From positions 1,550,001 through 1,614,000 of the forward strand of contig NZ_CP121196.1 in assembly GCF_039994875.1 (NCBI RefSeq): 64,000 bases of DNA, in the 5' to 3' direction. The DNA comes from Telmatobacter sp. DSM 110680 (lineage in GTDB: Bacteria > Acidobacteriota > Terriglobia > Terriglobales > Acidobacteriaceae). The notes beneath the pieces are model-generated. The model made no database searches. It saw only the letters and a list, made by a program, of their open reading frames with translations, and was not told the origin of the DNA. A program made the position numbers and the translations under genes. Each line of letters begins with the position of its first letter. Position 1 is the stretch's first letter. Positions 1 through 64,000 of the stretch are shown here, piece after piece.

Positions 1-222
1 AAGCGCTAGTCCGCACTCAGTATTCGGGTCGATCCTGACCGGCAATCAAGCCGGTCGGGATCCCGATTCTCAAACTCCTCATTCCAAGCATTCCTGTCGC
101 AACTCCCTCCCGTTCCGCTCGTCCAATCTGCATCATGTAAACTTCCGCATAAGGTTTCCCACTGCTCAGGTAACCTCCAGCACTTCCAGCACTGTACGCC
201 GCACCGGACGAGGAGAACTGCC

Positions 223-1773
223 CTGCCAAGCCAACTGCTTGCCCGCAAATCCATCGATAAGCTGATTCGCGAATCGGAAGAGCCCGAAAACGCGCTAAAG
301 AAGTCGCTCGGCCCCTGGTCTCTTACCGCGCTGGGCATCGGCGCCGTCATCGGCTCCGGAATCTTCACCGTCATCGGCACCGCCATGGCAGGCCAGAAGT
401 TCGACACACCTGAAGTCAGCAACACCCCCCTGATCCACTACCTCATCGCCCAGACCGCCATGGCCGGGCGCCCCGGAGCAGGCCCCGCCCTCGCTCTCTC
501 GCTCGTCCTCGTCGCCATCGTCTGCGTCTTCACTGGACTCTGCTACGCCGAGCTCGCTTCGATGATTCCCATCGCCGGCTCCGCCTACACCTACACCTAC
601 GCCACCCTCGGCGAACTCGTCGCATGGATTATCGGCTGGGATCTGATCCTCGAATACGCTTTCTCAAACATGAGCGTCAGCGTCGGCTTTGCCGCGCATA
701 TCGAGGCGCTCCTCGAATGGTTCGGACTGCACCCGGACTTGAAGTGGATTTCTCCGGCATATCTCCCCACCGGACTGCAGGATCTTGCCGGCAAAGACCT
801 CTACGCACCCGGCTGGCACTTCGGATTCAACATCCCTGCCTTCCTCGTCGTCATGGTCCTCACCGTGGTTCTGGTCCGAGGCATTCGCGAGTCGGCCCGC
901 ACCAACAACATCCTCGTCCTCATTAAGATCGTCGCCATCCTCACCTTCATCGGAGCAGCCGCCAGCTTTATCAAGCCCGTCTACTGGCATCCCTTCATGC
1001 CCAATGGCTGGACTGGCATGCTCTCCGGCGGCTCCATCATCTTCTTCACCTACATCGGATTTGATTCAGTCTCCACCGCTGCCGAGGAATGCAAACAGCC
1101 GCAGCGCGACTTGCCCTTCGGCATTCTCGCCACCCTCATCGCCTGCACTCTGCTCTATGGCGGAGTCGCCATTTGTCTCAGCGGCATCGTCCCTTGGCAA
1201 TCCATCATGGGCGACGGCGCGCCTGTGGTCAACGCCCTCAAGCGACTCGCCCTGGAACCCGGCGGACACAACCTGCACTGGGTTGAGCTGATCGTGCTAA
1301 TCGGCGCCATGCTGGGCATGATCTCGTCGATTCTCGTCTTTCAATTGGGTCAGGCCCGCGTCTGGTTCGCCATGTCCCGCGACGGACTGCTCCCCAAAGT
1401 CTTCGGCAAGATTCACTCCCGCTACCGCACCCCAGCCGTTGCCACATGGGTCGCGGGATTTGTCGTCGGCATCCCCGCTGGCCTGCTCGACATTGGTACC
1501 GTCTCCAACCTCTCCAACATCGGCACCCTCTTCGCCTTCGTGTTGGTGTCGATTGCCGTGCTCATCCTTCGTTATCGCGAGCCCGAGCGCCCCCGCTCCT
1601 TCCGCGCCCCTTGGGGACCCGTTTTCCCCATCCTCAGCATCATCTTCTGCGTAATGCTCATGATGGGCCTCGAAGTTCTGACCTGGGAAGCCTTCTTCAT
1701 CTGGCTCTTCACCGGCCTCCTGATCTACTTCTTCTACAGCCGCCACCGCTCAGAATTCGCCCCTCAGCGCTAA
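223..1773 (+). CDS. APC-family amino acid permease
   Basis: Inner-membrane amino acid/polyamine transporter of the APC superfamily, closest in feel to the cationic amino acid transporter group. About 12 hydrophobic segments are readable. The first carries the family signature GIGAVIGSGIF at 331-366, the substrate-binding unwound helix of the LeuT fold. The first ATG (385) lies after this signature and would delete it, so the real start must be upstream. The frame is open back to position 10. The best candidate is CTG at 223, preceded by GAGGAG at 209-214, giving about 516 residues beginning LPSQLLARKSIDKL, a typical cytoplasmic N-terminus for the family. Substrate cannot be read from sequence. 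It stands alone, followed by a dispersed repeat. The family call is firm, the start less so. Confidence 0.85.
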   Translation: MPSQLLARKSIDKLIRESEEPENALKKSLGPWSLTALGIGAVIGSGIFTVIGTAMAGQKFDTPEVSNTPLIHYLIAQTAMAGRPGAGPALALSLVLVAIVCVFTGLCYAELASMIPIAGSAYTYTYATLGELVAWIIGWDLILEYAFSNMSVSVGFAAHIEALLEWFGLHPDLKWISPAYLPTGLQDLAGKDLYAPGWHFGFNIPAFLVVMVLTVVLVRGIRESARTNNILVLIKIVAILTFIGAAASFIKPVYWHPFMPNGWTGMLSGGSIIFFTYIGFDSVSTAAEECKQPQRDLPFGILATLIACTLLYGGVAICLSGIVPWQSIMGDGAPVVNALKRLALEPGGHNLHWVELIVLIGAMLGMISSILVFQLGQARVWFAMSRDGLLPKVFGKIHSRYRTPAVATWVAGFVVGIPAGLLDIGTVSNLSNIGTLFAFVLVSIAVLILRYREPERPRSFRAPWGPVFPILSIIFCVMLMMGLEVLTWEAFFIWLFTGLLIYFFYSRHRSEFAPQR

Positions 1774-1831
1774 TCAACAAGTCAGTCTCAATAGTTACCG
1801 GAAGCCGCTAGTTCAAAAATCCTAACCGCCT

Positions 1832-1912
1832 TGTCATCCTGGGCGGAGCAGCTTGGGCCCCCGCGATCGCGCAGCAATCGTGGGGTAAGCGGAGCGAAGG
1901 ATCTTGCTTTTT
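1832..1912. repeat. Dispersed acidobacterial-type intergenic repeat
   Basis: The stretch starts GTCATCCTGGGCGGAGC, runs through a C-rich/G-rich inverted core (CCCCCGCGAT against ATCGTGGGG) and ends GCGGAGCGAAGGATCTT. A shorter relative sits at 2883-2912. It lies just past the permease stop and has no coding potential. This looks like a small non-autonomous palindromic repeat. Confidence 0.6.
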
Positions 1913-1961
1913 GAACTTGAATCTCGCCCTGAATGCCAAGGGGAAAACAACAGAGAATCAC

Positions 1962-2795
1962 CTATTCCTCAAGCGCCGGCAAGCGCTCAAACATAATTTC
2001 CTTGACCCGCGATGGACTGATGCCATGGTGGTATTCCATACACAGCGGATGATCGCCGCGTTCCAGGCGAAAATGAGGACGCATCCCCGGCTCTTGAATC
2101 AGCACCCACATCTTCAGGTTCAGCGTCTCTGGATAACCCGGAATCTGCGTGCTGAGCCATGAAAACATCGGCGGCAATTCGACGTTACAGTGTTCGTCAT
2201 CCGCTTTCAGCAGCGCCTCGTAGTTCGCACGACTTAAAGAACCCCATACACCCCAGCAGAAAGAATCTGCTGCACCGATAATCGGCAAGTGAATCAATCC
2301 GCGAACGAAAAAGCTCTCGTCGTCGATTGAACAATAATCTGAATCAAGGAATGTCTTGCTTGGTTTTTTCAATCGCCGAGGAACCAGGTTGGTCCATCGA
2401 CTTGCCTTCTCTTGATTCTTGTCCCAGTAGTGAGGCTCCGAGAATCCGAAATCCAGGCATGGCCCGGTGTGCCACTCATCGCAACTGGCACATTTCCAGC
2501 GCAGGTTCAACAGTTCATCGAATGTGACGGTTGGGCGAGTGTTCCGGATACATGACCGCTCATAGCATCCGGAACAGAGCAAAACAATCTTGCACAGTTC
2601 GTCTGGAACTTCCTCCCATCCGTCGTGTGCGGCGCGGACAATCTCACAATCATCGCACCATGCGTCAGGGAAGGGATTCTCTTCGGTTGGATCATTACGG
2701 TTGAAACCCAACCCAAATGACTCTCCCGTCAGATGCTCGCATGCAAAAGCCTGCTGAGTATCCCCGTGAGTATCACAATGAACTGTCTCGGGCAC
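1962..2795 (-). CDS. DUF2199-domain protein with Cys/His-rich N-terminus
   Basis: Protein of unknown function, about 277 residues from a GTG at 2795. The C-terminal two thirds match the DUF2199 pattern: a zinc-ribbon-like opening (WKCASCDEWHTGPC), then DFGFSEPHYW and a long globular part. The N-terminal ~95 residues are a separate Cys/His-rich module with FACEHLTGE, PDAWCDDCE and LLCSGCYE, likely another metal site. The frame stays open upstream to an ATG at 2933, but that extension is encoded partly by a dispersed GTCATCCTGAGCG repeat (2883-2912), so it is probably not translated. No good ribosome site is seen at 2795 either, so the start is uncertain. It lies between the permease and a cytochrome gene with no evident functional link. 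Confidence 0.6.
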   Translation of the reverse strand: MPETVHCDTHGDTQQAFACEHLTGESFGLGFNRNDPTEENPFPDAWCDDCEIVRAAHDGWEEVPDELCKIVLLCSGCYERSCIRNTRPTVTFDELLNLRWKCASCDEWHTGPCLDFGFSEPHYWDKNQEKASRWTNLVPRRLKKPSKTFLDSDYCSIDDESFFVRGLIHLPIIGAADSFCWGVWGSLSRANYEALLKADDEHCNVELPPMFSWLSTQIPGYPETLNLKMWVLIQEPGMRPHFRLERGDHPLCMEYHHGISPSRVKEIMFERLPALEE

Positions 2796-2882
2796 TTCCG
2801 TATGTTCACGGTGACTGCGAGAAAAGTCAACATGACCTGCTAGACGTTCGTACCTCGTCGCGGATAGCCTTCCAACAGATCG

Positions 2883-2912
2883 TGTCATCCTGAGCGGACC
2901 GAAGGATATGCC
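2883..2912. repeat. Short copy of the GTCATCCTGAGCG repeat
   Basis: Reads GTCATCCTGAGCGGACCGAA then GGATATGCC, a truncated relative of the repeat at 1832-1912. It lies in the gap upstream of the DUF2199 protein and argues against a start codon further upstream for that gene. Confidence 0.55.
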
Positions 2913-2942
2913 TTTAGCATCTCTTGAAATCAACGAGCCAGC

Positions 2943-4442
2943 TCAAAGCGAATTCAAAAACGCAATCAACTGCCGCTTCTCCTTCTCTGTGAAGTTCATC
3001 TGAAACCGCTCATTATAGAAATTCACCAGCTCCCGGAGATCCGCAGCCGCGCCATTATGAAAATAAGGCGCACGCGCCGCCAGCCCCCGCAGAATCGGCC
3101 CCTTTCCCCGATTGACATCCGCGCACTTTCCAGTGACCAGCCCCTTCCCCGGATCAGAAGTGTAGTACGTAACGGTGCTCCCCGGATTTGCGGCATCAGG
3201 ACACCCACTGATCGCGAAGACCGGAAGATCCGGCGCACTCAACTGCTGTAAACCCGTCACGATCGCATTATTCGACTCGTACCCGGGCAAACGGCTCGTA
3301 GCGATATCTAGAGGAAGAGCAACCGAATGGTTGCCCACATTCGGCGAGTCGTGGCAGGTTGTGCAAGTCCCCGCAATCGACGCCGGACTTCCCAGCGCAG
3401 GATTATCATTCAATCCGCGCACCCCGGTAATGACTGCCGTTCGCGTATTGAAGAGCTTCTCGCCCGCGGCAATGTCTTCCCGCGCCGCATTCCTTCCATT
3501 ATCGTTCCAGTCATCGCGCCCGTCATAGCGATTGCCGTTGACACTGGGCTTCTCCCAAGCCGTATACAACGAGAACGCGCTCGAATTGAACGGAGTTCCC
3601 GTCGGGTCCGCTCCCAGCGCATCGTTCGCGCCCGGATAATACGGTTGATTCGACAATTCCACCGTGCCGCCTTTCGCTCCATGCCTGTCCAGCGAACCTG
3701 CCGCGTTATCTCGCACCTGTGCAGTCGTGAGTCCCATCTCGAACTGCACAATCTGCGCCAACTGCGCGTCGCTCGGCGCCGTACCCTGTGCATGCTGCAG
3801 AACAGCGCTCTTCGCCTGGTCGGCAAGATCGAAAACCATATTCGCGCTAATCGTCTGCGCGTTGTTCAGTGGCATCAGCGTCTCGCGCCCGTCAAACATA
3901 ATCGTGCTGAGGTAGCGCAGATTCGCGGTTGGTAGCGGCCGCCGGTATACAGAGATCAACGGGCGGCCGGTCGTCGCATCCGTAGTCATCGCACATCCAT
4001 AAGGATCGTGCACCACCGCAATTTGAAATTCCGGCACTGCCGGCAACGTAATTCCGATCCGAATCAACCCGCGCTCCAGCAGCAGGCTGTGCGCATCCCG
4101 GCCCGTTGACGTCGCAGTGGGGCAATTCGCTCCATCAAACGCCGCAAACAGTGGATCGGTGCCGTGCGTGCGTTCGTAGATCCTCTGAACTCCCTGTGCG
4201 CTGAGGCTGAATGCCTGGTCGGCCTGGTGGCACGTCTCGCAGGTGCGCCCATTCGTGCCCAGAGGCCGGAAAAATGGATTGTCCTTATGGATATCGCCCG
4301 CGGTATTGAACGTCGCCACCGCCCCTGTCTCATCCTCAAACGGCTGAAGATTAGGAATCATGGTCAGCATTGCAGCGCCCGCGCTGAGAGATAAGAACGA
4401 AATAACTGCCAACACTCCGTGACGATTCCGCACGACCTTCAT
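2943..4442 (-). CDS. Di-heme cytochrome c peroxidase-like protein
   Basis: Periplasmic c-type cytochrome of the CcpA/MauG superfamily, which reduces hydrogen peroxide or oxidises organic substrates with two covalently bound hemes. The 499-residue product has a signal segment (residues 5-28) and two CxxCH sites, CETCH at about 68 and CTTCH at about 360. The C-terminus shows the family hallmark RAPYFHNGAAADLRELVNFY. The ATG at 4442 is chosen over the in-frame ATG at 4469 because a perfect AGGAGG sits 8 bases before it. At ~500 residues it is longer than the classical ~330-residue Ccp, so the exact substrate is open. Single gene, divergent from the adenosine deaminase gene. Confidence 0.85.
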   Translation of the reverse strand: MKVVRNRHGVLAVISFLSLSAGAAMLTMIPNLQPFEDETGAVATFNTAGDIHKDNPFFRPLGTNGRTCETCHQADQAFSLSAQGVQRIYERTHGTDPLFAAFDGANCPTATSTGRDAHSLLLERGLIRIGITLPAVPEFQIAVVHDPYGCAMTTDATTGRPLISVYRRPLPTANLRYLSTIMFDGRETLMPLNNAQTISANMVFDLADQAKSAVLQHAQGTAPSDAQLAQIVQFEMGLTTAQVRDNAAGSLDRHGAKGGTVELSNQPYYPGANDALGADPTGTPFNSSAFSLYTAWEKPSVNGNRYDGRDDWNDNGRNAAREDIAAGEKLFNTRTAVITGVRGLNDNPALGSPASIAGTCTTCHDSPNVGNHSVALPLDIATSRLPGYESNNAIVTGLQQLSAPDLPVFAISGCPDAANPGSTVTYYTSDPGKGLVTGKCADVNRGKGPILRGLAARAPYFHNGAAADLRELVNFYNERFQMNFTEKEKRQLIAFLNSL

Positions 4443-4588
4443 GCTGAAAACCTCCTGAAACGAGCCCATGGCCCGCGATGCGATTGCATAATTAGTGATC
4501 GAATCCTGCTGGTCGTTTCATCGTGCGTGCCCTTCTCACCATGGTCCGTTCAAGCTCTGGCCCGGCACTAGCCCATTAAACTGAAGAA

Positions 4589-5605
4589 ATGGATGATATT
4601 CAGGCGTTCATCCGCCGCCTCCCCAAGGCCGAACTCCACCTCCACCTCGAAGGTACGATCACTCCTGCCACGCTCGCCGAGCTCAGCCAGCGACACGACG
4701 CCACGCCCATCACCCTGCGTCAGGCTGAAGCTCTCTATCAATTCACTGACTTCACCGGCTTCATCGAAGCCTTCAAGGCCGTCACGCGCCAGCTCGCGCA
4801 GCCTGAAGACTACGAGCTTGCTGCCTGGCGCATGATGCAGCATCTCGCCGAGCAGGGCGTCGTCCACGCTGAAGTCTTCATCTCCGTCGGCGTTATCTAC
4901 ATGTGGCGCAATCATGATCCCGCCTGCTTCGAGCCCATCTTCGCAGGCCTCGAACGCGCGCGACTCCGCGCCGAAAGGGAACTGGGACTCTCCATTTACT
5001 GGATCTTCGACGCCGTCCGCCACTTCACCGTGCCCGAGGCCGAGCGCGTCTTTGAAAAAGCGGCGGCAATGCGCGCTGAATTTCCCTCCATCGTCGCCAT
5101 CGGCCTCGGTGGCGATGAGCGTCGGTGCGGCTCAGAACCGTTTCGCGCAGCGTTTGCGCAGGCGCGCAACGCCGGTCTGCGTCTCACCAACCATGCCGGC
5201 GAAACCACCGGCCCCGAAGCCATCTGGGAAGCGCTCGCAATCGGATCAGAACGGCTGGGGCACGTTCTCTCGGCAACGGAAGATCCGAATCTCCTCCAAG
5301 AGCTGAAAACACGCAGCGTTGGACTGGAGTTAAATCCCACGTCCAATGTTCGTACCGGCGTCTGCCCCTCGTTCGCCGCTCATCCCCTGCGGCGCTATTT
5401 CGATTCCGGCCTTCTTGTCACTCTCAACTCCGACGACCCTGCCTTCTTCGGTTCCGATCTCGCCAACGAATATCTGCTCGCCCACACCCAGCAGGGATTT
5501 TCCCGTGATGAACTGCGAGATCTCGCAGCGAATTCCATCCGCGCCAGTTTTCTTCCACCTGCAACGCAGCATTCATGGCTCAGCAAGATAGCGGAAACAC
5601 AATGA
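4589..5605 (+). CDS. add: Adenosine deaminase family protein
   Basis: Zinc-dependent amidohydrolase that converts adenosine (or a related aminopurine) to the hydroxy-purine in cytoplasmic purine salvage. Metal and catalytic motifs are all present in 338 residues: HLHLEG near the N-terminus, TNHAGE (metal His and catalytic Glu), ERLGH, and LNSDDPAFFG with the C-terminal metal Asp. LNPTSNVRTG is closer to adenosine deaminases than to the CPLSN motif of adenine deaminases. Length matches the family. An aminodeoxyfutalosine deaminase role cannot be excluded from sequence alone. It reads divergently from the cytochrome gene and stands alone. Confidence 0.85.
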   Translation: MDDIQAFIRRLPKAELHLHLEGTITPATLAELSQRHDATPITLRQAEALYQFTDFTGFIEAFKAVTRQLAQPEDYELAAWRMMQHLAEQGVVHAEVFISVGVIYMWRNHDPACFEPIFAGLERARLRAERELGLSIYWIFDAVRHFTVPEAERVFEKAAAMRAEFPSIVAIGLGGDERRCGSEPFRAAFAQARNAGLRLTNHAGETTGPEAIWEALAIGSERLGHVLSATEDPNLLQELKTRSVGLELNPTSNVRTGVCPSFAAHPLRRYFDSGLLVTLNSDDPAFFGSDLANEYLLAHTQQGFSRDELRDLAANSIRASFLPPATQHSWLSKIAETQ

Positions 5606-5718
5606 ATCCAGTACCACTTTGGGACGCATCAAACCAAAGTTGTAGTCTCACTTCTTTCGAGTGAGATACGTCCAATTGGAGTTGGGCTATCATTGTTTAT
5701 AGGAGACCAGTTCATTTT

Positions 5719-5940
5719 ATGTCCGCAGAAGCCAATAATCTGACCCTCCTCGACGACGAAGAGGAGACCAAGACCCTCAAGGTCATTGGATGGTTCTCCG
5801 TCGGTATGGCCGTTGCCGCAGTTGGCCTCTATATAGGCCGCGAACTTCGCTCACGTTACAAGTTCAAGAGACGGACTCCCTACGACTTCTACTCAAGCGC
5901 CGGCAATCGACAGTCAACCGAGTTTGGCGTCGGCATCTAG
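5719..5940 (+). CDS. Small single-pass membrane protein, unknown function
   Basis: 73-residue protein not recognised as a named family. The acidic N-terminus (LLDDEEETK) is followed by one hydrophobic helix (about residues 24-41), then a basic stretch (RSRYKFKRR) and a polar tail. The charge pattern suggests a single membrane span with a basic juxtamembrane segment. An AGGAG lies 14-18 bases before the ATG, rather far for a ribosome site. A clear intrinsic terminator follows at 5963-5990, which supports a real transcription unit. No functional inference is justified. Confidence 0.6.
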   Translation: MSAEANNLTLLDDEEETKTLKVIGWFSVGMAVAAVGLYIGRELRSRYKFKRRTPYDFYSSAGNRQSTEFGVGI

Positions 5941-5962
5941 GTTCGCTTCAATCCCTTTTTTG

Positions 5963-5990
5963 AAAAAATGCCGCCTCGCGCGGCATTTTT
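5963..5990 (+). terminator. Rho-independent terminator
   Basis: The stem AAAAATGCCG/CGGCATTTTT around the loop CCTCGCG ends in a T-run, immediately after the 73-residue membrane protein gene. The flanking A-run makes it potentially bidirectional. Confidence 0.85.
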
Positions 5991-6074
5991 CGTTTCCTGT
6001 CATTCTCTCGCCAATTTAGGATTTCCGAAGATCAGGTGGATTCATAAGTCTGTCATTCTTTGAGGTCCGACTTC

Positions 6075-6821
6075 ATGTACTCATTCCCCAAATGCGTTTT
6101 GCTGGCTCTTCTGTCCTGCGCTCCCTTGTCCGCAATCGCCCAGTCTGATGCTGCTCCAATGTCACCGAACTCCCCGCTGGATCCGGTAGCCACCGCCGCA
6201 ACGAAAGCTAAGCTCACTGAACTTCGTGACGCATTCGTACAGCAAGCGAAGTCCGCCGGCGCTGGATGCTCACTTGATACTCCCAGAATCGAAATCACCG
6301 ACGTGCCCTCCTTCGGCAACTACGATCCTGCCAGCAACACCTTGCGCATTTCTGCATGGAGTTTGCTGAAAGCCGACCAGAAAAAGTTCTTCTTCCATCT
6401 TGCCGGCCCAGATGCCGACGATGAAGCGGCACACCGCGTCTTCGATCGTGGAACTTATAGCTGGGTCATCGTGCACGAATTAGGGCATTGGTGGCAAGCC
6501 TGCAATGCCTCAACGCAGAATAATTCTCATTACCAGCACGAGTACGACGCAAACAGAATCGCCGCGGCATATTGGCGCGAACACAATCCAACTCTGCTCC
6601 AAGAATTGACCGCGGGGTTCACGCACATCCTCAACGGAGCACCGAATCCCGTTCCCCCCGGACAAACACTGGAGGATTACTTCAACGTCAACTACGAGGC
6701 TCTGGCACATTCCGCACACTACGTATGGTTCCAGGCCCGCATGGTCACCGACGTCAGCGCTGAAGATCCTCCACCGACATTTGCAGACGCTCTGCTCCAC
6801 TCCAGCACAAAAATGAAATGA
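6075..6821 (+). CDS. Secreted HExxH metallopeptidase-like protein
   Basis: Exported protein of about 248 residues. A signal peptide (residues 1-23) ends near AIAQ. The central zinc motif HELGHWW is followed ~25 residues on by HEYDANRIAAAYWRE, whose E-x-x-A/D-N layout resembles the third-ligand helix of gluzincin peptidases such as M48. Catalysis is therefore plausible, but the family was not recognised. The in-frame TTG at 6060 is possible. The ATG at 6075 is preferred because TTTGAGG lies 9 bases upstream and the signal peptide starts there. It has its own transcription unit, after a terminator and before another peptidase-like gene. Confidence 0.65.
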   Translation: MYSFPKCVLLALLSCAPLSAIAQSDAAPMSPNSPLDPVATAATKAKLTELRDAFVQQAKSAGAGCSLDTPRIEITDVPSFGNYDPASNTLRISAWSLLKADQKKFFFHLAGPDADDEAAHRVFDRGTYSWVIVHELGHWWQACNASTQNNSHYQHEYDANRIAAAYWREHNPTLLQELTAGFTHILNGAPNPVPPGQTLEDYFNVNYEALAHSAHYVWFQARMVTDVSAEDPPPTFADALLHSSTKMK

Positions 6822-7046
6822 TGTTGTTGAATCCGCTTCGTTGAGTTGCCTCGATTTTTTAACGCAATCCTTCGCGTTGACTCAAACGCTCTGTGCATAA
6901 GTGGAGTACTCACTTTTGCACATCAAGCGTAACCATTTCGCGTTGTTACTTTCTTCCGTGCGCACACTAATTCGTAATCAGCAAAGATTTGTACATCCCC
7001 GGCCCGCTCGCTGCACATCACAAGAGAGTGTAAGGGAGCATAAAGA

Positions 7047-7439
7047 ATGAATTATTTATTGACACACTGGCTCATCTCCCTCGCCGGTACATTATTTCTT
7101 GGTCTCTCCGCGATGGTGCTTCATGAGTTTGGGCATCTGGTGACTTCACTCATGATCGGCGTCAAAGTGAAAAGCGTCGGCCTTTGCATGAAGGGCATGT
7201 ACGTGGTGCGTGAAGCGGGAACACCCGCCAAAAACCTGCTGGTCTCTCTGGCCGGTCCGCTCACAAACGTAGCGCTCATCCTGCTTTTCTGGCATACATC
7301 GCGAACCTTCGTTCTCGCTAACCTCTGCCTCGCGATTTGCAACCTCGCTCCGGTAAGAGGTTCTGATGGTGACCGCGCTCTCTATTGCTGGGAAGAACTA
7401 CAAAAAGAATCCGCCCCATCTGCACAGTTGCAGTCATAA
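7047..7439 (+). CDS. Minimal M50 (site-2-protease-like) membrane protein
   Basis: 130-residue integral membrane protein that condenses the M50 core. HEFGH in the first hydrophobic region is the zinc-binding pair and catalytic Glu. Next come NLLVSLAGPLTN, the usual segment after the first core helix, and NLAPVRGSDGDRAL, the NxxPxxxxDG motif that supplies the Asp ligand. Membrane segments are about 10-30, 66-84 and 88-100. Family members are usually 200-450 residues, so this is near the minimum that could fold as an intramembrane protease. All catalytic residues are kept, so activity is possible. Substrate is unknown. A terminator follows. Confidence 0.7.
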   Translation: MNYLLTHWLISLAGTLFLGLSAMVLHEFGHLVTSLMIGVKVKSVGLCMKGMYVVREAGTPAKNLLVSLAGPLTNVALILLFWHTSRTFVLANLCLAICNLAPVRGSDGDRALYCWEELQKESAPSAQLQS

Positions 7440-7456
7440 ATCGGTCTTGATCTAGG

Positions 7457-7495
7457 AAAGCCGGGACGCACTCGCTCCCGGCTTTCTGCTTTTTA
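7457..7495 (+). terminator. Rho-independent terminator
   Basis: The stem AAAGCCGGGA/TCCCGGCTTT (7457-7466 with 7476-7485) is followed by CTGCTTTTT. It closes the small M50 gene ahead of mutL. Confidence 0.85.
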
Positions 7496-7550
7496 CTCCC
7501 TGGTCCCCGGTCCCCTAGTCCTCTCCCATCGTCCCTGATACCCTTTCCCC

Positions 7551-9611
7551 ATGGGGCGTATTCGTGTTCTTTCCGACCAGGTAGCAAATCAGATTGCTGC
7601 TGGTGAGGTAGTCGATCGTCCCGCCTCCGTCGTCAAGGAACTATTAGAGAACGCTCTCGATGCCGGCGCCCATCGCATCCGCGTTGAAGTCGAAGCCGGC
7701 GGGCGCAAACTGATTCGCATTGCCGACGACGGGCAGGGAATGAATCGCGATGACGCACTTCTTGCCTTCGAGCGTCACGCAACTTCAAAACTCCGCACTG
7801 CCGAGGAATTGCTCTCCATCTGCACTCTGGGATTTCGCGGAGAGGCCCTACCCTCCATCGCATCCGTCGCACGCGTCTCTCTCGAAACCTCCACCGGTGA
7901 AGAAGCAGGAACCCGCATGGACATCGCCGGCGGAAAAATTCTTCACGTCGAAGACGCACCCATTCCGCGGGGAACCACGATCTCGGTCTCCGACCTCTTC
8001 TTCAACACACCGGCGCGTCGCAAATTTCTTCGCGCAGAATCCACTGAGCTTTCGCATGTTACGGCTCTGGTGACGCACTACGCGTTGGCTCATCCAGAAA
8101 AACACTTCGAGCTCGTCTCCGCGTCGCACACGCTGGTATCTGCTCCCCCCGTCAGCCGACCAGCCGAGCGCATCTATCAGATCTTCGGCAAAGAAACCCT
8201 TTCTCAATTGCTCCCCGTCGCTGCGGAGATACGTTTCGACCGGGCCGGACTTCCCGAACCTCCTCCATGGAAACGCGATCCTGATGAACCGCCTCGAGAT
8301 CCCGGCGCATTGCGGGTGTCTGGCTTCTATTCCAAACCCGAACTGCAAAAGCTCAATCGCAATTCGATCTATATCTTCGTCAACAAGCGCCTGATCCGCG
8401 ACCGCCTGCTCTTGCACGCCATCGCCGAGGCCTACCGGAACATCATCCCGCCCACCAGCTCTCCCGTTGTGTTGTTGTTCCTTGAAATGCCGCCCGAAGA
8501 AGTGGACGTAAACGTTCATCCTGCGAAAACAGAAGTCCGCTTCCGCCAGCAGTCCCTTGTCCACGATTTTGTCCGCGACAGTCTTCGCAACGCGCTCATC
8601 GCCGCTCGTCCATCAGCCGCTTTTATGGCAGCCCTCGATTCATCTCCTGCTGCCTCGCCGTCTCTCATCCCCGTGCCCATCTCCCGGCTTCCCGGGGCTC
8701 CGCATGATCTGAACCCGGATCTGAACCCAAGCGTGCCACCCGACAGCGACGCCGGCCTGATCCCAACTTCCGATGCTTTTCAATTGACCCCTCGACCCAT
8801 CAGTCCCTTGCCCGGTAAACTGCCCTTCGGCGATAGCGAGATTGCCACCCGGGTCGAGCAGCAAACATTCCGCCAAGTCGCTGCAGCTCTGCTAGATGCC
8901 CCTGCCAACGAGGCCGGCCATGAAAGCTGTTCGCCCGAGCTCGCGAACACATTCCCCAACCAGGCCGCGCAGACCGGAACCGCCCAGGTTGAAGCCGACC
9001 AAGCCGCCGCAAATCTCAACCAGCTTGGATCGCTCCGCCCCCTCGGCCAGCTCCGCGAGTCGTTCATCCTTGCCACCGGCGATCAAGGCTTATGGATAAT
9101 CGACCAGCATGTGGCACACGAACGCATTCTTTTTGAGAAGATTCTGCGCGATCGACAGGTCGAAAAAGTCCATCGTCAGCGCCTTCTGATGCCGCTGCTC
9201 GTCGAGCTGAAACCATGGCAAATGGTAATTTTTGCGCAAATTGCCGATGAATTGGAACAAAACGGCTTCGAGGTAGAACCCTTTGGCCCTCAAACACTTG
9301 CAGTCAAGGGCGCGCCTGTGGGCCTCGAGGGCAGCGCGCTTGAGCGCATGCTCACTCAGGTCATTGAGCAATCTGAAGCGCCAAGTGAACCCACGTTGAA
9401 TGAGAACCTTACGTCCTTGCGAACTAGGATTGCCGCCTCCATCGCGTGCCACTCCGCCATCAAGATCAATACCCCCCTTGACCCGAAGCGAATGGAGTGG
9501 CTATTGTTGGAACTTGCAAAGACCGAGCATCCAACGAGTTGCCCCCACGGTCGTCCGATAGCTCTGCTCTACTCGTGGAAGGACATTCAACGGGCCTTCC
9601 ATCGAATTTAA
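7551..9611 (+). CDS. mutL: DNA mismatch repair protein MutL
   Basis: MutL couples mismatch recognition by MutS to strand incision. The 686-residue protein opens with the GHKL ATPase motifs (NQIAAGEVVDRPASVVKELL, then DDGQGM and the GFRGEAL loop). A proline/serine-rich linker follows (about 345-480). The C-terminal dimerisation and nuclease domain has the endonuclease signature DQHVAHERILFE near residue 517 (canonical DQHAxxExxxxE, with Val for Ala), ACHSAIK, and CPHGRP near 664. These mark it as the nicking type found in bacteria without MutH. The ATG overlaps no neighbour. The gene is the first of a head-to-tail run continuing into the AlkZ-like gene and cmk. Confidence 0.95.
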   Translation: MGRIRVLSDQVANQIAAGEVVDRPASVVKELLENALDAGAHRIRVEVEAGGRKLIRIADDGQGMNRDDALLAFERHATSKLRTAEELLSICTLGFRGEALPSIASVARVSLETSTGEEAGTRMDIAGGKILHVEDAPIPRGTTISVSDLFFNTPARRKFLRAESTELSHVTALVTHYALAHPEKHFELVSASHTLVSAPPVSRPAERIYQIFGKETLSQLLPVAAEIRFDRAGLPEPPPWKRDPDEPPRDPGALRVSGFYSKPELQKLNRNSIYIFVNKRLIRDRLLLHAIAEAYRNIIPPTSSPVVLLFLEMPPEEVDVNVHPAKTEVRFRQQSLVHDFVRDSLRNALIAARPSAAFMAALDSSPAASPSLIPVPISRLPGAPHDLNPDLNPSVPPDSDAGLIPTSDAFQLTPRPISPLPGKLPFGDSEIATRVEQQTFRQVAAALLDAPANEAGHESCSPELANTFPNQAAQTGTAQVEADQAAANLNQLGSLRPLGQLRESFILATGDQGLWIIDQHVAHERILFEKILRDRQVEKVHRQRLLMPLLVELKPWQMVIFAQIADELEQNGFEVEPFGPQTLAVKGAPVGLEGSALERMLTQVIEQSEAPSEPTLNENLTSLRTRIAASIACHSAIKINTPLDPKRMEWLLLELAKTEHPTSCPHGRPIALLYSWKDIQRAFHRI

Positions 9612-9703
9612 AAGGCATTTAAGATAAAACATGGGTGGTCGTCCTCCGCAGTGTGCGTAGGACTGCCAGGGCGCTAGCGCCGACCCGGAAGTGAGGTTTT
9701 TCT

Positions 9704-11386
9704 TTGACATCGGAGCAATTAGTACAAGCGCGCGCAGAAAGAATGCGCCAAAACGGCCTTGGAACACTCACCTTGGAAGATGCCCGTACCTGGATTGAAG
9801 AGACCGGACTTTGTCTTTTCTTACCGAAACGGCAATTTTCGTCTTCCGTAGCACCCTCATTTGTTGAAGCCGTCGCCGGACGGCCGGAAGTTACCCCCGA
9901 TCCAAAGACCATCGCCCATGCCGAAGATCTTCTAGTCCGGCTTGAAAATGATGGAGTTGCGGTTCGGCTCAATCTGCTGGGACAGCCCGGCGAGCAGCCT
10001 GATTTCGTCGTCGCTGCGTGGGTTCTCCCTTATGTCTATGCGCTTCGCGGTGACCGCGACTGGCGCCGCAGCCCGCAATTGACCGGCTCTCGACAGGTTT
10101 CCCAACTTGCCGTTCACGTTTACAAGAACCTCGAGTCTGGGGACGCCACCGTATCTCATCTGAAACAGGCATTGGGCAAGGAAGTCTCCGAGTCGGCCGT
10201 CGTTCGGGCTATCACGGAACTGTGGCAGCAGCTTCGCATCATCCCGGTGATCGCGGCTCGTGGTCAGGCAGCCAAATGGCAACTGCTCCGCACCCGCTTC
10301 CAGCGTGCCATTGCTGAGGGTGCTTCCACTTCCCAAGTTACGGCAATTTCGGTACTTGCTTCCATCTACCTGCAGGCCTCCATTGCCGCCAGCATGGAAG
10401 ATGTGGAACTGTTCCTCGCCCCGCTCACGGCGCGCAGCAAGATACGCGAAGTCATTCGCGGCTTGGTGGCGACACGCCAGGTTCACACCATCTCCCTCGG
10501 ACACGCACCCCACTTCTACGTAGCAGGAACGTTGCCCGAGTTCGAGCCGGTTTCGACTATGTACGCAAGTTCCTCCATGCCCGCCTCTGCATATTTCCTC
10601 CGCTCCTTTGAGCGGGATGAGGAAGCTCACGGTCCGGCAATCTCGCTGCCTTTTGCTCAGAAGCAGGTCTCTATTACTCCGCCCGCAGCCGCGCCGGCAC
10701 CCGTGCCGCCGGCTGACCATGTCAGCGCAGAGAACCATGTCCCCCGCATGCCCGTCCGTCCGGCATCTACCAATGGGACCAACGGAATCTCAGAATCCGC
10801 CCGGCCGCACTTCAATCGCCCGGCCTCGAATGGGCACGGCCACAAGCCCGCAATATCGGCACGGTCCGCGCAATCGACTTCTAATGGGCACCCGGTACGC
10901 AGAAGTTCCGAAGCTCGTCCCAGCTCTTCGTCACGCCCTGCTTCTTCGCGGACAAGTGGATCGCGGCCCTCTGCTGGCCCGCGCTGGAGCGGTGCCAAGA
11001 ACGGCAAGTCCAATGGCAGCCACACTTCGTCGCACGGGACAAACGGCAAGGCAGCCCATGGGGCTTCGCGCCCGTCCAGCGGCACCCGTTCGTCGAGCAC
11101 CACCCGCCCTTCCAGCGGCAACCGATCGGCTAGCGCCAGCGGAGCGCATCGCAACGGCAAACCCACGGGCCCCGCATGGGCTAAGAGGAATGGAAACGGG
11201 AAGAGCGTAAAACCTGTTGCAAAAACCACCTCTCCACGCAAGGATGCTCGTCCCGCAGCACGCAAAAGCCGCCCTGCGCTCGCCGCCGCCGGTCGGTCTG
11301 GTCGCGCTGCAACAGGACGTACGGCCACAACCGCAAAACGCTTCTTCAATAGCAGCAGCAAGCAGGGGACGAAGAAGCGCGGATGA
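9704..11386 (+). CDS. AlkZ-like winged-helix protein with long basic tail
   Basis: 560-residue protein in two parts. Residues 1 to ~305 are ordered and resemble proteins annotated as AlkZ-related, distant relatives of the crosslink-repair glycosylase YcaQ/AlkZ. Supporting segments are GLCLFLPKRQ, PSFVEAVAG, a winged-helix stretch SHLKQALGKEVSESAVVRAI and ELWQQLRIIPV. The remaining ~240 residues are low complexity, dominated by Ser, Gly, Arg, Asn, Pro and Lys with recurring RPSSG-like units, and end in a basic segment. The start is TTG at 9704 after GAGG. The stop overlaps the cmk start (ATGA at 11383), so the two are translationally coupled. DNA binding is likely; glycosylase activity is unproven because the catalytic QxQ motif of AlkZ was not found. 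Confidence 0.6.
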   Translation: MTSEQLVQARAERMRQNGLGTLTLEDARTWIEETGLCLFLPKRQFSSSVAPSFVEAVAGRPEVTPDPKTIAHAEDLLVRLENDGVAVRLNLLGQPGEQPDFVVAAWVLPYVYALRGDRDWRRSPQLTGSRQVSQLAVHVYKNLESGDATVSHLKQALGKEVSESAVVRAITELWQQLRIIPVIAARGQAAKWQLLRTRFQRAIAEGASTSQVTAISVLASIYLQASIAASMEDVELFLAPLTARSKIREVIRGLVATRQVHTISLGHAPHFYVAGTLPEFEPVSTMYASSSMPASAYFLRSFERDEEAHGPAISLPFAQKQVSITPPAAAPAPVPPADHVSAENHVPRMPVRPASTNGTNGISESARPHFNRPASNGHGHKPAISARSAQSTSNGHPVRRSSEARPSSSSRPASSRTSGSRPSAGPRWSGAKNGKSNGSHTSSHGTNGKAAHGASRPSSGTRSSSTTRPSSGNRSASASGAHRNGKPTGPAWAKRNGNGKSVKPVAKTTSPRKDARPAARKSRPALAAAGRSGRAATGRTATTAKRFFNSSSKQGTKKRG

Positions 11387-12135
11387 GTGCGGAAGAAACC
11401 TCCGGGCAGAAGAAGCCTGAGCGAAATTTCGTAGTAGCCATTGACGGGCCCGCCGGCGCAGGCAAGAGCACCATCGCCAGGCACTTGGCCCGTCATTTTG
11501 GTCTGCTCAACCTTGAGACCGGCGCGATGTACAGGGCATTCGCTCTGAAGGCGCTTCGTCTCGAGGTCCCTCTCGAGGACCCAGCCGCCCTGGAGCAGTT
11601 AGCCACCGACACCGACATCAAGCTCGAACCCGGTGAAGAAGAAAATCGTGTCTTGTTGGACGGCGAAGACGTCACCGGCCAGATCCGCAATCAAACCGTA
11701 ACCGACGCGGCCTCGCGGGTCAGCGTTTACCCTCCCATCCGCGCCGCCATGGTCAAGCGTCAGCAGGAATTGGGCGCCAATGGCGGCGTCGTCATGGAAG
11801 GCCGTGACATCGGCACCGTCGTATTTCCCAACGCCGAGGTAAAGATCTTTCTCGATGCGGCCCCTGAAGTCCGCGGCATGCGACGTTATGACCAGATTGG
11901 CCAGCACGGCCATTCCGAAGCCAAACCCGTTCCCCCACCGGATGAAGTCATCCGCGATTTGCGCGCCCGCGATGAGCGGGATCGCAATCGAGCTGATTCA
12001 CCTCTCAAACCCGCCCCCGACGCTTTCCTGCTAGACTCTACCCATCTGACGCTGGAAGAGGCCGTGAAAGCTGCCGAAGCGACCGTGGACAAATGGTTGG
12101 CGAAATCGAAAGCCGCCGGCACGCGCCTTGGATAG
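11383..12135 (+). CDS. cmk: Cytidylate kinase
   Basis: Phosphorylates CMP and dCMP with ATP in pyrimidine nucleotide synthesis. The P-loop AIDGPAGAGKSTIAR is near residue 19, followed by GLLNLETGAMYRA, the CMP-contacting EGRDIGTVVFP, and the lid region with RARDERDRNRADSPLKPA. At 250 residues it is slightly longer than the usual ~225, from a short charged N-terminus. The ATG overlaps the stop of the AlkZ-like gene by four bases. The pyrimidine operon begins about 1.3 kb downstream, so pyrimidine genes are loosely grouped here. Confidence 0.95.
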   Translation: MSAEETSGQKKPERNFVVAIDGPAGAGKSTIARHLARHFGLLNLETGAMYRAFALKALRLEVPLEDPAALEQLATDTDIKLEPGEEENRVLLDGEDVTGQIRNQTVTDAASRVSVYPPIRAAMVKRQQELGANGGVVMEGRDIGTVVFPNAEVKIFLDAAPEVRGMRRYDQIGQHGHSEAKPVPPPDEVIRDLRARDERDRNRADSPLKPAPDAFLLDSTHLTLEEAVKAAEATVDKWLAKSKAAGTRLG

Positions 12136-12260
12136 CATTGCTCTTTCGTGCTTTGATCGGGCCCCTCGAGTCTTGGAATATTCAAATTCCGTGCGCTCTG
12201 CGCGTGTCAAAATGAACGGGCCTCTCCCCCCCGAACCGTGTTGTTGAGTCTGGAGGCTGA

Positions 12261-12461
12261 ATGTCTCTTTACTGCCACGAATGCGGGTCCAGCAGCTTGC
12301 GTCGCGCTAATTTGCGCGTCATTGACACCCTCCACTTGCTTACGCTGCATTACCCGGTGCGCTGCCGCGAGTGCAAAAGCCGTTGGTACGCTCCGTATAA
12401 AGACGCTCGTCTCTTGCCGCATGCTCCGCACCGCCGCAGCGCCGCAGAGAAGATGTCTTAA
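12261..12461 (+). CDS. Small zinc-ribbon protein
   Basis: 66-residue protein with two CxxC knuckles, CHEC (residues 5-8) and CREC about 30 residues later, the spacing of a zinc ribbon. The rest is basic (RSRW-type context, RRSAAEK), suggesting nucleic acid or protein contact. A good ribosome site, GGAGG, lies upstream of the ATG. No family name recognised. The next gene also starts with a zinc ribbon. Confidence 0.65.
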   Translation: MSLYCHECGSSSLRRANLRVIDTLHLLTLHYPVRCRECKSRWYAPYKDARLLPHAPHRRSAAEKMS

Positions 12462-12581
12462 TCGCGCGCACGCCGTCGTAAATCCTTTTTCCCCATCGAT
12501 CCAGTCCACGCACCATCTCGAATGTCCTTCCGGCACGCAGTTTCCGCAATCCCACGCCGGATGCTATAGGCTTGAGTCAGC

Positions 12582-13286
12582 ATGGAAATAACCTGCAATC
12601 GCTGCCATCAAGCTGTTCCAGTGGATAGCTGCTATTGCCCTGCCTGCGGATTGCCCCAGCTTGTTTACACCACGGAAGGTGAGAGCGCCGTCCCTCCGTC
12701 TTCGGAACGCTGGCCGGAACCCGTGCGCGACGCCAGTTCCATTGACTGGAAGCCCGGCATGCGAGCCGCGTTGACCCTGGCCATACCGGCAGGACTGCTC
12801 TGCTCCAGCGTCTCCCCGATCGATTCATTGGAATTCCTGTGGATGGTTGGGGCTGCGATTCTGGCGGTCTTCATGTATATGCGCAGTCAAAGGCCTTCCT
12901 GGATCACCATCGGCGCAGGCGCGCGCCTGGGCTTGGTAACCGGCCTCGTCGCAGCTTGGCTTGCCTTCGGCGTTAGCGGATGCTGGTTGTTTACTGAACG
13001 CGTCCTGCTGCACCAATCAGGCCAGATCGACGTTGTCTACAAGGCATTCCTCGATACGTTTCAGCAACGCGTCAGTGATTCGCTCGCAGGGATGAACGCA
13101 GCGGATGCGGCGCGAATGCAGCCGGTGTTTGCCAGGATGCAAGCCATCTTCACATCTCCAGAAGGACATGCCGGAGTGTGGACCCTTTCGATTCTTTTCA
13201 ACTGCGCCATGCTGGTGCTCTTTGCTGCTGGCGGTGGAGCGCTGGGCGCCCGGTTGGAAGCACGGAGACGCAGACCCGAAGTCTAA
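12582..13286 (+). CDS. Zinc-ribbon membrane protein, unknown function
   Basis: 234-residue protein that begins with a zinc ribbon (CNRCHQ and CPACG in the first 23 residues). About four hydrophobic helices follow (roughly 62-80, 86-100, 112-140 and 203-222), with a helical, probably extracytoplasmic stretch between the last two and a basic tail RLEARRRRPE. This N-terminal ribbon plus membrane-domain layout is common among uncharacterised acidobacterial proteins. It ends 131 bases before pyrR, but the PyrR-like leader lies between, so co-transcription with the pyr operon is uncertain. Confidence 0.65.
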   Translation: MEITCNRCHQAVPVDSCYCPACGLPQLVYTTEGESAVPPSSERWPEPVRDASSIDWKPGMRAALTLAIPAGLLCSSVSPIDSLEFLWMVGAAILAVFMYMRSQRPSWITIGAGARLGLVTGLVAAWLAFGVSGCWLFTERVLLHQSGQIDVVYKAFLDTFQQRVSDSLAGMNAADAARMQPVFARMQAIFTSPEGHAGVWTLSILFNCAMLVLFAAGGGALGARLEARRRRPEV

Positions 13287-13388
13287 TCCGAAGATGCTGT
13301 GCAACTTGAATCTCTGGCGCAGCAAACATGTTTATCGCGCCGCGTCCACTTCTGCACAACTTGCTCCATCAGCCTCCAGCCTTCTATC

Positions 13389-13402
13389 ATCCGGCGAGAG
13401 AC
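13389..13402 (+). promoter_or_regulatory. Candidate PyrR-binding RNA element
   Basis: The sequence ATCCGGCGAGAGAC fits the PyrR anti-antiterminator consensus ARUCCNGNGAGGYU except at two or three of the last bases. It ends about five bases before the purine-rich ribosome site of pyrR. That position suggests translational repression when UMP-bound PyrR binds, as described in mycobacteria, rather than attenuation, since no terminator is seen here. The flanking stem is only weakly supported. Confidence 0.45.
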
Positions 13403-13417
13403 AGCGCGAGAGAATTT

Positions 13418-13987
13418 ATGAGCGAAAAAACAACTGCACCCTCCCTGCGCGTGAAGGGTAGGCTGATGTCCGCCTCGGAGGTTGAGCGCACCCTGGTGCG
13501 CCTGGCCCACGAAATTGTCGAGAAAAGCAACGGCAGCGAAGACCTAACCCTCATCGGCATCAAGCGCCGCGGCGTTCCGCTCGCTGAGCGGCTTGGCAAA
13601 CTGATCGCGGGTATCGAGAAACGACCCGTCGATACCGGTACCCTCGACATCCAGTTCTATCGCGACGATCTGTCTACAGCCGGTGTCCGTCCCGTCGTGA
13701 CCCCCGGCGCACTCGGTTGCGAAGTCGAAGGCCGCGACGTGGTGCTCTGCGATGACGTGCTCTACACCGGCCGCACCATTCGTGCTGCTCTCGACGCTCT
13801 CTTCGATCATGGACGCCCGCGCCGCGTGCAACTCGCCGTTCTCATTGATCGCGGCCATCGCGAACTGCCCATCGAGGCGACCTACGTCGGTCGCCACGTC
13901 CCCACCAGCAGTCGCGAAATAATCGAAGTCAAGTTTCACGAGGTCGATAACGACGAGCAGGTGTTGCTGGTCGAGCGAGTGGACTAA
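13418..13987 (+). CDS. pyrR: Pyr operon regulator / uracil phosphoribosyltransferase PyrR
   Basis: Bifunctional protein: an RNA-binding regulator of pyrimidine genes with weak uracil phosphoribosyltransferase activity. The 189-residue product shows the PRPP-binding motif VVLCDDVLYTGRTIRAAL, GIKRRGVPLAERL in the first half, and the C-terminal REIIEVKFHEVDNDEQV. The start at 13418 (MSEKTT) gives the family's usual length; an in-frame ATG at 13328 would add an unconserved 30 residues and include the putative RNA site. It heads pyrR-pyrB-pyrC. Regulation is probably autogenous through the element at 13389-13402. Confidence 0.93.
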   Translation: MSEKTTAPSLRVKGRLMSASEVERTLVRLAHEIVEKSNGSEDLTLIGIKRRGVPLAERLGKLIAGIEKRPVDTGTLDIQFYRDDLSTAGVRPVVTPGALGCEVEGRDVVLCDDVLYTGRTIRAALDALFDHGRPRRVQLAVLIDRGHRELPIEATYVGRHVPTSSREIIEVKFHEVDNDEQVLLVERVD

Positions 13988-14001
13988 TAACAACGGCTAC
14001 C

Positions 14002-14049
14002 AGCTCTCAGCTTTCAGAAACTGAGAACTGACGACTGAGAACTGTGAAC
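14002..14049. repeat. Heptad tandem repeat between pyrR and pyrB
   Basis: Four direct 7-base units (CTGAGAA, CTGACGA, CTGAGAA, CTGTGAA) at 14021-14048, preceded by CTCTCAGCTTTCAG. It belongs to the same period-7 class as the repeats in the ribosomal operons and fills most of the gap up to the pyrB start. Confidence 0.75.
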
Positions 14050-14054
14050 TTGAT

Positions 14055-15089
14055 ATGACTGCAATCGCATCAACGCCACCCGTACGTCGACAGCTTCAAA
14101 CGCCAAAGCCGCCCGCATCCCTGTTTCCGCACAATCCCGGTTCGCTGTTATCGGTGCAGGATCTCAGCATTGAAGACGTGAGCCACCTGTTATTCCGCGC
14201 AACGGTCCTTGAAAACCTCGATCCCTTGAAACGCGATCGAATTCTGCTCAAGCGTCGCGTAGCCCTCTTGTTCTACGAATCCTCGACCCGCACCCGCACT
14301 AGTTTCGAGCTCGCTGCCAAAGGCCTCGGCGCCGATACGACGCTCGTCTCCAGCCTCTCCTCCAGCATTGAAAAAGGTGAGACTCTGAAGGATACCGGCC
14401 TGACACTCCGCGCCCTGGGAGCAGAAGCCATCATCCTCCGTCACAACTCCTCAGGAGCCCCCTGGCTGCTCGAAGAAACAACCCGCCTGCCAATCCTCAA
14501 CGCAGGCGATGGAATGCACGAGCACCCCACTCAGGCTCTCCTGGACCTCCGCACCATCCTCGCGCATCTCCGCTATGGCGTAGAGACCCTCACCGCCGAC
14601 ACTCTCGCCGGCGTCACGGTCACCATCGTCGGCGACATCCTCCATAGCCGCGTAGCCCGCTCCAATATGCTCCTGCTGCCGCGCCTCGGCGCCAAAGTCA
14701 TCCTCTGCGGCCCGCCGCAATTGCTCCCCGACTCCGCCGCCAACGCCGGCCCCGGCATCATTGTCGAACGCGACTTCGACAGCGCATTGCATCAATCCCA
14801 AGTCGTAATGATGCTTCGCATTCAAGCCGAGCGCCTCGCCGGCATGCGACTTGACCTCGCGCAATACAAAGACGCCTACCAGCTCACCGGCCAGCGCCTC
14901 GTCGCTCACGCACCAACCGCGGTTGTCATGCATCCCGGCCCCATCATTCGCGGCCTCGAGCTCACCGCCGGCGTCGCCGACGGCGCGCAATCCGCGATCC
15001 TCGAGCAGGTCCGCCACGGCGTAGCCATCCGCATGGCCGTAGTCGAACGTGCGCTTACCGCGGGAAAAAAGGAAGAAGGCCGCGCATGA
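14055..15089 (+). CDS. pyrB: Aspartate carbamoyltransferase catalytic chain
   Basis: Condenses carbamoyl phosphate with aspartate in the second step of de novo UMP synthesis. The carbamoyl-phosphate loop SSTRTRTSFELA is intact, followed by DGMHEHPTQALLDL, VTIVGDILHSRVARSN and HPGPIIRGLE. At 344 residues it is ~30 longer than E. coli PyrB because of a variable N-terminus (residues 1-35). No pyrI regulatory subunit gene follows. The last four bases overlap the pyrC start (ATGA), giving translational coupling. The ribosome site lies within the end of a heptad repeat and is weak. Confidence 0.95.
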   Translation: MTAIASTPPVRRQLQTPKPPASLFPHNPGSLLSVQDLSIEDVSHLLFRATVLENLDPLKRDRILLKRRVALLFYESSTRTRTSFELAAKGLGADTTLVSSLSSSIEKGETLKDTGLTLRALGAEAIILRHNSSGAPWLLEETTRLPILNAGDGMHEHPTQALLDLRTILAHLRYGVETLTADTLAGVTVTIVGDILHSRVARSNMLLLPRLGAKVILCGPPQLLPDSAANAGPGIIVERDFDSALHQSQVVMMLRIQAERLAGMRLDLAQYKDAYQLTGQRLVAHAPTAVVMHPGPIIRGLELTAGVADGAQSAILEQVRHGVAIRMAVVERALTAGKKEEGRA

Positions 15090-16384
15090 CAGCTCTCCTG
15101 ATTCGCAATGGCCATCTGATTGATCCCGGCGCTGGCGTAGACGCGCCTAAAGACATCCTGCTCAGAGACGGCCGCGTCGCTGAAATCGCCGCCCCCGGAA
15201 AAATCAAGCCCGTCAATGGCACCGAGACCCTCGATGCTGCCGGTCTCACCATCGCCCCGGGCCTCATCGACATCCACGTCCATCTCCGCGAACCGGGTCA
15301 GGCCTACAAAGAAACCATCGCCACCGGCACAGCCGCCGCCGCCGCCGGCGGATTCACCGCCGTCGCCGCCATGCCCAACACCACGCCGGTCAACGACTCT
15401 CCGGAAACCACTCGCTGGATGCTGGCTGCCGAGCGCGGCGCTGTCGTGCGCGTATTCCCCATTGGCGCAGCCACCCGTGGGTCAAAAGGTGAAACGCTCA
15501 ACGACTTTGCCGCCCTCAAATCAGCAGGTGCAGTAGCAGTCACCGACGACGGCCATCCCATCCTCAAAGACGGCATCATGCGCGAAACCCTCGCTGCAGC
15601 CGCCCGTGTCGGTCTCAGCGTCATTCAGCATGCTGAAGACACGCGCATGACCCAGGGCGCCAGCATGAACGCAGGACCCACCGCCTTCAAACTCGGCCTG
15701 CGCGGCATGCCTCCCGAAGCCGAGAGCAGTCTCGTAGAACGCGATATCCGCCTGGTCACCGAGCTCAAGGATTCCCGCGTGCATCTGCACGTAGCGCACA
15801 CATCAACCGCCGCAGCCATCGCCGCAGTCCGCCAGGCGCGACGCAATGGCCTCCGCGTCACCTGCGAAGTAGCGCCCCATCACTTCCTGCTCACCGAGGA
15901 GCACGTCGGCCAGTACAACACCAATGCGAAGATGAATCCGCCGTTGCGCTCCGCCGCGGACCGCGACGCCATGATTGAAGCGATCCTTGACGGCGTAGTC
16001 GACGCCATCGCCACCGATCACGCGCCGCATGCGACGCATGAGAAGGAAGTGGAGTTCGAAAACGCTCCCAACGGTATCACCGGCCTCGAGACAGCACTGG
16101 GCCTTTGCCTGCGCTGGCTTCACAAGGAGTGGAAGTTGCCCATGGGCCGCGTCCTCAGCCTGCTTAGCGCGCAGCCCGCCGCCCTCCTCGGCCTCAAAGG
16201 CCGTGGCTCACTGGCCGTTGGTAGCTTCGCCGACGTGGTGATCTTCGATCCCAAAGCCGAATGGACGTACCACGCCAAGGACACGCGTTCCAAGGCGCAC
16301 AACACTCCATTTGACGGCTGGACCATGCAAGGCAAAGTTCGCTGGACAATCAGCGAGGGCCGGATAGCGTACGTAAGCCAGTAA
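15086..16384 (+). CDS. pyrC: Dihydroorotase
   Basis: Zinc amidohydrolase that cyclises N-carbamoyl-aspartate to dihydroorotate, step three of UMP synthesis. Class I type of 432 residues. The first metal motif is DIHVHLREPG, then GGFTAVAAMPNT. Metal-binding histidines follow in IQHAEDT and HVAHTS, with the catalytic Asp in ATDHAPH. Residues NGITGLETALGL and the C-terminal SFADVVIFDP complete the fold. It sits immediately after and overlapping pyrB, in the order typical of a pyr operon. Confidence 0.95.
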   Translation: MTALLIRNGHLIDPGAGVDAPKDILLRDGRVAEIAAPGKIKPVNGTETLDAAGLTIAPGLIDIHVHLREPGQAYKETIATGTAAAAAGGFTAVAAMPNTTPVNDSPETTRWMLAAERGAVVRVFPIGAATRGSKGETLNDFAALKSAGAVAVTDDGHPILKDGIMRETLAAAARVGLSVIQHAEDTRMTQGASMNAGPTAFKLGLRGMPPEAESSLVERDIRLVTELKDSRVHLHVAHTSTAAAIAAVRQARRNGLRVTCEVAPHHFLLTEEHVGQYNTNAKMNPPLRSAADRDAMIEAILDGVVDAIATDHAPHATHEKEVEFENAPNGITGLETALGLCLRWLHKEWKLPMGRVLSLLSAQPAALLGLKGRGSLAVGSFADVVIFDPKAEWTYHAKDTRSKAHNTPFDGWTMQGKVRWTISEGRIAYVSQ

Positions 16385-16430
16385 AAAAGAAAAAGGGAAA
16401 CAGCCTTACCGCGCCTTGCCTGAAATCCTC

Positions 16431-16667
16431 TTAGGAAGCTTTTCCGCGAAGTTCCTGCTCCGCGCGCAGCCAGTCCGCTGCATCGTTGCCATGCTGGCCG
16501 CCGCGTTCAGTCCAGTAGCGGTAAGCAACACGCGCAATCTCGTCGTGCGAAATGCTAATTGGGGTCACTTTGGAGCTTGCTTTGCGTTTGGGCGCGATCT
16601 CTTTCGTTGCCGATGCGGATGCGCTCGTTTTTTTACGGGTGGTCGGTTTCTTCGTGGTCTCTGCCAT
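16431..16667 (-). CDS. DUF2934-domain protein
   Basis: 78-residue protein with a Lys/Thr/Ser-rich N-terminal half (TRKKTSASASATKE) and the compact C-terminal DUF2934 motif, here SHDEIARVAYRYWTERGG followed by NDAADWLRAEQEL. Function is unknown; the domain is common in soil bacteria. The ATG at 16667 is chosen over 16712 because AGGAG precedes it by about 9 bases. It converges with pyrC, leaving a gap of 46 bases without a terminator-like hairpin. Confidence 0.75.
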   Translation of the reverse strand: MAETTKKPTTRKKTSASASATKEIAPKRKASSKVTPISISHDEIARVAYRYWTERGGQHGNDAADWLRAEQELRGKAS

Positions 16668-16826
16668 GGAAATCTTCTCCTTCTTAGGCCTGGGGCCGAC
16701 GAACTTGGCCATCCCCTCTAGGTTACTAAATAGTCAAGTTTCAATAAAGTGGGAAGCGCCCAGGCGTACCATTTTCGTCAGATCACCCTCAAGTCCTGTT
16801 ATTCGTTGTTAACACACTAGTACTGA

Positions 16827-17567
16827 ATGCTCATGACTCAACACACCGCCGTTGACCACATCGTTTTTGCCCTCCTGCTCGTGCTCCCGTTCGTGGAGTG
16901 GAAATGGAACTGGCCGCGTTATCTTGCGAAGCTCGCCGCCGGAGACACCCAGGCCCGCCTTAACCACTACCGCAAACTCGTTGCGGGCGAATGGATACCC
17001 ACCATCGCGCTGCTCATTTACTGGGCCTTCGCCGGAAGGTCCCTGGCGGATCTGCATCTCATTGGCGACATCCCGCTGCGTCTTGGCCTGGGAGTTGTCT
17101 ATGTCGCTGCGCTTATAGGCGTGCTTGTCCGCCAGCGTCGCGCTCTGCTCGCCCGCCCCGACCGCCGTGCCCGCGTGCGCAAGGCTCTCCAACACGCCGA
17201 ACCTCTGCTCCCTCACACTCAACCCGAACGCCGCCTCTTCTGGCTCGTGTCCGCCACTGCCGGCTGCTGCGAAGAGATCTTCTATCGCGGATTCCTCACC
17301 TGGTACCTCTCCATCTGGACCGGCCCCGTTGCAGCCGTCGTCCTCGCCTCACTCCTCTTCGGCATCGGCCATATCTACCTCGGCCTCTCCCAGGTTCCAA
17401 AAACCGCCCTCGTCGGATTGATCCTCGCTGTAGTCGTGGCTCTCACTGGCTCTCTCTGGCCCGCAATGATCCTCCACGCCGCCGTAGACTGGAATTCCGG
17501 CGAAATGGCATTCAAATTACTAAGCGACTCCGCCCCCAGCGGACACTCTCCAACCCCGCCATTCTGA
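16827..17567 (+). CDS. CPBP-family intramembrane metalloprotease
   Basis: Integral membrane protein of 246 residues from the CPBP (CaaX protease and bacteriocin-processing, also called Abi) family, related to Rce1. The family motifs are present: CEEIFYRG (EExxxR), FGIGHIY (FxxxH) and HAAVDWNSG in the last helix, which together build the glutamate-type active site. About six hydrophobic helices surround them. The bacterial substrates are mostly unknown. Single gene, followed by a dispersed inverted repeat. Confidence 0.85.
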   Translation: MLMTQHTAVDHIVFALLLVLPFVEWKWNWPRYLAKLAAGDTQARLNHYRKLVAGEWIPTIALLIYWAFAGRSLADLHLIGDIPLRLGLGVVYVAALIGVLVRQRRALLARPDRRARVRKALQHAEPLLPHTQPERRLFWLVSATAGCCEEIFYRGFLTWYLSIWTGPVAAVVLASLLFGIGHIYLGLSQVPKTALVGLILAVVVALTGSLWPAMILHAAVDWNSGEMAFKLLSDSAPSGHSPTPPF

Positions 17568-17631
17568 GCGACGAAGCTCAGCTACAAGCCCAAGGACCTA
17601 CTTTCTCGCAGCATCGATCCGCACAACGAGT

Positions 17632-17680
17632 GTGCCCCATCCATGACCCAGCCTGATCGCGTCGTGGGTGGGAAACCATA
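17632..17680. repeat. GTGCCCCATCC inverted repeat, copy 1
   Basis: Starts GTGCCCCATCC and ends GGGTGGGAAACCA, with CCCA/TGGG inverted arms. A second copy lies at 19268-19310. Immediately downstream is GTCATCCCGAGCGAAG, a fragment of the other dispersed repeat. It lies in the gap before the oxidase gene. Confidence 0.6.
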
Positions 17681-17805
17681 AATGCAAACCAGACACCGTC
17701 ATCCCGAGCGAAGACGAATGCCCCGCCTTTTCCAAGATCAAGCTTCCCATTTGCCTCTCCTCCTACCCGCCCCCTATCCTTGTCGGGCACGAGGTCAACC
17801 ACCCC

Positions 17806-19152
17806 ATGAACAAGCGCGACTTCCTCAAATCCTCAGGAGCCATCGTGGCCGGCAGCATGATCTCCCGCTTCACACCCGCCCAGCAGCAGCCCGCTCCCCA
17901 CCAGAACTGGGCCGGCAACATCACCTACAGCACTGACCACGTACACACCCCAGCCAACATCGACGAAGTGCGAGAGGTAGTCAAGACCTGCACCAAGCTC
18001 CGCGCCCTCGGCTCGCGCCACTCCTTCAATCGCATCGCCGACAGCAATCAAAACCAGCTCTCGCTCGAACATCTCAATCAGATCGACATCGACGACAAGG
18101 CGCACACCGTCACCGTCGGCGCTGGCGTCAAATACGGCCAACTGGCGCCAGTCATCGACGCCCGCGGATTCGCCATCCACAATCTCGCCTCGCTGCCGCA
18201 CATCTCCGTCGCAGGAGCCATCGCGACCGCCACCCACGGCTCCGGTATTCACAACGGCAATCTCGCCACCGCCGTACGCGCGCTTGAAATCGTCACTGCC
18301 AACGGCGACACCCTTCATCTCTCCCGCGACAAGGATGGCGACCAATTCCTCGGTGCCGTCGTTGGCCTGGGCGCGGTCGGCGTCGTCACCCGCGTCACCC
18401 TCGATCTGCTGCCTACTTTTCAGGTTGCGCAAACGGTCTATCAGAACCTCAGCTTCAACGAACTCGAGCACAACTTCGATGCCATCTTCGGCGTCGGCTA
18501 CAGCGTCAGCCTCTTCACCGATTGGCAGCATCACCAGGCCACGCAGGTGTGGATCAAGCGCAAACTGCAGCCCGGCGAAAAGCACGAGTCGGCTCCCGAT
18601 TTCTACGGTGCCAAACGTGCAACCGAAAAGTTGCATCCCATCACCGGCCATCCCGCCGAGAGCTGCACGGAGCAGCAGGGAATCCCCGGCCCCTGGTACG
18701 AGCGCCTGCCCCACTTCAAGATGAATTTCACGCCCTCAAGCGGCCGCGAACTGCAGACCGAATATTTCGTTCCCCGCGATCGCGGATACGAAGCTATCCT
18801 CGCCGTCGAAAAACTTCACGACCAGATCACGCCTCATCTCTTTGTCACGGAACTGCGCACCATCGCCGCCGACGATCTCTGGATGAGCACCGCCTACAAA
18901 CGCGATTCACTCGCCATCCACTTCACATGGAAGCCGGAGTGGGACACCGTCAAGCAGATCCTCCCGCGCATCGAAGCCCAACTCAAGCCCTTCGCCCCCC
19001 GCCCCCACTGGGCCAAACTCTTCACCATCCCGCCCGCACAACTGCAAGCCCAGTACACCCGCCTCGCCGACTTCAAACAGATGCTCCAGCGCCACGACCC
19101 CGACGAAAAATTCCGCAACGCCTTCCTCGACTCAAACCTCTTTACCACGTAG
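17806..19152 (+). CDS. FAD-linked alditol/sugar-lactone oxidase-like protein
   Basis: 448-residue flavoprotein of the VAO/PCMH superfamily, most like bacterial alditol oxidases and D-arabinono-1,4-lactone oxidases. The N-terminal FAD domain has LGSRHSFN, where the His corresponds to the residue that covalently carries FAD in AldO. It also has SVAGAIATATHGSG and the loop GLGAVGVVTRVTL. The leader KRDFLKSSGAIVAG resembles a Tat signal with Lys replacing the first Arg. The start at 17806 follows GAGGT by 10 bases; an in-frame ATG at 17668 would add 46 residues encoded by repeat sequence. The product would act in the periplasm on a polyol or aldonolactone. Confidence 0.75.
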   Translation: MNKRDFLKSSGAIVAGSMISRFTPAQQQPAPHQNWAGNITYSTDHVHTPANIDEVREVVKTCTKLRALGSRHSFNRIADSNQNQLSLEHLNQIDIDDKAHTVTVGAGVKYGQLAPVIDARGFAIHNLASLPHISVAGAIATATHGSGIHNGNLATAVRALEIVTANGDTLHLSRDKDGDQFLGAVVGLGAVGVVTRVTLDLLPTFQVAQTVYQNLSFNELEHNFDAIFGVGYSVSLFTDWQHHQATQVWIKRKLQPGEKHESAPDFYGAKRATEKLHPITGHPAESCTEQQGIPGPWYERLPHFKMNFTPSSGRELQTEYFVPRDRGYEAILAVEKLHDQITPHLFVTELRTIAADDLWMSTAYKRDSLAIHFTWKPEWDTVKQILPRIEAQLKPFAPRPHWAKLFTIPPAQLQAQYTRLADFKQMLQRHDPDEKFRNAFLDSNLFTT

Positions 19153-19417
19153 CCCCCGCATCGCAACAATGCGTATCCGCGAGAGTCATTTTGCGTTCCA
19201 AATCGTCTGTCACCCGCAGCGTTGTGAAGGATCTGCCTGAAAATTCAAAACCCGCACGGAATCTGGGTGCCCCATCCAAGCGCAGCTTGGGTGGGAAAGC
19301 ACGATCTCCACTAGTCTTCATGATCTTGGGTGTCGAAGTTGAAAGACGCCGGCGAGAACCAAGCTAAGCAATCTGTTCTCAGCCTGGGGAGAACCGGCGA
19401 GCAAAAAGACGACTCCT
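19153..19417. other. Gene-free gap with two dispersed repeats
   Basis: 265 bases between convergent genes. It holds a fragment near 19200-19236 (CACCCGCAGC...GAAGGATCTGCC) and a second GTGCCCCATCC repeat copy (GTGCCCCATCCAAGCGCAGC at 19268, ending GGGTGGGAAAGCACGA at ~19310). No coding signal seen. Confidence 0.5.
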
Positions 19418-20167
19418 TTACCCCTTGCGCCGGTAGAGAATCTGAAACTCGTACCCCGGATTAGGAGGGAACAATCCGGCCACATGACGCAGCCGCTCCG
19501 CCAACGCAGGCGCCGCCAACAGCGGATATTCGCGCTCGCGCAGATCGTGATAGTCGAAATCAACTGCGATCGACAGCATATAGATCGCAAGCGAATCGGC
19601 GAACGATGCATCGTAGTAGGCACTACGCGCTCGCTCATCAATTACCTTCTGCCCATTGCGTGAATCTTGCGCGCGTCGGCGCGCTTCCCATGCGTCCTGG
19701 CTGGTCTCTCCCCGCACCTGGGACTCGGCCTGCGACCACACCAGGCGCGAAAAGCTCTCAGGCACGCCCGCCACATCGGTAAAGTTGTGGGCCACGTTGA
19801 TAAAGAACTCAAACGCCAGCCCAAACCGGTCCTCAACTAGCCGCGTCGAAAGAAAAACCGCTTCGGTAGCGCCGAAACTCGCGTTCCGGTGGCATACCGC
19901 GCGGTCACCCAAGTCCACTGAGTACGAAGGAGCAATCATCACTTCGCCGGTATCGGATATCGCCAGTGGAACAAAATAATAAGCCCGGCTTCGAAGCGCA
20001 GGCGCCAGCAACGCCGGAACAGAGCCAACCAATCGCTCAAGGTCGGGCTCGCTGACGCGCGTCTCTCCCCACCCCGCAAAGTTGATTCCGTTGGGTGCTT
20101 GACCGATGTTCGCCTGTGCAGCGACCTTTTCGGCAGGCCATAGTTCGATTTGCGCGCTGCTTGGCAT
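19418..20167 (-). CDS. Hypothetical protein
   Basis: 249-residue soluble protein with no recognised family. No signal peptide or long hydrophobic segment. Notable parts are FEFFINVAHNFTDVAGVPESF in the middle and a C-terminal VDFDYHDLREREYPLLA. The frame is open upstream for another 71 codons, but the ATG at 20167 is preferred because the extension would overlap the divergent gene at 20204 and has antisense-like composition. Only ~36 bases separate the two divergent starts, so their promoters must overlap. Confidence 0.55.
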   Translation of the reverse strand: MPSSAQIELWPAEKVAAQANIGQAPNGINFAGWGETRVSEPDLERLVGSVPALLAPALRSRAYYFVPLAISDTGEVMIAPSYSVDLGDRAVCHRNASFGATEAVFLSTRLVEDRFGLAFEFFINVAHNFTDVAGVPESFSRLVWSQAESQVRGETSQDAWEARRRAQDSRNGQKVIDERARSAYYDASFADSLAIYMLSIAVDFDYHDLREREYPLLAAPALAERLRHVAGLFPPNPGYEFQILYRRKG

Positions 20168-20203
20168 AAAACAGTATTCTAGACGAGAGAGGTCCCCTAG
20201 ACG

Positions 20204-20497
20204 ATGCAATCTGCGCAGAGCCAACATCACTCCGGCGGCAAGTTCCTCGGGTTTCCGCTGGAAGGCTTCAGCCTTTTCCAGAGCCTGCTGCTGGCACTCA
20301 CATCGGCATTCTTCACCTTTTTTGCAACTACGACTCTCTCCATCTTCGCTTTGCTTGCGTACAATCTCATCGGACACCACACCGTGAATTACGCAGACAG
20401 CTATCTCTACGTGGGGTTTCCCGCCGGCCTCATCGTGCTGCTGATTGCTCTTCCGCTTTTTGGAACGCTATGGATTAGGGCCAAAATGCAGAGGTAG
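20204..20497 (+). CDS. Two-helix membrane protein, unknown function
   Basis: 97-residue protein with two hydrophobic helices (about 26-52 and 70-88) joined by a short polar loop, HHTVNYADSYLY. Phe/Leu-rich first helix; short basic end RAKMQR. No family recognised. It is followed 9 bases later by the Kdo hydroxylase remnant, so the two are probably co-transcribed. Confidence 0.6.
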   Translation: MQSAQSQHHSGGKFLGFPLEGFSLFQSLLLALTSAFFTFFATTTLSIFALLAYNLIGHHTVNYADSYLYVGFPAGLIVLLIALPLFGTLWIRAKMQR

Positions 20498-20506
20498 AAC
20501 GTTCGT

Positions 20507-21426
20507 ATGCCCGTGCTTACCATTCCACGGAATGCAATGAGCCTGTCATCGCTTGTCGGTGAAGATCAGTTGCGGAATTGGTGCGAGAAACTCGAGGCCG
20601 GAGCAATTCTCTACTTTCCGCAGACCCCCGTGCCAATTCCCAAAGACGACTTGGATTTTTTGCTAAGCCAGCCGCAGATCTCCAGCAGCCTGCATAAGAA
20701 CATCGCCTACATGCCCGATCGCGGCAAGCTCAGCGGAGTGAACCAAAAGGGAGGCGATGCGACAAGGATGCTCCATGTGATGCGACGTTACTCGACGAGC
20801 GTCGATGCCTTCCTTGAAAAGTTTCTCGCGCCCTATCGGCGCCGGTGGCGTCTGGATTACGCGAGCTTTCGTCCGCTCGAGGAAAAAGGCCGCGACCTGC
20901 CGCTGCGGCATCGTAACGATTTACTTCACACCGATGCATTTCCCACGCGACCCACGCGCGGATGGCGCATTCTGCGTTTCTTTCACAACATTCACCCAAT
21001 TGCACGCGCGACTGGATTGTGAGTGAGGCATTCTCACAAACAGTCCCAGAGTTCGTACCGGCAAAGCTGGCGATTCCGCATGCGGACGGGTGGACAGCTC
21101 GCGCTGGAAAACACCTCGCGCAAGCGACTGGCATCGCCAGCCTGGTGCCGCAGTGGAAACGTACGCCTTATGACGAGTTCATGATGCGCCTGCATAACAC
21201 CATGAAAGAAGATGCAGCATTTCAGGCCAACTGCTTGCGCGAAAATGTGCAGTTTGCGCCCGGATCCAGCTGGATGGTCTATACCGAGACGGTGCCACAT
21301 GCGGTGGTTGCAGGCCAGTATGCACTGGAGCAAACGCTCCTTGTCGATCCCGCTGCCATGGTCGCGCGCGAGTCAGCACCGGTCGCAATCCTCGAGAAGA
21401 TGGCTGGAGCAAATCTGAGGCGGTAA
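20507..21426 (+). pseudogene. Kdo hydroxylase (KdoO-like), frameshifted
   Basis: Fe(II)/2-oxoglutarate-type oxygenase related to KdoO, which hydroxylates the Kdo sugar of LPS. The gene is split over two frames. Frame 2 (20507-21022) runs to HTDAFPTRPTRGWRILRFF with the HxD iron motif, then hits a stop after RATGL. Frame 1 continues in register from about 21008 as DWIVSEAFSQTVPEF and ends at 21426 with the second-half motif VPHAVVAGQYALEQT. A single missing base near 21005-21013 explains it. No slippery sequence is visible, so a true mutation or a sequencing/assembly error is likelier than programmed frameshifting. Joined product about 306 residues. Confidence 0.7.
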
Positions 21427-21446
21427 GCTGTAGCCCGCAAAACTTG

Positions 21447-21480
21447 AAGGCCATTCCGTGACGGAATGGCCTTTGCTTTT
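21447..21480. terminator. Bidirectional intrinsic terminator
   Basis: The stem AAGGCCATTCC/GGAATGGCCTT with loop GTGAC is followed by TGCTTTTT on the plus strand. It serves the plus-strand Kdo hydroxylase unit and the convergent desaturase gene. Confidence 0.8.
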
Positions 21481-21498
21481 TAAACAGTCCCGACGTCT

Positions 21499-22491
21499 TT
21501 AGAGTCCCGCAGGCTTGGGGTTCACCGGATCGTACTTGGCCACGTGAATCTTCTTAGCCAAGCCAATCTTCGACAGCAGCCAGATACCCCAGAAGTTGGG
21601 ATCGATCTCGTACCACTTCAAACCGTGGCGCGCGGACACAGGATGCGCGTGGTGATTGTTGTGCCAGCCCTCGCCGCCCGTCAGCAGCGCAACCCACCAG
21701 CTGTTGCGTGAGTCGTCGCGGGTTTCAAAGCGACGGCTGCCCCACAGATGCGTCGCCGAGTTCACCAGCCAGGTCGCATGCAGGCCGAGGGTAACGCGAA
21801 GCGCTACGCCCCACAGAACCATGGCGACGCCGTTAACCCATCCGCCCCAGATCCATCCACCAGCAAGCAACAGCAAGCCGCTGACACTGATCGGGAGCCA
21901 GTGGTATTTGCTGAGCCAGAGGTAGAACTTGTCGCGGCTCAGATCCGGCGAGTAGCGTTTCAGGACTTCCACCTGCCCATGCAGCGCTTCCCCGAAAAGA
22001 ATCCATCCGGTATGCGCCCACCATCCGCCTTCGCGGGGAGTGTGCGGGTCGCCTTCCTGGTCGCTAAGCTGGTGATGAACCCGATGGGTTGAAACCCAGA
22101 AAATCGGCCCACCCTCAAGCGACATGGTGGCAAAGATGCTCATGACATACTCGACCCACTTGGGAGTCGTGTAACCACGGTGAGTCAGCAACCGGTGATA
22201 GCACATCCCGATGCCCACGTTGATCGCCAGCACATACAGAATTGCCATCACGGCTAAACGCTGCCAGCTGAAAAAGAAGAAAGCCGCCAGAGCGCCGATG
22301 TGGAAGAAACCGATGATCGCGAGGGTGGTCCAGTTGATTCCGTAATCGATTGTTGCTGCCTTCCCCATCCGAACGAGAAATTTAGCGGGAATTCTACCCA
22401 CAGGTGACGCGAGCTCCTGCTGGGTTGCAACCGGCTTGGTTGCATCGTCGGGTGTAGTTACGGGAGAGGGTGCAGACACGAGTGACGCCAT
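21499..22491 (-). CDS. Acyl-CoA desaturase (fatty acid delta-9 type)
   Basis: Membrane di-iron enzyme introducing a cis double bond into acyl chains, adjusting membrane fluidity. All three histidine boxes are present in 330 residues: HRLLTH near residue 99, HRVHH near 136 and HNNHH near 274, the last in GEGWHNNHHAHP. Four hydrophobic helices separate them. The N-terminus is a variable Ala/Pro/Thr-rich stretch. A near-perfect palindrome (22586-22603) about 95 bases upstream of the start may be an operator. Confidence 0.9.
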   Translation of the reverse strand: MASLVSAPSPVTTPDDATKPVATQQELASPVGRIPAKFLVRMGKAATIDYGINWTTLAIIGFFHIGALAAFFFFSWQRLAVMAILYVLAINVGIGMCYHRLLTHRGYTTPKWVEYVMSIFATMSLEGGPIFWVSTHRVHHQLSDQEGDPHTPREGGWWAHTGWILFGEALHGQVEVLKRYSPDLSRDKFYLWLSKYHWLPISVSGLLLLAGGWIWGGWVNGVAMVLWGVALRVTLGLHATWLVNSATHLWGSRRFETRDDSRNSWWVALLTGGEGWHNNHHAHPVSARHGLKWYEIDPNFWGIWLLSKIGLAKKIHVAKYDPVNPKPAGL

Positions 22492-22756
22492 TCGTTGCTA
22501 AATCCTTTAGACCGGGGTATTAAAAACCGATGTCTGATTGAATTGTATAGGAGGTCCGACTTTCCTCCCTGTCTCATATTGCTCAATGTCACGAAAGTTA
22601 CATAGACCTTTCCAGTGAGATGAACATCTGACTTGGGATCGTATTGATCTCGCAGCGGTCGACCGCATTTACCTTGTGATGATCCCGCCGGATATAGCTC
22701 CGACCGCTTGGTCAAGCTGGCCTAATTAAACCGGGGTACGGTTCAGAGTCTCGACA
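22492..22756. promoter_or_regulatory. Desaturase upstream region with palindromic operator candidate
   Basis: 265-base gap between the desaturase start and the end of the next gene. At 22586-22603 lies ATGTCAC-GAAA-GTTACAT, arms matching at 6 of 7 positions, a typical size for a helix-turn-helix repressor site. No convincing -35/-10 pair was found on the minus strand. Confidence 0.4.
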
Positions 22757-24175
22757 TCAATCTCCGGGCGCCACGCCATACTCTCCACCGCCGGTGACAA
22801 AGATTTTCTCGGCGGTGCCGCGCAACACCCGATATAGCGCAAACTGCCGCTGCGTTGTCCCGCGCAATTCAAACAGCAATTCGCCGCGATTGTCGGCCAG
22901 CGCATCAACCGCATCCACGAGACGCATGCGCGGCGTTTCGTCGAGATGCGCATTGTCGGTGACGCTCTTCAACAGCACCAATGCATTCCCGTAAAGATCA
23001 GGCTGGGCAATGATCGTCACGAACTTCTGCTGTGCGGCGGGAGCATCCGTCCGGGCCGAAAGAACCATTGTTGCCCCCGAGCCGTAGGCTAGCTCAAAAA
23101 CACGAAATCTCTCATCGACAAGCGCGGGAGGCTCTGGAGCCGTCGCTGGTTTCGCGTGTAACTTCGCCGAGACCCGCTTTGTGGGCGGCGGAGGTGTTCT
23201 GAGACCTAGCGCATCCCGAGCCATGTCCTCCAGGGCCTTTTTCATCTTTTCTTGATCGTCCGGGTTGGCCCAGACATAGTTCCACGGATGCTCGGGGCGC
23301 GCCTTGGCGTCAGAAACGGCCACGGCCTGCTGCATGTCTGCGGGAATACCCATCAGACTGGGCAGAACGTCAACACCTTTGCCGGTTGGTTTGCCGCGAA
23401 GAAGTTTCGGACGGTCAGGATCGGTACTGTTGAGATGCTCCCCGTCGCTCGAATTCGCCGAAGACGCGCTCTTGTGAAGCACCGGCCGATTGGGATCTTC
23501 GCTTTGCGTGCTGCTGGCAGCGTCATCGGAATTTTTCTTGTGGAGAGTAGGCCGGTCCGGATCGGCTGCCGGGCTGGTGCTCGAACCGCTGGAGTCGTCG
23601 GAGCCGGTCTTCTTGTGCAACGTTGGCCGGTCCGGATCGGGCGCCGGGCCAGCCGATCCTGTGTTGGAACTACTATCAGTACCCGAACCCGGCTTTGCGG
23701 AAGCATCCGCATGTTTGCGATGCAGAACCGGCTTGTCATCGTTAGGATCGAAGCCGTCGTCAACAATCGGCTTGGGTGCAGCGGGTTTTGCCGAAGGCGT
23801 CGGCTTCCAGGCGCCGTACCCCACCCACAAACCCTGCTCCTGGCCGGCATTTTTGATGTCGTAGAGGCCAATCGGCTGGCCGTTCTTCTCCAGCTGGTAC
23901 TCGACCCCGCCCGCCAGCGCCATGGGCTGGGGACGCGCCAGATAAACGTTTCCATCCTGCAGTGCCTGCCCGTCGTACACCGTGATCGGGACAAGCCTGC
24001 TGGTCTTCGGCTTGCCTTCGTCGCCAGTCCATTCCAGCACCGCGATCGCGCGCAGATCCGGCGAATCCTTCGTTTTCTTCGCCACCTGGCCGGGATACTG
24101 AGCGCATGCGACCGCAGCCGTAAACACCAGCGCGACTGCGAACGATGTTGGTCTGGTAAAACTTGCCTTGAACAT
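22757..24175 (-). CDS. Exported protein with DPxRPxLHKK repeats
   Basis: 472-residue protein with a signal peptide (MFKASF start, cleavage near ACAQ). It is not assigned to a known family. A first domain (about 30-130) is followed by a Ser/Gly/Asp-rich stretch carrying five copies of a short motif: DDKPVLHRK, DPDRPTLHKK twice, DPNRPVLHK and DPDRPKLLRG, spaced 22-37 residues. A C-terminal domain (about 270-472) follows a Pro/Ala linker. The ATG at 24175 begins the signal peptide; an in-frame ATG at 24247 would bury it. Transcribed divergently from bcp. Surface or periplasmic location is inferred. Confidence 0.65.
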   Translation of the reverse strand: MFKASFTRPTSFAVALVFTAAVACAQYPGQVAKKTKDSPDLRAIAVLEWTGDEGKPKTSRLVPITVYDGQALQDGNVYLARPQPMALAGGVEYQLEKNGQPIGLYDIKNAGQEQGLWVGYGAWKPTPSAKPAAPKPIVDDGFDPNDDKPVLHRKHADASAKPGSGTDSSSNTGSAGPAPDPDRPTLHKKTGSDDSSGSSTSPAADPDRPTLHKKNSDDAASSTQSEDPNRPVLHKSASSANSSDGEHLNSTDPDRPKLLRGKPTGKGVDVLPSLMGIPADMQQAVAVSDAKARPEHPWNYVWANPDDQEKMKKALEDMARDALGLRTPPPPTKRVSAKLHAKPATAPEPPALVDERFRVFELAYGSGATMVLSARTDAPAAQQKFVTIIAQPDLYGNALVLLKSVTDNAHLDETPRMRLVDAVDALADNRGELLFELRGTTQRQFALYRVLRGTAEKIFVTGGGEYGVAPGD

Positions 24176-24270
24176 GCGCGATGACACCGGACGGACCTCT
24201 CGGAAATAATGCGAACGAACAGATCGAGCCAAATCTTTATCCACCATACTGACGATACGAGGAATCTCCC

Positions 24271-24744
24271 ATGGAAGTGAACCAGAAGGTCGCCAATTTC
24301 ACCCTGCAGACCGACGAGGACAAAACTGTAAGCCTTTCAGACTACGCCGGCAAACCATTGGTGCTCTTTTTCTATCCCCGCGCCGATACGCCCGGCTGCA
24401 CCATCGAGGCGTGCGGCTTTCGCGATACCTTCAAGAAGATTCAGGCAGCGGGTGCGGTTGTCCTTGGCATCTCGCGTGATACTCCCAAAGCGCAAGCCAA
24501 ATTCAAAGCCAAGTATGACCTCCCGTACACACTCCTTGCAGATGTAGACGAGAAAGTCTGCAATCAGTTTGGTGTGTTGAAGGAAAAGAACATGTATGGG
24601 AAGAAAGTATGGGGAATTGAAAGGACTACTTATCTCATCGGCCCCGACCAGAAGCTCATCCACATCTTCCCCAAAGTGACCCCCGAAGGACACGCCGACG
24701 AGGTCCTTGCGCTCATAAAGGAATGGCAAAAATCGCACAAATAA
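24271..24744 (+). CDS. bcp: Thioredoxin-dependent thiol peroxidase (peroxiredoxin Q/BCP)
   Basis: Reduces hydrogen and organic peroxides using thioredoxin. 157 residues, the family norm. The catalytic motif FYPRADTPGCTIEACGFRD includes the peroxidatic Cys (TPGC) and the possible resolving Cys five residues on. Downstream are LGISRDTPKAQ and GIERTTYLIGPD, both typical. GAGGA precedes the ATG. Its end overlaps the start proposed for the 3-methyladenine glycosylase gene, suggesting co-expression of oxidative and alkylation defence. Confidence 0.93.
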   Translation: MEVNQKVANFTLQTDEDKTVSLSDYAGKPLVLFFYPRADTPGCTIEACGFRDTFKKIQAAGAVVLGISRDTPKAQAKFKAKYDLPYTLLADVDEKVCNQFGVLKEKNMYGKKVWGIERTTYLIGPDQKLIHIFPKVTPEGHADEVLALIKEWQKSHK

Positions 24745-25397
24745 AACCCTCAAATGCGCGAAAACGCATGCCTGGCCGTCTGATTTCACGCGATTTCTTT
24801 GAGGATTCGCCAGAAAACGTAGCCCCCCGGCTTCTCGGCAAGTTGCTGGTTACGCGAGGCGCAAATGGCCAGCCGCTGGCCGGACGGATCGTGGAGGTCG
24901 AGGCCTACCTAGGGCCGCACCACGACCAGCCAGATCCAGCGGCCCACACTCATCGCGGACCGACACCCCGAAACCTGGTGCTGTTTGGGCCAGCGGGGCA
25001 TGCGTATCTCTATTTCATTTACGGCAAGTATTTTTGCGCAAACATCAGCTGCGAGCGCGAGGGATTGGGAGGAGGCATTTTGCTACGTGCCCTGGAGCCC
25101 GTGATAGGTATCGCGGAGATGGCAAAGAACCGCGGGTTGGACAAAGATGCCCCGGCTCGCCTGATCTCCTCGGGTCCGAGCCGGCTTTGCCTGGCGCTGG
25201 GACTAACGCGCCCGCTCCACAACGGCTTGGACGTGACCAGTTCAACCTCTCCGCTTCAGGTTCGCGACGATGGGTTTGCCGAGTCGCAGTGCATAATCAC
25301 CCCGCGCATCGGCATAAGACATGCCGTCGACCTGCCACTGCGCTTTGCCCTACGAGGACACGCCTGCGTCTCCGGCCCGCGAAAATTGGCAGGTTAG
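24723..25397 (+). CDS. 3-methyladenine DNA glycosylase (AAG/Mpg family)
   Basis: Excises alkylated and deaminated purines in base excision repair. Family motifs are clear: RIVEVEAYLGPHHDQPDPA with the catalytic Glu, then AAHTHRGPTPRN, and YLYFIYGKYFCANI. The ATG at 24723 overlaps bcp by 22 bases; an internal ATG at 24768 (MPGRLISRDFF) would give 209 residues, nearer the usual bacterial length, without overlap. No strong ribosome site distinguishes them. The C-terminal basic loop KLAG is short but complete. Confidence 0.9.
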   Translation: MAKIAQIKPSNARKRMPGRLISRDFFEDSPENVAPRLLGKLLVTRGANGQPLAGRIVEVEAYLGPHHDQPDPAAHTHRGPTPRNLVLFGPAGHAYLYFIYGKYFCANISCEREGLGGGILLRALEPVIGIAEMAKNRGLDKDAPARLISSGPSRLCLALGLTRPLHNGLDVTSSTSPLQVRDDGFAESQCIITPRIGIRHAVDLPLRFALRGHACVSGPRKLAG

Positions 25398-25464
25398 TCA
25401 ACCTATTGCAGCCATCGCTCGTCAGTACAATAGATTTCATCTCAAAGCGCGAGGAACTCTGCAC

Positions 25465-25992
25465 TTGAAGCTCTCTTCCCCGTCCCACACCGCCCTCCTG
25501 ACCGCTGCGGCCTACGCGGTTTTCGCCGTCGCCGCTCATGCCCAGACTCTAGCCGCTCAGCAGCCGCCGGCGGGCGAAGCTCACCATCATCATGACGAGC
25601 CGGCCCCCACCAATCTCAAGGTCCTCCCCAAGACGATGACTGGTGAACAGGTCCATGACCTCATGCACAAGTGGGAAGCCTCCCTCGGCGCCGAATGCAG
25701 CACCTGCCACGCCGCCGATCCCAAGAACATCGGCCCCAACGGAAAGCCGCGCCTGAACTTCGCCGATGACTCAAAGCCGGAAAAGAACACCGCACGCTTG
25801 ATGTTCAAAATGGTTGAAGACATCAACAAGAATTATGTGAGCATGGTCGACAACTCCGGCGTGCCTGTCAGCTGCGGAACCTGCCACCGCGGTCATCTCG
25901 ATCCGCCGGTTTTCACCCCGCCGAAAGATGACCATGATCATGATCACCCCGCGTCGCCTGCAGGGGGAGAAAAGCCTCCGTCGTCGCGGTAA
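25465..25992 (+). CDS. Two-heme c-type cytochrome, reaction-centre-cytochrome-like
   Basis: Exported cytochrome of about 175 residues. The start is TTG at 25465 with GAGGA 9 bases upstream, which opens directly into a signal peptide ending near AHAQ. Two heme sites are visible, CSTCH and CGTCH, separated by NFADDSKPEKNTARLMFKM. This layout matches acidobacterial cytochromes related to the photosynthetic reaction-centre cytochrome subunit, used in electron transfer rather than photosynthesis here. His-rich stretches flank the domain (HHHHDE near the mature N-terminus, DDHDHDH at the C-terminus) and may bind metal. Confidence 0.8.
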   Translation: MKLSSPSHTALLTAAAYAVFAVAAHAQTLAAQQPPAGEAHHHHDEPAPTNLKVLPKTMTGEQVHDLMHKWEASLGAECSTCHAADPKNIGPNGKPRLNFADDSKPEKNTARLMFKMVEDINKNYVSMVDNSGVPVSCGTCHRGHLDPPVFTPPKDDHDHDHPASPAGGEKPPSSR

Positions 25993-26028
25993 TTCAATAG
26001 GCTTTTCTTAGTCCGCGGCAAGGTTATC

Positions 26029-26067
26029 GGCTCTGCTCAGTGAGTTTCGCCTTCACTGGGCAGAGCC
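26029..26067. terminator. Hairpin between convergent genes
   Basis: A 15-bp stem, GGCTCTGCTCAGTGA with TCACTGGGCAGAGCC (one G-U pair), and a 9-base loop, between the cytochrome stop and the esterase stop. There is no T-run, so termination is likely but not certain. Confidence 0.6.
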
Positions 26068-26099
26068 GTCATCCGACGATCCCCATGTGGCGCGCCGGG

Positions 26100-27044
26100 C
26101 TACTGTGCAATTACTCCGATCGTCCCCAGCCAGGTCTCCACGAGCTGAGTCCACGCAGTAATTGGAAACTTCGACCGGCGCAGACCGAATGCATGTCCAC
26201 CCTGCGCATACAGATGCATCTCCACAGGCACGCCTGCCTTCTTCAGCCCGATGTAGTACGCGAGCGAGTCGTTCACGTTATCGACGTGATCGTCTTCCGC
26301 CTGCAGCAGAAATGTCGGCGGCGTCTGTCGGCTGATATGCGTGCGAATGTCGGGATTCAGATTGAGAACATTCTCTGAAAACGCCAGGTGCCCCGGATAA
26401 AGCGCCACCGCAAAATCCGGTCGGCAGCTTTCTTTATCCGCAGCATCCACCGGCTTATAAAGGCGCTGCTGAAAGTGCACGCTCATCGCCGCCGCCAGAT
26501 GGCCTCCCGCAGAAAACCCCAGCACCCCGATCTTGTGCGGATCGAGATGCCACTCTTTAGCGTGATAGCGCACCAGCCCCACCGTCCTCTGCGCGTCTTC
26601 CAGCGCGATCGGAGACTGTGGATACGCGCCCCAGTTGGGAGCCGACCTCGGAGCCGGCACGCGATACTTCAATAGCACACACGTGACCCCTTTAGTCGTG
26701 AGCCAGTCGCAGACCTCAGATCCTTCAAGATCGATAGCGAGAATCTGATATCCGCCTCCCGGAAAAACGACAACTGCGGCGCCGTTATTTTTCCCCTCGG
26801 GCGAGTAGACCGTCATCGTCGGCTGCGACACATCGCTCACCGCAACCCACGGAGTGCCGGCGACGAGCGAGTCCTTTCCCGTTATCTCGGCAGACTCCGG
26901 CTCCTTGATAGGTCGCGGATCCGGTACTGCACTGGGCCAGATTGGAACCTGCTTATGACCGGGCGATGGCTGCCACACTGTCTTCTGTGCGCCGAGGTTG
27001 CCGCACGCATACACTACCAAAAGAGCAACAACGAAAGTCCTCAT
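26100..27044 (-). CDS. Secreted alpha/beta hydrolase, acetyl-xylan-esterase-like
   Basis: 314-residue exported hydrolase of the esterase/lipase type often annotated as acetyl xylan esterase or carbohydrate esterase. Signal peptide residues 1-19. The oxyanion-hole region is PGGGY, the nucleophile elbow GFSAGGH, the acidic residue lies in QAEDDHVDN and the catalytic His in GGHAFGL. The start at 27044 is chosen because GGGGA precedes it and the signal peptide begins there; a longer frame to 27116 adds an unlikely extension. Probably acts on acetylated plant polysaccharide, which fits the carbohydrate genes further right. Confidence 0.8.
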   Translation of the reverse strand: MRTFVVALLVVYACGNLGAQKTVWQPSPGHKQVPIWPSAVPDPRPIKEPESAEITGKDSLVAGTPWVAVSDVSQPTMTVYSPEGKNNGAAVVVFPGGGYQILAIDLEGSEVCDWLTTKGVTCVLLKYRVPAPRSAPNWGAYPQSPIALEDAQRTVGLVRYHAKEWHLDPHKIGVLGFSAGGHLAAAMSVHFQQRLYKPVDAADKESCRPDFAVALYPGHLAFSENVLNLNPDIRTHISRQTPPTFLLQAEDDHVDNVNDSLAYYIGLKKAGVPVEMHLYAQGGHAFGLRRSKFPITAWTQLVETWLGTIGVIAQ

Positions 27045-27189
27045 CTCATTTCCCCACCATCGCAGCATAGAGCCGGACGAGCTTCTGTTTTCGACAAGGT
27101 ATCTGGAAGCGCACATCTAAATGAACCACGGTGTCTGCGGCGTGCTTTTTGCCGCTCGCCGCGAACCCACACGCTCAAGGAGAAAAGAA

Positions 27190-27729
27190 ATGTCTGAAAC
27201 AGAAACGCAATATCCGCCTCTCCCGCCCGACGATCTCAGCCGTACCCTGCGCCTCGCGCAGCAGGACAATGACGGGAAGCTGACCCACATCGGCCTGGTC
27301 GGCGATACATACACCATCCTGCTATCCGGCAAGGACACCAACGAAAAGTTCTGCGTCATCGACATGCATGTGCCTCCAGGCGGCGGCCCCGGTCCGCATC
27401 GCCACGACTTCGAAGAGACATTCATCGTGCTCGACGGTGACATCGAACTTACATTTCGTGGAAACAAATACCGGGCTCGTGCCGGCGAGACCGTCAACAT
27501 TCCGGCCAACGCTCCGCATCAGTTTCACAATGGATCTTTCCGAACAGCCCGCATGATCTGCATCTGCGCTCCGGCAGGGAATGAGCGCTTCTTCATGGAA
27601 CTGGGCGTGCCCGTAGCCACGCGCACTGCGCCGCCGCCGGAAATGAGTGAGCAGGAGATGGGAGAGTTCTTGAAAAAGGCCAATGCCCTCGCGCCAAAAT
27701 ACCGCACAGAGCTTTTAAAGGAAGCTTAG
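27190..27729 (+). CDS. Cupin-domain protein
   Basis: 179-residue single-domain cupin. Motif 1 is GPGPHRHDFEETFIVLDG with the metal ligands His, His and Glu; motif 2 is NIPANAPHQFHNG with the third His. A helical C-terminal tail (EMGEFLKKANALAPKY) follows. AAGGAG lies just upstream of the ATG at 27190. Such proteins bind small molecules or act as dioxygenases/isomerases; the substrate cannot be told. Convergent with the ankyrin gene. Confidence 0.85.
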   Translation: MSETETQYPPLPPDDLSRTLRLAQQDNDGKLTHIGLVGDTYTILLSGKDTNEKFCVIDMHVPPGGGPGPHRHDFEETFIVLDGDIELTFRGNKYRARAGETVNIPANAPHQFHNGSFRTARMICICAPAGNERFFMELGVPVATRTAPPPEMSEQEMGEFLKKANALAPKYRTELLKEA

Positions 27730-27770
27730 CGACTTGCGCGGCATACTTACGGATGGCCAGCGAAGTCGAC

Positions 27771-28403
27771 CTATCGCCCCGTCCCTTTTGTGAGGATAGA
27801 CAGCATCACAGGGTCCGTTCGAACATGCTCAGACCTAAGCCACGCGGGCTCGACCGTTGCGCCGGCCGCAACCAGGAGCGCAGCCACTTCACGCTGTCTT
27901 CCCTGGTCTCCCTTGGGATTTTCGTAGTAACCATGAATCGCCCAGCCGAGTGGTGGCGAATTGTATTTGCTGTCTTTCAGATCGATTTCGGAAACCGGAA
28001 TGAGTCTTTGTGCCAGCCGCTCTTCGCCGAGCAACGCCGCCCAGTGAAGTGCGGTTTCACCAAAGATTCCGCGCAGCCGGGCATCGGCGCCAGCCTCAAT
28101 GAGACGGATGCCCACGTCTTCCGCCACCAGACTCGCCGCTCCGATCAGCGGAGTATCGCCCTTACCGTTGCGCTGAAAGTTCAGGTCCGCACCTGCCCCG
28201 ATTAGCGCGTCAATCAGTGGCACTTCGGTACCGCGCTTCAAGGTGCCGTCAAAGACCATGTCGCAGACATAGTGGAGCGGGTGAGTATGGATTTGCCTGT
28301 TCTCGCCCCAGCGAATGAGAACATTTGCCCGCGACGGGTGCTGGGTCAGCAGGGATCTTAAGGCTGCGTCATCTCCCTTGCGAATTGCGGCCTTCACATT
28401 CAT
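27771..28403 (-). CDS. Ankyrin-repeat protein
   Basis: 210-residue cytoplasmic protein with about four ankyrin repeats. Recognisable units are GADLNFQRNGKGDTPLIGAA, ADARLRGIFGETALHWAALL and a divergent one around SPPLGWAIHGYYENP. It starts 30 bases after moaC ends on the same strand, so it may ride in the moeA-moaC transcript. Protein-protein interaction is the known role of the fold; the partner is unknown. Confidence 0.8.
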   Translation of the reverse strand: MNVKAAIRKGDDAALRSLLTQHPSRANVLIRWGENRQIHTHPLHYVCDMVFDGTLKRGTEVPLIDALIGAGADLNFQRNGKGDTPLIGAASLVAEDVGIRLIEAGADARLRGIFGETALHWAALLGEERLAQRLIPVSEIDLKDSKYNSPPLGWAIHGYYENPKGDQGRQREVAALLVAAGATVEPAWLRSEHVRTDPVMLSILTKGTGR

Positions 28404-28433
28404 GAGTTCAGTTCATAATCCCACGTGAGTGCG

Positions 28434-28910
28434 CTATTTTTTGCGCTTGTAATCGCCGGATTTCCCGCCGCTCTTTTGTTCAAGCTGAATGTTCCGAATC
28501 ACAATCGATTTATCGAGTGCCTTGGTCATGTCATACACCGTAAGTGCGGCGATCGTGGCTGCGGTCAGCGCTTCCATCTCAACCCCGGTCTGTCCGGTCG
28601 TTGCGGCAGTGGCGTGAATGCGAACGCCATCCGCGACAATCGCGACATCCACCTCCACATGGCTGAGCGGCAGCGGATGGCACATCGGGATCAACTCCGA
28701 CGTCCGCTTGGCTGCCTGTATCCCTGCGATGCGAGCAACTTCCAACGGATTTCCTTTTGGATTCGCAGGCAGTGCGGCCAACACGGCGGCTGAAAGTTCT
28801 ACAAACGCCGATGCGGTCGCGGTGCGCCTGGTCGCTTGCTTGGCGCTTACGTCCACCATGCGGGCTTGTCCTGCGGAGTCATAGTGAGAGAGTTTGGTGG
28901 GCTTCGGCAT
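28434..28910 (-). CDS. moaC: Cyclic pyranopterin monophosphate synthase MoaC
   Basis: Second enzyme of molybdenum cofactor synthesis, forming cPMP from the MoaA product. At 158 residues it is full length. Hallmarks are MVDVSAKQATRRTATA, the active-site segment PMCHPLPLSHVEVDV and TGVEMEALTAATIAALTVYDM. It lies 9 bases downstream of moeA, so the two form an operon. Confidence 0.96.
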   Translation of the reverse strand: MPKPTKLSHYDSAGQARMVDVSAKQATRRTATASAFVELSAAVLAALPANPKGNPLEVARIAGIQAAKRTSELIPMCHPLPLSHVEVDVAIVADGVRIHATAATTGQTGVEMEALTAATIAALTVYDMTKALDKSIVIRNIQLEQKSGGKSGDYKRKK

Positions 28911-28919
28911 TCTGGCTTC

Positions 28920-30215
28920 TTAATGTAGCAGGATACGCACCATGCTACCGGCTTCCAGGGAGCCTTTGTCCTCAGGAATGACGACAAAGCAATTGGACTG
29001 TGCAAACGCAGTCAAATCGCCGGACCCATGCCACGGAACCAGGGCCACTTTCGGAAGCTCGTTTACCGATGCATTGAATTCGCAGCGTGCTGGCAGAAAG
29101 CGAGTCAGTCCCGGCCTCCCCTTGCGATCCGTTGCCTGCGAAAGTTCCGCGAGTACAAAGCGCGGGTAAATCTCATTGCTCCCTGCCAGAGCGGCCAGAA
29201 TCGGAGCCGCGAAAAGATGGAAGGTGGCGGCTGAAGAAATGGGATTGCCGGGAAGACCAAAGACGGGGATCGGCGCAGGGCCAAAATGCCCTTCGCTGCG
29301 GGGTCTGTTGATATATGGTTTCAAGCCGGAACTCGCGATTTCGCCGAAAACCAGGGGCTTGCCGGGCTGGATGCGAATGCCGGTGAAGAAGATTTTCGAG
29401 TCCAGTCGTGCAAGCGCAGGCTCGACAAGATCGAATTTCCCCGCCGAAACCCCGCCCGAGATCAACAGAATATCCGCCTGCGTTGCCAGCTCAAGTGCAT
29501 CATCCAGCGCCTCCGCTGTATCAGCGGCAGTCGGCAGAATCACGGGATCGCCACCAGCATGCGCCACCAGCGCCGCCAGCATCGGCGCATTTGAATTGCG
29601 AATCTTGCCGGGACCGGGAGTGGCGTCAACAGGAACCAGTTCGTCCCCGGTGGTGAGTATGGCGACACGCGGCCGGACGTACACCTCGAGTCGCGCATAG
29701 CCGCACGATGCGGCAAGAGCAATCTGCGCCGCGCCCATTTTTGTGCCGGGTTTCAGAAGCACGTCCCCGCGCCGCGACTGCGCACCCTTGGCGACTATGT
29801 TCTCCCTGGCTTCAATCCTGCGCGACGAAACGAGGCGAATCGTGTCCCCAACTCGTTCCACGTACTCCAGCATCACAACGCAATCGGCCCCCGCAGGGAC
29901 CGGGGCGCCAGTCATAATCTCCCACGCCTTTCCTGCTGGCAGCGCGGCTGGAGGAGCTTCTCCCGCATGCGTCAATCCGGCAACTGGCAGGGTGAGGTGG
30001 GCGGAGGCCTCTGCAACTCTGCAGGCATAACCGTCCCGCGTAGAACGCGCAAAAGGAGGCTGATCATCGTCGGCCGCAACTGCCGCAGCGAGAATCCGGC
30101 CGGCTGCGTCGGCGAGATCAACGCGTTCTGTGGCTGGCCGTCTCTGCGCAAGGTCGCGAGCGCGACAGGCCACGAGTTCCGCCGCCTGTTCGTAGCTGAG
30201 AAGATCGTCGCCCAT
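28920..30215 (-). CDS. moeA: Molybdopterin molybdenumtransferase MoeA
   Basis: Inserts molybdate into adenylylated molybdopterin. The 431-residue protein has the N-terminal substrate region (RSTRDGYA, ITGAPVPAGADCV-like MTGAPVPAGADCVVM) and the MogA-like domain with TTGDELV, NSNAPMLAALV and LLISGGVSAGKFDLVE. A C-terminal beta barrel completes it. The ATG at 30215 (MGDDLLSYEQA) matches the usual N-terminus better than the ATG at 30248. First gene of moeA-moaC-ankyrin. Confidence 0.95.
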   Translation of the reverse strand: MGDDLLSYEQAAELVACRARDLAQRRPATERVDLADAAGRILAAAVAADDDQPPFARSTRDGYACRVAEASAHLTLPVAGLTHAGEAPPAALPAGKAWEIMTGAPVPAGADCVVMLEYVERVGDTIRLVSSRRIEARENIVAKGAQSRRGDVLLKPGTKMGAAQIALAASCGYARLEVYVRPRVAILTTGDELVPVDATPGPGKIRNSNAPMLAALVAHAGGDPVILPTAADTAEALDDALELATQADILLISGGVSAGKFDLVEPALARLDSKIFFTGIRIQPGKPLVFGEIASSGLKPYINRPRSEGHFGPAPIPVFGLPGNPISSAATFHLFAAPILAALAGSNEIYPRFVLAELSQATDRKGRPGLTRFLPARCEFNASVNELPKVALVPWHGSGDLTAFAQSNCFVVIPEDKGSLEAGSMVRILLH

Positions 30216-30373
30216 GAAGAAAATTGTAGTGGCAGAGCGTGGGTTCATTCAGTAGCGTGCCAGCCGTGCCTTCCGCTTCGGACTTGAAGTCTTCCGGATT
30301 CCCCTCACAAGGCCGGAAGCCAACACCTGGACAAATATCTCCTCCCCGCACGTGAGTTGGCTGGTCCAATATA

Positions 30374-31279
30374 GTGCTACTGATGCTGAACCTTCCCCCA
30401 TTTTTGCTCAATGCGGGTCAGACTATTTTCCTGATTGGTATCTCCCTCTCTGTCGCAGTGCCCTCAAGCTTCTCTCAGGTTGGCAACACGCCTGCAGCGA
30501 AAGACGCCTCAGACGGAGATGTGGTGGTTCATCCCGGTCTGGCCTTCGATGTGGTTTCCATCCGGGCAAGCAACGCAGGTCCTGATGAGAGTCGGCTGCA
30601 GGTCGTTCCGGGCGGTGATCGATACGAAGCAATCGGGTTGCCGCTAGGATGGACGATCTTGATGGCCTATGTTTCGATGGTTCCGATATCCAAGGATCGC
30701 ATCGTCGGAGCTCCGGCTTGGGTGTGGGACGACAATTACGACGTTGTCGGGAAGGTCGGCGAAGCGGACATGGCGGATTGGCGAAAAATCAGTCAGCGTG
30801 GACTCAGGTTGCAAAACCCGATGGCGCAAACCATGCTGCAAAATGCCCTGGCCGACCGCTGCAAGTTAGCTGTTCACCGCGTTGCGACGCTGATCGACGG
30901 CTATGCGCTGGTCGTCGCCAACCACGGACCCAACCGCAAGAACCTAGTCGAATCCAAGCCGGACGATGCAATTCCAGAACGGGCAGAGAAAGTAGACCTG
31001 GATGCGAGGATTGTTCGAATCCATTCGCCTGACGATCCGGTCGTTCATTTCTATCAAACTTCCATGGCCGCATTTGTCCTGTTTTTGTCGGGCGCAGCAT
31101 CCGTAGAGGACCGCACGGGCTTGCCTGGAAAATACAAATTTGACTTCAGGCTTATCGGCTTTGAAGGGATTCCAGTTTCTGACTGGGATCTGGCTCCGCT
31201 TGGCCTCAAGCTCATCCCGGCGAAGATTCCTTCGGAAAACATCGTGATCGATCACATCGAGCGGCCCTCGCCGAATTAG
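30374..31279 (+). CDS. TIGR03435-family protein
   Basis: 301-residue exported protein of a soil-associated family that is strongly expanded in Acidobacteriota; function unknown. Recognisable family elements in order are FDVVSIRAS, VPGGDRYEAIGLPLGWTILM, APAWVWDDNYDVVGK, QNALADRCKLAVHR, YALVVANHGPN, VEDRTGLPGKYKFDF and the ending IVIDHIERPS. A hydrophobic leader spans residues 1-34. Single gene. Its presence is a main taxonomic clue for the window. Confidence 0.88.
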   Translation: MLLMLNLPPFLLNAGQTIFLIGISLSVAVPSSFSQVGNTPAAKDASDGDVVVHPGLAFDVVSIRASNAGPDESRLQVVPGGDRYEAIGLPLGWTILMAYVSMVPISKDRIVGAPAWVWDDNYDVVGKVGEADMADWRKISQRGLRLQNPMAQTMLQNALADRCKLAVHRVATLIDGYALVVANHGPNRKNLVESKPDDAIPERAEKVDLDARIVRIHSPDDPVVHFYQTSMAAFVLFLSGAASVEDRTGLPGKYKFDFRLIGFEGIPVSDWDLAPLGLKLIPAKIPSENIVIDHIERPSPN

Positions 31280-31456
31280 AAAAGCGGAGCGGTGCTCGGA
31301 GCCTTTCCCATCTACCGGGCGATTAACCGCCTACACGTGCATACACTCAATCACGCAATTAAAGGCGCCGACACTCGCAGCCTGCTTCTTGGTCCTTCGG
31401 CGTAGGATACTATCCACGTCGCCCCATGAGGGCGCATCGTTAAAGGAGACACGGCC

Positions 31457-31984
31457 ATGCGCTTTCGAATTCTGTTGGGACTTGCCGGACTCGCGCTCTT
31501 TTCCGCAGCCCTTCCTTCGGCCGCCGCCACCAAATCGGCCCATGCCGACATCGTGAACGCGCAGGGAACCAAGATCGGAACTGCGAAAATCGCCGCCGCC
31601 GGCAAAGGAGTCAAGATCGTCGTTACGATTTCCCAGCTAACCCCGGGTGAACATGGCATTCACATTCATACAGTCGGCAAATGTGAAGGTCCAGCCTTCA
31701 CCTCAGCTGGTGGTCATTTCAATCCGACCAGCGCTCACCACGGCACTCACAATACGCAGGATCCTCATCCCCACCTGGGCGATCTGATGAATCTCACTGT
31801 CGACCAAAACGGCAAGGCCAAGGCGACTTTCCTCGCCAAAGGCGTAACTCTCGGAGACGGTTCCGAGTCGCTCTTCCACGACGGCGGAACGTCTTTAGTC
31901 ATTCACGCGAAGGCCGACGACCTAATGTCTGACCCTTCTGGCAACTCCGGTGATCGCATCGCGTGCGGAGTCATCGAGAGGTAG
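31457..31984 (+). CDS. sodC: Cu/Zn superoxide dismutase
   Basis: Periplasmic enzyme that disproportionates superoxide. 175 residues with a signal peptide (cleavage near PSAAA). All ligands are present: HIHTVGKCE (copper ligands and the first disulfide Cys), AGGHFNP, HHGTHNTQDPHPHLGDL (bridging and zinc ligands), and VIHAKADDLMSDPSG with the last copper His. The closing GDRIACGVI holds the second disulfide Cys. AAAGGAG precedes the ATG. It converges with the S2P-CBS gene. Confidence 0.95.
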   Translation: MRFRILLGLAGLALFSAALPSAAATKSAHADIVNAQGTKIGTAKIAAAGKGVKIVVTISQLTPGEHGIHIHTVGKCEGPAFTSAGGHFNPTSAHHGTHNTQDPHPHLGDLMNLTVDQNGKAKATFLAKGVTLGDGSESLFHDGGTSLVIHAKADDLMSDPSGNSGDRIACGVIER

Positions 31985-31993
31985 CGACAACTG

Positions 31994-33103
31994 TCATTCA
32001 GAGGTTTCGTTGGCTTCGATGCGGCGCTGCTCCGCAAGCAGCGACATCGAGCTCATCAAGTTCTGCACGCTCACGATGCCCACCACCTTGCCGCTCTCCG
32101 TCACGGGAATCAGCGAAAGCCCCTGGCCACCGGAGATGCGGCGGATCGTCGTACCGAGCGTATCCTCAGGCCGCGCTACTTGGAAGGCACGCGACATAAT
32201 CGACTGGATATACCCGTTCCCATCATCGCGGAGTGCGTCCACAATCCGCTGGCGCGACACGATCCCGACCAGCTGCGGACCGCGCACCACCGGGAAATCT
32301 TCCTGCAGCGAGTGCACGCAGCGATAGAGCGCATCGGCAAGCGTGTCCGACGGAGACAGCGTGGCAAAGTCCGTAAGCATTACTTCGCGCATGTGCACCG
32401 TGTCCACGACCGATTGGAAGAAGACGCCCTGATCCTCAACCTGCGCACCAATCATGATGAAAAAGCCCGCAATAATGAGCCAGTAAGCGTGCAGCGCCAT
32501 TCCGCAGATCATCACGCTCAAAGCAATGAACTGCCCGATCCCCGAGGCGGCGCGTCCGGCCGGCGAGAAACCGTGGACGTGGGCAAAATTACCGCGCAAC
32601 AAGCGGCCAAAATCCAGTGGATAAGCGGGAAGCAAGTGCAGAACCCCAAGCCCCGCCTGCATCCAAACCATGCTCCGCACCAGGTGGTCAGCGGTGACCA
32701 GCGGACGGGCGATCAGACGAACATCGCCGCCGGAACCAATGAATGCAGCAGCAAGCATCAGCGCCGTGAGGATATTCGCTGCGGGCCCAATCAACGCCAT
32801 GGCGAACTGCGCCAGCCCCTGGTTAGCGCCCTCCTGGCTCTCCGGATTGGCATACGCAAAAAGTCCGCCGATCGGGAGCAGAAGCACGGCCCGCAGCTTG
32901 AGATTGAAATAGGCCGCCATCATCAGGCGCGCAATCTCGCGTACGACTACGGCAGAAATACAGATGAAGAAGAGGGCAAGACCGCGCAGAATTCCAGCAG
33001 ATGAGCTGAGACCGAGACATACCAGCGCCAGAGCAGGGAAGAATACGTGAACGCGCATCTCCACGCCACTCCATCGCCCCAGCGGAATTGTCCAGCCACG
33101 CAT
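31994..33103 (-). CDS. Site-2-protease-like CBS protein with degenerate active site
   Basis: 369-residue membrane protein built like M50B rhomboid-independent S2P homologues: about six hydrophobic helices then a pair of CBS domains (about 240-355; VMLTDFATLSPSDTLADAL opens the first). The catalytic motif is altered. Where HExxH is expected the sequence reads REIAR, losing both zinc-binding histidines, and the usual LDGG of the second motif is LDFG in YPLDFGRLLRG. The fold hallmark LLPIGGL and GPAANILTAL remain, so it is a probable pseudoprotease. The ATG at 33103 (MRGWTIPLGRW) is the usual family start; the open frame to 33475 overlaps rsmD and is not real. It is divergent from rsmD. Confidence 0.8.
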   Translation of the reverse strand: MRGWTIPLGRWSGVEMRVHVFFPALALVCLGLSSSAGILRGLALFFICISAVVVREIARLMMAAYFNLKLRAVLLLPIGGLFAYANPESQEGANQGLAQFAMALIGPAANILTALMLAAAFIGSGGDVRLIARPLVTADHLVRSMVWMQAGLGVLHLLPAYPLDFGRLLRGNFAHVHGFSPAGRAASGIGQFIALSVMICGMALHAYWLIIAGFFIMIGAQVEDQGVFFQSVVDTVHMREVMLTDFATLSPSDTLADALYRCVHSLQEDFPVVRGPQLVGIVSRQRIVDALRDDGNGYIQSIMSRAFQVARPEDTLGTTIRRISGGQGLSLIPVTESGKVVGIVSVQNLMSSMSLLAEQRRIEANETSE

Positions 33104-33197
33104 ACTCAAATTGTAGTGGTTAATACCCCGGCAATGTTTCCCCGTCTCTGAAACCCCCTGCCGCCACAGCCAAGCCTTTCTTATATGCTGAATCGCG

Positions 33198-33767
33198 ATG
33201 CGCATTATTGCGGGAACGCTGCGGCGAAGAACGCTGGAAGCTCCGCCAGGGTTGGCGACACGGCCCACGAGCGACCGGCTCCGGGAGACGCTCTTCAACA
33301 TCCTTGCACAGCGCATGGACGGCGCGCGTTTCCTCGACCTGTACGCCGGGTCGGGCGCGGTAGGCATTGAGGCGGCAAGCCGCGGAGCAGCCAAAGTGGT
33401 TCTAGTCGAACGCGCCGAGCCTGCGCTGAAAGTGCTTCGTTCGAACCTGGAGAAGCTGGGGTTGCGCGCCGCCATTCGAGTTGAAGCAATCCCCGTGGCA
33501 GCATTTCTGCGACGGGTTCGGCCGGAAAGCGCCGCGATGCAATTTGACGTAGTGTTCCTGGATCCGCCTTATGAGGCCGCCGCCGAGTACGAATCCGCGC
33601 TCGGTCGATTAGGTGGGTCCGCCGCTAAGCTGCTTGCAGACGATGCAATCGTGATCGCAGAGCATCGGCGCAAAGAAAAGTTGGAGGAAGCCTACGGCTC
33701 GCTTCGCAGGGCAAGAGTGTTAGAGCAGGGGGATGCGGGGCTGAGTTTCTATCAAGCAGCCCCGTAG
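33198..33767 (+). CDS. rsmD: 16S rRNA (guanine-966-N2)-methyltransferase RsmD
   Basis: SAM-dependent methyltransferase that modifies G966 of 16S rRNA during 30S assembly. 189 residues, family length. Motifs: MRIIAGTLRRRTL at the start, RPTSDRLRETLFNIL, the SAM site FLDLYAGSGAVGIEAASRGA and the catalytic FLDPPYE. In many genomes rsmD is followed by coaD; here a secreted glycosidase gene follows, so the usual neighbour is absent. Confidence 0.95.
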   Translation: MRIIAGTLRRRTLEAPPGLATRPTSDRLRETLFNILAQRMDGARFLDLYAGSGAVGIEAASRGAAKVVLVERAEPALKVLRSNLEKLGLRAAIRVEAIPVAAFLRRVRPESAAMQFDVVFLDPPYEAAAEYESALGRLGGSAAKLLADDAIVIAEHRRKEKLEEAYGSLRRARVLEQGDAGLSFYQAAP

Positions 33768-33844
33768 CTGAAAATTGGACTTTCGTGCGGCGCAGAGAGA
33801 TAAGCGTCAAGCGTAAGATGGGTCGGGTCGCGGGGAGAGAACGA

Positions 33845-36265
33845 GTGAACAATATTTTGAGGTTGAAGGTAGGACTGGCGGTGCTGCTTGGGGCCGCAAC
33901 GCTCCATGCGCAGAGTGCAGCCCCGTGGGTGATTGGACCCTTTGCGCGGCCTTCGACGGGTAATCCGGTAGTGATGCCAATTCCAGCCTCGAAATTTCAA
34001 GATCCGATCGCTAAGGCGCCCGTGCAGTGGGAGGCGCTGCACACCTTCAATCCGGCGGCGATCGTGCGCCACGGGAGAATCTATGTCCTGTATCGCGCGG
34101 AAGACAACTCCGGCGCGATGGAGATTGGCGGACACACCTCGCGCCTGGGCATGGCCGAGAGTGACGACGGCATCCACTTCAAGCGTTCTGCCGAGCCGGT
34201 GTTCTACCCCGCAGAAGATGACCAGAAGGCGAGAGAGTGGCCAGGCGGCGTCGAAGATCCGCGCATCGTGGAGCGCGAAGACGGCACCTACATCCTCACC
34301 TATACCCAATGGAATCGAAAAACGTATTCTGTCGGCATCGCCACCTCGCGCGATCTCAAGCGATGGACCAAGTACGGACCGGCCTTTCTCGCCGCATCCG
34401 GCGGCAAGTACGCGAACCTGATGTACAAATCCGCCGGCATCGTCACGCAACTGAAAGACGGCCGTCTGCTTGCCGCGAAGATCGCCGATCGGTACTGGAT
34501 GTACTGGGGTGAGGGATCGATAAAGCTGGCGACATCGGACGATGCGATTCACTGGACCCCTGTCGAGGACACGCACGGAAATCCAGTCGAAATGCTTCGG
34601 CCTCGGCCCGGCCACTTCGATAGCACCTTTCCTGAAACCGGTCCACCGCCAATCCTCACCAGCGCAGGCATCGTGATGCTGTACAACGGCAAGAACGCGA
34701 CCGAGAGCGGTGACCCCGCCATGGGACCAGGTGCGTACGCCGCCGGCGAAGCGTTGTTCGAGGCCTCGAATCCTGCACACCTGCTGGAGCAGACCGACAA
34801 GCCGGTACTCAAGCCCGAACTCCCGTATGAACAGACAGGCCAGTACGCAGCCGGAACCACTTTCGCCGAGGGGCTGGTGTTCTTTCACGGCAAGTGGTTC
34901 CTGTACTACGGATGCGCGGATTCGCTGGTAGCGGTAGCCACTGCACCTGTAGAGGCCATGAGCGCTGAAACCCTGCACATGACGACGGCAGCCGAAGGTC
35001 CGATGACCGCGCCGCCGAGTTCGAAACCCGGTGTTCCGCCACCCGGCGCTGAAGCCAATGCGCGCGGCTTCTATCTCCACAAGGACGACACCGTCGTCTT
35101 TTATGGCGACAGCATCACGGAACAGAACTACTACAACCAGTGGGTCGAACTCTACACGGCAACCCGCTTCCCGTGGATGCGTGTGCACTTCTATGGCGCG
35201 GGCGTGGGCGGAGATCGCGTAAGCGGCGGCGGTGGAGGTCCCATCGATCAGCGTCTCGAACGCGATGTCTTCGCGGAGAAGCCAACCATCGTCACAGTGA
35301 TGCTGGGCATGAACGATGGAGCATATCGCGCCACCACCGACGACATTGAGCAGACCTACGTAAAGGGATATCAGCATCTGCTCGATTCCATTCGCGAACA
35401 TGTCCCCGGTGTGCGAATGACCCTACTGGGACCCTCGCCCTACGACGATGTAACGCGTCCGGTGTTCTTCCCCGGCGGATACAACGCCGTGATGCAGCAT
35501 TTTGCGGAGGTCGATCAATCGCTGGCCGACAAGTATGGCGCGGCATTCATCAATCTCAATCCTTCAGTCGTTGCGGCCATCAGCAAGGCCGACGCGCTCG
35601 ATCCGAAACTGGCCGTGTTGCTGCTGCCCGATCGCGTCCATCCCGATCCGCTCGCGCACTGGGTGATGGCTGAGGCCCTTCTGAAAGGCTGGCATGCGCC
35701 ATCCATGGTTTCCGAAATCGTTGTAGATGCGCACGCCGCCACAGTGACGCAGGCTCGCAACGCGTCCGTCAGCGAAGTTGCCCAGACCAGCGGCGAGTTG
35801 AAATGGACTGCGCTCGAAGACGCTCTGCCGCTACCATTGACACGCAGCAACGCCACCACGGCGCTGCTGCTCGATCTGACTGACATTGAGCAGCAACTCA
35901 ACCAGGAAACCCTACGCGTCACCGGACTTGCCGCCGGCCGCTACACCCTCAGTATCGATGGTGAGGCGGTGGACACTTTTTCGCCGGAAGCGCTGGAAGC
36001 AGGAATCAATCTCGCCGACTACGGCACGCCGATGTTTCACCAGGCACAGCGCGTAAGCTGGCTGGTGCGCGATCGCGACGAGGCACACTACATTCATCTG
36101 CGCATGCGCGTGCGCAACGCCGATACCGGCAGCGAAGAAGGCAAGGACGTCATGCAGGCCTTCGAGAATTCTCTTGAAGATTCTATCTACGAGGCCGCCG
36201 CGCCCAAGCCGCATGTATTTCGCCTCACCCCGGTTCCGACCGGTACGACACAAAGCACCCGCTGA
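33845..36265 (+). CDS. Secreted GH130-like and SGNH hydrolase fusion
   Basis: 806-residue exported protein from a GTG at 33845, preceded by GGGGAGA; the leader ends near LHAQ. Residues ~30-390 form a five-bladed beta-propeller of the GH130 type (mannoside phosphorylase/hydrolase): FNPAAIVRHGRIYVLYRAED, then WPGGVEDPRIVE near residue 135 and TYTQWNRKTY. Residues ~415-620 are an SGNH/GDSL esterase with GDSITEQ near 421, GAGVGGDRV, LGMNDG and DRVHPD near 595, so the Ser, Gly, Asn and Asp/His blocks are all present. A C-terminal beta-rich region follows. Secretion makes hydrolysis likelier than intracellular phosphorolysis. A plausible job is deacylating and cleaving mannosides; this is inference. 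Confidence 0.8.
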   Translation: MNNILRLKVGLAVLLGAATLHAQSAAPWVIGPFARPSTGNPVVMPIPASKFQDPIAKAPVQWEALHTFNPAAIVRHGRIYVLYRAEDNSGAMEIGGHTSRLGMAESDDGIHFKRSAEPVFYPAEDDQKAREWPGGVEDPRIVEREDGTYILTYTQWNRKTYSVGIATSRDLKRWTKYGPAFLAASGGKYANLMYKSAGIVTQLKDGRLLAAKIADRYWMYWGEGSIKLATSDDAIHWTPVEDTHGNPVEMLRPRPGHFDSTFPETGPPPILTSAGIVMLYNGKNATESGDPAMGPGAYAAGEALFEASNPAHLLEQTDKPVLKPELPYEQTGQYAAGTTFAEGLVFFHGKWFLYYGCADSLVAVATAPVEAMSAETLHMTTAAEGPMTAPPSSKPGVPPPGAEANARGFYLHKDDTVVFYGDSITEQNYYNQWVELYTATRFPWMRVHFYGAGVGGDRVSGGGGGPIDQRLERDVFAEKPTIVTVMLGMNDGAYRATTDDIEQTYVKGYQHLLDSIREHVPGVRMTLLGPSPYDDVTRPVFFPGGYNAVMQHFAEVDQSLADKYGAAFINLNPSVVAAISKADALDPKLAVLLLPDRVHPDPLAHWVMAEALLKGWHAPSMVSEIVVDAHAATVTQARNASVSEVAQTSGELKWTALEDALPLPLTRSNATTALLLDLTDIEQQLNQETLRVTGLAAGRYTLSIDGEAVDTFSPEALEAGINLADYGTPMFHQAQRVSWLVRDRDEAHYIHLRMRVRNADTGSEEGKDVMQAFENSLEDSIYEAAAPKPHVFRLTPVPTGTTQSTR

Positions 36266-36332
36266 TGTTCCGCGTAAATGATTTGCACTAAATAACAAGG
36301 AGGGCGCGATCGCCGGAATTTCTCTCAAATCG

Positions 36333-38276
36333 GTGTTGGAGACGGATGCAACCGACTTGCGCGATGTCACCACCCATGCCTCCGGTCCAGCGGGCTCCCT
36401 GCCGTTAACGCCAGAGATGTTGTTGAATGAGCCATCCGGAAATCTTTTCGGACTCAGCCAGAATGCGGGAATGGGATGGGAGCCTTCGCGGCTTCTCGAC
36501 CCGGAATTTCTGATCCTCAGCACCCACGGCGGTATGCGCGCCGAAAACGGACGCCCCATCGCTCTCGGCTTTCACACCGGACACTGGGAAGTAGGCCTAC
36601 TTGTCGCCGAAGCTGCGCGCGAGCTGAAAGCTCTGCACTCTACGCCTTTCGCCGGCTCATGCACCGATCCCTGCGATGGAAGAACGCAGGGCACAACCGG
36701 CATGATGGACTCGCTGCCGTTTCGTAACGATGCCGCGATGGTACTGCGGCGGCTCATGCGATCCCTGCCTACCAGTAAAGGCGTGCTCGGCGTGGCCACC
36801 TGCGACAAAGGGCTGCCGGCAATGATGATGGCGCTCGCCTCCGTAGGTTCGCTCCCGGCAGTATTGGTGCCCGGCGGTGTCACGCTCCTGCCCGAGTCTG
36901 GCGAAGATGCAGGCAAGGTCCAGACCATCGGCGCGCGCTTTGCCCAGCAGCAGATCACGCTCGAATACGCAGCCGAAGTTGGTTGCCGGACTTGTGCATC
37001 GCCAGGCGGTGGATGCCAGTTCCTCGGCACGGCAGCGACCGCGCAAGTCGTGGGCGAAGCATTGGGATTGTCATTGCCCCACACCGCGCTCGCACCCTCC
37101 GGTCAGTCTGTCTGGCTCGACGCGGCAAAACGATCTGCACGTGCAATCATCCGGTTGCATGAATTGAAATTCGGAGTGCGCAATGTGTTAACGGATGCAG
37201 CCGTGCGCAATGCAATGGTGTTGCACGCGGCATTTGGCGGCTCCACAAATCTGCTATTGCATTTACCCGCGATTGCATTTTCCGCAGGATTGAAGCGCCC
37301 CAGCCGCGCCGACTGGGAAGAAGTAAATCGCAGCGTCCCGCGCCTCGTAGACGCCCTGCCCAATGGTCCGCATGGATTCGCGACCGTACAGGTGTTTCTC
37401 GCCGGCGGCGTCCCCGAGGTCATGCTGGAACTCCGCTCGGCAGGCCTCCTTGATGGGAGTGTCCACACCGTTACAGGCGATACGCTCAATGCTAGCCTAG
37501 ACTGGTGGCGCGACAGCGAACGCCGGCACACGCTGCGCGGCAAGCTCACACAACTCGACGGCATCGACGCAGATGACGTCATCATGACTCCCGATCGTGC
37601 GCGCGAGCGCGGACTCACGGCGACCGTCTGCTTTCCCGTCGGCAACCTCGCGCCTGAGGGATCGGTCATCAAGAGCACCGCCATCGATCCCTCGCTGATT
37701 GGCAACGACAACATATTCAGCCACCGCGGTCCCGCGCGCGTATTTACAACGGAGGCTGCAGCAATCGCGGCGATCAAGTCGGGTGCCATCGGCCATGGCG
37801 ATGTGCTGGTGCTCATATGCGGCGGTCCGAAAGGCGCCGGAATGCAGGAGATCTATCAGGTCACCTCCGCCCTCAAGCAACTGCCCCACTGCAAGCACGT
37901 CGCCGTGCTCACCGATGCGCGTTTCAGCGGCGTTTCCACCGGCGCCTGCATTGGTCACATCTCCCCTGAAGCACTGTCGGGCGGTCCAATCGGTAAGGTA
38001 AACGACGGCGACCTTATTGAAATCGTGGTCGACCGCGGCAAATTGACTGCCTCGGTGCATCTCGTCGGCGACGCCGACGGTGAATTCACTGCGGAAGAGG
38101 GCTCGCGCAAGTTGGCCGCACGCAACCCGCGAACCGATCTCAAGTCGCACCCGGCGCTCCCGGACGATACTCGCCTGTGGGCCGCACTGGTAGAAGCCAG
38201 CGGTGGAGTATGGGGCGGTTGCGTCTACGACACCGAAAAGATCGTTGCCGCCCTCAATCATCCAATCAGCACCTAG
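36333..38276 (+). CDS. yjhG: D-xylonate-type dehydratase, YjhG/YagF family
   Basis: Iron-sulfur dehydratase of the IlvD/Edd superfamily, very similar along its length to E. coli YjhG/YagF, which dehydrate D-xylonate to 2-keto-3-deoxy-xylonate. Shared blocks: [53 protein letters not shown] (cluster cysteines), [23 protein letters not shown] and [16 protein letters not shown]. The GTG at 36333 gives 647 residues but has no ribosome site. A perfect AAGGAGGG at 36297-36304 is instead followed 4 bases later by an in-frame ATC at 36309, which would give an N-terminus nearer the E. coli length. The start is therefore open. Confidence 0.9.
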
Positions 38277-38333
38277 ATTGAGTTTCTACAACACGAAACA
38301 AGGTGCTCCATCCATGTGAAACTATATGTAGAC

Positions 38334-40385
38334 TTAGCTATTCTTCAAAACCGGAAACGCGGTGATGCGCAACTTAGCGGTTGCATATGGAATCAGGGTA
38401 ATCTCTTCCGCTGGCTCCTCGCTTGTAACGGGGCTTTGCAGGAGCGTATTGGCTACTCCATCTTCCGCGCGCCATGCCGGAATTTTGCGCGCCTTCACGC
38501 GCAGTTGTACCGGCGGATTCTTTCGAGCAAAGGGAAGATCACCTACTTCCGCTTCGGTGACCGCGATGTCATTTGCCGCGTCGCCGGTATTCAATTGCAA
38601 TGCATAGTTCCAAGCCGTGGTGGGATACACCTGCCAGTCAGCAGTCATGCCGCGATCGCGCAGTTTCACCCAGTCTTCTCCGATCCCGTAGGAGAAGACC
38701 AGCGGACCGCGTTCAATCGCAACCGAGTCATTGAACCAGCGTGAAACACGCGGCCTCATTGGAAATGTGATTTCCACGCGATCGCCGGATTTCCATGAAC
38801 GCTGAATTCGCGCGAACGAACCTGCGGCTGGCTCCGGTTCACTACGGCCATTCACAGTGATGGTGGTTCCCGCAGCCCACGCGGGGATCCGCAGATGAAG
38901 TGGGAATTCGAGCGGGGCGGCCGGGCTGACAGTGATTTGAACGTTACCGCGAAACGGATATTCGGTTTCCTCAACGATATGTATCGGGGTTCCATGCAGA
39001 CTAGTGCTCACTTCGCAAGGAGCATAAGCGGCAGCGACCAACCCATCCCGTGGGTCATTCGCCGCTCCACCGCACATTAGAAACAGACTCGCAGCAAATT
39101 TTGGCCAGCCCTGGTGATAGTTCGCGGTGCAGCAGCCAAAGTTGGGCTCAAGACCAAATAGATTGGATTCCGGACCGTCGCTGACCCACGGCTTATGGTG
39201 CAGGCTGCACTCCACCTGGTTCGGCTCCTGGTTATATTGGTGCGCCCACATATCGTCAGTCAGCGTGCCGGGCAGCGCGTTGAATGCGAGGCGCTCAAGG
39301 CGATCGCCAAACGCCGCATCGCCAGTGATGGCGAGAGCGCGCTCCAGCGAGTACATGTATTCGACCACGGTGCAGAGTTCCGAACCTTGCGAAGGATCGC
39401 GGCCGGAGAGATGTTCGTCGCAGGAGAACATGCCATTGGGCAAGCCGTGATACTTGTCGAGTTCCGCAATCATCTGCGTTGCGGCTTTGCGATCGCTTTC
39501 GGACCCAGAGACGAGCGACCACACCGGCCCTGTCTTCACCGCCTGCCCATTGTTCACGCCGTGTGTTGAAAGCGCGAGATCCTTGAGACCCCCGTCTTCG
39601 TTGAGCTTGATGAACTCGGCCGTGATCTTTTGCTTGTATTGAAAGTTCGCATACTGCGCCATCCAGTCGTAGCCCTGCGTGTGCAAAAGCCGCGCGAGAT
39701 CGAGGAGATACGCCGCGCCGGTCCGGTTATAGAGCCAGGTGACGCTAAGCACTTCGTCCTGCCAGCGGAATTTGCCCCAGTCGCGCAGTGGACGTTTGGG
39801 AAGTTCGGAAAGCTGGTAACGGAAATACCGGTCCATAAGCGGCATTACGCGTGGATCGCCGGTGAATTCCTGGTATTGCGTGAGGACTTTTAGTGCGACG
39901 ATGCGCGGCCACCAGTCATCATTCGAAGCTGGACCGATCATGCCATTCGACGCCTGGTTGGTCAGAATCCACTCCATGTACTTTTGCGCTTTCGCTTTGA
40001 GACGCGCGTCATCGAGAAGCCACGCGAGAGGAATGAGGCCGTCGAGGTAATAGGGTCCGCGCTCCCACGATTCGCCTTTGCCCCCGAGCCATCCGCTATT
40101 GGAACCAACGTCGGCCCACGTCTCGTCGAGGTGCCCTGAAAGTCCATTGGCCTGGATCTCCAACTGCCGGCGAAGCCATCCCGCCGGACGAACCTGTCCC
40201 AGCGGCAGCGGATAGAACGCGCTGGCATTGAGCGGTGCCCGATTTTTAACGGTGACAACGGACTGTGAATCGGCCCGATGTTCGGCGAGAGCGAAAATCT
40301 TGCGTGCCGGCAGAGCGCAAGCGAGCCCCGCGAACCCGGACTGTTGAAGAAAGCGGCGACGCGAAGTACGGAATCGTTGCGACAT
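38334..40385 (-). CDS. GH127-like beta-L-arabinofuranosidase (DUF1680)
   Basis: 683-residue protein exported through Tat (SRRRFLQQSGFAGLA at the N-terminus). It belongs to the GH127/DUF1680 family, whose HypBA1 member releases beta-L-arabinofuranose using a Cys nucleophile held by zinc. The equivalent residues are here: Glu336 and Cys338 in GSELCTVVEYM, and Cys418-Cys419 in FGCCTANYHQG. The catalytic alpha/alpha barrel spans about 40-430 and beta-sandwich domains follow. The ATG at 40385 is used because it starts the Tat signal after AGGTG; the longer frame to 40559 overlaps the divergent nucleoside hydrolase gene. Confidence 0.88.
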   Translation of the reverse strand: MSQRFRTSRRRFLQQSGFAGLACALPARKIFALAEHRADSQSVVTVKNRAPLNASAFYPLPLGQVRPAGWLRRQLEIQANGLSGHLDETWADVGSNSGWLGGKGESWERGPYYLDGLIPLAWLLDDARLKAKAQKYMEWILTNQASNGMIGPASNDDWWPRIVALKVLTQYQEFTGDPRVMPLMDRYFRYQLSELPKRPLRDWGKFRWQDEVLSVTWLYNRTGAAYLLDLARLLHTQGYDWMAQYANFQYKQKITAEFIKLNEDGGLKDLALSTHGVNNGQAVKTGPVWSLVSGSESDRKAATQMIAELDKYHGLPNGMFSCDEHLSGRDPSQGSELCTVVEYMYSLERALAITGDAAFGDRLERLAFNALPGTLTDDMWAHQYNQEPNQVECSLHHKPWVSDGPESNLFGLEPNFGCCTANYHQGWPKFAASLFLMCGGAANDPRDGLVAAAYAPCEVSTSLHGTPIHIVEETEYPFRGNVQITVSPAAPLEFPLHLRIPAWAAGTTITVNGRSEPEPAAGSFARIQRSWKSGDRVEITFPMRPRVSRWFNDSVAIERGPLVFSYGIGEDWVKLRDRGMTADWQVYPTTAWNYALQLNTGDAANDIAVTEAEVGDLPFARKNPPVQLRVKARKIPAWRAEDGVANTLLQSPVTSEEPAEEITLIPYATAKLRITAFPVLKNS

Positions 40386-40447
40386 AGACACCTGTGTGCG
40401 ACCGTCAACAGAGTAATGGACGGGGCCGAGGCGATAGAGTACTTGGC

Positions 40448-41431
40448 ATGAAAATTCCTCGGGTTCTAGTTGTCTTGTGCGCACTGTTGTTCGCTGTTTT
40501 CGGGTCATTGGCGGCGCGGGCGCAGGCTTCTGATGCCGATAAAGCCATCTCAACTCCACAACTGGTTATCATCGATACCGATATCGGCGATGACATTGAT
40601 GACGCCTTTGCACTGGCGTTGGCGCTGAAGAGTCCGGAACTCAGAGTCCTTGGCGTGACGACGACCTTCGGCAACACCGAGATGCGCGCGCGACTTCTCG
40701 ACCGATATCTAAAGGACGTGGGACGAAGCGATATTCCAGTGTTTGCCGGACCACCTTCAAAGACAGACAACCTGATGACGCAGGCGGCTTATGCGAAGCA
40801 AACTCCGGAGAAGAAACACCAAGGCGGTGCGGAGTTTATTTTGCGCGAAGCTCGTGAGCATCCCGGTGAAATAACACTCATCGGAATTGGGCCTCTGTTC
40901 ACAGTGCAGGCAGCAATTGAGCACGATCCGGCTGCATTCAAAAAGTTGAAGCGAGTGGTGATTATGGGTGGCAGCATCGAGCGCGGTTATGGAGTCGATG
41001 CGCAAGGCATGCCAAATCCACCGCAACCGGAATGGAACATTCTGTGCGATCCGGCCGGAGCAAAGGCGCTGTTGGCGTCAGGCGTGCCAGTATTCATGAT
41101 GCCGCTCGATTCCACTCAAGTGCCGCTCGATGCGGGGAAGCGGGATGCGATCTTTGCGCATGGATCTCCGCTCACTGATCAGTTGACGCTGCTCTATCAC
41201 GAATGGATCGGTAACACTTCGAACCGCAGTCCAACGCCGACCCTGTTCGATCCGGTTGCGGTTACGTTCACATTTCGTCCGGATCTTTGCCCTACCAAGC
41301 CAATGCATATTGAAGTCGATGGCAAGGGGCTGACAACATTAGGGCCCGGAGATCCGAATGCGCGGGTCTGTCTGCAGTCAGACGAGAAGTCCTTCCTTGA
41401 CCTGCTCGTTAAACGGATAACTGCAGACTGA
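40448..41431 (+). CDS. Secreted inosine-uridine-preferring nucleoside hydrolase
   Basis: Cleaves the N-glycosidic bond of ribonucleosides. 327 residues with a signal peptide (cleavage near ARAQ), so it acts in the periplasm. The calcium-binding family motif DTDIGDDIDDAFAL is intact, followed by LGVTTTFGNT, a central RVVIMGGSIE and, in the C-terminal half, LFDPVAV. The start at 40448 gives the signal peptide; an in-frame ATG at 40394 would add an unlikely leader. It diverges from the GH127-like gene, 62 bases apart, so both promoters lie in that gap. Confidence 0.88.
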   Translation: MKIPRVLVVLCALLFAVFGSLAARAQASDADKAISTPQLVIIDTDIGDDIDDAFALALALKSPELRVLGVTTTFGNTEMRARLLDRYLKDVGRSDIPVFAGPPSKTDNLMTQAAYAKQTPEKKHQGGAEFILREAREHPGEITLIGIGPLFTVQAAIEHDPAAFKKLKRVVIMGGSIERGYGVDAQGMPNPPQPEWNILCDPAGAKALLASGVPVFMMPLDSTQVPLDAGKRDAIFAHGSPLTDQLTLLYHEWIGNTSNRSPTPTLFDPVAVTFTFRPDLCPTKPMHIEVDGKGLTTLGPGDPNARVCLQSDEKSFLDLLVKRITAD

Positions 41432-41608
41432 AACTCGGCAACTGATGACCGTGAAATAGCGATTCATCGGCAGGAATTCATTCCGATTCACCAGACATGT
41501 GCTCGGTGTCACATGCAACTCCATTGACAGCGCGTGAAAGTAAGAGAAAAATGGCGGGTCGTCGGGATTCTGACTCAGTCTGTATGCGTGAGAGGGAGTG
41601 TAAGAAAG

Positions 41609-42187
41609 ATGCGGAATTGGAAGGCTTTGAGTGCGTTGTTTTTGGGGTGTTCCGCCCTGTTGGTCGGTTGCAAGTCGGCGCCGGAATTAACGTCAACGCA
41701 GGCATTGGCGCTGGTGCAGGCCAAATATGACCAGACCGCACCGGTGGGCGTGAACGTCCTGGTCAATGATCCGGGTATGTTGAGTGGCGCAAAGGCAAAA
41801 CTCTGGGATCGGACGAAGATCTATCCCAACAAGATATGGGCGGACTTCAAGCTCACCGCGGACGGAAAAAAAGCGGTAGTGCTTCCCGGCGGAGGCGACG
41901 TTATTGAGTGGCGTCCCCAGAGCGCAGATGACAAGAACTACACCATTGTCGTGACTACGGTGGCAGCCAATCGTTTGAAAGCAAAAGATATGGGCGAATT
42001 GAGCGACGAGGCCATGGCCGGCGCAGAAGCAGCGAAGTCCGGAAAATACGCGGAGGTTGTGAATCTGACGGGGGTTCCAGAGGTTCTACAAGATATCGCT
42101 CATAATCCGGGGAACAAGCTGAGCGTGAGGAAAGAAGCAGATTTCGCCCTTGTGAATGGGGCTTGGACGCTCAAGACAATTCGATAG
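41609..42187 (+). CDS. Lipoprotein, unknown function
   Basis: 192-residue lipoprotein. A short basic N-terminus and hydrophobic segment end in the lipobox LLVGC (mature Cys at about residue 21). The body is a mixed alpha/beta domain with VVLPGGGDVIEWRPQ and VVTTVAANRLKAKDM; no family was recognised. The ATG at 41609 is preceded by GGGAG at ~10 bases; an open frame to 41534 is not needed. A hairpin follows (42200-42226), separating it from the ribosomal promoter. Confidence 0.7.
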   Translation: MRNWKALSALFLGCSALLVGCKSAPELTSTQALALVQAKYDQTAPVGVNVLVNDPGMLSGAKAKLWDRTKIYPNKIWADFKLTADGKKAVVLPGGGDVIEWRPQSADDKNYTIVVTTVAANRLKAKDMGELSDEAMAGAEAAKSGKYAEVVNLTGVPEVLQDIAHNPGNKLSVRKEADFALVNGAWTLKTIR

Positions 42188-42199
42188 GCCCGGCTCGTT

Positions 42200-42226
42200 T
42201 GTGGGTGGACTCATTAAATCCACCCA
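42200..42226 (+). terminator. Hairpin after the lipoprotein gene
   Basis: A perfect 9-bp stem GTGGGTGGA/TCCACCCAC with loop CTCATTAAA. No T-run follows, so it may act as a transcript end stabiliser or weak terminator. Confidence 0.55.
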
Positions 42227-42263
42227 CCTTCAGCCGGAAAGGTGCTGGAAATCGGGGAAATAA

Positions 42264-42292
42264 TTGACCCCACCAGCCTTTCTTGCTATCTT
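42264..42292 (+). promoter_or_regulatory. Sigma70-type promoter of the str operon
   Basis: -35 TTGACC (42264-42269), a 17-base spacer, and -10 TATCTT (42287-42292). Position and spacing are ideal for driving rpsL and the genes behind it, with transcription starting near 42299. Confidence 0.6.
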
Positions 42293-42771
42293 TAAAAGGT
42301 TCCGCAAGAACACGCCTATCCCTGTGTGCTAAAGACAGGCGCGTAATGGGAGATCCCCGGTCAGCAAGTTTGGCGAGGGTCTACACCCCAGGCCGTAGCG
42401 TTAAAAACGGCCGAAGTCCTTAAATTGCTCTCTTCTTGCGAAGGGCAGGGACACATCGCTTACCCGGGTGAAGGAAAGACGGGAGGGCGATATTCGCATC
42501 GGTGCTCGCGCGTTTCTCCACCTTGGAGGGCTATGCGAGCCGGAACCGGCGAAACGGAGTTGGCTTTTCCCGTTTAAAAGCGGAAAAACGACCGGCCACC
42601 GTCTCGGTTCTCGTCTGGAAGTGGAACGAAGGCAGACGCGAAGCAGCAACTTGGGCTTTCGTGCGTGTGCGCATCGACAAAGGTGCGTTTCGCAGCATGA
42701 GAAGCCGGGAAGGCTTGCGCGCGGCTGAATGTGGGTTGGGCTTAGAGGTTTTTGGGGTAAGGAGTTTCAGT
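42293..42771 (+). other. Long leader of the str operon transcript
   Basis: About 470 bases between the promoter and the rpsL start, with no gene I can support. It contains several short hairpins, such as GGCCGT(42391)/ACGGCC(42407-42412), CCTGT/ACAGG near 42322-42340 and TTTTCC/GGAAAA at 42565-42586. It ends in AAGGAG, the rpsL ribosome site. Possibly an autoregulatory S7/S12-type or other leader. Confidence 0.5.
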
Positions 42772-43167
42772 TTGCCTACTTTTAATCAATTGGTTCGTAA
42801 GGGGCGTACGGCCCCCCGGTACAAGACGGCGTCTCCTGCACTGCAGGCCTCGCCGCAGCGTCGCGGAGTATGCACCCGCGTGTACACACAAACCCCCAAG
42901 AAACCGAACTCGGCACTGCGCAAGGTAGCTCGCGTGCGGTTGACCAACGGGATTGAGGTCACCACCTACATCCCAGGCATCGGCCACAACCTGCAGGAGC
43001 ACTCGATTGTGCTCATCCGCGGGGGGCGCGTGAAAGACCTTCCCGGAGTCCGCTATCACGTGGTGCGCGGCACACTGGATTCCGTAGGCGTTGCCAACCG
43101 GAAGCAGAGTCGCTCCAAGTATGGCGCAAAGCGAGCCAAGGGTGGCGCGGCGGCAGGCAAGAAGTAG
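42772..43167 (+). CDS. rpsL: 30S ribosomal protein S12
   Basis: Decoding-centre protein of the 30S subunit, 131 residues. It begins TTG at 42772 ([13 protein letters not shown]), with AAGGAG 7 bases upstream. The streptomycin-region loop [15 protein letters not shown] and the second loop [11 protein letters not shown] are wild type, so no classical resistance substitution is seen. The end [17 protein letters not shown] is slightly extended and basic. First gene of str: rpsL-rpsG-fusA-tuf. Confidence 0.97.
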
Positions 43168-43284
43168 GCGCTCCGCGCTTTAGCGTTTTGGAGTAGAGCG
43201 GTGGGAATGAAATACGGTTCCCGGGCGGCGTGATGGTACCGGGACTGGGGCAGCACAACGGCGCTTAGGCGCGAAGGATTTTGA

Positions 43285-43764
<480 letters not shown>

Positions 43765-43893
43765 TTGACGGCACGAGGCAAGAAGAGTTTTAGCCGGCAA
43801 GCAAGATGGTCCGGCGCGAAGGCCCTGAACGGAATGGGTTTTTGAACTGAAGGAAACGGCGGGACTCGGGTCCCGCAAGGATAAAGAAAAACC

Positions 43894-45975
43894 GTGGCTC
43901 GCACCATACCTCTAAGTCGTTGCCGGAATATCGGAATCATGGCGCACATCGACGCCGGTAAGACGACTGCGACAGAACGCATCCTCTTCTATACGGGCAT
44001 CACGCACCGCATCGGCGAAGTGCATGAAGGCACCGCGACCATGGATTACATGGAACAGGAGCAGGAGCGCGGTATCACCATCACGTCCGCAGCAACGACG
44101 TGCATGTGGAAAGACATCCGTATCAACATCATTGATACGCCCGGTCACGTGGACTTCACCGCCGAGGTGGAGCGTTCCCTGCGTGTGCTCGACGGCGCGG
44201 TTGCGGTGTTTGACTCTGTCAGCGGCGTACAGCCTCAGACCGAGACGGTATGGCGCCAGGGCGACAAGTACAAGGTTCCGCGTATCTGCTTCGTGAACAA
44301 GATGGACAAGAACGGGGCCGATTTCGAGCACGTTCTGGACACCATTCGCAAGCGGTTGGGCGCGCGACCGGTAGCGCTGCAGATTCCAATTGGCGCTGAG
44401 TCGCACTTCAAGGGCGTCATCGATCTCATCGAGATGAAGGCCATCGTGTGGCACGACGAGACCATGGGCGCGCAGTATTCGGAAGAGCCGATTCCTGCTG
44501 ATCTGCAGAAGAAGGCTGAAGCTTTCCGCCTGCAACTGATCGAAGTGATCGCCGAGACCGACGATGTGCTGCTCGAGAAGTTCCTCGAAGGCGAGACGCC
44601 GACCATTGAAGAGCTGAAGAAGGGCATTCGCCAGGCGACCATCGATCTGAAGGTGTTCCCGGTAATCTGCGGAAGCGCATTCAAGAACAAGGGTGTGCAG
44701 ACGCTGCTCGATGCGGTTGTGGATTATCTCCCCAGCCCGCTCGACAAGCCTCCGGTGGAAGGTATCGATCCGCACGATCTGTCGCACACGGTTATCCGCA
44801 AGGCGGATGACAATGAGCCACTGTCGGCCTTGGTTTTCAAGCTGATTAACGATCCCTTCGGCAAGCTGTCATTCATTCGCATCTATTCGGGATCTCTGAA
44901 GACGGGCGACACGGTTCTGAATCCGCGTACCGGCAAGACCGATCGCGTAGGCCGCTTGGTGAAGATGCACGCCAACAAGCGTGAAGACATCACCGAGATC
45001 TACGCGGGCGATATCTGCGCGTGCGTCGGCCTGAAGGAATTGAAGACCGGCGATACGCTCAGCTCACCGCAGCATCCGATCGCGCTTGGCGCCATCACCT
45101 TCCCCGAGCCTGTGATTTCGGTAGCAATCGAACCGAAAACCAAGGTCGATCAGGAAAAGATGGGTATCGCGCTGTCGCGGTTAGCCGACGAAGACCCCAC
45201 CTTCAAGGTGCGGACGGACGAAGATTCGGGACAGACGATCATCAGCGGTATGGGCGAATTGCACCTCGAAATTCTTGTCGACCGCATGAAGCGCGAGCAC
45301 AAGGTCGAGGCGAACGTGGGCGAGCCGAAGGTTGCGTTCCGCGAGACGATCCGCAAGTCGGCCGAAGCTGAAGGCAAGTACATTCGTCAGACAGGCGGTT
45401 CGGGTAACTACGGGCATTGCAAGTTGCGCATCGAGCCCAACGAGCCGGGCAAGGGCTACGAGTTTATCAACGACATCAAGGGCGGCGTGGTTCCGAAGGA
45501 ATACATCAAGCCCATCGATCAGGGCGTGCAGGGTGCGCTGGAATTGGGCATTCTGGCTGGCTATCCTATCGTGGACGTGAAGGTGCACCTGTATGACGGC
45601 AGCTATCACGAAGTCGACTCGAACGAAATGGCATTCAAATTTGCCGGTTCGATCGCCTTCAAGGAAGCCGCACGCAAGGCGCATCCGGTCCTTCTTGAGC
45701 CGGTGATGGCAGTCGAAGTCACGGTCCCCGAGGAGTTCATGGGCGTGATTATCGGCGACATCAACTCGCGTCGCGGAAGGATTGAAGGCATGGAGCACGC
45801 GGCAGGATCGCAGGTCATCAAGGCGATCGTTCCGCTGAAGGAAATGTTCGGCTACGTGAACGAGATTCGTTCCTCGACACAAGGCCGTGCGTCGTATTCA
45901 ATGCAGTTCGCGCGCTACGAAGAGGCGCCACGCATGATCGCCGATGAAATTATCGGCCGTGCGCAGGGTAAGTAG
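43894..45975 (+). CDS. fusA: Elongation factor G
   Basis: GTPase that drives translocation of tRNA and mRNA. 693 residues from a GTG at 43894 with AAGGAT upstream. G1 [15 protein letters not shown]2 region [12 protein letters not shown]3 DTPGHVDF and NKMDKNGA for guanine. Domain IV carries [12 protein letters not shown], and domain V ends with [16 protein letters not shown] single-copy, canonical EF-G (not the EF-G2 type). Confidence 0.97.
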
Positions 45976-46062
45976 CAGTCAAGTTTTGGGGCTGGAGCCG
46001 GAATGCCGGCGCCCCGGGGTGCAACAGGTTGTACAAGCCACTGAAAGGGAATTGGATTTCTT

Positions 46063-47250
46063 ATGGCGAAGGAAAAGTTTGATCGTTCGAAGCCGCATGT
46101 GAACGTGGGAACGATTGGTCACATTGATCACGGCAAGACGACGTTGACGGCGGCGATCACGAAGGTATTGCAGAAGCACAACCCGAAGAACACGTTCCGT
46201 TCGTTTGACTCGATCGACAACGCCCCGGAAGAGCGGGAGCGCGGTATCACGATTGCGACGGCGCACGTGGAGTACGAGACCCCGAACCGGCACTACGCGC
46301 ACGTTGACTGCCCCGGTCACGCCGACTACATCAAGAACATGATTACCGGCGCGGCGCAGATGGACGGCGCGATTCTGGTAGTCGCAGCGACCGACGGCCC
46401 GATGCCGCAGACCAAGGAGCACGTTCTGCTGGCTCGCCAGGTAGGCGTTCCCTGCATCGTGGTCTTCTTGAACAAGTGCGATGCGGTGGAAGACGAAGAG
46501 CTGACGGACCTGGTGGAGATGGAAGTTCGCGAACTGTTGTCGAAGTACCAGTTCCCGGGCGACGACGTTCCCGTGATCCGTGGATCGGCTCTCGGCGCCC
46601 TGAACGGCGAAGCCAAGTGGGAAGCCAAGATCGACGAGCTGATGGAAGCGGTCGACAAGTACGTTCCGCAGCCGGAGCGCGCGGTCAATCTGCCCTTCCT
46701 GATGCCGATCGAAGACATCTTCTCGATCTCGGGACGCGGCACGGTGGTGACCGGAAGAATCGAACGCGGCAAGGTGAAGGTGGGCGAGGATGTCGAGATT
46801 GTCGGCTTCCGCGAGACCCGCAAGTCGGTTTGCACGGGCGTGGAAATGTTCAAGAAGCAGCTGGACGAAGGCCTGGCGGGCGACAACGCCGGCATCCTGC
46901 TGCGCGGCATTCCCAAGGAAGACGTGGAGCGCGGCATGGTTCTGGCGAAGCCGGGATCGATCACGCCGCACACCAAGTTCAAGGGCACCGTGTACGTGCT
47001 GAGCAAGGAAGAGGGCGGCCGTCACACACCGTTCTTCAAGGGCTACAGGCCGCAGTTCTACTTCCGGACGACAGACGTGACGGGAGTGGCGGAACTGCCT
47101 GAAGGCACGGAGATGGTGATGCCGGGCGACAACGTGGAACTGGTGATTGAACTGATTACGCCGGTAGCCATGGAAAAGGGTCTGCGCTTTGCCATCCGCG
47201 AAGGCGGACGCACAGTAGGCGCAGGCGCGATTGCGGAAATTATCAAGTAG
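46063..47250 (+). CDS. tuf: Elongation factor Tu
   Basis: GTPase that delivers aminoacyl-tRNA to the ribosome, 395 residues. The motifs [36 protein letters not shown] and [11 protein letters not shown] are canonical, and the C-terminal [18 protein letters not shown] is intact. It lies downstream of fusA in the standard str order. A second tuf copy elsewhere cannot be judged from this window. Confidence 0.97.
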
Positions 47251-47310
47251 ACGCTAGCCGCGTCGGGCGGACCGCCCTCCGGGCGCATCGAACGGCGCGG
47301 CAAGCGAAAT

Positions 47311-47341
47311 CTGATCACTGATCTCTGATCAATGATCACTT
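47311..47341. repeat. Heptad repeat tuf-rpsJ (right-arm type)
   Basis: Units CTGATCA, CTGATCT, CTGATCA, ATGATCA in register, period 7, just ahead of the rpsJ ribosome site. Only one orientation is present. Confidence 0.8.
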
Positions 47342-47355
47342 GGAAAGAAGAGCCA

Positions 47356-47672
<317 letters not shown>

Positions 47673-47673
<1 letters not shown>

Positions 47674-47730
47674 GTGGACAGTGAACAGTGGTCAGTGATC
47701 AGAGTTCTGACAACTGACAACTGAGAACTA
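47673..47730. repeat. Heptad inverted repeat rpsJ-rplC
   Basis: Left arm CAGTGAA, CAGTGGT, CAGTGAT (47679-47699) passes directly into the right arm CTGACAA, CTGACAA, CTGAGAA (47707-47727). Both orientations sit with almost no spacer, so a compact hairpin is possible. Confidence 0.85.
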
Positions 47731-47783
47731 GTTCAGTTCCGGCAGTGCGGCGCTTCAAGTCCGCATGATGAGGTGAGGAAGAT

Positions 47784-48509
47784 ATGGCAGTCACAGGGAT
47801 TCTGGGAAAAAAGATCGGCATGACGCAGGTCTTCGACGAAAAGGGCGATGTGCACCCGATTACGGTGTTGCAGGCCGGTCCTTGCGTAATTACGCAGTTG
47901 AAGACGCTCGCCAAGGACGGCTATGACGCCGCGCAAATCGGCCTGGTGGAATTTATCAAGACGAAGAACGTAACCAAGCCTCAGGCTGGCCACTTCGCGA
48001 AGACGGAAGCTCCTCCGGTCAAGGTCATCAAGGAAGTTGACGTTGAGGCCAATGCCGATGGCGAAGTTCAAACCAAGGCTGGCGACCGCGTGCTGGTGGA
48101 TATCTTCCAGGATGCAAAGTTTGTCGACGTAATCGGGACTTCGAAGGGCCGCGGATTTGCTGGCGTCGTTCGCCGGCATAAGTTTGGTGGCGGACCGAAG
48201 TCGCACGGTCACATGTTCCAGGTGCAGGGTTCGATCGGTGCATCCAGTTTCCCATCGCGCGTATTTCCCGGTCAGAGAATGCCGGGTCACATGGGCGCGG
48301 CGCAGATCACGGTTCGCAACCTTCGTATTCGCGGCATTGATCTCGAAGAGAATTTGCTGATGGTTGAAGGTGCGGTTCCGGGATCGCGTGAAGGATATGT
48401 GCTGATTTCGAAGGCCAAGACTCCGCCGCGCGAGCGCCGTGGATTTGCCGGCTCGACTACGGTCGATCCGTTGAAGGCTTCGAAGAAGGCAACCGCAAAG
48501 CGCAAGTAA
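47784..48509 (+). CDS. rplC: 50S ribosomal protein L3
   Basis: Early-assembly 23S rRNA-binding protein near the peptidyl transferase centre, 241 residues (E. coli 209). Begins MAVTGILGKKIGMTQVFDEKG; the central loop GGGPKSHGHMFQVQGSIG is conserved. The C-terminus has an extra basic stretch (KKATAKRK). Confidence 0.96.
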   Translation: MAVTGILGKKIGMTQVFDEKGDVHPITVLQAGPCVITQLKTLAKDGYDAAQIGLVEFIKTKNVTKPQAGHFAKTEAPPVKVIKEVDVEANADGEVQTKAGDRVLVDIFQDAKFVDVIGTSKGRGFAGVVRRHKFGGGPKSHGHMFQVQGSIGASSFPSRVFPGQRMPGHMGAAQITVRNLRIRGIDLEENLLMVEGAVPGSREGYVLISKAKTPPRERRGFAGSTTVDPLKASKKATAKRK

Positions 48510-48622
48510 TCACCTGCGGTGGGGCCAATCGCGCCTAGCGGCGCACGAGATGGAGAGCCGGTAGAAAGATGCCGGCGGAAGAGATTCAGAGCCGGATGCG
48601 AGTCCGGCGGAAGAAGAAGACG

Positions 48623-49291
48623 ATGGCAAACGTAGATGTTGTAAATCTGAACGGCGAAAAAGTGGGCTCGCTCGAACTGGCCGATTCAGTTTATGGCCAG
48701 GTCAACGAAGCTCTGCTGTGGGAAGCGGTGAAGCATTATCGCGCTTCCATGCGGCAGGGCACGCACAAGACCAAGAGCCGCACTGAAGTCGCCGGTTCTG
48801 GCAAGAAGCTGTGGAAGCAGAAGGGCACCGGCCGCGCTCGTATCGGCTCGGTCCGCTCGCCGTTGTGGCGTCACGGTTACACCGTGCACGGACCTCAACC
48901 GCGCAGCTATGACTATGCCTTCCCGCGCAAAAAGCTGCAGGGTGCATTGCGCTCAGCGTTGGCTTCGAAGCTGGCTGATGGCAAACTTACCGTGGTCGAT
49001 ACGCTGGAACTCAAGGGCGGCAAGACGAAGCTCTATCGCCAGGCGCTCGACAAACTCGATGTGACGCGTACTGCGCTGATCGTAGAAAACGGCAAGACCC
49101 TTTCCCAGGCATTAATGCTCGGCGCACGCAATCTCAAGGGCGTCGAACTGGTTCTCAACAACGAAGTGCATCCGTACGATCTGCTGCGGTATGAGCGGGC
49201 AATTTTCTCTAAAGCCGCGATCGAGCAGTTGACGGAGTCTCTCGTGAAGAGCGTTTCCAAGCGCAATGCAGCGCAGACGGAGGCCGCGTAA
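48623..49291 (+). CDS. rplD: 50S ribosomal protein L4
   Basis: Lines the nascent-chain tunnel; in E. coli it also autoregulates the S10 operon. 222 residues from the ATG at 48623 (MANVDVVNLNGEKVG), the usual start, in preference to the ATG at 48569. The tunnel loop TGRARIGSVRSPLWRHG is present. The stop overlaps the rplW start (TAATG). Confidence 0.95.
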   Translation: MANVDVVNLNGEKVGSLELADSVYGQVNEALLWEAVKHYRASMRQGTHKTKSRTEVAGSGKKLWKQKGTGRARIGSVRSPLWRHGYTVHGPQPRSYDYAFPRKKLQGALRSALASKLADGKLTVVDTLELKGGKTKLYRQALDKLDVTRTALIVENGKTLSQALMLGARNLKGVELVLNNEVHPYDLLRYERAIFSKAAIEQLTESLVKSVSKRNAAQTEAA

Positions 49292-49584
49292 TGCCAACTC
49301 TCTATACAGTGATTCGCCGGCCCCTGATTACCGAAAAGGGCTTGAGCGTTAAGGAAACCGAGGGCACGCTGGTGTTTGACGTGGCTCCGGATGCTTCGAA
49401 GATCGAAGTGAAGCAGGCGGTTGAGGCTCTCTTCAAGGTGAAGGTTGCCGCGGTACGGACTGCGAATGTGGTGGGCAAGGAACGCCGCCGCGGAAAGTTC
49501 GCTGGATTTCGGCCGGATTGGAAAAAGGCTTACGTTCGGTTGAAAGCCGGCGAGAAGCTGCCTGAGTACGTGAGCAACCTGTAG
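49291..49584 (+). CDS. rplW: 50S ribosomal protein L23
   Basis: Tunnel-exit protein and docking site for trigger factor and SRP, 97 residues. VIRRPLITEKG and the C-terminal beta hairpin KERRRGKFAGFRPDWKKAYV are typical. Coupled to rplD by the one-base-shared TAATG. Confidence 0.96.
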   Translation: MPTLYTVIRRPLITEKGLSVKETEGTLVFDVAPDASKIEVKQAVEALFKVKVAAVRTANVVGKERRRGKFAGFRPDWKKAYVRLKAGEKLPEYVSNL

Positions 49585-49621
49585 GACAGTGAACAGTTGT
49601 CAGTGAACAGTGTTCAGTTGA
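49585..49621. repeat. Heptad repeat rplW-rplB (left-arm type)
   Basis: Five units CAGTGAA, CAGTTGT, CAGTGAA, CAGTGTT, CAGTTGA begin four bases after the rplW stop. No clear right arm follows. Confidence 0.8.
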
Positions 49622-49726
49622 GTCCGCAGTTTGCAAGTTGGAATATCGGAGCCGGTGAAATAGAGAGGCTTCGGAGAAACGGGGAGAGCGGCGCAGAAGT
49701 CAGGCGCAGGCACTCCAGGACATAAG

Positions 49727-50554
49727 ATGATGGCTATCAAGACATACAGACCGATTACGCCGACGTTGCGCTTTAAGACCACGCTGGTCAATGATGACCT
49801 GACGACGGACAAGCCGCACAAGCCGCTGCTGGCAGTACGCAAGCGCACGGGCGGACGGCGCAACACCGGTGACCTGACGATTCGGCATCACGGCGGCGGA
49901 CACAAACAGAAGATCCGGCTGATTGACTTCAAGCGCGACAAGTTCGGAATTCCGGGCAAAGTGGCGACCATTGAGTACGACCCGAACCGTTCGGCGCGCA
50001 TCGCGCTGGTACATTACGCGGACGGCGAGAAGCGCTACATCCTGCAGCCTGTGGGGTTGAAGGTCGGGGCAACAGTAAGCTCGGGCCCCGAAGCCGACAT
50101 TCTGATTGGCAATGCTTTGCCGCTCAAGAACATTCCTGCCGGTACAACGGTGCACGCGATTGAACTCCGGCCGGGCAAAGGCGCACAGATGGCGCGTTCA
50201 GCTGGTGCTCAGGCTCAGTTGGTAGCCAAGGAAGGCGATTACGCTCTTCTGAAGTTGCCTTCTGGTGAAACACGCAAGGTGCTGGTTGACTGCCTAGCCA
50301 CCGTTGGACAAGTCGGCAATACCGATCATGAGAACGTGTCCATCGGCAAGGCCGGACGCAACCGCTGGAAGGGTATTCGTCCTACCAACCGTGGCGTCGC
50401 TATGAATCCTGTGGATCACCCGCACGGCGGCGGTGAAGGCAAGACTTCAGGTGGCCGTCATCCTGTGACTCCGTGGGGTCAGCCAACACGCGGGTACAAG
50501 ACACGCAACAACAAGCGGACCGATGCGTTCATCATCAGCCGCCGGGCGAAGTAG
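49727..50554 (+). CDS. rplB: 50S ribosomal protein L2
   Basis: Large-subunit core protein needed for peptidyl transfer and subunit joining, 275 residues. Conserved [20 protein letters not shown], and the catalytic-region [21 protein letters not shown]. Two adjacent ATGs (49727 and 49730); the second gives the standard MAIKTYRP start. Confidence 0.97.
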
Positions 50555-50569
50555 AGGAGCTGAGGGTAT

Positions 50570-50872
50570 ATGGCACGTTCGACGAAAAAAGGCCCGTTTG
50601 TAGATGCGCACCTGACGACGAAGATCGAGGTGCTCAACGCGGCCAACGATAAGAAGGTCGTGAAGACCTGGTCACGGCGCTCGACGATCTTCCCGGAGTT
50701 CGTGGGACACACGATCGCAGTGCACAACGGCAAAAAGTTCGTTCCGGTGTACGTGACCGAGAACATGGTAGGACACAAGCTGGGCGAGTTTGCTCCGACG
50801 CGCACGTTCAAGGGGCACACGGGCGGATCGAAGGCTGCGGAAGCTTCTGCCAAGCCGGCGGGTCCGCGGTAG
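50570..50872 (+). CDS. rpsS: 30S ribosomal protein S19
   Basis: 30S head protein, 100 residues. [15 protein letters not shown] and [22 protein letters not shown] are canonical; [16 protein letters not shown] closes the core. Short 15-base gap after rplB. Confidence 0.97.
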
Positions 50873-50918
50873 TTGAGATTTCGGCGCAACCGCGCCAGCG
50901 AATTTGAGGAAGAGACCA

Positions 50919-51437
50919 ATGGCAGTCGAGACAAAAGAATACCGGGCTGAAGCAAAGTTCCAGCGTGTATCGCCGCAGAAGGCGCGGCTGGTGCTGGACC
51001 TGATTAAGGGCCGGGGAGTTCAGGAAGCGCTGGAGACGGCGCAGTTCACCAAGAAGCGCATTGCTCCGGTGATTCATAAGCTGCTGACTTCGGCCGTGGA
51101 TAACGCCAAGTACGTGTCGGGCGAACGAGGGGAAGACGTGGATGTCGACAACCTCTACGTGAAGTCGGCAATTGCCAACGACGGTCCACGCATGAAGAGG
51201 ATTCGGCCCGCTCCGATGGGGCGCGCGTATCGCTATCAGCGCAGGCTGACACACATCATCCTGTCGGTGGCTGAGCGCGATGGCGGACACTCGCACCTGG
51301 TGACCAAAGCTGACGAGCCGGCGACAGCGGGCAAGTCAGTGAAGAAGACGGGCGCAAAGAAGACAGCTACGAAGACGGCAAAGAAATCAGCGGCGAAGAA
51401 GCCGGTTGCAGCAACGAAGAAAAAGGCCAAGAAGTAG
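50919..51437 (+). CDS. rplV: 50S ribosomal protein L22 with Lys/Ala-rich tail
   Basis: Tunnel-lining protein. The core (about 1-120) is ordinary: [18 protein letters not shown] and a beta-hairpin loop [16 protein letters not shown]. The start is the ATG at 50919 (GAGGAAG upstream). At 172 residues it is ~60 longer than E. coli L22 because of a C-terminal tail (about 125-172) made almost only of Lys, Ala and Thr, like histone H1. The tail would emerge near the tunnel exit, as would that of L29 in this genome. Confidence 0.95.
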
Positions 51438-51463
51438 GCCTGGAAGTATTTGAGGAAAAAAGC

Positions 51464-52132
51464 ATGGGACAGAAAGTCCACCCTTATGGATTCCGGCTCG
51501 GAGTAAACAAGCCATGGCGTTCGCGCTGGTTCTCAGAGCGCGACTATGACAAGCTCCTGGTTGAAGACGTGAAGCTCAAGGCTGAGCTGCGCGAAAAGCT
51601 CAAAGCTGCCGGCGTGAGCTCGGTGGAAATCGAGCGTCCAGGCAACAAGCTTCGCTTCCTGATCCGCACCGCGCGTCCGGGTATCGTCATCGGCCGCAAG
51701 GGCGCGGAGATCGAGAAGCTCAAGACCGAGCTCGGCAAGCGCACCAACCGCGAAGTGTTCATCGACATTATCGAGGTGAACAAGCCAGAGTTGGACGCCC
51801 AGCTTGTGTCGGAGAACATCGCGCTGCAACTCGAAAAGCGCGTAAGCTTCCGCCGCGCCATGCGTAAGAGCGTGGATTCGGCGCTGCGTTTCGGCTGCAA
51901 GGGAATCAAGGTGCGTGTGTCGGGTCGCTTGAACGGCAACGAAATCGCGCGGTCGGAGTGGTATCTGCAGGGGCGTTTACCGCTGCACACGCTTCGCGCG
52001 GATATCGACTACGGGTTTACCGAGGCGAACACCACCTACGGCGTAATCGGTGTGAAGACGTGGATCTATCGTGGCGATATCTACGAGCAGAAACGTCGCC
52101 AGCCCGCGCCCGCAGGTTCGGGAGTGTTTTAA
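51464..52132 (+). CDS. rpsC: 30S ribosomal protein S3
   Basis: mRNA-entry protein of the 30S subunit, 222 residues. [18 protein letters not shown], the KH-domain [14 protein letters not shown] and [20 protein letters not shown] are conserved. Confidence 0.97.
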
Positions 52133-52135
52133 AGG

Positions 52136-52277
52136 CAGTGGACAGTGAACAGTGGTCAGTGTCCGTGCGGTTCGAAGTGTTTTGTGTTTAGGCGGTTGGA
52201 GAAGGGCTGGGGAGCAGTGCAATGCAGGCAGATGTAAACATGCCGACTGTTCACTGATCACTGTCCACTGACCACTG
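52136..52277. repeat. Heptad inverted repeat rpsC-rplP, arms ~90 bases apart
   Basis: The left arm CAGTGGA, CAGTGAA, CAGTGGT (52136-52156) begins three bases after the rpsC stop. The right arm ACTGTTC, ACTGATC, ACTGTCC, ACTGACC (52246-52273) ends ~20 bases before rplP. The arm triplets are complementary sets, so a long stem can close on the ~90-base middle. Confidence 0.85.
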
Positions 52278-52295
52278 GTTTTAGAGGATTTCGCT

Positions 52296-52751
52296 ATGTT
52301 GATGCCGAAGAAGGTTAAGTTCCGGAAGCAGCAGAAGGGTAAGCGTCGCGGTAAAGCGTGGCGCGGTTCTTCGCTGTCGTTCGGTGAGTACGGTTTGAAG
52401 GTCCTGGAGTGCGGCTACATCACTGACCGGCAGATCGAAGCCAGCCGTATCGCCATGACCCGCTTCATCAAGCGCGGCGGCAAGATCTGGCTCCGTCTGT
52501 TTCCAGATAAGCCAATCACCAAGAAGCCGGCCGAAGTTCGAATGGGTTCGGGCAAGGGCGCGCTGGATCATTGGGTTGCCGTAGTGCGGCCTGGCAAGAT
52601 CCTGTTTGAGATGGAAGGCGTGACGCCCGAAATCGCGCAGGAAGCCATGCGTCTTGCTTCGAACAAGCTGCCACTGCGTACCAAGTTCGTGCAGCGTCCG
52701 GGCGCCGAGAAGACGTCCGGGGCCGAGAAGAAGACGGCAGCGGCCGAGTAG
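52296..52751 (+). CDS. rplP: 50S ribosomal protein L16
   Basis: Helps position tRNA in the A site; 151 residues. [40 protein letters not shown]. Two starts are close (52296 and 52302). The C-terminus after VQRPG is an unusual acidic/Ala tail ([14 protein letters not shown]). Confidence 0.96.
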
Positions 52752-52833
52752 TCAGCAACGGGCCGAGCAGTCGGCAGAGGGTAAGAAGCGCCGCCGATCC
52801 CGCAAGGATTGGCAGAGCGCCGGAGATTAAGAG

Positions 52834-53232
52834 ATGGAACTCGCAAAGATTCGTAGTTTGAGCGACGACGAACTGCAGCACCACGAAAAGACTTCGGGTG
52901 AGCAGCTGTTCCGGCTTCGCTTTCAGGTCTCGATGGGGCAGAACGACGGAGTGAAAAAGCTCCGCCAGCTGCGCAAAGAGATCGCACAGATCAAGACGGT
53001 TTCGCGGGAACGCGAACTTGGCATTCGCGGCGCCACGCATGAACTGGTTTCAACCTTGCCGGCGGGCGAAGAGAAGAAGACAACCAAAAGCAGCGCGAAG
53101 AAGCCTGCAAAGACCGCGAAGGCCAAGTCGGGCGCAAAGAAGAGCGTGACCAAGGGACCCCGGTCCGCCGCTAAGAAGAGCGCCAAGAAGAGTGCAGCGG
53201 CCAGCGCAACCAAGAAGGGAGCCGGTAAATGA
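52834..53232 (+). CDS. rpmC: 50S ribosomal protein L29 with Lys/Ala-rich tail
   Basis: Tunnel-exit protein. The helical core (about 1-68: [26 protein letters not shown]) is normal. The protein is 132 residues against ~65 in most bacteria. The extra half is a histone-H1-like tail of [18 protein letters not shown] type with repeated SAKKSAKK units, similar to the L22 tail. GAG-rich ribosome site upstream. The stop overlaps rpsQ by four bases. Confidence 0.95.
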
Positions 53233-53564
53233 CGGCGGCGACAACAGAGAAGCAGGCGCCGGCGAGCCGGCGCAACGAAAAAGTGGGCAACGTGGTTTCG
53301 ACCAAGATGCAGAAGACTATCGTGGTTGAGGTCGAGATGCGCAAGGCTCATCCCAAGTACAAGCGCATCGTGAAAAGCTCGAAGAAGTTCTATGCGCACG
53401 ATGAGCAGAACTCGGCACGGCTGGGCGATGTGGTCCGCATCCGCGAGACCAGGCCGTTAAGCAAGTTGAAGCGGTGGTCGCTTGAAGAGATTGTGCGGCG
53501 TTCGTCGCTGGCACAGATTGAAGACACGGCTGGAACAGCCGCTGCTGTAGAAGCCGCCAAGTAG
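53229..53564 (+). CDS. rpsQ: 30S ribosomal protein S17
   Basis: Early 16S-binding protein of the 30S body, 111 residues. [17 protein letters not shown] and [17 protein letters not shown] are conserved. About 25 extra C-terminal residues are Ala-rich ([11 protein letters not shown]). ATGA overlap with rpmC. Confidence 0.95.
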
Positions 53565-53588
53565 GCGGAGCGGTAAGGAGAAAAATCC

Positions 53589-53960
53589 ATGGCTGTGCAA
53601 ATGAGAACCATGCTCGCGGTGGCGGATAACTCCGGCGCGCGCAAGCTGCAAGTGATTCTGCCCCTGGGCGGCGGGTTGGGCAAGAAAGCCGGTCTGGGTG
53701 ATGTCGTAACAGCGGCGGTGAAGGAAGCTTCGCCGGATGGCACGGTGAAAAAGGGCAAAGTGGTGAAGGCGGTGATCGTCCGCACCCGCAAAGAGCACCG
53801 TCGCCGTGACGGAACCTATATCCGCTTCGACGAGAACGCGGCGGTGGTGATTGATGATGCGCACGAGCCAGTTGGCACCCGCGTCTTCGGCCCCGTTGCT
53901 CGCGAACTGCGTGAGAAGAAGTTTTTGAAGATTGTGTCGCTGGCACCAGAAGTGGTGTAG
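53589..53960 (+). CDS. rplN: 50S ribosomal protein L14
   Basis: 123-residue protein at the subunit interface, in the factor-binding area. Conserved [31 protein letters not shown] and [13 protein letters not shown]. Confidence 0.97.
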
Positions 53961-53963
53961 GGC

Positions 53964-54056
53964 AGCTTTTAGCTTTCAGCCTCTAGCTTCTAGCTAGATC
54001 AGTTGGAAGATGGACAAAAATAGCTAGAGGCTAGCAGCTAGAAGCTAGCAGCTGAT
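53964..54056. repeat. AGCT-type heptad inverted repeat rplN-rplX
   Basis: Left arm AGCTTTT, AGCTTTC, AGCCTCT, AGCTTCT, AGCTAGA (53964-53998); right arm AGCTAGA, GGCTAGC, AGCTAGA, AGCTAGC, AGCTGAT (54022-54056). It shares the period of seven with the CAGT family but has a different, self-complementary core. Confidence 0.85.
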
Positions 54057-54068
54057 TTCGGAGAAATC

Positions 54069-54395
54069 ATGCCGAGTTTGAATATTCGTCGTAACGATGT
54101 AGTGAAGATTCTCGCGGGTTCCGATCGCGGCAAGTCGGGCCGTGTGCTGCGCGTGTTTCCTGACAAGGGCACCGTGCTCGTTGAGCATGTGCGCGTGGTG
54201 AAGAAGACTGTTTCAAGCAAGCGCGGGCAACGGACCAAGGGCGGCATCGCGGAACATGAGTCGCCGATCAATGTTTCGAACGTGGCCCTGCTTTGCTCGA
54301 ACTGCGAGACAGCCTCGATCGGATACAAGGTTCAGGGCACAAGCAAGCAGCGGATATGCAAGACGTGTGGCAGCGAACTGCCCACCAAGAAGTAA
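54069..54395 (+). CDS. rplX: 50S ribosomal protein L24, zinc-ribbon form
   Basis: Assembly-initiator protein with the KOW motif (KILAGSDRGKSGRVLRVFPD), 108 residues. The C-terminal third holds CSNCETAS and CKTCGSE, a four-Cys zinc ribbon that many bacteria lack; this is the zinc-binding L24 variant. The end GSELPTKK is normal. Confidence 0.96.
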   Translation: MPSLNIRRNDVVKILAGSDRGKSGRVLRVFPDKGTVLVEHVRVVKKTVSSKRGQRTKGGIAEHESPINVSNVALLCSNCETASIGYKVQGTSKQRICKTCGSELPTKK

Positions 54396-54519
54396 GAGGA
54401 ACCCTACCGGCAGGGCAGCGCGCATAGGGTGCGAATGTCCAGTCGGCAAGTCCCTTCCGCAACGGTAAACGGTCGCTACGGTGACTACTCCGAAGACCGG
54501 AAGAAAGAGAGTGAAGGAA

Positions 54520-55068
54520 ATGGCAGCAAGGTTGAAAGAGAAGTACAACAAAGAGATCAAGCAGGCTCTCAAGAAGGAACTGGGCATCGACAACATGATG
54601 GCCGTTCCCCGGCTTGAGAAGGTTGTCATCAATATGGGCCTGGGCGAAGCGACGCAGAACACCAAGCTGCTGGACCCGCTGGTGGGCGATCTGACGCAAA
54701 TCGCCGGACAGAAGCCGGTGATGACGAAGGCGAAGAAGTCGATTGCCGCTTTCAAGGTGCGCGCCGGCATGTCCATCGGAGCCATGGTGACCTTGCGCAA
54801 TGAGAAGGCATACGAGTTTCTCGACCGCCTGATCTCAACTGCACTGCCGCGGGTTCGCGATTTTCGCGGCGTTTCGACTAAGAGTTTTGACGGGCGCGGT
54901 AACTACACGCTCGGTCTGCGCGATCAGCTGATCTTCCCCGAGATTGATTACTCGAAGGTGGAAAAGTTGAAGGGCATGAACATCACGATCGTGACCACGG
55001 CGAAGGACGATAACGGAGCGCGTGCGCTTCTGAAGGCCTTCGGCATGCCGTTCCGGCAGGGCGCGTAG
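54520..55068 (+). CDS. rplE: 50S ribosomal protein L5
   Basis: 5S rRNA-binding protein, about 182 residues from the ATG at 54520 ([13 protein letters not shown]), the usual family start. In-frame GTGs at 54511 and 54481 would add up to 13 residues, and the purine-rich GAAAGAGAG stretch could serve either start. Conserved [31 protein letters not shown] and [12 protein letters not shown]. Confidence 0.94.
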
Positions 55069-55082
55069 GGGAATAGAGGATT

Positions 55083-55268
55083 ATGGCAACCACTGCAAAG
55101 AGAGTGAAGGACGCGCGGAAGCCGAAGTTCAGCTCCCGCAAACACAACCGGTGCAAGCTCTGCGGACGTCCGCGGGGATACCTGCGGAAGTTCGGTATCT
55201 GTCGCTTGTGTTTCCGGGCATTGGCGCTCAAGGGAGAGATCCCCGGCGTCGTGAAGTCGAGCTGGTAG
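55083..55268 (+). CDS. rpsN: 30S ribosomal protein S14 type Z
   Basis: 61-residue zinc-binding S14 with [20 protein letters not shown], the short C+ form. It occupies the standard spc position between rplE and rpsH. Confidence 0.97.
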
Positions 55269-55274
55269 TAAAAC

Positions 55275-55381
55275 GGTGGTCAGGGAACAGTGGTCAGTGG
55301 TCAGTTTCTTCTTGGTTTAACTGACTGCATCGGCGGAGCCGAGAATTTCCTGATCACTGATAACTGAACACTGATCACTGT
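55275..55381. repeat. Heptad inverted repeat rpsN-rpsH
   Basis: Left arm CAGGGAA, CAGTGGT, CAGTGGT (55281-55301); right arm CTGATCA, CTGATAA, CTGAACA, CTGATCA (55350-55377); about 48 bases between. The right arm ends some 70 bases before rpsH. Confidence 0.85.
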
Positions 55382-55449
55382 AGTACGCATTCCCGCTGGT
55401 TCTCCTGTTGAAGTGAGACCGGGAGCGAACGGGGAATGAAGGAGAAGGA

Positions 55450-55845
55450 ATGAGTCTGACCGACCCAGTAGCAGATTTTCTGGCGCGAATTCGGAACGCA
55501 ATCCGTGCGCGTCATCAGAAGCTGGATGTGCCGGCTTCCAAGTTGAAGACCGAGATAGCCCGCATTCTCAAGGAAGAGGGCTACATTTCGAACTACAAGA
55601 CGCAGGAAGAAGAAGGCAAGCTGATTCTCCGCGTGTACCTGAAGTACGGCGGACAGGAAGCAGCTATTCGTGACCTCGCTCGTATTTCGCGTCCCGGCTG
55701 CCGTGTGTACATTGGCCGCGATGAGATCAAGCGCGTCCAAGGTGGACTTGGCATCTCGATCATGACGACCCCCAAGGGTGTGATGACGGGCCGCCAGGCA
55801 CGCCGCGAAGGCGTAGGCGGCGAACTGCTCTGCGAAGTGTGGTAA
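55450..55845 (+). CDS. rpsH: 30S ribosomal protein S8
   Basis: Central 16S-binding protein of the 30S platform and, in E. coli, the repressor of the spc operon. 131 residues: DPVADFLARIRNA at the start, GISIMTTPKGVMTGRQARREGVGGELLCEVW at the end. Confidence 0.97.
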   Translation: MSLTDPVADFLARIRNAIRARHQKLDVPASKLKTEIARILKEEGYISNYKTQEEEGKLILRVYLKYGGQEAAIRDLARISRPGCRVYIGRDEIKRVQGGLGISIMTTPKGVMTGRQARREGVGGELLCEVW

Positions 55846-55848
55846 AGG

Positions 55849-56005
55849 CAGTGAACAGTTGTCAGTGATCAGTGGTCAGTTTGTTCGTGCTTGAACTCGC
55901 CGCTTAGGAATTGGGTAAACGTTCTGATCACTTTTACTGTTTTTCGGCTGCAGTGGAACGAATGAGAGTGGAAACAATCACTGAACACTGATCACTGACC
56001 ACTGT
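55849..56005. repeat. Heptad inverted repeat rpsH-rplF
   Basis: Left arm CAGTGAA, CAGTTGT, CAGTGAT, CAGTGGT (55849-55876) starts four bases after rpsH. An isolated CTGATCA lies at 55924. The right arm CTGAACA, CTGATCA, CTGACCA (55981-56001) lies ahead of rplF. Confidence 0.85.
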
Positions 56006-56041
56006 TTTCGGGACTCGCAAGCCAACTTAAGGATTGATTCG

Positions 56042-56581
56042 ATGTCGCGCATTGGAAAAAAAGTAATTCCGCTTCCCTCTGGCGTTAAGTATAAGGTTGA
56101 GGGCAACACGGTCCTGGTGGAAGGTCCCAAAGGCAAGGTATCGGCGATGATTGCCGACGGCATCTCGCTCGAGACCAAAGACGGCGTATTGCATGTGAAT
56201 CGCGAAAGCGACGACAAGGCCGCCGTCCATGGATTGACACGCGCGCTCGTCTTCAACGCGGTGCAGGGTGTAACGCAGGGTTGGAAGAAAGAATTGGACA
56301 TTGTCGGCATCGGCTATCGCGCGGAGTTGAAGGGCAAGGGCATGGTGGTGTTTACCCTCGGCTACTCCCATCCGATCGAGGTTCCGCTGCCCACAGGTAT
56401 TGAAGTAACTATCGATCCGAAGCAGACGCACCTCACCGTATCCGGCATCGACCGGCAGAAGGTAGGGCAGGTTGCCGCAGACATGCGTTCGCTGCGCAAG
56501 CCCGATCCATACAAGAACAAAGGCGTGCGCTACTCCGACGAGAAGCTGAAGAAGAAGGCCGGTAAGACAGGCGCGAAATAA
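56042..56581 (+). CDS. rplF: 50S ribosomal protein L6
   Basis: Two-domain protein at the factor-binding site, 179 residues. [24 protein letters not shown], and the C-terminal block [25 protein letters not shown] are conserved. Confidence 0.97.
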
Positions 56582-56583
56582 AA

Positions 56584-56669
56584 CAGGGATCAGTTGTTAG
56601 TGTTCCGTGATCAGCTCTATGACCGTCGACCTTAGCAAGTTCTGATCACTGTCCACTGACCACTGCAGT
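56584..56669. repeat. Heptad inverted repeat rplF-rplR
   Basis: Degenerate left arm CAGGGAT, CAGTTGT, TAGTGTT, CCGTGAT (56584-56611); clean right arm CTGATCA, CTGTCCA, CTGACCA (56642-56662). Confidence 0.8.
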
Positions 56670-56720
56670 TCAAACCGAACGGAGTCGAGAGTCGGCTCCG
56701 CTGATAGGAAAGAGACGAAG

Positions 56721-57068
56721 ATGATTAAGAGAAACGAAATTCGCCAGCGGATTCACTCGCGCATCCGCGCCAAGCTGGCCGGCACCGGTGAGCGGCCCAG
56801 GTTGAATGTGTATCGCTCGCTGAACCACATTTACGCGCAGGTGATTGACGACCAGAAGGGCGTGACCATTGTGTCCGCTTCAACGCTGGCCACGAAGTCG
56901 AAGACCGGCGGCAATGTGGCAGCAGCCAAGGAGATCGGTAAAGCGATCGCCGAGAAGGCTCAGGAAAAGGGCGTCAAGAAGGTGGTCTTCGATCGCGGCG
57001 GCTTTCTGTATCACGGCCGCATCAAGGCTCTTGCCGAAGCAGCGCGCGAAGCAGGGCTGGAGTTTTAA
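56721..57068 (+). CDS. rplR: 50S ribosomal protein L18
   Basis: 5S rRNA-binding protein, 115 residues. [22 protein letters not shown] and the end [26 protein letters not shown] are canonical. Confidence 0.97.
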
Positions 57069-57071
57069 AAG

Positions 57072-57166
57072 CAGTAAACAGTGAAACAGTGCACAGTGCA
57101 CAGTGAAGACTTCAAAATGGTGAGAGCAAGACTGACCACTGATCACTGTCCACTGTCTACTGAAAG
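57072..57166. repeat. Heptad inverted repeat rplR-rpsE
   Basis: The left arm CAGTAAA, CAGTGAA(A), CAGTGCA, CAGTGCA, CAGTGAA has one 8-base unit. Right arm CTGACCA, CTGATCA, CTGTCCA, CTGTCTA, CTGAAAG (57132-57166). The rpsE ribosome site follows directly. Confidence 0.85.
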
Positions 57167-57179
57167 AGACGAGAGAGCA

Positions 57180-57689
57180 ATGATGATCTTGAATAAGAAA
57201 CTCGATGCCAACCAGTACAACCTGAAGGATCAGGTGGTTTCCATTAACCGCGTGACCAAGGTGGTGAAGGGCGGCAAGAACATGTCGTTTGCCGCGCTGG
57301 TTGTGGTAGGCGACGCCGCTTCGGGCGTGGTTGGTTACGGATCGGGCAAGGCCAAGGAAGTTCCCCAGGCTATCCGCAAGGGAATTGAAGCGGCCAAGAA
57401 GAACTTGGTTCGCATTAACCTGACCGATACGTCGATTCCGCACCAGGTGTTGGGGCGTTTTGGCTCGGGCCACGTGCTGCTGAAGCCGGCTCCTGAAGGA
57501 ACGGGCGTCATAGCCGGTGGTGCAGTGCGCGCAGTAATGACCTCGGTCGGCGTGCAGAACGTGCTCACCAAGAGCCTGGGAACGGCGAACCCGCACAACG
57601 TCATCAAGGCAACGTTTGACGCGCTCATTCAATTGCGCGACAAGAGCGACGTGGCCACGGCGCGCGGTAAGCAGGTTGAGGAGCTTTAA
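57180..57689 (+). CDS. rpsE: 30S ribosomal protein S5
   Basis: Decoding-fidelity protein near the mRNA entry, 169 residues from the ATG at 57180 (MMILNKKLD). The earlier in-frame ATG at 57081 lies in the heptad repeat and is not the start. Conserved [37 protein letters not shown] and [20 protein letters not shown]. Confidence 0.96.
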
Positions 57690-57691
57690 TC

Positions 57692-57880
57692 ATGGCTGAG
57701 ACCAAAAAGATTCGCATTCAGTACTACCGGTCAAAGAACTCGACGCCAATGAAGCACAAGTTGGTTGTCAAGGGTCTTGGCTTTACGCGGCTCAACCAGA
57801 TCGTGGAGCGCGTAGACAACGAATCCATTCGCGGCATGGTGAAGACGATTCCGCATCTGGTAAGAATTCTAGAAAACTAG
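57692..57880 (+). CDS. rpmD: 50S ribosomal protein L30
   Basis: 62-residue protein, ferredoxin-like fold. YYRSKNSTPMKHKLVVKGLG and VRGMVKTIPHLVRI-type ending (SIRGMVKTIPHLVRIL). Two bases after rpsE. Confidence 0.95.
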   Translation: MAETKKIRIQYYRSKNSTPMKHKLVVKGLGFTRLNQIVERVDNESIRGMVKTIPHLVRILEN

Positions 57881-57884
57881 GCTC

Positions 57885-57945
57885 CGTGCACAGTGAATAG
57901 TGACGTCAGTACTGATCACTACTCACTGAACACTGTTCACTGAAT
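57885..57945. repeat. Heptad inverted repeat rpmD-rplO
   Basis: Short left arm CAGTGAA, TAGTGAC (57891-57904); longer right arm ACTGATC, ACTACTC, ACTGAAC, ACTGTTC, ACTGAAT (57911-57945). Confidence 0.8.
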
Positions 57946-58001
57946 TACGCAACGCGAGTCGGTGAAACTCAATTTCACTGGCGCTATTAGCGAGGAAAAT
58001 C

Positions 58002-58463
58002 ATGGCAAAGAATCTATCGAATTTGCGCGCGCCCAAAAAGGCAAACACCGGGCGCAAGCGCGTGGGCCGGGGCATGGGATCCGGCATGGGCAAAACCTCA
58101 GCTCGTGGCCACAAGGGCCAGGGTTCGCGTTCCGGCTTCAGCCTGATGCGCGGTTTTGAGGGCGGCCAGATGCCGCTGCACCGCCGGCTTCCGAAGCGTG
58201 GCTTCACCAACATCTTCCGCACCGAGTACAGCGTGGTGAACCTCGACAGATTCGCCGACCTCTCCGTGAAGGAAGTCGGGTTGGACGATTACAAGAAGCT
58301 CGGCCTCGTTTCGAGCAAAAAGGCCCTGATCAAGGTGCTTGGCTCGGGGGAACTGACCTCGGCCATCATCATCCACGCGCACAAGTTTTCCAAGTCGGCC
58401 ATCGAGAAGATCGAAAAGGCCGGCGGCAAAGCCGTTGTGGCGGGAGCGCCCGCGGCAGCGTAA
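58002..58463 (+). CDS. rplO: 50S ribosomal protein L15
   Basis: Late-assembly 23S-binding protein, 153 residues. [29 protein letters not shown] and the [15 protein letters not shown] block are canonical; the C-terminal [12 protein letters not shown] with Ala-rich end is normal. Confidence 0.96.
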
Positions 58464-58660
58464 GGACATCCATCCGGGTTTCGAAGTCGAGACCCGGAAC
58501 ACCCTATGTGTCCGGGAACACCGTCAGGCTGACTTCCAAGCTGCCAAGATCGAAAGCTGAAGGCATCCGGCGGAATTCAGGGACACTTGGCGACCTTCGC
58601 GCTTACACTGGATTTTGGCAAGATCTGAGCGGCGTCATCGCCTGAAGCGGAAAACCACAC
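58464..58660. other. rplO-secY gap
   Basis: 197 bases, unusually long for this operon. It has no heptad repeat. It carries CCGGGTTTCGAAG/GACCCGG-type inverted segments (about 58472-58495) and no recognised gene. A secY-specific promoter is possible but none is convincing. Confidence 0.35.
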
Positions 58661-60046
58661 ATGCTTGAGAAGTTTCTGAATATCTTCCGGATTCCTGACC
58701 TGCGCAAGCGGGTTCTGTTTACATTGGGCATTCTCGCCGTGTACCGCCTGGGTGCGTTCATCCCTACCCCCGGCGTGAACACTCACCAGCTTGAGCTCCT
58801 GTTCAACGCCCAAAGCGGTTCGGCGCTAGGCTTGATGGACCTGTTCGGCGGCGGTAACCTGCGCCGAATGACCATCTTCGCGCTAGGCATCATGCCGTAT
58901 ATCACTGCGTCCATCATCTTCCAGTTGCTGACGGTGGTCTACGAGCCATTGGCGCGCATCCAGAAGGAAGGTGAACTGGGTCGCCGGAAGATCACGCAGT
59001 GGACGCGTTACATGACAGTCGTCCTCGGCGCATTGCAATCCATCGGCATCGCGGCCATTCTGACCAAGCAGGGTCTCGTACTTCATCCCGGCATCGGCTT
59101 CAGTCTGATGACCGTGCTGACTCTGACCACAGGCACAGCGTTCATCATGTGGTTGGGCGAACAGATTACTGACCGTGGCATCGGCAACGGCATGAGCCTG
59201 CTGATCTTTGCGGGCATCATTGCAGGTCTTCCGCGCGGCGTAGCCGACCTCGTCGGCAAGGTGCAGACCAGCGCCTGGGGTTCGCTCACCATCTTCGCCG
59301 TGCTGCTGCTGGCCGTGGGCATGATCGCGGTCGTTGCATTCATCGTCTTCGTGGAGCGCTCAGAACGCCGCATCCCCATCCAAAGCGCCCGCCGCATCGT
59401 GGGCCGCAGGATGATGGGTGGCTCGTCAAGCCATCTTCCACTCAAAGTGAACTCTGGCGGAGTTATGCCGGTTATTTTTGCCAGTTCCATCCTCTCGGCT
59501 CCGCTGCTTTTCGGCCAGATGGAGTGGGTGCAGAGCAATCGCTTCTTCCAGCCCATTATCCAAGCGCTCCAGCCCGGCTATCCCTGGTATGAAACGCTCT
59601 ACGTTCTGGGCATTATCTTCTTTGCTTACTTCTACGTATCGATCGTCATGAAGCCGGACGACATCGCCGACAACTTCCGCAAGTCCGGATCGTTTATTCC
59701 CGGCATCCGCCCCGGAAAGCGCACCTCGGACTTCATCAACGACATCCTTACCCGGATTACGCTGGTCGGCGCGATCTACCTCATCATCATTTCCCTGGTG
59801 CCCACCTTCCTGATTTCGGGCATACGTTTTGACAAGCTATTTCTAGTTGGCCGGTTCTTTGAGAGTCTGCCGACTTGGGCAACACACGGTTTGGGGGTCA
59901 ATTTCTACTTCGGCGGCACCTCGCTGCTGATCGTAGTAGGTGTCGCTATGGACACTGTCAACCAGATCGAATCGCAGCTGATCATGCGCCATTATGACGG
60001 CTTTTCCCCGCGTTCCGGTCGTATACGCGGAAGGAAAAACTGGTAA
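58661..60046 (+). CDS. secY: Preprotein translocase subunit SecY
   Basis: Central channel of the Sec translocon, 461 residues with ten membrane helices. Starts MLEKFLNIFRIPDLRKRVLF. The conserved GIMPYITASIIFQLL lies in the plug/helix-2 region, with GIGNGMSLLIFAGI, VERSERRIPIQ and RGRKNW at the end. The stop overlaps the first adk ATG (TAATG). Confidence 0.97.
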   Translation: MLEKFLNIFRIPDLRKRVLFTLGILAVYRLGAFIPTPGVNTHQLELLFNAQSGSALGLMDLFGGGNLRRMTIFALGIMPYITASIIFQLLTVVYEPLARIQKEGELGRRKITQWTRYMTVVLGALQSIGIAAILTKQGLVLHPGIGFSLMTVLTLTTGTAFIMWLGEQITDRGIGNGMSLLIFAGIIAGLPRGVADLVGKVQTSAWGSLTIFAVLLLAVGMIAVVAFIVFVERSERRIPIQSARRIVGRRMMGGSSSHLPLKVNSGGVMPVIFASSILSAPLLFGQMEWVQSNRFFQPIIQALQPGYPWYETLYVLGIIFFAYFYVSIVMKPDDIADNFRKSGSFIPGIRPGKRTSDFINDILTRITLVGAIYLIIISLVPTFLISGIRFDKLFLVGRFFESLPTWATHGLGVNFYFGGTSLLIVVGVAMDTVNQIESQLIMRHYDGFSPRSGRIRGRKNW

Positions 60047-60786
60047 TGTCGTCGTCTGCAGCAAGTGTTGAAAGTGCAGTAGAAGCAGCAGTAGAAGGAG
60101 ATCGAGGGTCGGCAAGGATGATCGTACCTGGACCGATTCTCCTGTTGGGTGCACCGGGCGTGGGCAAGGGTACCCAGGCCAAGGAGTTGGTGCAACATTG
60201 GGGGATACCCCAGATTTCAACCGGTGACCTGCTCCGGGCCAATGTGGCCCAAGGTACGCCGCTGGGCAAGACGGCCAAAGAGATCATGCACCGGGGAGAA
60301 CTGGTCCCTGACTCCCTGGTCAACGAGATGGTAGCCGTTAGGCTGCAGCAGCCGGATACGGTTAAAGGCTACATTTTGGATGGGTTCCCCCGGACGTTGG
60401 CGCAGGCGCATTGGCTGGATGGACGCCTGGCGATGCAAACAGAGGCTTTACCACTGGTTGCCGTCAGTATCCAAGTGGATTATAATCAGTTACTGCGCCG
60501 AATTACGGGGCGCAGGAACTGTCCAGTCTGCCAGACCATCTACAACGTTTATTCAAAGCCGCCCCAGCGGGCTGGCTTTTGCGATGTAGAAGGTGCTGCA
60601 CTGACCCAGAGATCTGATGACACGGAAAAGGCTTTTGCGGAGCGCATGCGCGCCTACGCTGCCCAAACCGCGCCTGTGATTGAGCACTATCGGGAATTGG
60701 GTCGGTTTATCGAAGTGCCCGGAGACGGGCAGATCGCCGCGATTGCGGCTGGAATTGTTGCCGCCGTTGAGCGGCTGCGCAAATAG
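60046..60786 (+). CDS. adk: Adenylate kinase
   Basis: Keeps AMP, ADP and ATP in balance. P-loop LLGAPGVGKGTQAK, NMP-site STGDLLRA, DGFPRTLAQ and the zinc-type LID. The LID ligands read CPVC, then FCDVE: Cys, Cys, Cys and a Glu where Cys or Asp is usual. The ATG at 60046 is coupled to secY, but adds ~24 residues before the normal start; an internal ATG at 60118 (MIVPGPILLLGAP) after GAGGG may be the true one. Confidence 0.94.
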   Translation: MSSSAASVESAVEAAVEGDRGSARMIVPGPILLLGAPGVGKGTQAKELVQHWGIPQISTGDLLRANVAQGTPLGKTAKEIMHRGELVPDSLVNEMVAVRLQQPDTVKGYILDGFPRTLAQAHWLDGRLAMQTEALPLVAVSIQVDYNQLLRRITGRRNCPVCQTIYNVYSKPPQRAGFCDVEGAALTQRSDDTEKAFAERMRAYAAQTAPVIEHYRELGRFIEVPGDGQIAAIAAGIVAAVERLRK

Positions 60787-60837
60787 CGCGGCGCGCGAAC
60801 GGCAGTTTGTGCGTTTACGAAAGACGGGTTTAGCGAA

Positions 60838-61590
60838 GTGGCTGTCGTATTGAAGTCGTCTCTAGAGATCGAGAAGATGCGCCGCGCAGGCAAGGTTGTC
60901 CGCGAGGTGTTGGAACTCGTGCGCAGTCATGTCAAGCCAGGCGCGACTACTCTTGATCTCGAAAAGGTCGCGGAAGCGCGCATCAGCGAACTGGGCGCCA
61001 AGCCGGCTTTCAAGGGATACCACGGATTTCCGTGTGTGCTTTGCACCTCAGTCAACAACGAGGTTGTGCACGGTATTCCATCCAAGAAGCGTGTCTTGAA
61101 AGAAGGGGACATTGTCTCAGTGGATTGCGGGGCGATAGTTGACGGCTTTTTCGGTGATGCCGCGATCACGGTCCCAGTTGGAGAAAAGATTGCGCCCGAC
61201 ACAGCGCGACTGCTTGAGGTCACGGAGAAGTCGCTGCACGCCGGCATCTCAGTGGTGAAGCCCGGAGCGACGCTGGGCGATATCGGGGCAGCAGTGCAGA
61301 AGGTAGTCGAAGCCGAAGGGTTTTCGGTGGTACGAGATTTTGTTGGACATGGGATCGGCAGTCATATGCACGAGGATCCGCAGGTGCCGAACTTCGGCGA
61401 AGCGGGGTCCGGCATGAAGTTGCGGGCCGGAATGGTGATTGCGATCGAGCCTATGGTGAACGCCGGAAAGCCGAATGTGCGCGTATTGCGCGATGGCTGG
61501 ACGGCGGTTACAGACGATGGAAGTATGAGTGCTCATTTTGAGCACACGGTGGCGGTTACCGACACCGGCGCAAAGGTCCTGACTGAGTAG
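60838..61590 (+). CDS. map: Type I methionine aminopeptidase
   Basis: Removes the initiator methionine from nascent proteins, dimetal enzyme, 250 residues from a GTG at 60838. Metal ligands: Asp in SVDCGAIVDGFFGDAAIT, His in GHGIGSHMHEDP, Glu in IAIEPM and HFEHT. Typical secY-adk-map-infA order. Confidence 0.96.
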   Translation: MAVVLKSSLEIEKMRRAGKVVREVLELVRSHVKPGATTLDLEKVAEARISELGAKPAFKGYHGFPCVLCTSVNNEVVHGIPSKKRVLKEGDIVSVDCGAIVDGFFGDAAITVPVGEKIAPDTARLLEVTEKSLHAGISVVKPGATLGDIGAAVQKVVEAEGFSVVRDFVGHGIGSHMHEDPQVPNFGEAGSGMKLRAGMVIAIEPMVNAGKPNVRVLRDGWTAVTDDGSMSAHFEHTVAVTDTGAKVLTE

Positions 61591-61639
61591 GATTCAGTCC
61601 AAAACTTGAGGGTGCGGAAGCACCAGAAGTGGATACAGT

Positions 61640-61858
61640 TTGTCGAAGGAAGACGCGATTGAGGTCATGGCAACGGTGGTTGAAACGTTGCCCAACGCAA
61701 TGTTCAAGGTGAAGCTCGAGACGAATCATGAAGTGCTGGCTCATGTCTCGGGCAGAATGCGCAAAAATTTCATCCGCATTTTGCCGGGTGATCGCGTAGC
61801 CGTAGAACTCAGTCCGTACGACCTGAACCGCGGGCGAATTGTGTACCGCTACAAATAA
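61640..61858 (+). CDS. infA: Translation initiation factor IF-1
   Basis: 72-residue OB-fold factor that binds the A site during initiation. It starts with TTG at 61640. Conserved [34 protein letters not shown] and [11 protein letters not shown]. Confidence 0.96.
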
Positions 61859-61910
61859 GCTTTAGTAGGCCGCGTATTGATCGGGATGCGCGGAGAAGGG
61901 CAGTAAATCA

Positions 61911-62024
61911 ATGAAGGTCCGTGCATCAGTTAAGAAGATTTGCGTTAAGTGCAAGGTCATTAACCGCCATGGGGTGGTTCGCGTGATCTGCGAGAACGCA
62001 AAGCACAAGCAGCGCCAGGGCTAA
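61911..62024 (+). CDS. rpmJ: 50S ribosomal protein L36
   Basis: 37-residue zinc ribbon protein, the smallest gene here. Reads [19 protein letters not shown] then [18 protein letters not shown]; ligands C-x2-C, Cys and His are present, the zinc-binding form. AGGG-type ribosome site and position between infA and rpsM confirm it. Confidence 0.97.
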
Positions 62025-62216
62025 TCGAGCCTGGTAATAGGCGGAAACTCCAAGGAAGTTTCAGGGGCTAGTTAGCTTGAGTCAAGGCTTGCGATGAACC
62101 CCGGAGTGGATCACCCCAGCGATGAAAGACCTGTCGCCGGGGACCCCGATAAACCGCATAACCCGTGCGAGCCGGTTGAGGCCGGAGGCACAAACAGAAG
62201 CACTAAAGGATTCAGA
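62025..62216 (+). promoter_or_regulatory. Leader before rpsM (alpha operon)
   Basis: 192 bases between rpmJ and rpsM without a supported gene and without heptads. Contains GAAACT/AGTTTC (about 62043-62060) and GC-rich inverted stretches (CCCCGG, CCGGGG near 62100 and 62137). In E. coli the alpha-operon leader binds S4; an equivalent role is possible only. Confidence 0.35.
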
Positions 62217-62603
62217 ATGGCACGTATTGCTGGCGTCGATCTGCCCCGCAACAAGCAGGCTCGGATCGCGCTCACATACATCTACGGCATCGGTAATCCT
62301 CGGTCGCTGAAGATCCTGGAGAAGGCGCATGTTGACGCCAACAAAAAGGTTCAGGACCTTAGCGAAGAAGAGGTAAACCACATCCGCCAGGTGATTGAGG
62401 ACGAGGGTGACGTCGAGGGCGATCTCCGCAAAGATACCCAGATGCACATCAAGCGCCTCATCGATATTCAGAGCTACCGCGGCAACCGGCATCGCCGGTC
62501 GTTGCCGGTACGTGGACAGCGCACCCACACCAATGCCCGCACCCGCAAGGGACCGCGTAAGGGCACTGTGGCGGGCAAGAAGAAAGCGACGGCGAAGACC
62601 TAA
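62217..62603 (+). CDS. rpsM: 30S ribosomal protein S13
   Basis: 30S head protein contacting the P-site tRNA, 128 residues from the ATG at 62217 ([21 protein letters not shown]), with AAAGGA upstream. Conserved [20 protein letters not shown] and [16 protein letters not shown]. Its stop overlaps rpsK by one base. Confidence 0.97.
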
Positions 62604-63025
62604 TGGCGAAACCAGAGCAGAAGGCCGCAGCCGGCAAAGCTGGCAAGAACAAGAAATTCAAGAAGCGCGAGCGCAAGAATGTGCCGTATGGTATCTGCCA
62701 TATTCAAGCCTCGTTCAACAACACCATCGTGACCATCACCGACCAGGTGGGCAATACGCTCAGCTGGAAGAGCTCGGGTTCGCTCGGCTTTCGCGGTTCG
62801 CGCAAGGGCACGCCGTTCGCGGCGCAGCAGGCCGCATCGAACGCGGCGTCCATGGCGCGCGATCACGGTCTGCGGGCAGTCGACGTACGCGTCGCTGGTC
62901 CCGGATCGGGCCGCGAGTCGGCCATCCGTGCACTGGCAGCAGCTGGCATCGATGTTCGCTCAATCCGCGACGTCACGCCGGTGCCGCACAATGGTTGCCG
63001 TCCGCCAAAGCGGCGTCGCGTGTAA
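62603..63025 (+). CDS. rpsK: 30S ribosomal protein S11
   Basis: Platform protein near the Shine-Dalgarno helix, 140 residues. Conserved [48 protein letters not shown] and [16 protein letters not shown]. Lys/Ala-rich N-terminus of ~22 residues. Confidence 0.97.
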
Positions 63026-63035
63026 GAGAAGTTGT

Positions 63036-63197
63036 CAGTGGTCAGTGAACAGTGGTCAGTTGTTCTTGCCGCAAGCGGCATACTCAACTCCACAAACTGA
63101 CTCGACAACGGCAGTGAAGGAAGCAGAAATCAGTTGTCGCAGTTCGCAATTGCACAGCAAAACTGAACACTGTCCACTGATCACTGTTCACTGAAAC
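63036..63197. repeat. Heptad inverted repeat rpsK-rpsD
   Basis: Left arm CAGTGGT, CAGTGAA, CAGTGGT, CAGTTGT (63036-63063); right arm CTGAACA, CTGTCCA, CTGATCA, CTGTTCA (63163-63190). About 100 bases of unique sequence lie between. A GC-rich structured leader follows. Confidence 0.85.
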
Positions 63198-63200
63198 AAG

Positions 63201-63238
63201 GGCCGGGAGGAAGTCTCCTCCGGAGATGTAAACCGGCC
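63201..63238 (+). promoter_or_regulatory. rpsD leader structure
   Basis: Outer stem GGCCGG (63201-63206) with CCGGCC (63233-63238), and an inner GGAGGA/TCCTCC stem (63206-63221) that would hide a Shine-Dalgarno-like GGAGG. The inner stem can alternatively extend as CCGG-AGGA/TCCTCCGG. The functional AGGAG lies further on, near 63252. Confidence 0.45.
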
Positions 63239-63261
63239 GACATCCGAAGTCAGGAGAAGAA

Positions 63262-63891
63262 ATGGCTCGTTATACCGGAGCAGTATGCCGCCTTTGCCGT
63301 CGCGAGGGCACCAAGCTCTTCTTGAAGGGCACCAAATGCACATCGGACCGTTGCCCGATTGAGAAGCGCAACTTTCCTCCAGGACAACATGGGAAAGACC
63401 GCAAGGCCAAGATTGTAGGCTACGGCTTGCAACTGCACGAGAAGCAGAAGGCCAAGCGCATGTACTTCACCCTTGAAGGCCAGTTCCGCGCTTACTACGA
63501 GAAGGCCAACCGCGCTCAGGGCGTCACCGGCGAACTGCTGATTCAGCAGCTCGAACGTCGCCTCGACAACGTGGCTTTCCGTCTCGGATTCGCAATTTCT
63601 CGCCGCCAGGCTCGCCAGGTTGTTCGTCACGGTCACGTCTCCGTCAACGGCCGCAAGGTAAACATTCCCTCGTTCCAGGTAAACGTGGGCGACGAGATCG
63701 CGATCCGCGAATCTGCCAAAAAGCAGATCATCATCGAGCAGGGCACGCAGTATGCTGCCCAGAACCCAGTACCGGTCTGGCTCGAAGCAAATTTCGAAAA
63801 TATGTCTGGGCGCATTCTCAGCCTGCCCAAGCGCAAGGATGTTAATTTGCCGATCAACGAACAGCTGATCGTCGAACTGTACTCGAAGTAA
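63262..63891 (+). CDS. rpsD: 30S ribosomal protein S4
   Basis: 16S assembly initiator and fidelity protein, 209 residues. The zinc-binding form: CRLCRREG and [13 protein letters not shown]4 domain [21 protein letters not shown] and [15 protein letters not shown]. In many bacteria S4 autoregulates; the folded leader upstream may serve this. Confidence 0.97.
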
Positions 63892-63893
63892 GA

Positions 63894-63963
63894 CAGTGGA
63901 CAGAGAACAGTGAACAGTGGTCAGCAAGCCTACTGTTCACTGTGCACTGATCACTGATCACTT
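63894..63963. repeat. Heptad inverted repeat after rpsD
   Basis: Left arm CAGTGGA, CAGAGAA, CAGTGAA, CAGTGGT (63894-63921); right arm ACTGTTC, ACTGTGC, ACTGATC, ACTGATC (63932-63959); only 10 bases between. AAGGAG at 63969 introduces the next gene, expected from gene order to be rpoA but cut by the window edge. Confidence 0.85.
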
Positions 63964-64000
63964 TCACGAAGGAGAACTTGCGCGGCCGCCGCAAAATGCA

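Follow-up and report, generated by a model that had tools for sequence, protein, structure and literature searches.

The window, i.e., the whole 64,000-nt stretch of Telmatobacter sp. DSM 110680 DNA that was analysed, contains a gene in which a GH130 propeller and an SGNH hydrolase share one reading frame (Table 1). This frame is unbroken from the GTG at 33845 to the TGA at 36263-36265, with other in-frame starts lying upstream, the longest version beginning at GTG 33785. On the one chain, Pfam recovered Glyco_hydro_130 (E 3.2e-39, 135 bits) and Lipase_GDSL_2 (E 6.4e-21, 76 bits), which span residues 84-391 and 439-625 of the 826-aa version, respectively. The sequence-only reading had described a single polypeptide that carries a GH130 domain and a complete SGNH hydrolase, and the intact ORF, both Pfam domains and the full set of SGNH blocks bear this out. 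The N-terminus has a hydrophobic run that ends at LHA/QS and, as read by eye, resembles a signal peptide; the protein is likely exported.

No recognisable mannan utilisation cluster surrounds the gene in the window. A GH127-like protein (Pfam Glyco_hydro127M) is encoded nearby on the opposite strand at 38334-40559 and is retained in several relatives, while a long antisense ORF at 33752-35401 was regarded as a shadow ORF caused by the high GC content of the coding strand. Three GH92 genes are present elsewhere on the chromosome. GH92 enzymes are alpha-mannosidases, and these genes fit with the use of alpha-mannan by the strain.

Table 1. Coordinates in the window of the fusion gene, its mapped residues and its neighbours
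Feature	Position	Strand	Basis or remark
Fusion gene, 806 aa, GTG start, TGA stop	33845..36265	+	12 distinct fused sequences
Signal-peptide-like N-terminus, residues 1-22, ending LHA/QS	33845..33910	+	by eye from the sequence
GH130 five-bladed propeller, residues 28-368, BT3780 (beta-1,2-mannosidase) type	33926..34948	+	
E137-D138, equivalent to BT3780 E141 and D142 (candidate catalytic acid)	34253..34258	+	alignment mapping; roles from excerpts of PMC4599007
K195, equivalent to BT3780 K199, beta-1,2 specificity lysine	34427..34429	+	
E223, equivalent to BT3780 E227, one of the catalytic-base pair	34511..34513	+	
E264, equivalent to BT3780 E268, the other of the catalytic-base pair	34634..34636	+	
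Linker, residues 369-407, mostly low confidence, weakly constrained	34949..35065	+	pLDDT, dN/dS
SGNH hydrolase core, residues 408-619	35066..35701	+	Pfam PF13472/PF00657; 7br2 match
S423, catalytic serine of GDSIT	35111..35113	+	identical in 12/12
N490 of GMNDG, oxyanion-hole block	35312..35314	+	identical in 12/12
D596 to H599 of DRVHP, catalytic Asp and His	35630..35641	+	identical in 12/12
C-terminal region, residues 620-806, common to BT4096	35702..36262	+	VIA-align to 7br2
Downstream YjhG/YagF-type D-xylonate dehydratase, 67 nt past the fusion	36333..38276	+	context only; kept beside several relatives
Upstream methyltransferase (Pfam Cons_hypoth95), which we take to be of the RsmD type	33198..33767	+	context only

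Active-site residues and relatives of the two halves

The best solved relatives of the GH130 half were 3r67 (BT_4094), 3taw, 3qc2, 5a7v and 4onz, which scored 388-404 bits over approximately 340 residues; in phmmer, 404 bits were obtained against 3r67 and 392 bits against 5a7v (BT3780). The same five structures were matched by the predicted fold with a target-normalised TM of 0.90-0.96 in Foldseek. BT4094, which is 53% identical and encoded as a separate gene, is thus among the closest solved relatives by both sequence and structure. As described in the excerpts of PMC4599007, BT3780 and BACOVA_03624 (5a7v and 3qc2) hydrolyse beta-1,2-mannosides with inversion, and in BT3780, E227 and E268 form the base pair, D142 is the candidate acid and K199 determines the beta-1,2 specificity. 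The two enzymes resemble the GH130 half over the whole propeller (about 50% identity), have the same active-site residues and possess a signal peptide comparable to the signal-like N-terminus of the fusion. They differ in being single-domain proteins from Bacteroides yeast-mannan loci, whereas the fusion is acidobacterial, linked to an esterase and placed outside any recognisable mannan locus. The other BT3780 binding positions are filled by N69, R84, E137, Y298, Y334, F340 and D359, so that all of the mapped active-site residues are conserved, and none of the corresponding columns varies among the 12 fused proteins.

The NCBIfam models favoured the same relationship, with 472 bits for the BT3780-mannosidase model compared to 141 and 74 bits for two phosphorylase models. 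Since the score did not reach the 550-bit cut-off of NF058598 (beta-1,2-mannosidase BT3780 equivalog), we placed the GH130 half in the wider BT3780 branch rather than under that name. The residues and scores strongly support its assignment to the secreted BT3780-type beta-1,2-mannosidase branch, a predicted hydrolase and not a phosphorylase; the secreted hydrolase branch itself is already known.

In the SGNH half, the blocks GDSIT, GGDR, GMNDG and DRVHP, which we take to be blocks I (GDS), II (G), III (GxND) and V (DxxH), are complete, and their catalytic residues do not vary among the 12 fused proteins that were aligned. The nearest solved protein was 7br2, which is BT4096 (133 bits by sequence). 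Its alignment with a model of the SGNH half using VIA-align (Z 27.3, 362 residues, rmsd 3.9, model residues 8-402) covered the core and the C-terminal region, nearly the full length, so that the stretch after the core can be assigned to a known BT4096-like unit rather than to a new domain; the next-best structure (Z 15.9) matched only the core. BT4096 has the same catalytic blocks, but its identity to the SGNH half is about 27% and it stands alone in Bacteroides. By its fold and residues, the SGNH half is very likely an esterase. The title of 7br2 names a gut microbial diltiazem-metabolizing enzyme, and the excerpts of two reviews report that the BT4096 gene was needed for the deacetylation of diltiazem in colonised mice. 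The literature drawn on, each paper in part, comprised PMC4599007, PMC4264767, PMC8808336, PMC10720646 and PMC8763404.

In the full-length model (mean pLDDT 80), most of the GH130 half exceeded 90, the SGNH half was weaker and residues 371-407 fell below 50; with an overall pTM of 0.51 and a low-confidence linker, the relative placement of the domains was left unused. A model of the SGNH half alone, built from 11 sequences, had a mean pLDDT of 73. Among the five pairs that were compared, dN/dS was 0.03-0.09 for the GH130 half, 0.05-0.19 for the SGNH core and 0.06-0.18 for the C-terminal region, with several of the underlying dS values being saturated (>1.5). Both halves are under purifying selection. 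The linker reached 0.26-0.53 in the four of five pairs in which it could be computed and, varying from about 5 to 45 residues among the fusions, is weakly constrained. The fusion is no sequencing accident, given its presence in 12 distinct sequences and the low dN/dS of both halves.

Distribution and history of the fusion

Among 300 genomes from the family of the window, both halves were found in one ORF in six, including the window's own, and all six fall among the 21 genomes of its genus; in a seventh genome of the genus (G124), the GH130 and SGNH parts are two adjacent genes. The 396 genomes from the phylum contributed a one-ORF fusion in two cases, both from the same genus. Among the genome contigs, 80 loci were retained out of 120 confirmed relatives, and 10 of these 80 are fused. 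The search for the same domain pair, which had been proposed from the sequence, thus yielded 12 distinct fusions, counted as the contig loci with duplicates merged plus the window and L126, and in none of these does a stop or frame break separate the halves; the two parts are separate genes in one relative, and the SGNH part is absent from many others. All 12 are apparently acidobacterial. One of them, L042 (5836-8244), was filed as Chitinophagaceae, but the YjhG fragment downstream of it is about 90% identical to the acidobacterial ones, and the contig was therefore probably misassigned or transferred. The N-terminal part of its GH130 is more divergent (42-61% in three blocks compared to 73-88% just after), and this half may be a mosaic.

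With the exception of L042, every fused locus (11 of 12) has the M50-type protease gene a short way upstream, as do the two-gene locus L121 and 16 GH130-only loci, some of which are near-copies of one another; a YjhG-type dehydratase follows in 8 of the 12 fused loci. These common flanking genes indicate that GH130 alone and GH130-SGNH share one chromosomal place. Many relatives have a GH130 gene without an SGNH part at the equivalent site, and the SGNH half is therefore not required for the function of the GH130. No SGNH remnant was detected by tblastn behind the GH130-only genes of 18 loci, where the sole match (E 0.62, in L065) was far from the gene. The SGNH frame of L121 opens 39 nt past the GH130 frame, with a GGAGG site that resembles a ribosome-binding site and a signal-like N-terminus of its own.

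In the SGNH tree, the 12 fused proteins group with the two-gene L121 in a single clade (96/92). A single clean origin of the fusion was rejected, since the GH130 halves from 11 of the fused proteins failed to group as one clade (p-AU 0.004) in a tree that was built without L042 because of its mosaic-looking GH130 half. The placing of the eight fused rows on one side of the later 62-row GH130 tree reflects only that rows without a group are left out of that count. The fusion may have arisen once and then been lost several times, or it may have been formed or transferred repeatedly at the same site. An SGNH clade restricted to the fused proteins, without L121, was not rejected (p-AU 0.304), while in the SGNH tree that included Bacteroidota, from which the long-branch rows L159, L165, L169 and L171 had been dropped beforehand, L121 paired with the fused L041 (98/95). 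L121 may be a fusion that has split, or it may represent the older state.

Other combinations of these parts were also observed. In the distant genome G657 (isolate PMG_196), a 908-aa GH130-SGNH-F5/8C protein is encoded near a GH92 gene and a LacI-type regulator; its SGNH part gave no blastp match to that of the window at E 1e-5. The same genome encodes a 1479-aa GH2-Ig-F5/8C-GH130 protein with a BT3780-type GH130 beside a GH88 gene (L107 2605-7041 / L186 8671-13107). Across the phylum of G657 (291 genomes), BT4096-like SGNH matches are frequent, and wherever rows were compared they were located on a different contig from GH130. Furthermore, SGNH halves that are 53-55% identical to that of the window are fused to a GH88-family domain in two genomes (L114 3835-6249, L115 2296-4710). 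A 1114-aa ORF (L122 3978-7319, the same ORF in L086) joins GH130 to an S9 prolyl oligopeptidase and, since it is present in one genome only, may reflect a lost stop.

The Bacteroidota parallel and the predicted function

The locus tags of BT4094 and BT4096, which match the GH130 and the SGNH half, respectively, are two numbers apart. In a plasmid-labelled record of B. finegoldii, their near-identical orthologs (775 bits against 3r67, 895 bits against 7br2) are adjacent, with 49 nt between them, behind SusC/SusD-like genes and two GH92 genes. In P. distasonis, a BDI_3141-like GH130 (3taw, 822 bits) adjoins a BT4096-like SGNH (520 bits), with one GH92 gene before the pair and two after it. As GH92 enzymes are alpha-mannosidases, a mannan-type glycan is likely there. 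Among the 28 matched plasmid-labelled records, the pair is listed for these two records only. Six more of the 28 regions were inspected, in one of which (L189) GH130 occurs with GH76, GH125 and GH92; a B. finegoldii region (L191) has a GH130 in a GH2/GH88/GH43 cluster, and a further one of the inspected regions (L192) has an SGNH with GH38, GH92 and GH78, among other arrangements. When the best two or three candidates per Bacteroidota genome were considered, no adjacent GH130-SGNH pair was found among the matches listed, and in G1039 the two genes are about 28 kb apart. In the tree, the fused and the Bacteroidota SGNH clades are far apart, and this distance, together with the SGNH identity of about 27%, argues that the association across the phyla is not one inherited ancestral pair. 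The TSDC17.2 records of B. finegoldii and P. distasonis, including L183 and L184, carry chromosome-like genes (dxs, tatC and SusC/SusD loci), because of which we suspect that they are probably mislabelled pieces of chromosome. In L184 (11905-13035), the B. finegoldii BT4094 ortholog has Gln at the position of the beta-1,2 lysine, whereas 3r67 itself has Lys.

The reading that we consider to be reasonably probable is that of an exported bifunctional enzyme, which would deacylate a mannan-type glycan and remove its terminal beta-mannose. The GH130 half would take off the non-reducing terminal beta-mannose, most likely beta-1,2-linked, by a one-step inverting hydrolysis in which E223/E264 activate a water for attack on the anomeric carbon, D138 is the candidate proton source and phosphate is unused. 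The SGNH half, as a serine esterase with S423/H599/D596, would strip an acyl substituent, with acetyl as the likeliest candidate, from that same glycan, whereby blocked ends would become substrates or the released sugar could be taken up. That acetyl on a mannoside is the target and that the two halves have a common substrate is favoured to a similar, modest degree; the acylated mannosides that the sequence-only reading had suggested are approached by analogy with the BT4096 deacetylase and the GH92-rich neighbourhoods in Bacteroidota. The source may be fungal or microbial mannan. The fusion is a new arrangement of known families, and its value lies in the parallel with BT4094 and BT4096: a domain fusion in one phylum and a gene neighbourhood in another are a classic sign of a shared function. 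Here, they tie an esterase known for a side activity on a drug to a partly characterised branch of GH130 hydrolases and hint at the natural job of BT4096. Judged by their titles and the start of their abstracts, none of the open-access PMC papers listed by the searches describes such a fusion or a native role of BT4096. Tentatively, and with more doubt than confidence, the fusion might serve as a Rosetta-stone clue that BT4096 and BT4094 deacylate and trim acylated beta-mannoside caps, with the deacetylation of diltiazem being a side reaction. If this is true, acyl-capped beta-mannans, of fungi or others, would be cleared by paired GH130 and SGNH enzymes in both soil and gut. Moreover, the substrates of soil beta-mannosidases may carry acyl groups that are missed by assays on de-esterified mannan.

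Against the bifunctional reading stand the NCBIfam score below the equivalog cut-off, the low SGNH identity to BT4096, the relatives that lack an SGNH part, the missing mannan cluster around the gene and the Gln of the B. finegoldii BT4094 ortholog; in addition, BT4096-like SGNH proteins often occur where GH130 does not, two being fused to GH88 and many lying on other contigs. The halves could instead have separate targets within one complex glycan or cell wall, with the esterase directed, for example, to acetylated pectin, xylan or a bacterial exopolysaccharide, and be fused only for joint export and dosage. The close SGNH relatives whose fusion partner is a GH88-family domain (unsaturated uronyl hydrolase) and which adjoin the fused clade in the tree, the separate contigs in many genomes and the B. 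finegoldii GH130 in the GH2/GH88/GH43 cluster would all be compatible with this. We nevertheless consider it unlikely, as the association of BT3780-type GH130 with SGNH recurs in three settings that involve different SGNH lineages, two of them beside GH92. It is improbable that one half is a degenerate passenger, such as an inactive esterase that aids binding, or that the fusion is a transient accident. The SGNH half does appear to be dispensable over time, since it is missing at the shared site in many relatives and the fused GH130 halves are not one clade, but the catalytic residues of both halves are intact in every fusion and both have a low dN/dS.

The predicted bifunctional hydrolase can also be set against the GH130 enzymes of the same genome. 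Its two GH130 paralogs (L002 and L003), one of which scored 528 bits against Uhgb_MS, resemble phosphorylases of the Teth514_1788, Uhgb_MS and Lin0857 type. These phosphorylases share the propeller fold and the catalytic Asp with the GH130 half, but they are less than 30% identical to it and have basic residues in place of the glutamate pair. Both paralogs have no Glu at either base position, carry the basic-residue motifs HRP, DSAR/DANK and YHG and, opposite to the fusion, score higher with the phosphorylase models. Phosphate binding is attributed to "three basic residues" in the excerpts of PMC4599007, and the basic residues of the paralogs, which are absent from the GH130 half in the alignment, are presumably phosphate binders. 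Because of these differences in base Glu, basic motifs and model scores, the strain probably has one exported mannosidase alongside separate phosphorylases; the latter may be cytoplasmic, going by what is known of the family. The WPGGVEDPRI motif that had been called phosphorylase-type is indeed present (residues 132-141), but it is common to phosphorylases and hydrolases, and the domain is of the hydrolase type; the proposal of a hydrolytic, exported GH130 is well supported by its solved relatives, which are secreted beta-1,2-mannosidases, and by E223/E264, at whose positions the paralogs have no acidic residue. A mannoside phosphorylase, as most characterised GH130 members are, was rejected as highly improbable: the GGxEDPRI stretch and the fold are shared with phosphorylases, and the GH130_NC enzymes Teth514_1788/1789 are phosphorylases despite a Glu beside the catalytic Asp (excerpts of PMC4264767), but the glutamate pair is present, the R of HRP, the R/K of DSAR/DANK and the H of YHG are absent, the model scores favour a mannosidase and phosphate coupling would be useless after the likely export.

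The specificity and base positions were largely kept across the GH130 set of 62 rows, of which 61 are different because L201 repeats the window. Lys is found at the K195 column in 59 of the 62 rows (the window being counted twice via L201), with Gln in L184 and a gap in L002 and L003. At the E223 column most rows match, with Asp in L121, L215, L218 and L221 and Val in L203-L208. The latter six proteins, which came from the search of the phylum of G654, form a clade that has Val at the site of BT3780 Glu227 and retains the partner Glu.
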